Positions 1 to 36,502 of a stretch of 36,502 bases of DNA are shown piece by piece. Within the stretch, counting starts at the first letter, position 1. The number at the start of each line of letters is the position of its first letter. The position numbers and the translations under genes are program-made. Origin of the DNA: a virus; IMG/VR virus record IMGVR_UViG_3300037587_000410, positions 1 through 36,502 of that record. One strand, given 5' to 3'. The notes beneath the pieces are model-generated. The model worked only from the letters and a program-made list of their open reading frames with translations, had not been told where the DNA came from and searched no databases.

Positions 1-1144
1 GGTAGGTAAACGGGGTGTCCAAAATCCACTCTGAAATATCACCGTAATGCGTAGCCACAGTCTCATCCAGGACGCCTATCTTTGAATCGCGCTTATCACC
101 GTACACCCAAACACCTTTGCGCGGCTCGAACAGGCCGTGCTTTGCTCTCCATGGCAACTCACCGGTCACATCTGTCTTTAGGATCGTCCAGGCCTGATCT
201 ATGCCAACCTTGCTGGCGATTGTTTCGTTGAATTGCAGAACGTGATTAGGCAGATGAACAACAAGGAAGCTATATCCGTCCTCGCTGCGTGATTCGATCA
301 CAGCGCCCTCTAACTGCGTCTCGGTGTATTGCCCTATGATCTTGTCTACTTCGCGTGTAGCGACCTTCTGAGCCGCCCCTACGCCTAACACATGGACGGA
401 GACTGCTTCCTCCTTACGACCACCAAGCAGATACCACTTATCTCCCATCTCAGCCTTGGCATGAGTACCTACAATGCCGATCTTTACCGCTCTCGACGGT
501 ACCCGGGTAAAAGAAAAGTTGGTTGACGCATCGTTAATAAAGTACTCAGTGGTATACCGTCCGAAAACGATTACCTTGTTATCCTGGGTCTTGCCTACCC
601 CATTAGATACATCTGGCATGAATTCAGCGGTGGCAAACTTTAGCGGGTCTATGCTTGACTCATCAGTTATATCCGTGTGGAAAATGAATTCTCCATCGGT
701 CATGAAGTAGAACCCATCAACCCATACGCCGTCGATAGGATCGCCCAGGTCTGGATCGGTTACCTCTCTGAAGCCTGAAGTGGTGTCGTACAGCCACATA
801 CGGCCATCAGCGATGATAGCCTGGGTGTTGAACGAATAAGGAAGGCTTGCAGTATCAGAACCGGATATGTCGCCCAGCTCAACGACCGTTCCATCTGCGG
901 CAACTGATACGAACTTTCCACCGCTTACCCGGTAGTGGTCAAGGAATCGTTCATTCCATAAGGCTCCGCGATCAATACCTGATCCGGTGCCGTACTGGGT
1001 CAGTCCAGGAGACTGCAGCATATAGCCGGCAGCGCCTAGAACTGGCTTTGCAATGGCTACCATGTTAACCGGCAAGCTGTCACGGTAATCGGTTTCAGAG
1101 CCTATCTTGTCGCCCTTGATCAGGTTTAGGACTAGCTCAGCCAT
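1..1144 (-). CDS. Packaged-DNA stabilisation / tail hub protein gp10, N-terminal 381 codons (cut by window edge)
   Basis: P22 gp10 family. In P22 it plugs the portal after packaging and carries the tail needle and tailspikes. The frame was translated by eye from the minus strand. It starts MAELVLN, with DYRDSLPVNMVA near the N terminus and LVVHLPNHVLQFNE later, which line up with P22 gp10 segments YIDYLPVNMLA and LIIHLPRHVLVYD. The start ATG at 1144-1142 shares one base with the gp4-like stop (TAATG), so the two are translationally coupled. The frame is still open at base 1 and continues in frame at 36502-36162, giving 494 residues against 472 in P22. Family call is confident. Confidence 0.9.
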   Translation of the reverse strand, partial: MAELVLNLIKGDKIGSETDYRDSLPVNMVAIAKPVLGAAGYMLQSPGLTQYGTGSGIDRGALWNERFLDHYRVSGGKFVSVAADGTVVELGDISGSDTASLPYSFNTQAIIADGRMWLYDTTSGFREVTDPDLGDPIDGVWVDGFYFMTDGEFIFHTDITDESSIDPLKFATAEFMPDVSNGVGKTQDNKVIVFGRYTTEYFINDASTNFSFTRVPSRAVKIGIVGTHAKAEMGDKWYLLGGRKEEAVSVHVLGVGAAQKVATREVDKIIGQYTETQLEGAVIESRSEDGYSFLVVHLPNHVLQFNETIASKVGIDQAWTILKTDVTGELPWRAKHGLFEPRKGVWVYGDKRDSKIGVLDETVATHYGDISEWILDTPFTY

Positions 1145-1911
1145 TAGTGATCCCTTGGTCGAGGAGTAAAGGCGAAGATGATCACCCTTGTTTCAATCCT
1201 GCCGCTGCTGGTGGTGGCAATGATGGTTAACTGTAGGTCTTGCGGCGTGGTGTCGTTGGATCCTGTTGCTGTGATCTGATAGCTAACATCGTTATCGGTG
1301 AAGCTGGAAGAGCTGATCGTTATCCCGGTGTCTGCTGAAAACTCAATCGATGCAAGTGTTTCACCATCATTCAGATAAGCGTCGAAGTGTTCAACGTAAT
1401 CGTTAACGTCACCGATAAACATATCGACAGTCGCGCAATCGTTAGCCGCAACGTTTTGATTGCGATAGAACCGGTTCCAGCGATTGTAACGAAGGGTGTT
1501 GCCTGATCCTCTTGGCTGCCGTGATGGATAGGGTACCATGTTGATGCTATCCATAGCGCTGCGTCCGGAAAGGTTGCTCAGCGACTGATTAGCCTGCGCC
1601 ATGAGCATCGCCGGAACCTGCTTTCCGAAGTCCACAAGCCTGACTGCAAGATTAGTTGCATAGGTCTGCAGGTACGCTCGGGCAACGTTTGTGGCGCTGT
1701 TCGGATCCGGCGTGTCCTCGAAGTTATAACCAGAGCAGATATTGCGAGTCGCCCACTCTGCCGCCATCCCTTCCAGACGACCCAAGGCCAGCTCAAGATC
1801 TCCAGGGGTCGGAATGCGAGTTAACCCAGAGATCCGAAGCTGGCTGTATGCGTCATTGATGGCATCGATCTTGTCGAACGTGCCACCTATTTGGTTACTC
1901 AGATTCCTCAT
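1144..1911 (-). CDS. P22 gp4-like tail accessory (head-completion) protein with extra C-terminal domain
   Basis: The first ~165 residues match P22 gp4, the adaptor that binds under the portal. Shared features are the LEGMAAEW helix, the YNFEDTPDP loop and YPSRQPRGSGNTLRYNRW, which lines up with YPSRMPTGSGNSF in P22. P22 gp4 has 166 residues and this protein has 255. The extra ~90 residues (about 165-255) are rich in Ser/Thr and beta-prone stretches such as YQITATGS and LQLTIIATTSSG, and look like an Ig-like or phage-surface beta-sandwich. The gene sits directly before gp10, as in P22. P22 gp4 is reported to have muramidase activity; I cannot point to catalytic residues here. Confidence 0.85.
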   Translation of the reverse strand: MRNLSNQIGGTFDKIDAINDAYSQLRISGLTRIPTPGDLELALGRLEGMAAEWATRNICSGYNFEDTPDPNSATNVARAYLQTYATNLAVRLVDFGKQVPAMLMAQANQSLSNLSGRSAMDSINMVPYPSRQPRGSGNTLRYNRWNRFYRNQNVAANDCATVDMFIGDVNDYVEHFDAYLNDGETLASIEFSADTGITISSSSFTDNDVSYQITATGSNDTTPQDLQLTIIATTSSGRIETRVIIFAFTPRPRDH

Positions 1912-2179
1912 AGCCGAGCTCTACCTTTAGCGCTTTGATGCGTTTGGTTTTAAAGCCTTCGATGCCCGCCTTCTCAGCAGCCTCGCGGACCTCGCTGTTG
2001 GATAGCAAGCCTGTACCGCTGGTGTCGGCTTCTTCCTCGGTTGGGGCTTCTGGATCAGGGCTTAGGTCTCCATCGTCTTCCCCGCCATCCGTCACACTCC
2101 ATCCGTTAATCAGATGCTCTTGCAGCTGCTCGGGCGGGATTAGCGATTTCGCGCCGTCCTTATACACAAATACAGACAT
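1895..2179 (-). CDS. Small acidic protein with C-terminal HeH/LEM-like helix-extended loop
   Basis: A 94-residue protein in three parts. Residues 1-30 (VYKDGAKSLIPPEQLQEHLINGWSVT) are a motif common in small phage proteins next to head-completion genes. A central acidic, Pro-rich linker follows (about 31-58). The C-terminal SNSEVREAAEKAGIEGFKTKRIKALK resembles the short helix-extended-loop-helix (HeH/LEM-like) domain. The gene lies between coat-associated genes and gp4 and its 3' end overlaps the gp4 start by 17 nt, so it belongs to the head operon. It may be a connector or DNA-binding accessory; function is not known. Confidence 0.75.
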   Translation of the reverse strand: MSVFVYKDGAKSLIPPEQLQEHLINGWSVTDGGEDDGDLSPDPEAPTEEEADTSGTGLLSNSEVREAAEKAGIEGFKTKRIKALKVELGYEESE

Positions 2180-2193
2180 GCTTATATCTCCAG

Positions 2194-2742
2194 TTACGAC
2201 ACTGCGGCCCCAATGGCCTCAAGGTTGGTTTCGCCGTCAGTATAAACGACAGTCGTGTTGGCCGCATTCAGCAAGGTTGTGCCGAAGGTAAACGCACCGT
2301 CTGACTTGGTTGCCGTGACGTTACCCATTCGAGCATGACCCGCAGCAGCGACAGGAATACCCGCAATGGCCAGTACCGCCGAAGCGTAACCGGTTGCATT
2401 GTCTGCTGCCTCAATCGCGTCAATGGTGCCGTCAACTCCGATATCAAAGGCCACCGCACCGAATAGAGCCTGGGGAACAACATCGTTGCCCGGGGCCGTA
2501 CCGGCCGCAACCGCAGCTTTTGAGTATCGAACACCCGCAATGGTGAAGTCGAAGGCAACATTGGATACCGCAGTAGCGGTGCTGCCAATAGCCAAGGCTG
2601 GCCGTGATACCGGATAGTTGCCCTTCAGCTTTGCCCGGATGTCGTTGACCAGTGTTTTAGAGTCCTCAATCGTTGTCGTGGTGGCGTCACCATCATCGAG
2701 GTCTGACATCTGATTAACGTTCGTACAACGTGCACCGACCAT
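2194..2742 (-). CDS. Probable head/structural protein, unknown family
   Basis: A 182-residue protein, Ala/Thr/Gly-rich after a charged N-terminal helix (TIEDSKTLVNDIRAKLKGNY). The bulk is beta-prone and hydrophobic, as in capsid decoration or stabilising proteins. It is the second gene after coat and is preceded by a UUCG hairpin attenuator (2755-2778), followed at once by its AGGAG ribosome site. I do not recognise a named family. Position and composition favour a virion protein made in lower amount than coat. Confidence 0.7.
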   Translation of the reverse strand: MVGARCTNVNQMSDLDDGDATTTTIEDSKTLVNDIRAKLKGNYPVSRPALAIGSTATAVSNVAFDFTIAGVRYSKAAVAAGTAPGNDVVPQALFGAVAFDIGVDGTIDAIEAADNATGYASAVLAIAGIPVAAAGHARMGNVTATKSDGAFTFGTTLLNAANTTVVYTDGETNLEAIGAAVS

Positions 2743-2754
2743 AATAATTCTCCT

Positions 2755-2778
2755 AAAAAGGGGCCGAAGCCCCCTTTT
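2755..2778 (-). terminator. Intrinsic terminator/attenuator with UUCG tetraloop
   Basis: On the minus strand the stem is AAAAGGGGGC-TTCG-GCCCCTTTTT, about ten base pairs closed by a C(UUCG)G loop and ending in a T5 tract. The next bases are AGGAG, the ribosome site of the 182-residue gene. A full stop here would silence gp4, gp10 and beyond, so it probably terminates only partly. Confidence 0.8.
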
Positions 2779-2785
2779 CTATTGA

Positions 2786-3157
2786 TTAAACCGTGGTTAC
2801 TGGAGGAGCAGCGACACCCTTGGCACCGAGCATAATCCACCCGATGCTGTCATCAACATAGAGCAGAGTAGCTTGGTCGCCTGCGTCGGCAAAGACGATG
2901 GTAGCCCATCCGGTAGAGGTTGCTGGTGTCAATGTGCCGTCACCACCTCCATCTGTGGTCAGGTTGATAACCAGGACTTGACCTGGGTATCCATCCGCCA
3001 AGGTTAGCGCTTCAGCGTCGGCACCAGTTGTCTTAGCAACATACCCATGACTTACTGGGATAGCTAGTGCGTCTGCTATGGAAGTGGTCGTCAGATCACT
3101 GGTAGCATCATCATCCCGGCGATGATACATTTCTCCAATTTGAAAGATTCTGGACAT
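2786..3157 (-). CDS. Small probable head protein, unknown family
   Basis: A 123-residue protein. It opens MSRIFQIGEMYHRRDDDATSD, then has Gly/Thr/Asp-rich beta-prone sequence (GQVLVINLTTDGGGDGTLTP, TLLYVDDSIGWIML). It is the first gene after coat, between two UUCG hairpins. Its ribosome site AGGAG directly follows the T tract of the upstream hairpin. Size and place suit a capsid decoration or accessory protein; this is inference, with no family recognised. Confidence 0.7.
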   Translation of the reverse strand: MSRIFQIGEMYHRRDDDATSDLTTTSIADALAIPVSHGYVAKTTGADAEALTLADGYPGQVLVINLTTDGGGDGTLTPATSTGWATIVFADAGDQATLLYVDDSIGWIMLGAKGVAAPPVTTV

Positions 3158-3168
3158 TTGATTCTCCT

Positions 3169-3187
3169 AAAAGGGCCGAAGCCCTTT
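3169..3187 (-). terminator. Intrinsic terminator/attenuator with UUCG tetraloop after coat
   Basis: Minus-strand stem AAAGGGC-TTCG-GCCCTTTT, 7 bp plus a T4 tract, 13 nt past the coat stop. It is immediately followed by AGGAG, the ribosome site of the next gene. Same design as the hairpin at 2755-2778. Confidence 0.78.
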
Positions 3188-3199
3188 ATCGTTTACCAG

Positions 3200-4468
3200 T
3201 TATGTGAAGGTTACCGCAACACCGGCGTTCTGTGGGTTACACATCGTGATCCCGTACCAAGTAAACAAGCGATACCGGAATGACATATCTGCGAGATTTC
3301 CATCATAAACCAGATACATCGTCTGACCGTTGCTCATGGTATCAGAGATAACCTTCATGCCGTCGAACTCGGAGAACAACTGAGCAGGAATGGTTCCGCC
3401 GATCACTTCTATCGCAGACTTATCCCAGAACAGGTTGGACTTTGCAGACGCGTCGATGTTCAGGCGAGCCACAACATCAGCGTTGGCGATTGTAGTATCG
3501 ACGTTAGCGTACGCCTTTTCCAGCGCACTCAGCGCCGCATCGTCAGCCGCAATTGGCTTAGGAGAGATCCGGAGAGAGGTTCCGGTAGGCTTGGCCACGA
3601 TGGTAAAGGTCATCAGCTGACCGGTAGAGTTCTTATCAGCCAGGCCGACAGACTCGATAGCACCGATAGTCACCTTGTCGCCTACGTTGTAGGAAGCAGA
3701 AGCCGCTACAGGAATGACCGCAGAGCGATAATCCACGTTGGTAACAATGCCGGTTAGCGTGTCAACCGAACCAGCTTCAGGAGCAAATGACTGGTTGCCC
3801 GTCACTGTGGTGGCCGGGCTCGCACCGCCAACCAGGTTGGGCAGGTATGAGCCGGTAAAGATGTTAAATTCGGCGATATTTTCACCGATTTGGCCTTTAG
3901 TCCATGTTTCTGCAGGACGGCCCTGCAAGGTCTGACGAGCTGCCAGATCTTTACTGAACTTCAGGTTATCCCTGTCGTTCAAGACATAGCAGCGCTGGTC
4001 GTGCGCCTGCTGGGTTTCGTTCAACAGAGCTTGCCCTTCAGCGATGAAGTCGTAACCGCTTGCTGCGTTCGAACGGTAGAACTTTGAACCCTGCAAGGCA
4101 ACAACGCTGGCGATCTGTTTGTTAAGCTCAGTCACCTGCTGCTTTCCTGACCGCTCACCGGCCCGCTCCCAGAAACGCAAGTCTCGCATGTCGTCAGCGC
4201 GCTGCTTGATAAAGTCGTTCTGTGGCTCGCCAAGGATAGACGGGAATGTCTCCTCGATGATGTCCTGTTCTTGGCCGGAAAGATCCCAGCCTTCCAGAAT
4301 AGGGCGATGCTGTTCAACGGGCTGCCAGATCACATTGCCTGCGTTTTGCAGTGATGCGCCGTCCGGCTCATATCGCATGACCAGATCGACCAGCTGCATT
4401 TGGTCCTCGTAGGTTTCTTTGGTCTTTTCAAATAAGACCTCAACCGTCTTGCCTGTAGAAAGTGCCAT
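3200..4468 (-). CDS. Major coat protein, P22 gp5 family (HK97 fold with I-domain)
   Basis: A 422-residue protein, close to the 430 of P22 gp5. Matching segments include VIWQPVEQHRPILEGWDLS (P22: TIWMPVEQESPTQEGWDL), GEPQNDFIKQRADDMRD (P22: GEPDNDFFQLRADDLRD) and the I-domain end RISPKPIAADDAALSALEKAYANV (P22: [24 protein letters not shown]). The inserted beta-barrel I-domain spans roughly 225-335. The protein forms the icosahedral shell around the scaffold. It lies directly downstream of the scaffold gene, as in P22, and is followed by a hairpin that should hold down expression of later genes. Confidence 0.95.
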   Translation of the reverse strand: MALSTGKTVEVLFEKTKETYEDQMQLVDLVMRYEPDGASLQNAGNVIWQPVEQHRPILEGWDLSGQEQDIIEETFPSILGEPQNDFIKQRADDMRDLRFWERAGERSGKQQVTELNKQIASVVALQGSKFYRSNAASGYDFIAEGQALLNETQQAHDQRCYVLNDRDNLKFSKDLAARQTLQGRPAETWTKGQIGENIAEFNIFTGSYLPNLVGGASPATTVTGNQSFAPEAGSVDTLTGIVTNVDYRSAVIPVAASASYNVGDKVTIGAIESVGLADKNSTGQLMTFTIVAKPTGTSLRISPKPIAADDAALSALEKAYANVDTTIANADVVARLNIDASAKSNLFWDKSAIEVIGGTIPAQLFSEFDGMKVISDTMSNGQTMYLVYDGNLADMSFRYRLFTWYGITMCNPQNAGVAVTFT

Positions 4469-4485
4469 TTGGGCTACTCCTCAAA

Positions 4486-5514
4486 TTACCAATCGGATAC
4501 GTCGATACCCGAAGCCTTGGCTGTCTTCTTGGCGTTGTAAGCGGTCTGACCCTGGCCTTGCTTGTGGGCTGAACGATATGTATCCCTCAGCTTCTTCGCA
4601 TCACCTTTGGCCGAACCGCCTTCGTCGCCCTGAATCTGCGTCGCTGGCTTTCGAGCTCGACTAACTCTTTTCTGCGGGGTAGCAACGGTTGACTTCAACT
4701 CGCCAAGGTACAGCGCTGCGCTGATCCCTGTAGGGTCTGTCACCAAGCTGCTTCGGAGCTTCTCCTGTGCCGTTTTATTCCGGCCCAAGAAATACATCAC
4801 CTTTTCCGATCCTTCACCCAACCGTGCAATCATGTTGTCGGTTACGATATCGCCCATGTTTGGCAATACAGACTCAATTGTCTGCCTGACTACCGTGTCA
4901 GCGTTTTGGTAAAGCTCCGGCGTAATGCCTGACTCTTCTGCTAACTTTGCTGCCCGTTGGTAATGACCATCCACCGCCTGGTCTAGCTGTTGAGCTGCCT
5001 GTGTCTGTGTGGCTGTCTGAGTGCTTGCTTTGGTAGCTTGCGCCACCTGCGACTGCACCTGTTGAGCCATCCAGCTAGACAGTTCTTGCTGATACTTCGC
5101 CTCGTCGTAATCAGACCCTTCTAGCGTTGGCATAGCGGCTGGTGTCGCCGTTTCTTGTGCCGGTGCCGGATGTCCTGACTTTAACGCTGCGTTCTCCGCT
5201 CTCAGCTGTTCCAACTCCTCGTTCTGCTCACCAATGCGGCCTTTCAACTTGCCCCGCATCTTGGTGTGTGCAGCCAAAGGAACTACGGTTTCTTCATCAT
5301 TACCTTCTGAGGTCTGTTCCTCAGTTTGCATCCACGCTTCTGTTTCAGCGCCCTCGGTTTCTGTTTGCTCACCCTCCCCAGGGTCAACTACTTCTTCCGA
5401 TTCTTCTTCAACCGCTTCGACTTCGGTTTCGACTTCTTTGGCTTGGGGTATGCTTTCATCAGTCTTGACCTCGTCTTCGGCGTTTTCAGCCTTCAGCTCT
5501 TCCAGAGTTTTCAT
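4486..5514 (-). CDS. Scaffolding protein, P22 gp8-like
   Basis: A 342-residue protein, mostly helical and charged, between the portal-side genes and coat, which is the scaffold position. The N-terminal third is strongly acidic (EVETEVEAVEEESEEVV). A coiled coil follows (GEQNEELEQLRAENAALKSG), then a Gln/Thr/Ala-rich stretch, and a basic C terminus (RVSRARKPATQIQG, KKLRDTYRSAHKQGQGQTA) such as P22 gp8 uses to bind coat. It would direct procapsid assembly and exit before packaging. A promoter candidate lies 82 nt upstream. Confidence 0.85.
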   Translation of the reverse strand: MKTLEELKAENAEDEVKTDESIPQAKEVETEVEAVEEESEEVVDPGEGEQTETEGAETEAWMQTEEQTSEGNDEETVVPLAAHTKMRGKLKGRIGEQNEELEQLRAENAALKSGHPAPAQETATPAAMPTLEGSDYDEAKYQQELSSWMAQQVQSQVAQATKASTQTATQTQAAQQLDQAVDGHYQRAAKLAEESGITPELYQNADTVVRQTIESVLPNMGDIVTDNMIARLGEGSEKVMYFLGRNKTAQEKLRSSLVTDPTGISAALYLGELKSTVATPQKRVSRARKPATQIQGDEGGSAKGDAKKLRDTYRSAHKQGQGQTAYNAKKTAKASGIDVSDW

Positions 5515-5595
5515 CCAATCAGTGCTCCGATTGCGAGTAACCCTATCAATTCGGATAGGTACGTTTGCCGTTTACCTGTCGGCTGCAGTAGTTTG

Positions 5596-5624
5596 ATTAT
5601 AAGCCTTTGTTTATGGATAGACAA
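5596..5624 (-). promoter_or_regulatory. Internal sigma70-like promoter upstream of scaffold and coat
   Basis: On the minus strand: TTGTCT, 17 bp, TATAAT. The -10 is a perfect consensus and the spacer is optimal; the -35 matches 4 of 6. It sits in a 121-nt gap between the polyvalent-protein gene and scaffold, otherwise a tightly packed operon. It could give scaffold and coat an extra dose of transcript. Confidence 0.55.
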
Positions 5625-5635
5625 ACGGGCTGGCC

Positions 5636-7165
5636 TTATATCAGATCTAGCGCCCCGATAGCTGCACGCTTCAGCCTGTCGGGGTCTTGATACGCCGCAC
5701 CCCTCGCCCAATCTGCTATTCCCTGCAATGGCCTTCCCACTATCGGAAGCTCTAGCATCTCCATGTAGTTAGCCGCCTCTGATAACCAAGGGGCTTTGGC
5801 TGCTTCGATTGTTCCTAATGATGATGCTCTGGCGCTGTCTGGTGATAGTGCCGATAGTCCTAGCAATCCGCCTGCCGTGAGTGGTGCCGCTGATCTGAAC
5901 TGGTTGATCAGCTCTCTCTCTGGTACGTCCAGCGTTGACCATGGGGGCTTGGCTATGCGCTCACTCATTGAGTAGGGTAGGCGTGTTTGTACGTTACGGG
6001 CTTCGGCTTCTCCAGTCAGGCGTCGGTATTGGCTGTATGGGTCTTCAAGCAGGTCGATTGAAGCATCTTCGTAGTATTTGCTGCGCTCTGCCATCAGGTC
6101 GTTATACAGATCATCCATCCGCTCAAGATTGGCCTTGGCTTCTGGCGTATAAGACTGTCTAAGCTTGTCTTTCACTTTTACAACTTCAGACATTTTCTGA
6201 TTAATAGCTTTTATCTCACCTTCGGCAATTCGCTTTCTTGCGCCTAGATCCTCAGCAAACTGCTCGGGACTACCGCCCCTTGCGAACCCCTCTTCCCCTT
6301 GTATGGCGTGCTGTAGCTCGTGGTGGACGCTGCTTGCTTCGTCTTGGCTTATCGTCCTGTCCCGCTTTATCTTGGACCGCTCTATCTGCTTATACTCATA
6401 TACAGCAGGGCTTGTCTCAAACGTAGATTCTGCTAAATCTTGCTCGATTTCCAGAGCGTCTATATCTGCTCCGGGGAGGTCTTCCAGCTTATCAATGCGG
6501 TCTAACTCATCCACAAATCTTTGCTCTGCGGCCTTATATTCTGGCTTAGCCCTGATCGCCCTCAACTCTTCTATGGTCTGCTGGTCCGGCTTAAAGCTCC
6601 TCTCTGCTTTGTCTAGCGTAATGTGGCGAATGCCTTCCGAATACTCCGCCTTAGTGCCTCCTCCAAAATACTCGTTTCGTCTTGATAGGCCTAGCCTTTC
6701 GTAGCTTTTCGATGAGGGGTCGTTAAATGAGGGGTACGCCCTCTCGACTTCAGGATGCGATACAAAGTCAAAGAAGCTGCCGCCCTCGCCTGTCCTAAGC
6801 TCGCGACCAGCTATATCCGCTCCTGTGTCAGACACCTCCTGCCGCCACTTATCATCAGGCCCACGATACAGAGGCGTACCGAACTGATCGCCGGTTTCCT
6901 TCCATATCTGCTCACGACTCGCGCCCTGCCCCTCTAACTTCTTGGCTAGCTTGTAGGCTGGTCCGCTGAAGGTCTTGGCTAGCTTACCGATGAATGCTGC
7001 TTCTGCTTGTTCTGATTGCCCTGCACCTATTGCACCGACAGCAGGAATGGCCCACTTGCCATCAATGCCCTGCTTCATTCCAGTCTGACGATAGACCTCG
7101 TTAGGGCTTACACCGCGACGCATAAGCTCCTGGATCGCGCTGGCTACCTTCCCCGCTGCTGCCAT
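5636..7165 (-). CDS. Polyvalent-type protein with HELQH metallopeptidase-like motif, between portal and scaffold
   Basis: A 509-residue protein with features of phage 'polyvalent' proteins that travel with injected DNA. Residues 18-38 and 82-112 carry two copies of a G-x-S-x-x-x-[IV]-[WY]-[KR]-[EQ]-T-G...DGKW/DDKW motif. HHELQHAIQGEEGFARGG at 281-298 contains HExxH (282-286), the zinc-protease signature. TGEAEARNVQTR near 384-395 is a second conserved element that could supply a third ligand. The C terminus is a hydrophobic linker (GGLLGLSALSP) and helices. Such proteins are known from many phages; P22 has no gene here. A TAATG overlap couples it to portal. Whether it cleaves a protein is unknown. 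Confidence 0.75.
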   Translation of the reverse strand: MAAAGKVASAIQELMRRGVSPNEVYRQTGMKQGIDGKWAIPAVGAIGAGQSEQAEAAFIGKLAKTFSGPAYKLAKKLEGQGASREQIWKETGDQFGTPLYRGPDDKWRQEVSDTGADIAGRELRTGEGGSFFDFVSHPEVERAYPSFNDPSSKSYERLGLSRRNEYFGGGTKAEYSEGIRHITLDKAERSFKPDQQTIEELRAIRAKPEYKAAEQRFVDELDRIDKLEDLPGADIDALEIEQDLAESTFETSPAVYEYKQIERSKIKRDRTISQDEASSVHHELQHAIQGEEGFARGGSPEQFAEDLGARKRIAEGEIKAINQKMSEVVKVKDKLRQSYTPEAKANLERMDDLYNDLMAERSKYYEDASIDLLEDPYSQYRRLTGEAEARNVQTRLPYSMSERIAKPPWSTLDVPERELINQFRSAAPLTAGGLLGLSALSPDSARASSLGTIEAAKAPWLSEAANYMEMLELPIVGRPLQGIADWARGAAYQDPDRLKRAAIGALDLI

Positions 7166-9300
7166 TACTCGCCCGCCTGTATCTGTCTAAATAGCTGCTC
7201 TTTCGACATCGCGCTAGGGTGTGACTGGATCTCCTGCGTCTTGGCTATGTTATCCAGCTCCTTACCCATTGCATCAATGCGCTTATGGTTGATGGTAGCG
7301 CCGGCCTCTTGAGCATCGATCTGCGTATCCATCCGCTTAGTCTCTGCGTTGAAGCCGTCAATCTGCCGTTTCTGGGCCTCGTTTGCTGCGTTTGACTTAG
7401 CTATTACCAGCTTTATCTGGGCCTCCATCTGCTGCGCCTGGCCTTTCTTATCCTCGGCCATTGCCAAGACCATGTTCGCATCCGGCTGCTGTGTCTGCTG
7501 AGCTTCGGCTAGCATCTGCTTCTCTTCGTCAGTCTCAGGCTCTTTGAAGCCGGTCAGCACCAGCTGCTTGCGTGCGTACTCCCGAATGTCATCTGTATTA
7601 ACACCGTCGGTTAACTCAAGGATCTTCAGGTTCAGCGCCTTGTGCAAGGTTGGATCAGTCATAGCTACGGAATCAGCCATCGCGGCCAACCGGTCAATCG
7701 TCTGCTCTTTCTGGCTGTCGTAGGATGGCCCGATATCAGAATAAACATCGAATTCCATGTTGGTCAGATCGTTCAGAACTTTGACTTCGCCGGTCTCAGC
7801 GTCGATCACATGCGTCATCGTCTCGATCTGTATGGTCGTGCCATCTGGCTTGGCCACGGTCAGCTTGCGAGGGGAATCCATGATCTCGACAGCCATTGAG
7901 GCGTAAACCTCGCCATCTCTGCGCTTGGCGAACTTGAGGTTGTGCTGGAAAATGTAGGATTGCTTGTCCATCCGGTTCTGAAGCGCTAGCACTGCCTTAC
8001 CAGACAGATCAGGATCGGCAATGTCTTGCGGTATGCCGGGGTTAGCAACGTCTTCCACAGCCTGCCGGGTTAGCTCTATGCTGGCCGCTAGTGCTTGGGG
8101 AATAGGCTGGTCAGGCATTGCTGCAACCGGCCCTATTGGCAAGTCATTGCCGTTCGCATCTTTACGGTTCTGCAACAGGTACGGATAGTCGTTATCAACC
8201 CCCGCAATATCGTACATGTCCTCGAAGCCCTGGATCTGCTCAGCAAAGAATATCGGCTTAGGCCGTGGAGACCGAGAGACGATATCGGCCAGGTAAGACA
8301 TCTGGAAGTTACGAAGCCTTTGAGGGTCTTTGGCCAGCCGCGTTATGCCGGTGTAATACTCCTCGCCCTCTACGATATACCGCTCGCCGTACATCGGGAT
8401 GATGGGGATATACTCGCCGGCTATGACTTCCTCTTTTAGGATCTCCTGCCCCGACATGATGTAGCGAGTCACCTGATTGCGCTCAAGGCCTTTCTCGGCA
8501 ACGATCTCGTATCCAGCGTCAATCATGTCATCCATCACATCATCAAGCTGTGACTGCAGCAGGATCGTCTCAGTGCCCATTGGATCAACGAAGGTCAGAG
8601 CGGTGTCCTTGATCTTCTCGACATGATAGAACCGGCCAACGTAGAACTTTGCCCCCTCTCCGCTGCCAGACCATGGGAACGTGTAGGAATGCTCAGGGGA
8701 TCTGAAGTCAACCGGGCTCGCATCATCCTCACCAGTGAGCTCTTTTACCAAGTCCTTGTATCCATCCTCTGAAAACGGCTCGATAACGCAGCAATATTTA
8801 GCATCAGATTTGTCTTGTCGCTTTGCGTTAGGGTCCCAGAACACGCAGTTAACTGCCTCGGGGATAAACTTGCGCCGGATGACCTGGTTTAGATCGCCCA
8901 TTCGACTTGAAGAATATTCTGTGAATAACTCCCAGGCACCGAAGCCACCATCGACAGCGTCGGCGCTGGCGTATGTGTAGGCCTCCTGAGAAGTATTTAA
9001 ACGGTCATCAGCCCGATACATACCATCCAGAAGATCAGCGCCGTCGTCCCTGTTCTCGTCCTTTGGCTCAAAATCAACCTGAACTGGGTTAGCGGCTAGG
9101 TCGCCCATGATCTGCCGGTGAGCCTTCTTCAGGATATTGAACTCGCCACGGAATGCTAGGTTGGTATCCTCCAGCAGGTTATCGTCCCACTGAGTTACCC
9201 GGGCAAAAACCAGATCATCCGAGGCCTGCTGTCTTCCCGTCTGCCCAGACTGATACGCCTTGTCAACCATCTTCTTAATCGGGTCTAGTTCCAGCGACAT
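7165..9300 (-). CDS. Portal protein, P22 gp1 family
   Basis: A 711-residue protein, near the 725 of P22 gp1. Family-typical segments include the N-terminal wing region (QWDDNLLEDTNLAFRGEFN), NPVQVDFEPKDENRDDGADLLDGMYRADD, GGFGAWELFTEY and IPIIPMYGERY. The long C-terminal helical barrel is visible as continuous heptad-like sequence (about 600-700: QQMEAQIKLVIAKSNAANEA). It forms the dodecameric ring at one capsid vertex through which DNA enters and to which gp4 attaches. Start ATG overlaps the terminase stop (TAATG). Confidence 0.95.
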   Translation of the reverse strand: MSLELDPIKKMVDKAYQSGQTGRQQASDDLVFARVTQWDDNLLEDTNLAFRGEFNILKKAHRQIMGDLAANPVQVDFEPKDENRDDGADLLDGMYRADDRLNTSQEAYTYASADAVDGGFGAWELFTEYSSSRMGDLNQVIRRKFIPEAVNCVFWDPNAKRQDKSDAKYCCVIEPFSEDGYKDLVKELTGEDDASPVDFRSPEHSYTFPWSGSGEGAKFYVGRFYHVEKIKDTALTFVDPMGTETILLQSQLDDVMDDMIDAGYEIVAEKGLERNQVTRYIMSGQEILKEEVIAGEYIPIIPMYGERYIVEGEEYYTGITRLAKDPQRLRNFQMSYLADIVSRSPRPKPIFFAEQIQGFEDMYDIAGVDNDYPYLLQNRKDANGNDLPIGPVAAMPDQPIPQALAASIELTRQAVEDVANPGIPQDIADPDLSGKAVLALQNRMDKQSYIFQHNLKFAKRRDGEVYASMAVEIMDSPRKLTVAKPDGTTIQIETMTHVIDAETGEVKVLNDLTNMEFDVYSDIGPSYDSQKEQTIDRLAAMADSVAMTDPTLHKALNLKILELTDGVNTDDIREYARKQLVLTGFKEPETDEEKQMLAEAQQTQQPDANMVLAMAEDKKGQAQQMEAQIKLVIAKSNAANEAQKRQIDGFNAETKRMDTQIDAQEAGATINHKRIDAMGKELDNIAKTQEIQSHPSAMSKEQLFRQIQAGE

Positions 9301-10754
9301 TATCTGAGCCTCATCGGTCTGTTTGGTTTGGGCAGCTTAACTTTCTTGGCCTGTCCTGCGCTGCCTATCTGTACAGCATAGCGGCGCATCATATACGCGT
9401 ATCTTATCGCATCCAGCAAGTCATCACGAACTTTGACAATTTTGCCCTTCTCGTCCCGGTGGTACTGGCGGATCTCGTCCATCACTTCTATAAGCCCGGT
9501 GAACACCTTGAACTTACCCTTTCGCATCAAGTCGCCTATCTCGTAGATGCCGTTCTCTACCGAGTTTCCGCCAGTTATCCAGGTCGCCATCTCTGGCAGC
9601 ATCTTGAATCCTGCTAGCTCGTAATGGTCCTTTTGTTGCTTGGAGTCGTCCCTACCCTTCTCATGCTGTAGACCATCGTGGGGCCATGCTGTAGGTATAT
9701 GCTCTGCCCATTGCTTAACAGCCCCCCATGCGTCGTTAGCTGATACCTTGGACGCCTTGTAGCCGTGAGTGATGTAGATATCGCCAGTGTCTCTATTCTC
9801 AACCAGCTTAATGTGTGACTGGGGGTGATCCCATCCGAAGTCCATCCCGTCGATTACGAACCAATGATCAGGAATATCGAACGGCTCGCAGGTAATGAAA
9901 TCATCCGACAGGTCGTATATACGGCCATGCCCAAGCATCGGTGTGCCTTTGGTTCGCATGTCTCTCTGGTGTGGTGGGAACTGGAGCAGCATGCGCTCGG
10001 CTTTCTCTGGCGTAATATGCGGCGCGTCGTCCCAGCCCTTCTGCATGAAGAACTGAGCGCTTGATGGGGTGTCCATGAATTGGATAACCAGATCGGTTCG
10101 CCCGTTCTCTGGAGTGAAGGTGTAAATACCTCGACCCCCTCGCCCTTTGTCTCCGTTAACTGTTCTGGTCAGCACCTGGGGCCTAATGGTTTGATCCTTT
10201 GGCTCTTCGTCAATATGGAACCAATCAACAACGTCACCCATGATAGCGTGCTGGCCCTGTGAGTATGACCAGAACTGAATGCTTGATATCCCTCGCTCAT
10301 GCTCTACCCGAACCGTTCGCATTGCGTTAGCTGTTCCGGCTGCGCTCTCCCAATTGACGATCTTGCCCTTTGGCACCAGGCCTCCTTGGAATTCACCGCC
10401 CGAGAACGCCCCGAATAACGCGGTCTGAAGAAGGTCTCTGGTTTTCTCAATAGAGAAGCCAAGCGCCCAGCAATGTGGCGGGAAGTCGAACCTGTGTCCG
10501 TCCCAGTCATCAGGGTAATCACCCAGAAGATGGATGGCGTCCATGTCGGTGCCGGTGTAGGTCTTGCCGATCTGGTTGCCGGCGCACAAGCAGCATTCGA
10601 AGTGATCTGCGGTAGCCTTTACGAATTGTTTTTGCCATGGGTAGAACGTAGAAAAGACAGTCTTGTAAAGCACTGCCTTTTGCCTCTCCAGCTTAGCCTC
10701 AAGCAAGGCTATTGCTTCAATCTTTTGTGGTTTATTTAGGGCTGCTAGTTGCAT
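9300..10754 (-). CDS. Terminase large subunit (packaging ATPase and nuclease), P22 gp2-like
   Basis: A 484-residue protein, close to P22 gp2 (499). The ATPase domain shows a Walker A segment LCAGNQIGKT (residues 56-65) and Walker B VVDWFHIDEE (175-184). The C-terminal RNase H-like nuclease begins at FVIDGMDFGWDHPQSH (299-314), with candidate metal-binding Asp302 and Asp305, and ends with DDLLDAIRYAYMM. It pumps DNA into the procapsid and cuts it. Its start lies 23 nt inside the small-subunit gene, so the pair is co-translated. Headful packaging is likely from family membership. Confidence 0.95.
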   Translation of the reverse strand: MQLAALNKPQKIEAIALLEAKLERQKAVLYKTVFSTFYPWQKQFVKATADHFECCLCAGNQIGKTYTGTDMDAIHLLGDYPDDWDGHRFDFPPHCWALGFSIEKTRDLLQTALFGAFSGGEFQGGLVPKGKIVNWESAAGTANAMRTVRVEHERGISSIQFWSYSQGQHAIMGDVVDWFHIDEEPKDQTIRPQVLTRTVNGDKGRGGRGIYTFTPENGRTDLVIQFMDTPSSAQFFMQKGWDDAPHITPEKAERMLLQFPPHQRDMRTKGTPMLGHGRIYDLSDDFITCEPFDIPDHWFVIDGMDFGWDHPQSHIKLVENRDTGDIYITHGYKASKVSANDAWGAVKQWAEHIPTAWPHDGLQHEKGRDDSKQQKDHYELAGFKMLPEMATWITGGNSVENGIYEIGDLMRKGKFKVFTGLIEVMDEIRQYHRDEKGKIVKVRDDLLDAIRYAYMMRRYAVQIGSAGQAKKVKLPKPNRPMRLR

Positions 10755-11325
10755 CCAATAACGCCTTAAGCTTGTTGTCTAACTCCTGCTCCGACACATC
10801 GCTGTAATCGAGCTTTCCATTAATCGTTTGATCCGTCTTCTTAGGCGCGTTCCAGCCTTGCATGTCAGCCAGCTGCTTGATCGCAGAGTTTTGATCGTGC
10901 AGCTCGAGCTTGGGCCCGGTCTGCGTGATGGTGATCGATTTAATACAGGCGGCAACCTCTGGCGCGATGTCTTCGCTGTTCTTGATCACCCAGGTTGTTT
11001 GGTGAACAGGGTTGCCGTCTGCGTCCTCTCCTACCTGCGTCAGCTTGAAGTCAGCCACATCGGTGATAGACACCCTTGCTGATAGAGAAAGCTTCTCTAG
11101 CGCCTCCTCTCGGCTCATGACGGCACCTCCTTCTGCTTTCTCACGGGCCTTTCCGATGGCTAGGCTTATAGCAGGGTGTTTCTCTAGTTTCTGTGCCGCA
11201 ACACTTACAGCCTTCCGGCTCATCTTATGGGTCGGATAGGCGATGTCGTAGGCGTCAGAGGGGTCATTGCCAGCTATCCGTGCGTTCTTATACGCTTCCT
11301 GCTTTGATGTGAGTTTTCTAGCCAT
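10732..11325 (-). CDS. Terminase small subunit (DNA recognition)
   Basis: A 197-residue protein of the Terminase_2 type. The N-terminal helix-turn-helix is MARKLTSKQEAYKNARIAGNDPSDAYDIAYPTHKMSRKAVSVAAQKLEKHP, the usual pattern of these subunits. A middle oligomerisation region (EEALEKLSLSARVSITDVADF) and a C terminus near the large-subunit start (DVSEQELDNKLKALLDATS) follow. It should select the packaging site. The gene overlaps both neighbours: TAATG with the ParB-like gene, 23 nt with the large subunit. Confidence 0.9.
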   Translation of the reverse strand: MARKLTSKQEAYKNARIAGNDPSDAYDIAYPTHKMSRKAVSVAAQKLEKHPAISLAIGKAREKAEGGAVMSREEALEKLSLSARVSITDVADFKLTQVGEDADGNPVHQTTWVIKNSEDIAPEVAACIKSITITQTGPKLELHDQNSAIKQLADMQGWNAPKKTDQTINGKLDYSDVSEQELDNKLKALLDATSSPK

Positions 11326-11696
11326 TAGTCAGAATCCCTCCTGTCTGGTTCTGGATTAACATCGAACTGAACCGCCCTAATGGAGTCCTTGCCATCAATT
11401 ATGGCCTTCATCAACCTGTGCCGCCCGTCCATTATTTCACCATCCTCGTCAAGAATGATGGGATGATCTAGGTCTGCTTCCATTACTGCGTTAAAGTGCA
11501 TGACCATCTCACGTAGCGAAACATCATAACGGTAATTAGTACACATGCCTCGCAAGTTAAGATCGAATGGCTCTAGTTCTCCCGCTAGAGTTACGAGACG
11601 CGCTACATCCCAGTGATGACCTCCAAGTCTGCACATCTGCCCCGTTGTCGGCCCCGAGAACTTCTGAATGAATATGCTTCTGGTTCCACTACCCAT
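11325..11696 (-). CDS. ParB/sulfiredoxin-fold-like protein upstream of terminase
   Basis: A 123-residue protein. The C-terminal part, HPIILDEDGEIMDGRHRLMKAIIDGKDSIRAVQFD, has the ParB N-domain pattern: a beta strand, a turn, then G-R-H-R (the ParB box II-like element) and a helix. The N-terminal half (QKFSGPTTGQMCRLGGHHWDVARLVTLA) is not recognised. ParB-like folds bind or nick DNA and some hydrolyse nucleotides. One base of overlap joins it to the small terminase, suggesting a link to packaging or DNA processing. Role unproven. Confidence 0.7.
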   Translation of the reverse strand: MGSGTRSIFIQKFSGPTTGQMCRLGGHHWDVARLVTLAGELEPFDLNLRGMCTNYRYDVSLREMVMHFNAVMEADLDHPIILDEDGEIMDGRHRLMKAIIDGKDSIRAVQFDVNPEPDRRDSD

Positions 11697-11713
11697 TACC
11701 GATGATCTCCAAA

Positions 11714-12016
11714 TTAATCGACAACTATATGCTTCTCTGCTGCCTGGGCCTCTAGCAGCTTGGTTCTAATTTGATCTTGCCTATGCTTCTGTATGCTGGT
11801 CCGCCTGCGTATAAAGAACGATTGGATGTTGATTATGAAAATGCTTAGAGAAACCAGTATGCCGATCACTATTCCGACAGCTACAAACAGCTCGCTTTGA
11901 ACAAGCGATATGGCCCATTCAATCCAGCTCGGGGCTGTCGCAGTCCCTATCACTACAGTCAGCGCAGTCTTGCCGCTTGCCGCATGCTGCGCGCCCTCTA
12001 AAAGCTGCTCTTTCAT
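11714..12016 (-). CDS. Holin-like small membrane protein
   Basis: About 100 residues from the ATG. A moderately hydrophobic segment (KTALTVVIGTATAPSWIEWAISL) is followed by a strong membrane helix (LFVAVGIVIGILVSLSIFIINI), then a basic cytoplasmic tail (RRRTSIQKHRQ). This looks like a two-helix holin of the HP1-like kind. A TTG 36 nt further upstream is in frame, but ATG at 12016 is the better start. It belongs to the lysis cluster with the endolysin and the 3-TM holin, so a holin or antiholin role is reasonable. Confidence 0.6.
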   Translation of the reverse strand: MKEQLLEGAQHAASGKTALTVVIGTATAPSWIEWAISLVQSELFVAVGIVIGILVSLSIFIINIQSFFIRRRTSIQKHRQDQIRTKLLEAQAAEKHIVVD

Positions 12017-12042
12017 AAAGTATCCATAGTCCAAGGAGCCCG

Positions 12043-12465
12043 CTAGATCCAACCGCTGCGAATCCGCATATCATAGCAATCTGCTCTAGCACCGCTCGAC
12101 CACTCCATTAGTGAGATAACCAAAACCAAAGCGTATACCGCTTGATAGATTCCATCATACACCACAGCGCTGTAGCCGTTCTCGTACGCCATCCATCCGA
12201 AAGCATTAGCGAACACTGACAGCAAGGATATCAGCCCGAGGAACACAGGGGCAAATCCAGGCTTTGACCACCATACAAGCATGACGATAACAGCCAGATC
12301 CAATAGCGCCGCCGTCATGTGAAAGTAGTCTGCAGGGATTGCGCTGAATAATACGTTAATCTGGAACACGAAAGCCGGTCCTATGAATATCAGAACCGGC
12401 CTTGCCTTATCGGGCCTTGTGATTAGACCGATGATTAGGACTGTAGCGATTAGCGTATTAATCAT
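12043..12465 (-). CDS. Polytopic membrane protein in the lysis cluster
   Basis: 140 residues with four or five hydrophobic segments (LIATVLIIGLI, VLIFIGPAFVFQINVLF, LLDLAVIVMLVWW, VFLGLISLLSVFA, YALVLVISLME). An upstream GTG is in frame, but ATG at 12465 forms TGATG with the stop of the preceding micropeptide, the preferred start. No family recognised. It lies between the two holin-like genes and may assist lysis or act at the inner membrane. Confidence 0.65.
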   Translation of the reverse strand: MINTLIATVLIIGLITRPDKARPVLIFIGPAFVFQINVLFSAIPADYFHMTAALLDLAVIVMLVWWSKPGFAPVFLGLISLLSVFANAFGWMAYENGYSAVVYDGIYQAVYALVLVISLMEWSSGARADCYDMRIRSGWI

Positions 12466-12530
12466 CACTTAGCCTTCTTTTTTCCTTTGCTCTTGCTCTT
12501 TTTCTTAGTTGGTCCGTTACCGCCAGCCAT
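12465..12530 (-). CDS. Lysine-rich 21-residue micropeptide
   Basis: A short frame beginning MAGGNGPT and then almost entirely Lys, Ser and Gly. It has a good ribosome site (GGAG, 8 nt before ATG). Its stop overlaps the start of the next gene (TGATG), so it is well placed as a translated, coupled gene. Strong positive charge suggests nucleic acid or membrane-lipid contact; function unknown. Confidence 0.6.
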   Translation of the reverse strand: MAGGNGPTKKKSKSKGKKKAK

Positions 12531-12571
12531 GGTGCTTACTCCTCATTAAATTATAGCTGTATTGTATCAGG

Positions 12572-13102
12572 TTATAGACGCGCTGCCTTATCGCGCTTCT
12601 CTTTGCCCCTGTGATGCGATGCGATGCCGAGAATAGCCCCAGGAATGGCAAATAGCGTCGTGAAGTTGAAGATAATTTGCGGGATCATCTGCATAGCATC
12701 CTGGCTTTTCGACTCAATGGCCTCGTATGTCAGCCAGCACACAAAACAGACGCACACGAAGAACGCGGCGCCTGTAACGAACCCAATAAACGGCCTCCAT
12801 CCAGATACCCACCAATGGTCTGACTTGGCCTCCCCCTGCATTGTCTCGTTAACTATGCTCTGACTCTCAACGTGCAGGCGCTCAACTTCTAGCTTAAACG
12901 CGTAATCCGCCTGTTTCAGGTTAAGCAATTCAACAGGTGTTGCTGAGCCTATCGCTGCCTGAGCCTCCGCTATGGTTGATACGTCCAGGCCGGTTGCGTC
13001 TGAAATAGCCTTATACGCAAGCTGAGGTAGCGTAGCGCCGCCGGATAGGACGGCTGACGCGATCGATGGCGCGTATTCTTTGAGTTTATCTATCCAGTTC
13101 AT
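12572..13102 (-). CDS. Holin of the 3-TM (gene-transfer-agent) type
   Basis: 176 residues from the ATG at 13102, chosen because GGAG lies 8 nt upstream and it sits 22 nt past the endolysin stop. An earlier in-frame start would overlap the endolysin. The N terminus is amphipathic (MNWIDKLKEYAPSIASAV). An Ala/Glu-rich helix follows, then SGWRPFIGFVTGAAFFVCVCFVCWLTYEA and a last hydrophobic segment IIFNFTTLFAIPGAILGIA. This is the pattern of the GTA_holin_3TM family. It would permeabilise the inner membrane and release the endolysin. Confidence 0.75.
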   Translation of the reverse strand: MNWIDKLKEYAPSIASAVLSGGATLPQLAYKAISDATGLDVSTIAEAQAAIGSATPVELLNLKQADYAFKLEVERLHVESQSIVNETMQGEAKSDHWWVSGWRPFIGFVTGAAFFVCVCFVCWLTYEAIESKSQDAMQMIPQIIFNFTTLFAIPGAILGIASHHRGKEKRDKAARL

Positions 13103-13124
13103 GATCCCGTCTCCATTCCTTGAC

Positions 13125-13484
13125 TCATCCGTGCCACCGTGCCTTGTCTGGCCTAACGTCAACGTGTGTAAATGTCGGGTAATGCCCTATACCGTACCGG
13201 TCAATAGAGATTGAATCAACGAATCCGTAAACCTTCAAAGGATGAATGCCTTTAACATCGATGTCGGCAGCAATGCCTTGCTTGTGCTTGCTGCCCTTGC
13301 TGCCGCCAACATCATCATTATGATTCTCGCAACGGCACGCCGAGTTAATCGTTACTGGGTTATCTCCGAAGTGACTACGGATCTTCTCAAGCAGATCAAT
13401 TAACTCAACGTCAACGGTTGCGAAGTCGCACTTTTTGCACTTGCATTTGAATTCTTCACGACTAAAATTTTCACTTACCTTCAT
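13125..13484 (-). CDS. Endolysin, M15-family peptidoglycan peptidase
   Basis: 119 residues from ATG at 13484, preceded by AGGTG six nt upstream; a GTG nine nt earlier is the alternative. The fold is peptidase M15 (VanY/D-Ala-D-Ala carboxypeptidase or L-Ala-D-Glu endopeptidase). The zinc ligands are visible as SKHKQGIAAD (His67, Asp74) and THVDVR (His107). VTINSACRCENHNDDVGGS is the usual substrate-side loop. N-terminal CKCKKC is Cys-rich. No signal peptide, so it depends on a holin. It would cut cell-wall stem peptides at lysis. Confidence 0.88.
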   Translation of the reverse strand: MKVSENFSREEFKCKCKKCDFATVDVELIDLLEKIRSHFGDNPVTINSACRCENHNDDVGGSKGSKHKQGIAADIDVKGIHPLKVYGFVDSISIDRYGIGHYPTFTHVDVRPDKARWHG

Positions 13485-13532
13485 CGCTATCACCTGTTGT
13501 TACGACTCTGTTCATCTGTTACGGAAAACCTA

Positions 13533-13895
13533 CTACAGAATCAATTCTGCAAGAGTCATCTTCTTGAGCTCTTCGCCGACTCGGCGACCGATGCCGTCCC
13601 AAGATCGATCTTCATGAGTTGCTTTTTTGGCTTTGCGTTTACTTCCATCGTTGATCGCTGTCACGATATCAAAAACAGAGATGTCTAGGCTGACTGCCTT
13701 GTACCCGCCACCAGGTCCCCGAGCGCTCTTAACGAGACCAGCTTTCATCAGCTTGGAGAAAACCTGCTCCAGGTATGAAATAGACTGCCCCTGACGGGCT
13801 GATAGCTCGGCGAGGCTTACCGGCCCCTTATCTCCGACCATTGCCAGCCTGATCATCGAAACGGTTGCGATCTTTGCCTTGTTGTTGATTTTCAC
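13533..13895 (-). CDS. IscR/Rrf2-family regulator lacking the Fe-S cysteines
   Basis: 120 residues, clearly like E. coli IscR: GPVSLAELSARQGQSISYLEQVFSKLMKAGLVKSARGPGGGYKA against [44 protein letters not shown], and a matching C-terminal helix ending KKMTLAELI (IscR: NNITLGELV). The winged helix-turn-helix and recognition helix are intact. IscR binds its [2Fe-2S] cluster with Cys92, Cys98, Cys104 and His107. Here the loop is short, Lys-rich (SKRKAKKATHEDRSW) and the protein has no cysteine; only His94 is left. It should bind DNA as apo-IscR does. GTG start with AGGAG 9 nt upstream. First gene of the late operon. Confidence 0.88.
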   Translation of the reverse strand: MKINNKAKIATVSMIRLAMVGDKGPVSLAELSARQGQSISYLEQVFSKLMKAGLVKSARGPGGGYKAVSLDISVFDIVTAINDGSKRKAKKATHEDRSWDGIGRRVGEELKKMTLAELIL

Positions 13896-13927
13896 TTAGC
13901 CTTTCTCCTTCGGGTTTGTGTGCGTTA

Positions 13928-13956
13928 ATTAAAGCTTATTATTCGTAATGATTCAA
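13928..13956 (-). promoter_or_regulatory. Sigma70-like late promoter
   Basis: Minus strand: TTGAAT, 17 bp, TTTAAT (4/6 and 5/6 to consensus). It lies between the terminator at 13967-13997 and the IscR-like gene, 33 bp upstream of the GTG start. This is the only good place for a promoter of the whole lysis, packaging, head and tail operon. Confidence 0.62.
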
Positions 13957-13966
13957 GAGCCCGGGC

Positions 13967-13997
13967 ACAAAAAAGCCCGATTTGTTATCAGGCTTAA
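13967..13997 (-). terminator. Intrinsic terminator ending the small-gene operon
   Basis: Minus strand stem AAGCCTGA, 7-nt loop, TCGGGCTT (8 pairs, one wobble), then TTTTTT. It ends transcripts from the 16246-14036 block just before the late promoter. A Q-type antitermination system could act here, but none is recognisable. Confidence 0.78.
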
Positions 13998-14035
13998 TTG
14001 CTTGTAGTGGCGTCGTTCTTGTTCCAGGTTATGGG

Positions 14036-14338
14036 TTATGAAATACGCCAGCCTACTTCGAAATAGGCATAGGACGGAGCATCGGTTTGATTCGTATTCT
14101 TGGCAAGGCCAGACCCATCAGGCCACTGGCTAGATTTGCTCGCCATGATGTCAGCTGCTTCCAGCTGAGGCATGATACAAACTGCAAGGCAGGGGGTTGA
14201 GTCTTCGCCGATATCAACCGGGGACGCATAGTCGGCGACAGGGGCGAACCCCTCCCATCCTTCTAGCGCTTGCGCCGGCAATACAAAGGCGAAAGACATC
14301 GCGATCAAAGCAAAGCAGTAAAACAGAGCTTTTTTCAT
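14036..14338 (-). CDS. Small exported protein, unknown function
   Basis: 100 residues with a clear signal peptide: MKKALFYCFALIAMSFAFVLPAQALEG, with signal-peptidase I cleavage expected after AQA. The mature part (~75 residues) has two cysteines (TPCLAVC), possibly a disulfide, and ends in an aromatic stretch (AYFEVGWRIS) like a beta strand. A phage-encoded periplasmic or outer-membrane protein in this place may modify the host envelope, for example superinfection exclusion; that is inference. Good ribosome site (GAGAGG). Last gene before a terminator. Confidence 0.7.
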   Translation of the reverse strand: MKKALFYCFALIAMSFAFVLPAQALEGWEGFAPVADYASPVDIGEDSTPCLAVCIMPQLEAADIMASKSSQWPDGSGLAKNTNQTDAPSYAYFEVGWRIS

Positions 14339-14387
14339 TGCGCTTCCTCTCGTTGGTTGATGGTATTTTGTGGATTAAAAATTCATC

Positions 14388-14573
14388 CTAGCCTATTGGT
14401 TCGATGATCTCAACAATAGACATCATCACAACCGGATTATCAAACCCTTCAAGGCCGGCTTCTTTAATCGCTTCTATTGCCGCCTCCTCTGCGGTTACAT
14501 AGCTGTCAGTCGGAACAACATACTCAACCTGATAGATGCGTGGTGGGGGGATCTCCCGGCTGATAAATCCCAC
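14388..14573 (-). CDS. Small hypothetical protein
   Basis: 61 residues from a GTG start with AAGG 8 nt upstream. Beta strand (IYQVEYVVPTDSYVTAEEAAIEAIKEAGLEGF), helix, then a hydrophobic strand (VVMMSIVEII). The compact alpha/beta pattern resembles short phage proteins of no known role. No family recognised. Confidence 0.6.
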   Translation of the reverse strand: MGFISREIPPPRIYQVEYVVPTDSYVTAEEAAIEAIKEAGLEGFDNPVVMMSIVEIIEPIG

Positions 14574-14587
14574 TCTTATCGCCTTGA

Positions 14588-14941
14588 TCAGCGTCCGCCT
14601 CGTTGCGGGTATTGCTGCTGCTGAGACTGCTGCGGGTGTTGGCTGTGTTGCTGGCTGTGTTGCTGCTGCTGTCCGCCTCCTTGCGTCTTCTGCTGGTCCT
14701 GGCTATCCCAAAAGATTCGCGTTTCGCATGGCAGAGCTGGCGGATTCAGGAGCTGCTTGATCGTGGTGTAATCGCCGCCCTGGTCATCCGGCCACTTGGT
14801 TACCTCGCCGATCGCCATGTACTTGTTTTTCATCTTCGGGCTGTTGTCTTGGTTATACAGCAGCTGCCCGTTCTCTCTGGCCTGGTACTGGTCGACTACT
14901 GCAACAAGGCGTCCTTTATCCAGCGGTTGATTGTTCTGCAT
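14588..14941 (-). CDS. Small protein with Gln/His-rich tail, possible DNA-replication or recombination accessory
   Basis: 117 residues. The first ~80 (GRLVAVVDQYQARENGQLLYNQDNS...KYMAIGEVTKWPDDQGGDYTTIKQLL) look like a small beta domain. It recalls phage proteins found near recombination and single-strand-binding genes. The last ~35 residues are low-complexity Gln, His and Gly, like the flexible tails of SSB-type proteins, but without the acidic DDDIPF-type tip. The call as an SSB relative is only a guess. Ribosome site AGAGG. Confidence 0.6.
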   Translation of the reverse strand: MQNNQPLDKGRLVAVVDQYQARENGQLLYNQDNSPKMKNKYMAIGEVTKWPDDQGGDYTTIKQLLNPPALPCETRIFWDSQDQQKTQGGGQQQQHSQQHSQHPQQSQQQQYPQRGGR

Positions 14942-14974
14942 TCTGATACCTCTCTTATTTAACTGATGGGCTGA

Positions 14975-15226
14975 TTACCGGTGGAATCCTTTAGGATCGC
15001 CGCTAAGATCTGTGTGGACTCGGACTTCAGATGTGACGCAAATTCTGTGAGCCTGCGACCCATGACAACCCATCTCCCAATTCGCGGTTATCACGCCGTC
15101 CCACTTGTCGTCATAGGCTGGGTATAGCTTTACCTCAGCCCTATCGACTCCCATCCTTGCGGCTATTCTTGCCATTTCACGGCAGAACGCTTGATACTTC
15201 TCGGGGATTTCAATTTTCTCACTCAT
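14975..15226 (-). CDS. Hypothetical protein
   Basis: 83 residues, mixed alpha/beta, with a helical N terminus (EKYQAFCREMARIAARMGVDRAEVKLYP) and a beta-like second half (WDGVITANWEMG, HRICVTSEVRVHT). ATGA overlap with the upstream gene shows coupling. No family recognised. Confidence 0.6.
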   Translation of the reverse strand: MSEKIEIPEKYQAFCREMARIAARMGVDRAEVKLYPAYDDKWDGVITANWEMGCHGSQAHRICVTSEVRVHTDLSGDPKGFHR

Positions 15227-15528
15227 TCCCCTTCCCCTCGCGCTGCTATCATGGCTTTGTAAACTTCATCATAATCAGCAGATGGGCCGCAATCCAGGCC
15301 AGCGCACGTCATCGCCTCTGTAGGCTCTAACGGCACTGCTACCAAACCATGCTCTGATAGGTAGGCTTTGATATCGGATAGCGTTGGCTCGCTACGTGAG
15401 AAGCCTGATTCATCAGCCATCATCAGCCTTCGCTTTGGCCCTTTATACATAACGCTTGCAACAGCCTTTTTTGCTATCTCGGGGGTCACGTTATCATGCT
15501 TTTCTGGGGCCTTAACTTGTCTCTTCAT
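15223..15528 (-). CDS. Hypothetical protein
   Basis: 101 residues with a basic, helical N-terminal half and a second half with two conserved-looking cysteines (MTCAGLDCG). LSDIKAYLSEHGLVAVPLEPTEAM suggests a short regulatory or binding fold. Strong ribosome site (AGGAGAGAGAG). Stop overlaps the next start (ATGA). No family recognised. Confidence 0.6.
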   Translation of the reverse strand: MKRQVKAPEKHDNVTPEIAKKAVASVMYKGPKRRLMMADESGFSRSEPTLSDIKAYLSEHGLVAVPLEPTEAMTCAGLDCGPSADYDEVYKAMIAARGEGE

Positions 15529-15578
15529 CTCTCTCTCCTATTCATAGCTGTAAGAGTTATTGGAGTTAAATCATACTT

Positions 15579-15592
15579 CGTTACGCGCAACG
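15579..15592. promoter_or_regulatory. Near-perfect palindrome, possible operator
   Basis: CGTTACGCGCAACG reads as CGTTGCGCGTAACG on the other strand (12 of 14 bases symmetric). GTTACGC follows again at 15592. It sits just past the stop of a small gene. Similar GTTGCG or GTTACGC words occur at about 16261, 19251 and 19301. The protein that would bind is not known. Confidence 0.3.
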
Positions 15593-15793
15593 TTACGCCT
15601 TTTTGTGATTCTCAATGTACTCTTTCGTCGCAGCAAGGAGGAATTCAGTTGCGTCATCATAGCCGCCCAAGGATTGTCCGTCTTGGATCCAGCTGCGCTC
15701 GGTTGCGGTCAGCTTCATCACAAGCTTCTCGATACCCCCGGCCTTCTCCTTATCACGCAGCCTTTGGGCTCTCTCTGCACCGTTCATTGCCAT
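15593..15793 (-). CDS. Small hypothetical protein
   Basis: 66 residues, mostly helical: a basic start (MNGAERAQRLRDKEKAGGIEK), then LTATERSWIQDGQSLGGYDDATEFLLAATKEYI. The strand-helix-helix order recalls ribbon-helix-helix DNA-binding proteins, though the strand is short. It may be a small transcriptional regulator; low certainty. Starts just past the stop of the 58-residue gene upstream. Confidence 0.6.
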   Translation of the reverse strand: MAMNGAERAQRLRDKEKAGGIEKLVMKLTATERSWIQDGQSLGGYDDATEFLLAATKEYIENHKKA

Positions 15794-15796
15794 CCG

Positions 15797-15973
15797 TTAG
15801 GCCTCATAGCTAACTTGTGCTATCTCTAGTACACAGCCTGCCAGTAAGATTCTGAAAAGCTCAGGGTTGTCTCTGTGCCAGTTCCTCAGCGTCTCGGTTG
15901 GCTTGCCTGCCATTTGTGCCATCTGCTCAAGGCTCTTTAGCCCTGCTGCTTTTGCTTGTTGTGATGGGGTCAT
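15797..15973 (-). CDS. Small helix-turn-helix-like protein
   Basis: 58 residues read by eye. LKSLEQMAQMAGKPTETLRNWHRDNPELFRILLAG has the shape of a helix-turn-helix in small phage proteins: the first helix SLEQMAQMAG, a turn, then the recognition helix TETLRNWHRD. Ribosome site GGAG 7 nt before ATG. It belongs to the small-gene operon that ends at 13967. Probably a regulator of phage or host genes. Confidence 0.65.
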   Translation of the reverse strand: MTPSQQAKAAGLKSLEQMAQMAGKPTETLRNWHRDNPELFRILLAGCVLEIAQVSYEA

Positions 15974-16106
15974 TATCTATCTCCATTGATACTAACAGCG
16001 CTGATCCTGCTTTAGGGCAACACGCTATTATGTGGCGAGGTGAATCTCTTCTAACCAAAAAGGCTCGGCCGTATCCGTCAACGCCCCAAGTTATCGAGCG
16101 ACTCAC
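15927..16106 (-). CDS. Possible small gene, start coupled to the preceding stop
   Basis: A 59-residue frame starting GTG inside the stop of the 47-residue gene (GTGA), with AAGGT 7 nt upstream. It reads WGVDGYGRAFLVRRDSPRHI early on. It would overlap the next gene by 47 nt, which is long, so it could be spurious. It fills a gap that otherwise has no gene. Confidence 0.35.
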   Translation of the reverse strand: MSRSITWGVDGYGRAFLVRRDSPRHIIACCPKAGSALLVSMEIDNDPITTSKSSRAKEP

Positions 16107-16246
16107 GCCGCTACCTTAACGATTTTGGTTTTTGCCACCCGCTGCCATTCCCCAGCGCGAGGGATCCAAGCAAAAAACTTGCCGCATACTTCTTTAGCTT
16201 CGAAGGTGTTGTTTCTGATCTTTGCGATTAGCTTGTCGTTGGTCAT
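16103..16246 (-). CDS. Small basic hypothetical protein
   Basis: 47 residues, starting MTNDKLIAKIRNNT and continuing with KFFAWIPRAGEWQRVAK. Net positive, with two Trp residues. First gene downstream of the promoter candidate at 16280-16307. Ribosome site is only fair (GGGA, 8 nt). No family recognised. Confidence 0.5.
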   Translation of the reverse strand: MTNDKLIAKIRNNTFEAKEVCGKFFAWIPRAGEWQRVAKTKIVKVAA

Positions 16247-16279
16247 TTTCTTAATCCCCGTTGCGTTGTGTCTGTATCT

Positions 16280-16307
16280 ATAATACCAAACTATTACAGG
16301 GAATCAA
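16280..16307 (-). promoter_or_regulatory. Sigma70-like promoter of the small-gene block
   Basis: Minus strand: TTGATT, 16 bp, TATTAT (4/6 and 5/6). It lies in the 143-nt AT-rich gap between the coiled-coil gene and the first small gene and points into the latter. Confidence 0.5.
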
Positions 16308-16364
16308 GCATTATCTTAAATTATTTATTGAAATGGCTTTACCTGGCTTTAGTATTTATAAATC

Positions 16365-16382
16365 GGCCCCATTGCTGAGGCC
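16365..16382 (-). terminator. Weak hairpin after the recombination operon
   Basis: Minus strand GGCCTC-AGCAAT-GGGGCC (six pairs including one G-T), 8 nt past the stop of the coiled-coil gene, followed by GATTTATAAA. The T tract is poor, so any termination would be partial. Confidence 0.35.
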
Positions 16383-16389
16383 TGCTGGT

Positions 16390-17415
16390 TTAGTAGTGGA
16401 TTTTTACGCTAGAAATCTGACTTTTAGCAATCGCCTTTACTGACGCCTTTGCCTGATCCTCTGTAAGACCGGCCCATTCCATAAGCTCGGCCACTGCCTG
16501 GCGATTTATGGCGCCCTTGTGCTTGGTATCGGATTCACGCTGCTCCTGCTCGCGCTGGATGCGATCCTTCTCGTCCTGCTGGCGCTGGATCTCCTGCTGC
16601 CGAGCGCGCTCTTCCGATGCCTTCCGGTCAAGCTCGACCTGTTCGGCCAGCTTCCTGGCATCCTCCTTGGCTTTCTCTGCATCTCGCAGCCGCTGCAGTT
16701 CTTGATCCTTTCCCCGCTGCACCGCAGCAACCCGCTGACGTTCTGATTCGGCGGCATCGTCCCTGGCTTTCTGCTCCCGGCGAATAGCGTTCTGACGTTC
16801 TTGCTCAATGCGGTCGCGCTCAACCTGTGCTTTGCGTTCGGCTTCGGCTCGTGCGTCGTCTGCGGCATGTCTCTGCAGTCGCTCTTCTCGCTCGTCTTGC
16901 TCCTGGGCAGCCCGCTCCACCTCGGCCAGGCGTATGCGTTCGGCTTCCGCTGCAGCCTCTTCGGCGTCCCTGTCGATCTTCTCGTTCATCAGCAGCGCCA
17001 TCTCATGCCCGGTTTCAATCTCAGCCGCAAGCCGCTCATCTTCCAGGCGCTTAACCGCCTCCTCCTTGATGCGCTCCGCCTCTTCCTCCCAATCAGTGAG
17101 AGGCTTGCGGGCTTCAATCTTCAGATCATCCAGCTCATCCCGCATAGCTTTACGGACAGCATCTGTTTTGGCAATTTCCTTTTTCTTGTCAGCGTTGAGG
17201 TCTTTACCCATGGTATCCAACCGAACCTTCAGCGTTGCCACCTTGGCCGCCAGCGAGGCAGTACGCTTCCGGCCGGCACCTGTGGATAGGTCATGCTTGA
17301 AACCGTCCACATGGTCCTTCGCTTCCTGGATGATTGGATCAAGACCGCCCTCGGTGCTGAATACCTGCAGCGCTGTAGTTTCTTCCTTCAGCACCAAATC
17401 TGTTGTTTTCGTCAT
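16390..17415 (-). CDS. Long coiled-coil protein of the RecT/YqaJ recombination module
   Basis: 341 residues from ATG at 17415, which has GAAGGA upstream and lies just past the exonuclease. Residues ~50-280 are a nearly unbroken charged coiled coil, rich in Glu, Arg, Ala and Lys (ERAAQEQDEREERLQRH). The last ~45 residues (GAINRQAVAELMEWAGLTEDQAKASVKAIAKSQISSVKIHY) form a small folded domain that recurs at the C terminus of coiled-coil proteins beside phage recombination genes. No catalytic motif. It may hold exonuclease and annealase together, or act as a recombination mediator. Confidence 0.75.
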   Translation of the reverse strand: MTKTTDLVLKEETTALQVFSTEGGLDPIIQEAKDHVDGFKHDLSTGAGRKRTASLAAKVATLKVRLDTMGKDLNADKKKEIAKTDAVRKAMRDELDDLKIEARKPLTDWEEEAERIKEEAVKRLEDERLAAEIETGHEMALLMNEKIDRDAEEAAAEAERIRLAEVERAAQEQDEREERLQRHAADDARAEAERKAQVERDRIEQERQNAIRREQKARDDAAESERQRVAAVQRGKDQELQRLRDAEKAKEDARKLAEQVELDRKASEERARQQEIQRQQDEKDRIQREQEQRESDTKHKGAINRQAVAELMEWAGLTEDQAKASVKAIAKSQISSVKIHY

Positions 17416-17431
17416 GGTCTTTCCTTCCCTG

Positions 17432-18199
17432 TTATTGTTGAAAATTGTGAAGTTCTGGGTTCCACTGATCTCCGTACTCGGCGCCGATACGCTGAAGCAT
17501 TTTGTCCATATCGATAACGAACCCGGAGAAGGCCTCATCGAATACGGCCATGGCCTCGGTGCAGCGATCAATCCGCACATAATGGAGCTTTTTGACATTA
17601 ACCATCCGGGGGTCGAAGTTGGCAAAGTCCCAGTACTGCCGGCCGGTGACCCACATTGAAAACTGGCACTGGTGCCGGTACTCTGGCTTGATCTCTTCGT
17701 TGGCCAGGAAGTCAACGAATACCTTGGATGACCAGGGGCACTTCAGTTCGAGCCCCCCCACGCTATCGTCGTTCAACCCATCCGGGCTGATCCCGGCGCG
17801 CATGTGCTGATCTTTGTAGATAAATGGAATCTCGGTGAAGGTGGTGAACGTGGCCGCCTCATAAGCCTCTCTAGCGGCTGCTTCGTTATCCCGGCCCCAT
17901 TGCAACGGCTTGGCGCTGATATCTTCAGGGAGGCGCGCCGTGGCGATCTCTGAGACCAGCTCCAGCATGTAGGTGTTCCGCTTGCTGTCTTTGTCGGTTG
18001 CCGGGAGAAAATCAATGCCATATTCATGACCCTTGCTGCCGTGCTTCTTCTTGATAAGGCATTCAGCTTTTGAGGCGGTGTAACATCCGAGCCTGAGAAG
18101 GTGCCATTTATCAGAAGTCTGATCTACCTCAGCCGGATTGAATCCAAACACATGCTCCAGGTCCGCCAGGTCTTTCAATAGTTCAGCGTTGGTTTTCAT
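17432..18199 (-). CDS. YqaJ-family 5'-3' exonuclease (lambda-exonuclease-like)
   Basis: 255 residues of the YqaJ viral recombinase family, PD-(D/E)xK fold. Visible elements: WHLLRLGCYTASKA (the substrate-side arch, ~32-45), WGRDNEAAAREAYE (101-114), GISPDGL with Asp140, GGLELKCPW with Glu151 and Lys153, and YRHQCQFSMWVTGRQYWDFANFDPR (174-198). It resects dsDNA ends so RecT can anneal single strands. The start overlaps the RecT stop (ATGA), the classical two-component arrangement for phage homologous recombination. Confidence 0.92.
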   Translation of the reverse strand: MKTNAELLKDLADLEHVFGFNPAEVDQTSDKWHLLRLGCYTASKAECLIKKKHGSKGHEYGIDFLPATDKDSKRNTYMLELVSEIATARLPEDISAKPLQWGRDNEAAAREAYEAATFTTFTEIPFIYKDQHMRAGISPDGLNDDSVGGLELKCPWSSKVFVDFLANEEIKPEYRHQCQFSMWVTGRQYWDFANFDPRMVNVKKLHYVRIDRCTEAMAVFDEAFSGFVIDMDKMLQRIGAEYGDQWNPELHNFQQ

Positions 18200-19092
18200 G
18201 ATGCATTTTCCATCCGCTTAATGATTTCATTGGCTTCGAAGTCGCTAAGATCGGCGATGATGGTGATCTCTCGCTTCAGCAGTTTGGTCATCCACGGGAG
18301 GAAAGCGGATGGCTCAGCGCCGCGGGCGGCCAGCAAGGTATCGAGATCTTGATGCGGGTTCTCCCGGTCTGGCGTGATATCCTTTTCTTCCTGGAAGTCG
18401 ATCCCCTCATGCTGGTTGATAACCTCGATGGCCTTGCTCAGCCGCTCAACTTTCGGCCAGTACTTGCTGGCGCGCTTGACTACTGACTTCCGCATCATCT
18501 CTTCTGGCCATGTTTTCCAGGGCCCGTTCTGCGCCTTGGAGGAAGCTTTGATCTTGTTCAGCTCATCGATGTTCATTTCTTCGGTGAGATAACTTCCGTC
18601 CGCGGTCTTTACCGTGCAGTAGGCGCCGATCACCGGGCCCCGCTCTTTGCTTGGCATAAAAGGGTTGGTTTCATGGCTTGGCGCGCTATCAATACCGGTG
18701 TTCTTATAGGTGTCGGTCGAATAAACCAGCTTGGCTTGGCCCCATAGGATAGATCCGGTTTGCTGGGCCAGGTGCATGAGGCCCATGTAAGAGATATCCA
18801 GGCAGATGGCGGTGAGCGCTCCCTGCTTTGGCTTGCGAGGGACAAGGTAGGCATGCTTCAAGGCGGGGTTGAGGCTGATCCCGATAGCCGCCACGTTGAT
18901 GATCGCGTTAGCAAGGCTGGCTCTATTCTTCCAGGCCTCATCATTCAGGTATTCGTTGCCCTGAAGCGCCTGCATCGCAAACTGTGATTCCTTCGCCCAG
19001 AGGATCGAGTCATCAGATCCCATCTGGCTGAATGCCTGCTCCTGGAACTCAACGATCTCATAGACTGTTTTTGCTTCTGCGATATCACTCAT
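18196..19092 (-). CDS. RecT-family single-strand annealing protein
   Basis: 298 residues. Typical RecT segments are ANAIINVAAIGISLNPALKHAYLVPRKP (67-95), ICLDISYMGLMHLAQQTGSI (96-115), and the C-terminal region with EMMRKSVVKRASKYWP. It coats ssDNA and anneals complementary strands with its YqaJ partner. It is the first gene transcribed leftward from the control region and has a ~220-nt leader with a hairpin. Confidence 0.93.
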   Translation of the reverse strand: MSDIAEAKTVYEIVEFQEQAFSQMGSDDSILWAKESQFAMQALQGNEYLNDEAWKNRASLANAIINVAAIGISLNPALKHAYLVPRKPKQGALTAICLDISYMGLMHLAQQTGSILWGQAKLVYSTDTYKNTGIDSAPSHETNPFMPSKERGPVIGAYCTVKTADGSYLTEEMNIDELNKIKASSKAQNGPWKTWPEEMMRKSVVKRASKYWPKVERLSKAIEVINQHEGIDFQEEKDITPDRENPHQDLDTLLAARGAEPSAFLPWMTKLLKREITIIADLSDFEANEIIKRMENAS

Positions 19093-19118
19093 GGTCTTTC
19101 CTTCGTTTGTGTTACCTA

Positions 19119-19138
19119 AAGCCGCTTAATTGCGGCTT
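19119..19138 (-). promoter_or_regulatory. Hairpin in the RecT leader
   Basis: Perfect 7-bp inverted repeat AAGCCGC / GCGGCTT with a 6-nt loop, 27 nt before the RecT start on the minus strand. It is followed by only a short T run, so it may be an attenuator or processing site instead of a full terminator. Confidence 0.45.
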
Positions 19139-19322
19139 GCATTTGCCCCATACACTACCCGGAGAAGTGCGGTTGCTCAGAGCTAAAAAGCTCGTCAGGT
19201 TCGGTGGCCTTATCAGGAGGCCCGGTCCCGACTGGCTGCTCTGCGGGGGCGTTACGCATATAAGCCAGTTGAATAAGTAGGATCATGTTTGCGTTGCCTG
19301 CGTTGCGTTTTGATTGGCCTTA

Positions 19323-19351
19323 ACGATAGCGCGTGGTTGCGGCTGCGTCAA
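19323..19351 (-). promoter_or_regulatory. Leftward early promoter
   Basis: Minus strand: TTGACG, 17 bp, TATCGT (5/6 and 4/6). It fires toward RecT and the recombination genes. Its -35 lies 14 bp from the -35 of the divergent rightward promoter. Confidence 0.55.
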
Positions 19352-19357
19352 TATCTT

Positions 19358-19379
19358 TTTGTATGTTGCACTGTACAAA
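19358..19379. promoter_or_regulatory. Inverted repeat, candidate operator
   Basis: TTTGTA, 10 nt, TACAAA. It lies between the divergent -35 boxes and covers the rightward -35, the right place for an operator of the Cro-like protein encoded next door. Confidence 0.45.
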
Positions 19380-19394
19380 TTAAACCTCTATAGT
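19366..19394 (+). promoter_or_regulatory. Rightward early promoter
   Basis: TTGCAC, 17 bp, TATAGT (3/6 and 5/6), 29 nt upstream of the first plus-strand gene. The weak -35 fits an activated or tightly repressed promoter. Confidence 0.5.
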
Positions 19395-19422
19395 TGCTAA
19401 AACAAACGGCGGAGCTTTCCTA

Positions 19423-19626
19423 ATGACAACCAAAGACAAACTCAATTTTATCTATAAGTACATGCCTGGCGACCTTGGCGACATTGCCATGATGATTCCG
19501 TGCCATATCAACACAATCCGCAAGATCCGATCCGGCGAAGAGAACATCAGGCCGATCATAAAGAACCGGATTGATGCCTTGTATGAGAAGGCAAAGGATA
19601 TCCAAGAAATCACAGAGAATGCGTGA
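19423..19626 (+). CDS. Small Cro-like helix-turn-helix protein
   Basis: 67 residues, first gene of the rightward early operon. GDLGDIAMMIPCHINTIRKIRSGEENIRP reads as a helix-turn-helix: DIAMMIP, turn, then the recognition helix HINTIRKIRSG. Size and place match Cro-type repressors. GGAG ribosome site 8 nt before the ATG. It probably binds the inverted repeat just upstream and turns down early transcription. No partner CI-like repressor is visible. Confidence 0.65.
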   Translation: MTTKDKLNFIYKYMPGDLGDIAMMIPCHINTIRKIRSGEENIRPIIKNRIDALYEKAKDIQEITENA

Positions 19627-19628
19627 GC

Positions 19629-20366
19629 ATGTCTGGATGGATCAAGCTCCACAGGAAAATGCTTGAATGGGAGTGGTACGACGATATCAACGTCTGCCGT
19701 CTGTGGACTCATTTACTCCTCAAGGCCAATCACAAAGACAATCGATGGAAAGGAGTTGACGTGAAAGCAGGGCAATTAATCACCGGTCGTCATAGCTTAT
19801 CTGACGAAACAGGTCTGACAGAGCAGCAAATTCGCACCGCCTTAAAGAAGCTAAAATCAACCGGCGAAGTAACCAGCAAGATTCATAGTAAATTCTCAGT
19901 AATAACAATCACTTCCTGGCCTTCGTATCAGACGGATAACCAGCAGGAGACCCAGCAAGCAACCAGCAAGCAACCAGCAAGCAACCACAAACAAGAATGT
20001 AAAGAATTAGAGAATGAGAAGAACAACCCTCTGTCATCTGGCGATGACGCGCCGAAGGTAAAGAAAATTCCCTATGAGGCGATCAAAGAGATTTACAACG
20101 ATGAGCTCCCGACGTTAACCGGAAGCCGGGTTCTGTCCGACAAGAGCAAACGGCAGATAGCGGCGATATGGAAGCAAGACGGAAACCACCAGAATCGAGA
20201 GTTCTGGACGGCTTACTTTTCAGGATGCGGCCAGCTATCCGGCAAAATGGAAAACTGGACCGGAGTATCAACGGGGAACAAATGCGGAACGATTGAGCTG
20301 TTAACCCGCAATGAGATCTTTGTTCGCAATATCAACGAAATTATCGATGCAGGAATATGGGCATGA
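19629..20366 (+). CDS. Phage replication initiator / helicase-loader-type protein
   Basis: 245 residues from ATG at 19629; a GTG two codons earlier overlaps the previous stop and is also possible. MSGWIKLHRKMLEWEWYDD...LLLKANHKD..W.G..VKAGQLITGRHSLSDETGLTEQQIRTALKKLKSTGEV is the standard N-terminal winged-helix of phage replication proteins. A Gln/Thr/Ser linker coded by 11-bp DNA repeats follows, then a C-terminal domain (ISGDDAP-type linker, then YEAIKEIYNDELP) of the helicase-loader sort. It overlaps the helicase start (ATGA). It likely binds the repeats as origin and loads the helicase, like lambda O plus P. Confidence 0.8.
   Translation: MSGWIKLHRKMLEWEWYDDINVCRLWTHLLLKANHKDNRWKGVDVKAGQLITGRHSLSDETGLTEQQIRTALKKLKSTGEVTSKIHSKFSVITITSWPSYQTDNQQETQQATSKQPASNHKQECKELENEKNNPLSSGDDAPKVKKIPYEAIKEIYNDELPTLTGSRVLSDKSKRQIAAIWKQDGNHQNREFWTAYFSGCGQLSGKMENWTGVSTGNKCGTIELLTRNEIFVRNINEIIDAGIWA
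19940..19994 (+). repeat. Tandem 11-bp repeats inside the replication gene, candidate replication origin
   Basis: Three perfect copies of CCAGCAAGCAA at 19952-19984, flanked by degenerate copies (CCAGCAGGAGA at 19940, CCACAAACAA at 19985). The unit is not a multiple of three, so each copy codes different residues; the DNA, not the protein, is what repeats. An A-rich stretch follows (19985-20025). Lambda ori has the same design inside gene O. Confidence 0.6.
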
Positions 20367-21769
20367 CGGAATACGAACCGATTGACTATGAAGCCGCGGC
20401 GCCACCGCATAGCAGGGAGGCCGAACAATCAGTCCTTGGGGCCGTACTGCTTGATAACCAGATCCTTGATGACCTGGTCGGAAAAATAGAGCCCTCTGAT
20501 TTCTATTGTCCGCAGCACCAAGCCATCTACAAGACCATGCTTGGGATGGTCGGCCAAGTGATCGACGTGATTACCATATCAGAGGAAATCCAGAAGCAAG
20601 ACGATGCCGCTGATCTTGATTACCTGGTAGCCCTATCAAGGAACACCCCCAGCACGGCAAACGCAACGGCATACGCGGATATCGTTTTAGAGCGAAGCAA
20701 AGAGCGCCAGCTGATGGGAGTTGGGCGGCTGTTCAGCGATCTTTGTAATGACAAACAGCTCTCACATGCAGATCGGATAGAACAGGCTCAGATCGCCTTC
20801 ACGGCCCTTTCAAGCGAAAAGCAAGCCATCACACAGGTCGACATGAAAACCCTGCTGCAAACGACACTGGATAGCTTAGACCGGAGATTCAACGGCCAGG
20901 AGGACGGGAAGCAGATAAAAATAGGCTTAACCGCGATAGATGAGCGAGTCCAGGGGTTCAGAGCCGCGGACTATATCCTCGTTGCTGCTCGGCCATCCAT
21001 GGGGAAAACTACCTACATGACGAACGTGGCGATGCATGTTGCTAGGCAATTTGGGCCGGTTCTGATATTCAGCCTGGAGATGACCGGCGTTTCGCTTACA
21101 GAGAGAATGATTGCCTCGACCGGGCGCATCCACATGAAGCTGGTCAAGAATCCAAAAATGTCGAAAGAGGATCCTTCATTCTGGTCAAGGCTAACAGCCG
21201 CGGTAAGTCTTCAAAAGGATTTGCCAATCATGATAGATGATCAAGGGGGCCTGTCCGTATTCGAGCTTAAAGCACGAGCCAGGAGGCAGCACCGGAAAGC
21301 GCCGCTATCCATGGTCATGATTGATTACATCGGAAAGCTTAACGATGGCAGCAAATCACAGTCGGATAATCGGAATATGGAGATAAGCAGAATCAGCTCC
21401 GAACTGAAGCTGCTGGCCAAAGAGCTGGAATGCCCTGTTGTCGCGCTATCGCAACTTAACCGTAGTCTAGAGAATCGCCCGGACAAGCGACCCAAGCTTT
21501 CAGATCTTCGTGACTCGGGCAGCCTTGAGCAAGACGCTGACATCGTTCAATTCCTGTACCGCGATGAGGTCTATGACGATCAGTCAGATTCCAAAGGGGT
21601 TCTGGAAATCATCACCGCTAAATTCAGAGAAGGCGAGATCGGTACCGACCGGGTTCTGTTCGAAGGTCAATACAACACGATATCTGATATGGACCATTCT
21701 AGGGTTGCTGAGATGCAGAGAACCAAGGAAACAAAGCAAGAAAGCAAATACACATATCAACCAAACTGA
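20363..21769 (+). CDS. Replicative DNA helicase, DnaB family
   Basis: 468 residues from ATG at 20363, picked because AGGA lies 8 nt upstream and it makes ATGA with the preceding stop. The N-terminal DnaB domain shows REAEQSVLGAVLLDN (18-32) and PQHQAIYKTML. The RecA-like domain has Walker A AARPSMGKTT (208-217), FSLEM (236-240), Walker B VMIDYIGKL, CPVVALSQLNRSLENRP (Gln sensor), and SLEQDADIVQFLYRDEVY. It unwinds DNA at the phage fork, loaded by the upstream protein. Confidence 0.95.
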   Translation: MTEYEPIDYEAAAPPHSREAEQSVLGAVLLDNQILDDLVGKIEPSDFYCPQHQAIYKTMLGMVGQVIDVITISEEIQKQDDAADLDYLVALSRNTPSTANATAYADIVLERSKERQLMGVGRLFSDLCNDKQLSHADRIEQAQIAFTALSSEKQAITQVDMKTLLQTTLDSLDRRFNGQEDGKQIKIGLTAIDERVQGFRAADYILVAARPSMGKTTYMTNVAMHVARQFGPVLIFSLEMTGVSLTERMIASTGRIHMKLVKNPKMSKEDPSFWSRLTAAVSLQKDLPIMIDDQGGLSVFELKARARRQHRKAPLSMVMIDYIGKLNDGSKSQSDNRNMEISRISSELKLLAKELECPVVALSQLNRSLENRPDKRPKLSDLRDSGSLEQDADIVQFLYRDEVYDDQSDSKGVLEIITAKFREGEIGTDRVLFEGQYNTISDMDHSRVAEMQRTKETKQESKYTYQPN

Positions 21770-21827
21770 GCTGACGTTGCTCGTGATTGGCTGAGAAAGA
21801 TCAAAGAATCGCTAAAGGAGAAGTGAG

Positions 21828-22109
21828 ATGAATATTGATGAATATAAAGAGAAATTAGCAGTCATTGATAAAGAGCATGAGGCCCGTCAGTTTGAGCTGG
21901 CAAAAGAATACGCTTTGTCTAATAACAGCATATCGGCAGGGGATGTGATAACCGATCATATCGGATCAATCAAAGTTTCCAGCATAGCTCTCTATATGAG
22001 CCACAGGAGCAGGCCTATGTGCTCTTATTACGGAGTTCAGACTACGAAAAAAGGCAAGGAATATAAAAGTGGAGCAAAGAGGAAAGTATATCAATCGAAT
22101 CTTGTCTGA
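21828..22109 (+). CDS. Hypothetical protein
   Basis: 93 residues. An N-terminal helix (DEYKEKLAVIDKEHEARQFELAKEYAL) is followed by a small beta part (AGDVITDHIGSIKVSSIALY) and a basic C terminus. This pattern is common in small phage and prophage proteins of unknown role. AGGAG ribosome site. Confidence 0.65.
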   Translation: MNIDEYKEKLAVIDKEHEARQFELAKEYALSNNSISAGDVITDHIGSIKVSSIALYMSHRSRPMCSYYGVQTTKKGKEYKSGAKRKVYQSNLV

Positions 22110-22138
22110 CACATTAACGAACTAACGGAGAGTAGATC

Positions 22139-22285
22139 ATGTTTAAAGCAGTATTAGGACTATCTTTTTTTGTGTGTCTTATAGGCGGTGGATATCTATT
22201 GAGAGATATAGACCTGACTCAGGTCGTCGGGGCTGCGCTTGTCGCCTTGGCCGTTGTCTTCGGCGCCTGCTGTAACGAATGCTGA
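22139..22285 (+). CDS. Small two-helix membrane protein
   Basis: 48 residues: a first membrane segment (VLGLSFFVCLIGGGYLL), a short polar turn (RDIDLTQ), a second (VVGAALVALAVVFGACC), then NEC. Good ribosome site (GGAG, 8 nt). Too short for standard gene-length cut-offs. Could act at the host membrane; unknown family. Confidence 0.65.
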   Translation: MFKAVLGLSFFVCLIGGGYLLRDIDLTQVVGAALVALAVVFGACCNEC

Positions 22286-22299
22286 ATGAGGCTGGAACG

Positions 22300-22626
22300 A
22301 TGAGCGATAAAAGATTGAAGATTTGTGAGTGCTGCGGAAGTCAATTCAAGCCGGTGCATAGGAACCATAAGTATTGCACATCTAAGTGCTTGACCTCGAT
22401 GTCCCATAGCAAAGCTAAGCCTATAACCAGAGAACAGGTGAATGAGTGGGTGAGCGTAGAGGATAGATTGCCCGAGTGCGAAAAAGATGTTGTTTTGTAT
22501 CCTGACTTTTCAGGGGAGCCTGTTGTAGGTTTTTTAGTATCTGGCGATGCAATTTTTGTAGACAACGATGATAGGAAAGTAACTCCTACTCACTGGATGC
22601 CACTTCCACCAGCTCCTAGCGAATAG
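22300..22626 (+). CDS. Zinc-finger plus DUF551 protein
   Basis: 108 residues from ATG at 22300, which has GAGG 8 nt upstream. The N-terminal ~30 residues form a zinc-binding unit (CECCGSQFKPVHRNHKYCTSKC: C-x2-C...YC-x3-C). The rest (WVSVEDRLPECEKDVVLYP...VTPTHWMPLPPAP) is DUF551, seen in many enteric phages and prophages, function unknown. The joining of a C-C-type zinc knuckle to DUF551 is uncommon in my experience. May bind nucleic acid. Confidence 0.8.
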   Translation: MSDKRLKICECCGSQFKPVHRNHKYCTSKCLTSMSHSKAKPITREQVNEWVSVEDRLPECEKDVVLYPDFSGEPVVGFLVSGDAIFVDNDDRKVTPTHWMPLPPAPSE

Positions 22627-22776
22627 CAGCTAAACTCAGACTTTTGCCTACATACACCCCCAGGCATAGAGCATGCGATCCCGAACTAACGGAGTTATTC
22701 TCAAATTTTAGTGCATGCTGATTCGATTGATGCTATTGTCCATGCATAAGGCAAGGAATCAACCAGAGGAAAGACC

Positions 22777-23382
22777 ATGAAAGATGCCATCAAAACCGCA
22801 AAAGAACAGTTCAAAAATTGCACCTGGTATGGGGACGCTGGCGAGGCTTTACCGGCGCGCCATGTTGCACCGCTCTTCGCTGAGATCAACCGGCTGAGGA
22901 ATTATGTTGCTGATCGAGAGGCAAAGGTTCTGCAGCAGAGCAAAACCATCGAGCAGTACCGCCACCGAATCGGAGCCCTTGAATGCACGAACGGAGTTCT
23001 CCAGGATTTTAAAACTCATTACTCCGATATGGCCAAATCGTTAGGCTTTGATTCAATCTCCGATATGGCTGTGAAGGCCAAGTCTCTCCGGCTCGATCTC
23101 GGCCTGGTCAAGATCTCTCTTGATCACAAAACCACCCTCCTGGACTCATGCGAGAAGGCCCTGGCTGAGCGTGATGAGAAGGTTATGGCAACCAGTAGCA
23201 CCATCGATGAAATAGAGCTTCAAATAGCATGGAGGCTAGAAGAGCAGCTTATTGGTGGCGGTATAGGTCCAGATCAATTTGTATCTGAAAACAGAAAAAA
23301 TCTCAGGGAGATAATAGAAAACTCCTTTAACAAACACATATCAGCAGGACAGGCCAATAGTGGAACGGAGAGTAAGTCATGA
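22777..23382 (+). CDS. Coiled-coil hypothetical protein
   Basis: 201 residues, largely helical and charged. N-terminal AKEQFKNCTWYGDAGEALPARHVAPLFAEINRL, then coiled coil (REAKVLQQSKTIEQYRHRIGALE) and a basic C terminus. Similar proteins occur in phage early regions as repeated small genes. GAGG-type ribosome site. No family recognised. Confidence 0.65.
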   Translation: MKDAIKTAKEQFKNCTWYGDAGEALPARHVAPLFAEINRLRNYVADREAKVLQQSKTIEQYRHRIGALECTNGVLQDFKTHYSDMAKSLGFDSISDMAVKAKSLRLDLGLVKISLDHKTTLLDSCEKALAERDEKVMATSSTIDEIELQIAWRLEEQLIGGGIGPDQFVSENRKNLREIIENSFNKHISAGQANSGTESKS

Positions 23383-23744
23383 CTGCATCAATGGTATCTG
23401 CCGGGCATTACAACGCGCTGAGGCTGGAGAGGGATCAATTAGAAGCTCAGGCGGGCTTCTTGAGCGAAGAGTTAAAAATTATGATTGGATTAGTCAAAGA
23501 GATATGTGATGTCAGAGACATAACATTGCCAGCTTCCAGCATCTCAAGAGCAGGAAAAGCTCTATGCCTATCGCCAGCCCAAAGCCTTCTAACCCACGAC
23601 GCTGAGCTGATGGAGAGCGAAGCAAAGGCATGGCTGCGCGATGGCAATGCAACCTCCATGTATTCGGGCAGGAATGTGAATTGTGTCTTGAGCGCAAGGG
23701 CCAGAGAGCTCAGGAACGAAGCTGAGGGGAAAGGTCATGAGTAA
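23379..23744 (+). CDS. Hypothetical protein
   Basis: 121 residues. A coiled-coil start (YNALRLERDQLEAQAGFLSEELKIMIGLVKEICDVRD), then a helical C terminus (DAELMESEAKAWLRDGNA, SARARELRNEAEGK). ATGA overlap with the previous gene. The N-terminal half recalls the preceding protein's coiled coil. No known role. Confidence 0.6.
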   Translation: MTASMVSAGHYNALRLERDQLEAQAGFLSEELKIMIGLVKEICDVRDITLPASSISRAGKALCLSPAQSLLTHDAELMESEAKAWLRDGNATSMYSGRNVNCVLSARARELRNEAEGKGHE

Positions 23745-23961
23745 TACAGTAGCGTTTTGGGATGGCGTAGGTCTTCCTCCGATCGATTGCTATGTTGGTT
23801 ACGTGACAACCAGCAGCGGGCTCCAGGTGTCGAAGGTTATCGGATATGACGTATGTGAGGCTGTAGCCCCCTGTCATGGAAGTCACCGAGTATTCGTGAA
23901 GCTCGATGGTAATAGTCGGCTACTGCATGATCTTGTCTCCGTTCATAACCTTGGTGGCTAG
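23737..23961 (+). CDS. Small hypothetical protein
   Basis: 74 residues, beta-rich with four Cys/His-bearing loops (DCYVGYV, VCEAVAPCHGSH). Overlaps the preceding gene by 8 nt. The last gene before a minus-strand terminator. No family recognised. Confidence 0.6.
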   Translation: MSNTVAFWDGVGLPPIDCYVGYVTTSSGLQVSKVIGYDVCEAVAPCHGSHRVFVKLDGNSRLLHDLVSVHNLGG

Positions 23962-23973
23962 ATCATAAGGCAT

Positions 23974-24006
23974 AAAAAAACCGGCCTCCTCTGAGAGAAG
24001 GCCGGT
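23974..24006 (-). terminator. Strong intrinsic terminator facing against the early operon
   Basis: On the minus strand: ACCGGCCT, 11-nt inner part that can pair further, AGGCCGGT, then T7. The stem has eight outer pairs plus three inner ones. On the plus strand the stem is followed by AATTG, so it would not terminate early transcripts. It would stop antisense transcription running leftward. Confidence 0.75.
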
Positions 24007-24054
24007 AATTGAACACCCAGGCGAAAGACCAATAACTCCTGAATGAGAATGATC

Positions 24055-24531
24055 ATGGCAAATAAATCCAAGCAACGCAAATCGAAGAAATACAATCACC
24101 GGTCGGCAATGGATAAAACCATTCAGAAATCGCTCAAGGGGTTTTTTATACGATTCACTCTGGTCGATCCGTTGGGCGATATCGATAAGCCCTGCCAGGT
24201 CCAAGTCGGGTCAAGCAACCCGGTCGTGCAGCTCCGGCTCAAGAATGACTCCTTCTGGGAATGCATGCGCCATGTGCTACATGCTCGCAAATGTAAATGG
24301 CGCATCGTTTGTGAAATGGACTTCGAGAAGGACGGAAAGGTAGAGACTAAATCTCGGGAGATAGTTGGTATTGCCGCGCTTCCAGACCTTGATGAAGTGT
24401 ATCAGGACACTCTTGAGGCCATGTTTGATGATGCTGTAAGCAAGCGGTATATCGATCAATACGTAATTACTCGGGTTATCCAAGAGGTTTTATCTGGAGA
24501 GGTTATCAAAGATTGCGACTTCACTGAGTAG
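24055..24531 (+). CDS. Hypothetical protein with basic N terminus
   Basis: 158 residues from ATG at 24055; two earlier in-frame ATGs lack a ribosome site. The first 20 residues are very basic (ANKSKQRKSKKYNHRSAM), then a mixed alpha/beta domain (FFIRFTLVDPLGDIDKPCQVQV, WRIVCEMDFEKDG, EIVGIAALPDLDEVYQDT). Possible RNA or DNA contact through the N-terminal tail. No family recognised. Confidence 0.6.
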   Translation: MANKSKQRKSKKYNHRSAMDKTIQKSLKGFFIRFTLVDPLGDIDKPCQVQVGSSNPVVQLRLKNDSFWECMRHVLHARKCKWRIVCEMDFEKDGKVETKSREIVGIAALPDLDEVYQDTLEAMFDDAVSKRYIDQYVITRVIQEVLSGEVIKDCDFTE

Positions 24532-24544
24532 TCTGCTATAGTTT

Positions 24545-24632
24545 TTGAGCGCCTAGCTTTAGCGGGTGAAAAGCCGATTGCTCATCGGCCTGGCGCGACA
24601 GCCTCAAGAGCGCCAACCATGGAGCAATGGTT
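24545..24632 (+). ncRNA. Structured leader upstream of the HNH gene
   Basis: Nested complementarity over about 90 nt: TTGAG (24545) with CTCAA (24603), CGCC (24550) with GGCG (24592), a hairpin GCCGAT-TGCTC-ATCGGC (24573-24589), and AACCAT-GGAGCA-ATGGTT (24615-24632), whose loop holds the ribosome site of the HNH gene. The word GAGCGCC occurs near both ends. It may be a translational switch, processing site or homing-related RNA. Confidence 0.5.
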
Positions 24633-25169
24633 ATGATAACTCAAAAAAAACTAGTCACTCTTTTGGATTACAACCCGGATTCCGGTATTTTTGTATGGAA
24701 GAAAAGGTCATCTGATAATTCCTATTCTGAACGAATAATGAACTCATTCAACTCCAGACTTTCAGGAAAAGAAGCCGGCACCGTTACGCCTAATGGATAT
24801 CGCAGGATAATAATCCTAGGCCATTCAATGAGCGCTCACACGCTCGCGTGGATATATACGACAGGAGAGCCGCCTACTGGAGAAATTGATCATATTAACG
24901 GCAATAGAGACGGCAATAGATTTTGCAATATGCGAAATGTCTCTAGGCTTGAAAACATGAGGAACAAATCTCTATACAAAAACAATTCAACAGGATGCAT
25001 AGGAGTAAGCCCAGAAGGGAAAGGATGGAAATCAAGAATAAGGATTGAAGGGGTGGAGGTGTATCTAGGATATTTTTCTGTGCTTCAAGACGCTGTATCG
25101 GCCAGGAAAAAAGCAGAGATCAAATACAAATTCCACAAAAACCACGGGAGAATACGGAATCTCGTCTAA
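24633..25169 (+). CDS. HNH endonuclease with AP2 domain (free-standing homing type)
   Basis: 178 residues from ATG at 24633 (GGAG 8 nt upstream). AHTLAWIYTTGEPPTGEIDHINGNRDGNRFCNMRNVSRLENMRN (68-111) is the HNH core: His69, Asp86-His87, then the N-R...N-M-R helix. C-terminal AP2 DNA-binding domain: GCIGVSPEGKGWKSRIRIEGVEVYLGYFSVLQDAVSARKKAEIKY (121-165). Such genes spread as homing elements. Codon use looks more AT-rich than flanking genes, fitting recent transfer. It interrupts a block of small host-interaction genes. Confidence 0.9.
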   Translation: MITQKKLVTLLDYNPDSGIFVWKKRSSDNSYSERIMNSFNSRLSGKEAGTVTPNGYRRIIILGHSMSAHTLAWIYTTGEPPTGEIDHINGNRDGNRFCNMRNVSRLENMRNKSLYKNNSTGCIGVSPEGKGWKSRIRIEGVEVYLGYFSVLQDAVSARKKAEIKYKFHKNHGRIRNLV

Positions 25170-25239
25170 TCAGCATTGCTTTTGCATGGGTTTCCGTTTA
25201 TCTTTAGATGGCAGCTTAACCCGATTGATAGGTGACAAA

Positions 25240-25350
25240 ATGATTCTACAACTCCCCTCAAAAATGACAGTCGGCGAACTCATGATCATTATGGCCGCCG
25301 AATACCCCGGCAAGTGCCTTCGCTCCACCAGAAGCCGGAGGCAGTCATGA
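25240..25350 (+). CDS. Micropeptide, 36 residues
   Basis: Starts MILQLPSKMTVGELMIIMAA and ends in a basic tail with Ser and Arg. AGGTG lies 5 nt before the ATG, and the stop overlaps the next start (ATGA). An in-frame ATG at 25186 lacks a ribosome site. Typical of phage early micropeptides; role unknown. Confidence 0.55.
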   Translation: MILQLPSKMTVGELMIIMAAEYPGKCLRSTRSRRQS

Positions 25351-25529
25351 GCATCAATCCAAAGAGTGACCTTCAATTATCGTGCGAGAAAGAGGCTCTT
25401 AATTTGTGGATATCCACCGCCACCCCTGAGGAGATCGAGAGCGGCGAGGTTGAGGACTGGAAAAAGAGCCTGATCCTGGTTGATGCTGAGATTAAACACC
25501 GCCATGAACAAGGAAAGGAGACCAGATAG
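25347..25529 (+). CDS. Small helical protein
   Basis: 60 residues from ATG at 25347, coupled to the previous gene with GGAGG 5 nt upstream. Helical and acidic (LWISTATPEEIESGEVEDWKKSLILVDAEIKHRHE). No family recognised. Confidence 0.6.
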   Translation: MSINPKSDLQLSCEKEALNLWISTATPEEIESGEVEDWKKSLILVDAEIKHRHEQGKETR

Positions 25530-25720
25530 TGGATATCGATAATGTCTGTATTGCTGTTGAAATTGAAGGTAAGCCGTACTTTGTGGCCCTTGATCAAGAC
25601 CGGATGCAACTACTTATGAAAATGGCTTCGGGGCTATCCGATAATGGCCAGCTTAATGTGGTGAAGGCTCCGCAAGATTTCAAGTTTACGACCATTGGCG
25701 ATCTCAATGAAAAGCCATAA
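25529..25720 (+). CDS. Small hypothetical protein
   Basis: 63 residues from a GTG start with GGAG 8 nt upstream; the stop of the previous gene touches it. Beta start (VCIAVEIEGKPYFVALDQDRMQLLMKMASGL) and polar C terminus. Resembles small phage proteins that contact cofactors or proteins, but no family is clear. Confidence 0.55.
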   Translation: MDIDNVCIAVEIEGKPYFVALDQDRMQLLMKMASGLSDNGQLNVVKAPQDFKFTTIGDLNEKP

Positions 25721-25952
25721 CGTGGCGATCCTGGCTGCTCTCCCTGGCGATTTCAAAGCCAACCTATCCGATATGACCGATAGCCAGCTAAAAGCCATTG
25801 AGGAGGATAAGAGGCGTTGGCTTAAGGCGCGCAAGATAACGGATTCAAAGAGGCCGATGGAAATAAGGAATTGGCTCGATAGCATCGCTGATGCCGACTA
25901 TCGGCTAGATATGGCAAGGCGGCTGAACCAGATGAGGAGCAAGCCAAGATGA
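25707..25952 (+). CDS. Small helical protein
   Basis: 81 residues from ATG at 25707; a TTG four codons earlier is possible. Helical (MTDSQLKAIEEDKRRWLKARKITD, WLDSIADADYRLDMARRLNQ). The ribosome site is poor, so it may rely on read-through from the overlapping upstream gene. No family recognised. Confidence 0.5.
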   Translation: MKSHNVAILAALPGDFKANLSDMTDSQLKAIEEDKRRWLKARKITDSKRPMEIRNWLDSIADADYRLDMARRLNQMRSKPR

Positions 25953-26218
25953 ACACTCATAACTTGAAAACAGACCCAAAGGTTTTTGCGCTATCGTACT
26001 GCGGCACAAAAAAATATGAGATCAGATACAACGACCGTAATTTCATGTCAGGGGATGACCTTATTCTCGAAGAGACGAAATACTCAGGCAAAGAGATGAT
26101 CGACTATGGCAAGCCTCTGATATACACAGGAAGGCAATTGATGCGCCGAGTTGACCATGTTCTTGATGGTTATGGGTTGCTGCCAGGCTGGGTAATCCTA
26201 AGTGTGTCCAAGTTCTGA
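25949..26218 (+). CDS. DUF3850 (ASCH-like RNA-binding fold) protein
   Basis: 89 residues that match DUF3850: HNLKTDPKVFALSYCGTKKYEIRYNDRNFMSGDDLILEETKYSGKE...YTGRQLMRRVDHVLDGYGLLPGWVILSV. The family belongs to the ASCH/PUA-like group, which often binds RNA. In phages it usually appears among early genes. ATGA overlap with the previous gene. Confidence 0.85.
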   Translation: MNTHNLKTDPKVFALSYCGTKKYEIRYNDRNFMSGDDLILEETKYSGKEMIDYGKPLIYTGRQLMRRVDHVLDGYGLLPGWVILSVSKF

Positions 26219-26364
26219 TGAAAACCAAGACCTGCAGTTGCGGCATAACCTGGGAAGCGAGATTTTACTCCGTATGCCCTTGCTGCAGGTGGAACGCTTC
26301 CGCCCTGAAATCTATCCTGGATATTATCAGGAACTTTAACACTCGAATTGATGAGGTGGCGTGA
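26218..26364 (+). CDS. Small zinc-ribbon-like protein
   Basis: 48 residues with CSCG near the N terminus and CPCC about 12 residues later, a zinc-ribbon or zinc-knuckle arrangement. A helical tail follows (LKSILDIIRNFNTRIDEV). Start overlaps the DUF3850 stop (TGATG). Likely translation-coupled; function unknown. Confidence 0.6.
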   Translation: MKTKTCSCGITWEARFYSVCPCCRWNASALKSILDIIRNFNTRIDEVA

Positions 26365-26365
26365 T

Positions 26366-26554
26366 ATGAAACGGACAATAAAGTGGGCGGTTGTGATCGG
26401 TATTCTCTCAGCCCTGGAGCTGGCTTTTGGTATCGATGAGACCGGGGGCCGGGTCGCTCTGGTCCTCCTTTGCTGGAGTGTTATTGCTATACCGCTGGTC
26501 CTGCTCGGTAAAAAGATCCTTGCTGATATCGCCCAGGACATCAGGAACTACTGA
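26366..26554 (+). CDS. Small membrane protein, two helices
   Basis: 62 residues from ATG at 26366, chosen for GAGGTG just upstream. Two hydrophobic stretches (WAVVIGILSALELAFGI, VALVLLCWSVIAIPLVLL) and a charged C terminus (KKILADIAQDIRNY). No family recognised. Confidence 0.65.
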   Translation: MKRTIKWAVVIGILSALELAFGIDETGGRVALVLLCWSVIAIPLVLLGKKILADIAQDIRNY

Positions 26555-26593
26555 TGTGTGCGAGATGACAGAAATTAAACCGAGGGGTGGGGG

Positions 26594-26818
26594 ATGAGTG
26601 AATCGAAGGATGTTGATCGTTTTTATATAGATGATCGAGTGGGCTGCATTGCTGTCAGAGATCGAGAGAAGGACGACGAATGGTCTCCAGGGCTACATTC
26701 TGAAATGGATGGTGTTATGGCTTACTGGCATGGTCGGAAAGGTCCTGATGGAGCTTGGGGAGTCCAAGGTTGGCAGATAGAAAAAGCCAATACATTATGC
26801 GATGAACTTAACCTATAG
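26594..26818 (+). CDS. Small hypothetical protein
   Basis: 74 residues, acidic and Trp-rich (VGCIAVRDREKDDEWSPGLH, MAYWHGRKGPDGAWGVQGWQI). GGGGTGGGGG upstream as ribosome site. Compact beta-type pattern. Similar short proteins occur in phage early blocks; no role known. Confidence 0.6.
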   Translation: MSESKDVDRFYIDDRVGCIAVRDREKDDEWSPGLHSEMDGVMAYWHGRKGPDGAWGVQGWQIEKANTLCDELNL

Positions 26819-26829
26819 CAGACCCACTC

Positions 26830-26994
26830 ATGACCAAAGACCAAACGATCGCACGGCTAACGCTGGGGCTGTAGAACATCGCGCAATACGCCGTACACCC
26901 GCAAGCTAAGGAGATGGCACGGCAAACGCTGGATTTCTCTAAGCCCATGCGGGAAATGGTGCCGATGACTTACGAATCGAAGGATGGAGAATAG
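26830..26994 (+). pseudogene. Small gene with an in-frame amber codon at position 15
   Basis: Reads MTKDQTIARLTLGL, then TAG (26872-26874), then NIAQYAVHPQAKEMARQTLDFSKPMREM in the same frame to a TAG at 26992. The text on both sides is coherent: ARLTLGL-x-NIAQYA and MARQTLDF give a helical protein of ~54 residues, with the amber in place of a likely CAG (Gln). Either a point mutation, a sequencing error or suppressed read-through. Confidence 0.6.
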
Positions 26995-26995
26995 G

Positions 26996-27220
26996 ATGAG
27001 CATTTCCGTATCAGCACACAAAGACGATAAAGCGCCGATTACGATTACCATAGATTGCGTAACCACAATGCTGACAAAGAAAGAGGCCTTGAAACTATCC
27101 AAAGACTTATCTGACGCAGCTGTAAAAGAGGAGTGTCCGAAATGCGCCAAGGGTTATTTGCAGATATTCGACCCAGACAACGACTGGTGCCCTAAGTGCA
27201 AAGCAATGTTTAGCGTGTGA
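26996..27220 (+). CDS. Small protein with C-terminal zinc ribbon
   Basis: 74 residues from ATG at 26996 (GGAG six nt upstream). A beta/alpha N-terminal part (SISVSAHKDDKAPITITID) and a C-terminal ribbon CPKCAKGYLQIFDPDNDWCPKC (two CPxC knuckles). May bind nucleic acid or protein. No named family. Confidence 0.65.
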   Translation: MSISVSAHKDDKAPITITIDCVTTMLTKKEALKLSKDLSDAAVKEECPKCAKGYLQIFDPDNDWCPKCKAMFSV

Positions 27221-27260
27221 TGAAGGCCTGGTTGAATGAATTGTTATGAGGAGATTAACT

Positions 27261-27482
27261 GTGAACACAAAAATAACTGCGGACGTGATAGCAGACGCCC
27301 TTAAGCAGAGCGTGTTGATTGCAAGCGCCTGCGACAGCAGAACGGGCAAGAAAAAGAAGCTGGTATTTATTCCATATGAGCTTAAATACAGGGTGACGTA
27401 TGAAGACAAGAACGAGCGCACAACAACAAGCGAAAGACACCCGCATGACGCGCTAACAGCCTACAACGAAGTAGAAATATAA
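27261..27482 (+). CDS. Small hypothetical protein
   Basis: 73 residues from GTG at 27261: GGAG lies 7 nt upstream, whereas the ATG at 27246 would place that site inside the gene. Basic (TGKKKKLVFIPYELKYRVTYEDKNERTTT). No family recognised. Confidence 0.6.
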   Translation: MNTKITADVIADALKQSVLIASACDSRTGKKKKLVFIPYELKYRVTYEDKNERTTTSERHPHDALTAYNEVEI

Positions 27483-27526
27483 CACCCCACAACCCGGGCG
27501 TTATATCACCCCAACCGGAGAGAGCA

Positions 27527-27781
27527 ATGAGACAGATAGAGATAGCACACAACGGCCTAGTTCTTCAGGTCAACGTTACATCTTTTTATCCGGAGCGCCC
27601 GGCTCCGCATGCATCAACTCCAGATTGCCCAGGATACGATGATCCAGGCGACCATGGGGAGGTGGAATTCGAGATCACCGGCGTTTCGATTGATTGCGAG
27701 CAGACTTTCATTGAGTCATTCGCCCTCGACTCAGAGGATGAAGATCTGACCAACCTAGTGCTCCAGGGCATGTCGGAATAA
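27527..27781 (+). CDS. Small acidic hypothetical protein
   Basis: 84 residues, beta-like with DCPGYDDPGDHGEVEFEITGVSIDCEQTF. Acidic C terminus (DSEDEDLTNLVL). GGAG ribosome site. Stop overlaps the next start (TAATG). No family recognised. Confidence 0.65.
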   Translation: MRQIEIAHNGLVLQVNVTSFYPERPAPHASTPDCPGYDDPGDHGEVEFEITGVSIDCEQTFIESFALDSEDEDLTNLVLQGMSE

Positions 27782-28395
27782 TGCCGATTGAGCTGACAGT
27801 GCAGAAGCTGGGCGATACCCTTCACCCGGTGACCAGCGCAGACCGTGAGGCGCTGGAAGGTGTTAGGCATGGCCAGGGCTTCCGGGTTTCTCTGGTTCGG
27901 GTGAGCGATCGGTCCATTAAGCACCACCGGTTATATTTTGGAGGGCTTGTAAGGCTCGTTGCCGACTACTGGGAGTCAGAGGCTGGCGTTAGGTCGGAAT
28001 ACGATCATCGGTTCGTCAGAGGCTACCTGAAGTGGCTCAGCGGCGCCGGTTTCGACCCGGGCCCGTCTGAGGTGTCGCTAAGCATGTACCTTGAGCACAG
28101 AAACGTGGTAGCAAAGGCTCGCGTTCCTGAAAACGAGAAGGCAGCCAGCCGGTTGCAGGACATTCATAATTGGCTCAAGGAGGAAGCCGGTTATTACGAC
28201 CTGGTAAAAACCCCTTCCGGCGTGAAAAAAACTCTCCATTCAGTCAATTTTAACGCAATGCGATCAGAAGCTGAATTCATGGAGTTTTATAAAAAAGTGT
28301 TCAGCGTGGCCTGGAGATACGTGTTCAGCCGGGCCAACTTCGCTAGCGAAGCAGAAGCCGAAAAGGTTGCTCTTGATATGAGCCGAATGAGTTGA
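27781..28395 (+). CDS. DUF1367 family protein
   Basis: 204 residues. The pattern VSDRSIKHHRLYFGGLVRLVADYWE...HRFVRGYLKWLSGAG...YLEHRN...VNFNAMRSEAEFMEFYKKVFSVAWRYV matches DUF1367, found in lambdoid phages near recombination genes (nin-like region). Function unknown in the family. It sits four genes before NinG, consistent with that context. Confidence 0.82.
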   Translation: MPIELTVQKLGDTLHPVTSADREALEGVRHGQGFRVSLVRVSDRSIKHHRLYFGGLVRLVADYWESEAGVRSEYDHRFVRGYLKWLSGAGFDPGPSEVSLSMYLEHRNVVAKARVPENEKAASRLQDIHNWLKEEAGYYDLVKTPSGVKKTLHSVNFNAMRSEAEFMEFYKKVFSVAWRYVFSRANFASEAEAEKVALDMSRMS

Positions 28396-28441
28396 TGAAG
28401 AGAGCAAGCCGTTAGACAACCTATAGACAGGAGCAAGAATC

Positions 28442-28624
28442 ATGAACATGGACAATGAAGAAATCAAACATGCATCCAACTCGATTATCGCTATGCGTAA
28501 CAAGCCTAAGACGGAGATTGATCGTATCTGCGCTAACTCAAAGTATGCGCGGCGTGTTGAGATAGATAAAACGAAAGCGGATCTTGATGATGAGAATTTG
28601 CTGAAAGAGAGTTGGTATTTATAA
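28442..28624 (+). CDS. Small helical protein
   Basis: 60 residues, highly charged helix (DNEEIKHASNSIIAMRNKPKTEIDRICANSKYARRVEIDKTKADL). AGGAG 8 nt upstream. No family recognised. Confidence 0.6.
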   Translation: MNMDNEEIKHASNSIIAMRNKPKTEIDRICANSKYARRVEIDKTKADLDDENLLKESWYL

Positions 28625-28647
28625 CGTCTAAGCAATGGAGAGTAGAT

Positions 28648-28872
28648 ATGAGATACCGAGTAACAGTAAGCAGAGGCATAGCAGGAAGAGTCTCCCTTGG
28701 CACTATGTTTGAGGATCTTGAATCTCCGAGATTTGGTTTTAATTGGTGGTTATGGATTCCAAAATATAGCGATAACGGGGGCAAGTTTAGAAAAAATGAA
28801 GTCATTGATGTAGATGTTACATGGCTGTGCTTCTGGTTCGGTTTTGTATTTTGGCCTAACGGAAAGAAATAG
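28648..28872 (+). CDS. Small Trp/Phe-rich protein
   Basis: 74 residues from ATG at 28648 (GGAGAGTAGAT upstream). Beta-like (YRVTVSRGIAGRVSLGTMF) with a C-terminal aromatic and hydrophobic segment (VTWLCFWFGFVFWPNGK) that may insert in or associate with the membrane. No family recognised. Confidence 0.6.
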   Translation: MRYRVTVSRGIAGRVSLGTMFEDLESPRFGFNWWLWIPKYSDNGGKFRKNEVIDVDVTWLCFWFGFVFWPNGKK

Positions 28873-28901
28873 CCCTAATAATCCACCCTGGAGATATAGC
28901 G

Positions 28902-29564
28902 ATGAGCAATTCAAAGAAGCGCTGCCGGGAATGTAAGGTGTACCAGCCAGCGGAAACGATGGTAAAGCATCCCATAGGCGTCTTCTGCGATACTGGGTGT
29001 GTCATTGCATTCACTCAGAAGACTCAGGAGCGCGACAGGGCGAAGAAAGAGGCCAAGGCTAAGCGTGAGCAGCAAGCCCAGAAGAAAACCAACTGCAAGG
29101 CCCTGAAAGACCTCAATCGTCGCTCTGTTAGCTGGCAGCATAAGCAGACTCAAAAGGCATTTAACCGGATGAGAGTTCTTCAGGAGTTACTTTGGTTCCA
29201 AGAACGAGGCCAGGAACCGGCCTGCATAAGCTGCGGCAAGCCTTTGGGGGGAGATCAATGGTGCTGTGGTCACTTCAAGACTGTCGGGGCTCAGGGGGGA
29301 TTACGATACGACCCACTCAACACAAACCTGCAGCATAACCGAAACTGTAATCAGGGCCTGAGCGGGGACATCTACGGCACCAAAAACACCCACGGATACA
29401 TCCAGGGCCTGAAGAACCGATTCGGAGAAGATGAAGGGCAGCGAATCATTGATCACTGCGAATCAAGCGCCGAATCAGTCAAATGGGAGTGGGAACAGCT
29501 TGAAGATATGAGAAAGCGTTTCAATGCAGAGATGCGAAGGGTTGAAACGCTTCTGATGAGATGA
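28902..29564 (+). CDS. ninG: NinG/Rap recombination endonuclease
   Basis: 220 residues, NinG (Rap) family. N-terminal zinc-binding CRECKVYQPAETMVKHPIGVFCDTGCVIAF, a long basic coiled coil (~40-80), then PACISCGKPLGGDQWCCGHFKTVGAQGGLRYDPLNTNLQHNRNCNQGLSGD, the conserved nuclease core. In lambda, Rap cuts recombination intermediates and favours focused recombination. It closes the early operon, as in lambda nin, and complements RecT and YqaJ on the other strand. Confidence 0.92.
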   Translation: MSNSKKRCRECKVYQPAETMVKHPIGVFCDTGCVIAFTQKTQERDRAKKEAKAKREQQAQKKTNCKALKDLNRRSVSWQHKQTQKAFNRMRVLQELLWFQERGQEPACISCGKPLGGDQWCCGHFKTVGAQGGLRYDPLNTNLQHNRNCNQGLSGDIYGTKNTHGYIQGLKNRFGEDEGQRIIDHCESSAESVKWEWEQLEDMRKRFNAEMRRVETLLMR

Positions 29565-29671
29565 TCGCAACAAAGAAAACCCCGGTTAAGAGATCTTCGG
29601 TGTTTTACGATGATTTTATTAAGTCAGCCAAAAAAGAAATAGCCGACCACAAGAAGCGGATCGGCGCATAA
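29561..29671 (+). CDS. Basic micropeptide after NinG
   Basis: 36 residues, starting MIATKKTPVKRSSVFYDDF, with a Lys-rich tail. Its ATG overlaps the NinG stop (ATGA), so it is probably coupled to NinG. Last gene of the early operon. Confidence 0.5.
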   Translation: MIATKKTPVKRSSVFYDDFIKSAKKEIADHKKRIGA

Positions 29672-29698
29672 CCGGCCTACGCCTAAACGTGTGCCGGT
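29671..29698. terminator. Hairpin between converging early and late operons
   Basis: ACCGGC / GCCGGT (6 pairs) with inner ACG / CGT and a CCTAAA loop. No T tract on either strand. It lies where rightward early and leftward late transcripts meet. Strong termination here is doubtful. Confidence 0.35.
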
Positions 29699-29718
29699 GA
29701 CACCTTGTTCTGTGAACA

Positions 29719-31473
29719 TCAAGATCGCTTTATCTTAAAGGTCACCACTGTACCAGATGGAGAGGTGTCTGTTGCGTAGTTTTTAACAAGAAGTTCGACT
29801 CTCCCATCTTCAATCGCCGCTCTATCAATAACCCGGAGTATGCCAAGCCTCAGATCGTCCCCAGATATAGAGATACCGTCCCAACTTGGATAATTGGAAT
29901 CTGCAAATATGTGGTAGAAATAAAATGGCCGAGTAGTTCCTGCGAGTAGATCTGTTGGCAGTACACACTTGATAAGGAATTCTGAATTAGATATAGCAAC
30001 CCCCCCATTAAACCCAGCTATAGCCGCCGTGTCAGTGGCCGTGAATGGGGAGCCAACATCCCGCTTTCCTCGGAACAATATATTTCCGCTTCGGTAATCA
30101 TTCGCGTCAACGTGTGTAAGATTAAACTGCGTGGCGTTCACCAGATCAATACGGCCATTGTCAAACCTTCCTTTATAAAGCTGTGTTGGTGATGCGTTTA
30201 CGAAGCCTTCACCGCCGAACCAAGAAGGGACGTTTATATTCACCCTTGCAACCGGGTGTCCTACCACTCTGTTATCTAAAAGAGCGCCTCCAGGGTGAGC
30301 GTCTGTAAAATCTATTGCCAGTACGCTTAAATAAAACCCGTCATCAAAAGCAGCAACACCTGTTCTTACAAATACATCCGTGGTGTTAGTAATGAAACTG
30401 CCTTCAAGTGAGCAGCCCTGGAATACATCTGTTCCTTGTAGCATGTTAATCTCAACCGCCACATCACAAGCAGATATTGCGTTAAACCTCATTCGAGTAT
30501 CAAGTACAGAAGTGCCGTTAGTAGTCACCTTATAACAGACGCCGCATGTGTTAAATTCCGGGATGTATATGTTTGCCAGGTTGCATTTAACTTCTGCGGC
30601 AACTCCTGAGAAGAGAGCCAGGATTGGCATCTCAATAATCCCGAGCGCATTACCTGCCTCAAATAGGTACGCATCTGCTAATCCACTAGCCACTGTCGGC
30701 TGTATGGATGACCTTCTAATAATACGAGTCCTCACCCCTGGCTGGATAGAAAGCTTGGTCCCTATGCGGTATTTATTAGAAAACACGATTTCAACTTCGT
30801 TTGCATCGCTGTAGTCTAAAGCCGCCTGCAACTGTGTAGCAGATTCTGTGACATTATCGCCCGTGGCTCCAAACTGCTCTACGGTAAGAGTATTATTAAC
30901 TGGCTGCAGAACCGCAGTAAGGCCATTAGCAAGAAGTAATCTATCGAACCCGTTGCTAGAATCACCAGCAACAATGAAATATTTGCTTGCCCCTTCTCCA
31001 CCAGCTACGCTAAAGCCTTGCGTATGGACCGTCATTCCGGCAACCAGATTAACAACAACCCCATCAATAGAAACAGGATTAGCCGCCGTCATTGCCGCGA
31101 CTGTGGCGAATATAGGGCCATAGCGCTTGTCGTTTGGTTGTTTGTCTGCTGCGGTTTCTGCAGGAGCTCCATTGGCAACGTAATAAACCTGGGACTCTGC
31201 AGCATTGAGAACGGCTAGCGAATATTCACCTTCTACCAGGATCTCAGCAGGCGACCCGTTAAAGACGGGAACTCCTCCAGCGCTTGTGAAAATAGGCTGT
31301 TCGACAGACGGAGTATCGACCCCTTCCTGTCTGATTGTTATAGTCTTCTGATTGGCTAGAATAGTCGGATCTGTGTCTGGCTCACCGATGAAGATAGATC
31401 CATTGAACACAGGACGACCTTGGGTCGGGTCTGGATAGTAGCCGAACGGTAGTGATACTGTGTTAAGTGCCAT
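29719..31473 (-). CDS. Tailspike with P22-type head-binding domain
   Basis: 584 residues. The first ~110 match the P22 gp9 head-binding domain: FNGSIFIGEPDTDPTILANQKTITI...PIFTSAGGVPVFNGSPAEILVEGEYSLAVLNAAESQVYYVAN. A neck follows, then LTVEQFGATGDNVTESATQLQAALDY (196-221), the usual lead-in to a right-handed beta-helix. The rest is beta-helix and a C-terminal lectin-like or trimerisation part. It binds and probably degrades a surface glycan. The receptor cannot be read from the sequence. Last gene of the late operon. Confidence 0.88.
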   Translation of the reverse strand: MALNTVSLPFGYYPDPTQGRPVFNGSIFIGEPDTDPTILANQKTITIRQEGVDTPSVEQPIFTSAGGVPVFNGSPAEILVEGEYSLAVLNAAESQVYYVANGAPAETAADKQPNDKRYGPIFATVAAMTAANPVSIDGVVVNLVAGMTVHTQGFSVAGGEGASKYFIVAGDSSNGFDRLLLANGLTAVLQPVNNTLTVEQFGATGDNVTESATQLQAALDYSDANEVEIVFSNKYRIGTKLSIQPGVRTRIIRRSSIQPTVASGLADAYLFEAGNALGIIEMPILALFSGVAAEVKCNLANIYIPEFNTCGVCYKVTTNGTSVLDTRMRFNAISACDVAVEINMLQGTDVFQGCSLEGSFITNTTDVFVRTGVAAFDDGFYLSVLAIDFTDAHPGGALLDNRVVGHPVARVNINVPSWFGGEGFVNASPTQLYKGRFDNGRIDLVNATQFNLTHVDANDYRSGNILFRGKRDVGSPFTATDTAAIAGFNGGVAISNSEFLIKCVLPTDLLAGTTRPFYFYHIFADSNYPSWDGISISGDDLRLGILRVIDRAAIEDGRVELLVKNYATDTSPSGTVVTFKIKRS

Positions 31474-31496
31474 GGTAATACCCTATTGATTTGATT

Positions 31497-31682
31497 TTAT
31501 GGGTTTTGGTCTTGGTTCGGTAATTGTAATTGTTTAAATCCTCTGTTCTGATGCATTCGCCACCACCCTGAAATTACAGCGGTTGTGTAATTAAAAACAT
31601 ATAGCCCCACCATCACGGAGCCTGCGCACGGTGACAAAATGAATCCCGCGATGATCAATAGAAACCATGTCTGTGTCTTCAT
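31497..31682 (-). CDS. Small membrane protein before tailspike
   Basis: 61 residues with a strong N-terminal membrane segment (FLLIIAGFILSPCAGSVMVGLYVFNYTTAVISGWW) and a basic, Gln-rich tail. One-base overlap (TAATG) with the ejection-protein gene. Could be a superinfection or lysogeny-conversion-type peptide, or an assembly factor. Unknown. Confidence 0.6.
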   Translation of the reverse strand: MKTQTWFLLIIAGFILSPCAGSVMVGLYVFNYTTAVISGWWRMHQNRGFKQLQLPNQDQNP

Positions 31683-33634
31683 TACTGCCCCTTCAATAGC
31701 TCTTTGATGGCTTTGAACGCGCCTGCCTCGTTGATACCTCTGGCCTTCTCTGCCACCTTGCCGACCGCCACCACCACCGCATCAATCGCCCCCGCCTGGG
31801 TGGTGGTGGCGCTAACCCCTTGCTTAAGCGCCTGATCTATCTGCCCTTGGAATGAGGTTCTAGCCACCGGTCCGAATACTGAGTCAAGCTCGTCAACAAA
31901 CAACACTTGCGTTAACAGGTCATCTTGACCTAGCCCTGGGCCTTCTATTCTAAGCCTACCGCCGCCGTGCTTCTTAGCAACGGATTCTATCTCGTCAATA
32001 GAGTCAATAAGGCGAATCCTTGATTGTTGATTGCTTAGCGTCCTGCGCAGTAGCGTGCCCAATGCCTTGTCTGCATTACCTCCAGATAAATCCATCTTGC
32101 GTCCTGCAACATCCTGTATAGAATCTAAAGCGTTGATCGTCTCCGCATACACGGTGTTAGCTTGGTTGTATGCCGGGAAGTTGTCATCTAGGGACTTGTC
32201 TAACGCACGCCGAAACCCTTTTAAGACACGCTCCCCGTCCCCGCTAATCCCTGTTTTGACCTTTCCGAATGTCACATTGTTATCAATGATTCTTTTCATT
32301 GTGTGTACGTCTAGCGCGTCAATTCCGCCTCTGCTTTTGATATTCATTTGACGAATGACTTCTTTAATCGGGCCTCTGTCACCTGGTCCCAGCTGGGATA
32401 ATTCAAAACTGGGAGTAAATCCGCCTTTTCCGTTTGGTACGAGTTGGACCCCCAAGTTATCGAGCGCTTCCCCGAAGTCTGTAACAGCATCCAGCACATC
32501 GACCTGTTGGCCTTTTAAGCCCTTGGCTACTCGGTCTATCTCTTTCCCTGATGTTTTGTTTGCGTCCCTTATGACCTTGACACGATCCAAAAGAGTGTTG
32601 CCGGCAACGTCGCTAGGTCGATTCTTAGCGGCAAACAGCTTGTTTGCCTTCCCTCGCTCCATGATGTTGACCATCTCTTGCATCTTTAGCTTGTCTGCTG
32701 GTGTCGCCCCTTTAACCGCAGCAATAACTCCTTCGTCAAAGCCTTGGTTGATCGCGTCTACTGCTACTCGATCAGTTTTTACCCTTGGACCGCCGACATT
32801 AAGGAATTCTTGGAGTTTTGTCTGTGGTGGAGTTGGTAGTTGGGGCGCTGCTTGTGCTGCTCCCTTAGCGGGGGCATCTAGTTTAAATTTGGCTGTTTCA
32901 ACGTCAGTTGATCCGCCCTCGATAAGACGTGCTATGCGCTGCTTAGTTGGCGATTGAACCTTAAACAACGCTTCCGCTGTTTCTCTTCCCGCCTGCACTG
33001 CCGGGGTCAATGCCGCTCCTGTAGCTCTTGTGCCTCGCTGCGCCGCCTCTAACGCTCTGCCTGCTCCCTTTGTGCCTAACACAGTAGCAACGGCTTCAGG
33101 AGCTGTTTCAGCTATGGTCGCAGCTAATGGGCTACCAGTCTCTTCAAATACGCGCTCTCCTGCTGTCCTTGATACACCTTGCCCTTGTATGGCTCTTATT
33201 GTTTCCACAGCCTGGTCCAGCCCTTGACCACTAACTAACTCAAGAATCCCGCCAATACCTGAAAGCGGTATATTTACTATGTCGATTCCTTTCTGCACCA
33301 AATCACCAAGCGTTTCAAGGCCCGCTCGTCCCGCTTCGGTTCTAGGTTGAAATGTCCCTGCCTCTTGCACTGCTCTTACTGTTTCGCCAGCTTCTTCGCC
33401 CTGGAAAGGGATCGCTCCAATTCCAGCCAAGCCCCCCGCAATTGTCGCAGGTATAGCAGTAGCGACAGCAGCGATAGGCTCAATAATAGCCGCACCAGGG
33501 AAATCAGGCTGTTGAGCGCCGCCCAGCGCCCCTGTAGACTCCAGCTGAGTAAGGGCTTCAAGCTCTCCCTGCTCGTCGCCTAACTCATTCGACAGATCAG
33601 CCATCTCTTGTAGCTCTGCAGATGTCAGCGCCAT
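31682..33634 (-). CDS. DNA transfer/ejection protein, probably gp16-like
   Basis: 650 residues from ATG at 33634, one nt past the previous stop and 7 nt from GGGG; an earlier in-frame start would overlap the upstream gene. Hydrophobic Ala/Gly-rich segments early on (AAIIEPIAAVATAIPATIAGGLAGIGAI, SPLAATIAETAPEAVATVLG) could cross a membrane. Long helical middle and C terminus (AIDAVVVAVGKVAEKARG). Place (after gp7- and gp20-like genes, before tailspike) and size (P22 gp16 is 609) indicate the internal protein that helps DNA cross the inner membrane. Family call is by context and composition. Confidence 0.7.
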   Translation of the reverse strand: MALTSAELQEMADLSNELGDEQGELEALTQLESTGALGGAQQPDFPGAAIIEPIAAVATAIPATIAGGLAGIGAIPFQGEEAGETVRAVQEAGTFQPRTEAGRAGLETLGDLVQKGIDIVNIPLSGIGGILELVSGQGLDQAVETIRAIQGQGVSRTAGERVFEETGSPLAATIAETAPEAVATVLGTKGAGRALEAAQRGTRATGAALTPAVQAGRETAEALFKVQSPTKQRIARLIEGGSTDVETAKFKLDAPAKGAAQAAPQLPTPPQTKLQEFLNVGGPRVKTDRVAVDAINQGFDEGVIAAVKGATPADKLKMQEMVNIMERGKANKLFAAKNRPSDVAGNTLLDRVKVIRDANKTSGKEIDRVAKGLKGQQVDVLDAVTDFGEALDNLGVQLVPNGKGGFTPSFELSQLGPGDRGPIKEVIRQMNIKSRGGIDALDVHTMKRIIDNNVTFGKVKTGISGDGERVLKGFRRALDKSLDDNFPAYNQANTVYAETINALDSIQDVAGRKMDLSGGNADKALGTLLRRTLSNQQSRIRLIDSIDEIESVAKKHGGGRLRIEGPGLGQDDLLTQVLFVDELDSVFGPVARTSFQGQIDQALKQGVSATTTQAGAIDAVVVAVGKVAEKARGINEAGAFKAIKELLKGQ

Positions 33635-33635
33635 A

Positions 33636-35018
33636 TTATTGCCCCGCCTTAGCACGCAACTCAGCCAACCTTGCCCGTTTCCGATCTATATCCGCTGCGC
33701 CGGCCTGGTCTGCTCTATCGTCAATGGTGGTTACTAAGCTGGATGAAAGCCTGTCCCTAAGCTCTGTCACATCCTTGATAAACCGTTTCTCTGTGCGGGT
33801 GCGGTTTAATGCCCCTCCAGACAGATTCTGCAGGATCTTGATGTCAGTCTCAGATAAAACCCCGCTCATAAGATCAAGGTTGTCAGCCGTCAAGATATTA
33901 GCGGCTTCTTTAATATCAGCGATCAACTCGGATTCAGCATCAGAGAATAGGCGTACATCAATGTTGCCCTCGATCGATCCAAGTACGTCACCCAACTGCG
34001 TATTACCCAGGATGCCTGTTAAAAGCTCCACCGCCTTTGTTTGGAACACCTGCGCTTTCTTAGTCCTGCGCTGTTCTACCCGCACCTTCTCCGCTGATTT
34101 CAATCCTGTCTCTGTGGTCTTGGCTGCGTCCATAGCAGCTTGAAGTTGTTGAGTTTCAGCAGGGGAGGCATTAGGGAAGCTTTGCGCTATGATCTCTGGT
34201 GACGCCTGACGCCTTGATTGCTCACCCCCTTTGTCTATTTGCACCACCGCAGCTTTCACGCCATCTTTACCCCCTCCAGCCGCTGAGAACGCAGCAGATG
34301 CTTTATCTGCCACATCCGCGGGAAGGTTTGCTATTAGCTGAGGAGGTATTACTGGCGCTGCGACTGGCGCCCCTGTAGCAACGACCTTACCATCCTCAAA
34401 TCTTTGCTCTCCTGGCTTTAGCTGGAAGCCGGTGGGTTTCGGTGCAACTTGAGCAATCGGCCTGCCTTGCGCATCAAACCGCTGTTGGCCCTGACCAAGA
34501 GTAAACCCTTCCGATGGCTTCCGCTTCTCGCTGTAAGCCTTCCACTCCTGCTCATTCAGGTAAGCTGGGGCGATCATCTCCAGAGACTGAAGGAACTGCT
34601 CAGGGCTTTCATTTGCCTCTAGCGCAGCCTCAAGCGAATCGTCAAGATTTGTATCTTCGCCATATGTTGCTCGTAACGCATCGATTCTGCTCTGAATGAT
34701 CTGAGGGGCCTTTGATGGGTTGGCAAGCGATGCCCTAATAGTCAGCGCCATGTTGGCCTTTGTTGCCTCGTCGCGATGCCCCGCCGCCGCCGTGATGGTG
34801 TCGCGCATTTCTGGGTACTTGATCATCAGTCTGCCGACTTGATTGGGGTCGTTCGAATCAAAAGCCGCCTGTGCCTCTGTTGCCATCGCCTGCTTGGCCT
34901 GGGTAGCTTGTTCTTCCGCCTGCCGATCTCGATACCCCTTGGCTATGCCTCCGATACCCTGGACGATAGAGGGGCCGTAGCCGCCCATCGGAGATATATA
35001 ATATGGATTCTGCGCCAT
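33636..35018 (-). CDS. DNA ejection protein, gp20-like
   Basis: 460 residues from ATG at 35018 (AGGGG 7 nt upstream). The helical N-terminal half has AFDSNDPNQVGRLMIKYPEMRDTI and SPEQFLQSLEMIAPAYLNEQEWKAYSE, typical of phage DNA-ejection proteins. P22 gp20 has 471 residues. The middle is Pro/Gln/Ala-rich and low-complexity, then a helical C terminus (DLMSGVLSETDIKILQNLSGGALNRTRTEKRFI). It is packaged in the head and ejected with DNA. Confidence 0.78.
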   Translation of the reverse strand: MAQNPYYISPMGGYGPSIVQGIGGIAKGYRDRQAEEQATQAKQAMATEAQAAFDSNDPNQVGRLMIKYPEMRDTITAAAGHRDEATKANMALTIRASLANPSKAPQIIQSRIDALRATYGEDTNLDDSLEAALEANESPEQFLQSLEMIAPAYLNEQEWKAYSEKRKPSEGFTLGQGQQRFDAQGRPIAQVAPKPTGFQLKPGEQRFEDGKVVATGAPVAAPVIPPQLIANLPADVADKASAAFSAAGGGKDGVKAAVVQIDKGGEQSRRQASPEIIAQSFPNASPAETQQLQAAMDAAKTTETGLKSAEKVRVEQRRTKKAQVFQTKAVELLTGILGNTQLGDVLGSIEGNIDVRLFSDAESELIADIKEAANILTADNLDLMSGVLSETDIKILQNLSGGALNRTRTEKRFIKDVTELRDRLSSSLVTTIDDRADQAGAADIDRKRARLAELRAKAGQ

Positions 35019-35020
35019 GA

Positions 35021-35803
35021 TCAAACCCCTAGCATATCGTAATCGACTGTTTTGAAGCCTTGATGAATTTTAATGGCTTCAGGCATGTACTTTTCAATCT
35101 TATCAGCAATAACCCCTTCGCCTTTACCCTCAAGACCAAGCTTATTGGCTCGCCGGTTCCATTCCCATGAAAACCACTCGTGACCGTTGCGTTTGCCTTT
35201 AGCTACCACGTTGATCTTTAGGCGAGAGTCAGAGAATACAGCGGTCGCCGCGTCAATCGCCATGCCCATTCCTTCTTGTGCGGCTCGCCCTTTGGCAATC
35301 TGTCCTTGAGCATAGGTTTGACCGACTCCAGAAATTCCTTGCGCTATCTCAGGGGCCATAGACGGCAGCTGTGCCATTCCTCGGATCCCCTCTAGTCCGC
35401 CCATCAGGGCTTGTTGTTTAAGCCTGGCGTTGTAGTCAGCCAGGTCATAGGCAACATCACCGGATCTGGTCATGCCCATCTGACTTGCCCTGGTTAATAC
35501 AGACTCTTCACCGATGTCAGCACTGGACATAATGGCTTGGTAGATAGGTGACCGCTCAAGCCTGGCTAATGCATCAGGATCGCCGCCTTCAAGGCCATAG
35601 ATACCCGCAAGCGCCCCCAGCCCCTCCTGCCGATACTGCTGAGGCAAAGCTTCTGTTTCCTTCAGATAATCAAGTCCGGCCTGCTGTGCTTCCGCAGAAG
35701 TTGCCGCCCCTCGCTCTGCCGCTTCACCAGCAGCCGTCGCCCCGGTGACTCCGCCAACTATGTCGCCAACAAAGCCAGTAACTGAACTGACTAAGCTACT
35801 CAT
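35021..35803 (-). CDS. gp7-like DNA transfer protein with S74-like C-terminal domain
   Basis: 260 residues. Ala/Gly-rich N terminus (GFVGDIVGGVTGATAAGEAAERGAATSAEAQQAGLDYLKE), as in the P22 gp7 class of ejection proteins. The C-terminal ~70 residues (FSDSRLKINVVAKGKRNGHEWFSWEW...GVIADKIEKYMPEAI...VDYDML) resemble the S74 intramolecular-chaperone type domain with its SDxRLK start. In tail fibres that domain cleaves itself off; whether it does so here is open. ATGA overlap with the preceding gene. Confidence 0.75.
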   Translation of the reverse strand: MSSLVSSVTGFVGDIVGGVTGATAAGEAAERGAATSAEAQQAGLDYLKETEALPQQYRQEGLGALAGIYGLEGGDPDALARLERSPIYQAIMSSADIGEESVLTRASQMGMTRSGDVAYDLADYNARLKQQALMGGLEGIRGMAQLPSMAPEIAQGISGVGQTYAQGQIAKGRAAQEGMGMAIDAATAVFSDSRLKINVVAKGKRNGHEWFSWEWNRRANKLGLEGKGEGVIADKIEKYMPEAIKIHQGFKTVDYDMLGV

Positions 35804-36165
35804 TGTCTGAACCTCGCCATTATCTTGCCTTCTGCTGGCTCTTCGCCTATCAGAGCATCAGCTATATGAATAAAACCGCACTTCTTAGCTAAGTTTACCA
35901 CAGAGGCTGGAATTATCGCCCCCATGATGACCTCGCACCAAGGGAACGATGAGTAAACAAACTCGCAGAAATCCTCAACCGATATTCTTAGGCATCTTTT
36001 GCTTTCTATCGGAGCTGCTATGTGGATAACCATGGCGTTCCCCTGCTGTGTTGCTGAAAAAAACACTTTGTAACCGTTCTCACTCCATTCGTACACGCGA
36101 TAGGCTGGAGTTATGTGCAGACCTAGATCTGACGCTTCATTTAAGTCTGCGGCCTCCTCTATCAC
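35800..36165 (-). CDS. GNAT-fold-like protein between gp10 and ejection genes
   Basis: 121 residues from a GTG that overlaps the gp10 stop (GTGA). The strand-helix order YKVFFSATQQGNAMVIHIAAP, SVEDFCEFVYSSFPWCEVIMGAIIP, then ASVVNLAKKCGFIHIAD, follows the acetyltransferase (GNAT) fold, as seen in T7 gp13. Proteins of this kind occur at the same place in P22- and T7-like phages and aid head or ejection-protein assembly. No acetyl-CoA loop (RxxGxG/A) is evident, so catalysis is unlikely. Confidence 0.65.
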   Translation of the reverse strand: MIEEAADLNEASDLGLHITPAYRVYEWSENGYKVFFSATQQGNAMVIHIAAPIESKRCLRISVEDFCEFVYSSFPWCEVIMGAIIPASVVNLAKKCGFIHIADALIGEEPAEGKIMARFRQ

Positions 36166-36502
36166 TGGCCTACCTTGTGCCCTTGAGCATGAATGTCAAA
36201 CGTGGTCAGTGCAAGGCCGTCCTGACTAAGTATTTGTATCGTATCCCCGTTGTCTCCTATCAGCTCAGGAACAAAATCAACATTTTTAAATGTCCATCGA
36301 CCATTGATACCGAACAACCCTCCGCCCGATTTGCTTGTGTCAGGAAGATCGAACATATCTCGCTTCATGTCCGCGTTAGATTTCCAGTTAGTAACGGTGT
36401 GAAATACTCCAGATAGTTGCTGCCTAACCACGAGTCCATTTGTAAGCGCAGTCTGGTTTCCAAACTTCGAATCATCGGACGCGCTGCTGAATGTTGACGA
36501 TA
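36162..36502 (-). CDS. gp10 C-terminal part (cut by window edge; continues at base 1144-1)
   Basis: An open frame entering from the right edge, about 112 residues, ending LTTFDIHAQGHKVGQ. It has no start of its own: a GTG at 36431 is in frame, but the frame stays open above it to the edge. If the window is circular this is the C-terminal quarter of gp10. The last two bases (TA of a codon) join the C at base 1 to give one unbroken frame. Its similarity to P22 gp10 is weak in this part, so the join rests on frame and gene order. Confidence 0.65.
   Translation of the reverse strand, partial: SSTFSSASDDSKFGNQTALTNGLVVRQQLSGVFHTVTNWKSNADMKRDMFDLPDTSKSGGGLFGINGRWTFKNVDFVPELIGDNGDTIQILSQDGLALTTFDIHAQGHKVGQ

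Follow-up and report, generated by a model that had tools for sequence, protein, structure and literature searches.

What does a folded RNA do directly in front of an endonuclease gene in a phage genome? The question is raised by a 36,502-nucleotide stretch of viral DNA (IMG/VR record IMGVR_UViG_3300037587_000410; hereafter the window), which by its appearance is a phage of about 36 kb with a DnaB-type helicase and NinG. A structured RNA leader had been predicted in front of its HNH gene, with the ribosome site in the loop of the last hairpin, and our analysis recovered every element of that structure. The protein encoded at 31682-33655 of the window resembles (34%) a putative ejection protein from Pseudoalteromonas phage H6/1. 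In Shewanella phage X14, too, NinG is found close to the HNH gene.

The leader and the gene behind it

Four helices lie within the 93 nt 5' of the HNH gene, namely an outer stem that encloses hairpins 1 and 2, followed by the ribosome-site hairpin. The features, in window positions, are:

24513-24542, + strand: promoter-like site, TTGCGA, 18 nt and an extended -10 TGcTATAGT ending at 24542 (one match, 0.7 expected by chance)
24547-24598, + strand: int-alpA-like three-way-junction RNA, candidate antisense RNA body (RF02996, 35.6 bits, E 1.4e-5; covariation)
24549-24553, + strand: 5' strand of the outer stem, GCGCC, pairing with 24592-24596 (6 of 7 helix-1 pairs changed on both sides)
24556-24567, + strand: hairpin 1, GCUU-UAGC-GGGU (helix 2 in the 21-core and 57-relative comparisons)
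24573-24589, + strand: hairpin 2, GCCGAU/AUCGGC (helix 3; 5 of 5 model pairs changed on both sides)
24577-24583, + strand: AUUGCUC, the putative antisense loop, able to pair with sites A and B (loop/site covariation; duplex energies)
24592-24596, + strand: 3' strand of the outer stem, GGCGC (covariation, 21-core alignment)
24608-24612, + strand: target site A, GAGCG (direct reading; equivalent site in relatives)
24615-24632, + strand: ribosome-site hairpin AACCAU-ggagca-AUGGUU (p 0.007 in the window against shuffled flanks; kept in relatives)
24621-24624, + strand: Shine-Dalgarno GGAG, in the hairpin loop, 8 nt 5' of the ATG at 24633
24622-24628, + strand: target site B, GAGCAAU, which takes in part of the Shine-Dalgarno (forms 7 Watson-Crick pairs to the loop)
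24633-25169, + strand: HNH endonuclease gene, 178 aa (PF13392 HNH_3, 4e-10; phrog_99, 2e-60)

The product of the HNH gene is likely a free-standing homing endonuclease. We placed its start at 24633 because the spacing from GGAG is right and the N-terminus, MITQ, is shared with homologues (MITQ in Shewanella phage X14, MINQ in Thalassomonas phage BA3). The promoter-like match of the window, taken alone, is no better than chance; among 136 viral relatives, -10-like boxes occur just 5' of the junction in 56%, against 22% in shuffled sequences. Transcription from this putative promoter would start near 24549, more or less where the outer stem begins.

Comparative evidence for the junction

The folding energy of the 93 nt leader is not significant (z -0.92; 38 of 200 shuffles fold as well), and single-sequence energy was therefore rejected as proof of structure; over 129 nt the z value is -2.20. 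By minimum energy the 93 nt take up a fold other than the junction, one that is nested and pairs the hairpin-2 loop with the ribosome site. It is the comparison among relatives, and not energy alone, that sets the structure apart from chance. In an alignment of 21 selected cores (the window, Vibrio, Shewanella, Thalassomonas and Pseudomonas phages, viral contigs and int-alpA members), 95.4% of cells are paired, against 76.1% after shuffling, and 13 of the 16 base pairs show changes on both sides (0/500 shuffles). Among 57 distinct relatives, in an alignment fitted to the model, 94.2% are paired and the covariation score is 0.637 against 0.197 (0/500). At the level of sequence comparison these data confirm that the junction is more than chance and that the leader structure is real, and the covariation on which the original prediction had made its structure depend is thus present.

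Of 113 loci, 88% have the ribosome-site hairpin, a share that falls to 57% when the flanks are shuffled, and in relatives the ribosome site lies in a loop as GGAG does in the window. In the same 113 loci, hairpins around site A are rarer than in shuffles (39% vs 51%). The 88% against 57% for site B indicates that the ribosome-site hairpin is a conserved part of the leader, which displays site B. The 5' half of the RNA is near-invariant in the Vibrio set, CCTAGCTTTAGCGGGTGAAA.

A cmscan at relaxed threshold matched 24549-24596 to positions 4-54 of the 71 of int-alpA, and the score falls 0.2 bits short of the gathering cut-off of 35.8 bits. Alignment and covariation with accepted members place the int-alpA outer stem, both hairpins and the conserved CUAG and GAAA segments in the window. 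The two share the three-way junction and the CUAG..GAAAAG core, and accepted int-alpA members show loop/site complementarity as well. The name of the family suggests integrase and alpA neighbours, whereas the window RNA precedes a homing endonuclease; in a Pfam tally of the genes after accepted members we saw one integrase and no alpA. The family was reportedly first described by Weinberg et al. in 2017. In the literature searched, int-alpA is mentioned in one paper, which gives it no function, and a search on alpA returned unrelated papers alone.

Loop, target sites and proposed mode of control

In nearly every copy of the RNA, the hairpin-2 loop is complementary to two downstream sites, A, whose median distance past the junction is 9 nt, and B, which lies at the Shine-Dalgarno, a median of 14 nt beyond A. 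When each of 116 distinct loops is scored with its own sites, the value is 11.24; swapping the loops lowers it to 7.47 (sd 0.15; z 25; 0/20,000 permutations). Both sites form at least five Watson-Crick pairs in 74% against 6%. The endonuclease-only subset gave 11.6 vs 7.4. Loops compared with upstream DNA show no excess (z -1.0), and the hairpin-1 stretch and the reversed loop show small excesses (z 3.8 and 6.2), so that part of the loop/site signal comes from relatedness and composition. The joint change of loop and sites can be read directly in single loci: loop AUUCAUAG with sites CUAUGA and CUAUGAgg in L003, loop AUUCGUUAC with GUAACGA and UAACGAgg in L005, loop CUCGACAC with GUGUCG and GUCGAGg in L006, and loop AACCUC with UGAGGU and GAGGUgg in Thalassomonas phage BA3 (L087).

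In the window, the duplex of the loop with site B has an energy of -8.1 kcal/mol and that with site A, which is weak (4 Watson-Crick pairs and one G-U), of -5.6 kcal/mol. Over all loci site A outpairs site B in two thirds of cases and is somewhat stronger on average. Since one loop serves two sites, a single RNA would be unable to hold A and B simultaneously. The alternative pairing that had been suspected in this leader thus exists in conserved form, between the hairpin-2 loop and its sites; the repeated word GAGCGCC that had hinted at it (exact copies at 24547-24553 and 24608-24614) is peculiar to the window, is not conserved in relatives and is not the switch.

Three viral contigs hold two RNA copies apiece; the loops of the two differ and each copy precedes a separate gene, the pattern that orthogonal pairs would give (L121, 954-1005 and 2160-2211; L137, 2448-2497 and 6872-6924; L206, 1675-1726 and 3844-3895).

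This arrangement recalls the C4 RNA (RF01695) of phages P1 and P7, which is processed by RNase P and acts in trans, whose binding to target messages partly covers the ribosome site, and which differs between P1 and P7 by a few loop changes that the target matches (PMC5320573). By annotation, P1 has the C4 RNA, then a2, then b2 just before the icd start. The P1 C4 and P4 regions both match the C4 model, whose three-way junction has the same topology as the window RNA. Shared with C4 are the position of the junction 5' of the target gene, two target sites between RNA and gene, and a hairpin loop complementary to the ribosome site, here 24577-24583 with 24622-24628. In contrast, C4 measures about 77 nt and reads b2 by a hairpin loop and a2 by the joint before the outer stem (in P1, read directly, b' is in the loop of the long hairpin and a' in that joint), whereas the window RNA has about 50 nt, a joint of 2 nt without a separate a' segment, and one loop for both sites. 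The C4 model found no match in 24500-25250 up to E 10, with P1 and P4 both matching. By the lack of the joint and the use of one loop for two sites the window RNA falls outside the C4 family, though it would work in a C4-like way. Pseudomonas phage Phipami28 (L069) carries an int-alpA RNA (2496-2563) and a full C4 RNA with c4-a1b1 target (3963-4048) within 1.5 kb, and one phage may therefore use both the small and the large form.

We consider it probable that the leader is a small C4-type antisense RNA that autoregulates the HNH gene by pairing of its loop to sites B and A. A promoter of its own would give rise to the RNA at the 5' end of the HNH message, and the RNA would fold as a three-way junction. 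Its loop AUUGCUC would pair with site B, held out in the loop of the ribosome-site hairpin (a loop-loop pairing), and the same loop could also pair with the single-stranded site A just past the junction. Pairing at site B would block ribosome entry, so that the HNH gene would be translated until enough RNA had accumulated. By analogy with C4 of P1 and P7, cutting may release the junction, which could then work in trans too, and the effect would be specific to each loop/target pair.

The main rival, which we rate as clearly less probable but worth serious attention, is a switch that works purely in cis without release of the RNA, the loop pairing either with A, so that the ribosome site stays open, or with B, so that it is closed, as decided by the timing of folding or by another factor. 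Site A would then be a decoy, a role that its somewhat stronger average pairing and its advantage over B in two thirds of loci would suit; RNA and targets are on one transcript within about 30 nt, and the nested minimum-energy fold of the window already pairs the loop with site B. Against this, C4, which is well studied and laid out in the same way, is processed and then acts in trans (PMC5320573), and the junction is conserved in compact form, preceded by a promoter-like box of its own.

A leader of riboswitch type, in which the near-invariant 5' half binds a protein or a small molecule and shifts the pairing, is in our judgement improbable. The 5' half of the Vibrio set is indeed more invariant than base pairing requires, but a ligand pocket would not need a loop that tracks the ribosome site, and the downstream genes show no metabolic theme; the conserved pairing of the loop to two sites argues for a C4-type antisense RNA rather than a ligand switch. 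A protein helper may act on top of the antisense pairing.

Hairpins at the ribosome site control translation of the homing genes I-TevI and segB of T4 and mobE of phage Aeh1 (PMC2988022), and the window likewise has a folded RNA around the ribosome site of a gene for a likely homing endonuclease. In the T4-type genes the ribosome site is hidden in a stem within one message, whereas the window has a separate junction with an antisense loop and displays the ribosome site in a hairpin loop. A simple sequestering leader of this kind, whose hairpin alone would lower translation with the junction as a stable 5' end, is known for phage homing genes (PMC2988022) but is very unlikely here, as GGAG is in the loop and not in the stem, and neither the joint change of loop and site nor the existence of the unstructured site A is explained by it.

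Distribution, mobility and meaning

The leader word is found exactly in many Vibrio phages, 5' of unrelated genes; a search for the exact Vibrio word in genomes gave no match. A covariance model (R1), built from the 21-core alignment, scored the window at 58.5 bits (E 1.5e-11), the window being related to a training sequence. It had 62 matches in the first locus set, some of whose loci overlap, and at least 135 further matches after two wider pattern scans of viral contigs, scans that were aimed at the motif, so that these counts are no unbiased census. Judged from these sequences, the loop/target device appears to be present in more than 100 other phages and prophages. The first viral pattern, GCGCCTAG..GAAAAGC, yielded the RNA in only three of 42 loci (L019, L021, L027), and the rest, chance-like or coding-like matches, were dropped; four pattern matches in genomes (L051, L054, L055, L057) were without structure by eye and were left out. 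Annotated coding sequences overlie the RNA at L058 (2499-2551), L004 (10-63) and L062 (2499-2550): in L058 and L004 the public endonuclease start is inside or before the RNA, and in L062 a hypothetical gene lies over it on the opposite strand.

In the Vibrio phages the next gene encodes a nuclease of varying type (GIY-YIG/T5orf172, HNH_3 with AP2, phrog_953 HNH or endonuclease VII-like). Over all loci, HNH_3 is matched by 24 of the 119 downstream proteins, HNH by 7, GIY-YIG and DUF1376 by 6 each and Bro-N by 1, and primosomal-protein phrogs have several matches among them. The genes after the RNA comprise several homing endonuclease families, replication proteins and an antirepressor. The DUF1376/primosomal-type replication genes (MxYYQFNIGD..., in L128, L131, L153, L191, L224 and others) form the second large group with the RNA besides the endonucleases, and their control by it is predicted.

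It had also been suggested that the RNA moves with the gene. Comparison with uninvaded relatives shows that in two lineages of Vibrio phages the RNA and the endonuclease were inserted jointly. The block 1181-1897 of L005, which contains the RNA (1200-1253) and the endonuclease, has no counterpart in phage 1.236. It is missing too from phage jenny 12G5, whose homology to L005 runs up to base 1180 and where the 3' border is less clear-cut. Phage 1.191 lacks the block 2474-3483 of L059, in which the RNA (2499-2548) and the endonuclease lie. For the window itself, no relative carrying the flanking genes was found from which insertion borders could be read. L058 and L060 are identical to L059 from upstream through the 5' half of the RNA, after which hairpin 2, the targets and the gene differ, and this breakpoint within the RNA fits an exchange in which loop, targets and gene travel together. 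An HNH gene need not come with the RNA, since four HNH relatives (L074-L077) gave no match to model R1 and Vibrio phage 1.265 (L086) has an HNH gene (1120-1749) at the same insertion place as L003 and L005 without a recognisable junction. This gene is preceded by a lone hairpin alone, perhaps a decayed RNA.

More tentatively, free-standing homing cassettes might carry their own trans-acting antisense immunity RNA. A resident cassette would then silence an endonuclease of the same loop type brought by a co-infecting phage, different loop types would ignore each other, and loop, targets and gene would be exchanged as a unit via the near-identical 5' half of the RNA.

Three-way-junction antisense control (C4), int-alpA as a listed family and the ribosome-site hairpins of T4-type homing genes (PMC2988022) were already known. 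In the literature searched, with the original int-alpA paper and preprints outside it, we found no description of int-alpA-type RNAs as apparent one-loop, two-site antisense regulators, nor of homing endonucleases that carry such RNAs. With the present proposal int-alpA gains a concrete, testable function and is linked to the C4 immunity RNAs of P1/P7 and P4. Antisense control would be extended from prophage immunity genes to phage homing endonucleases and replication genes, marine phages included, and the more than 100 natural loop/target pairs make specificity, cross-talk in co-infection and orthogonal translation switches directly testable.
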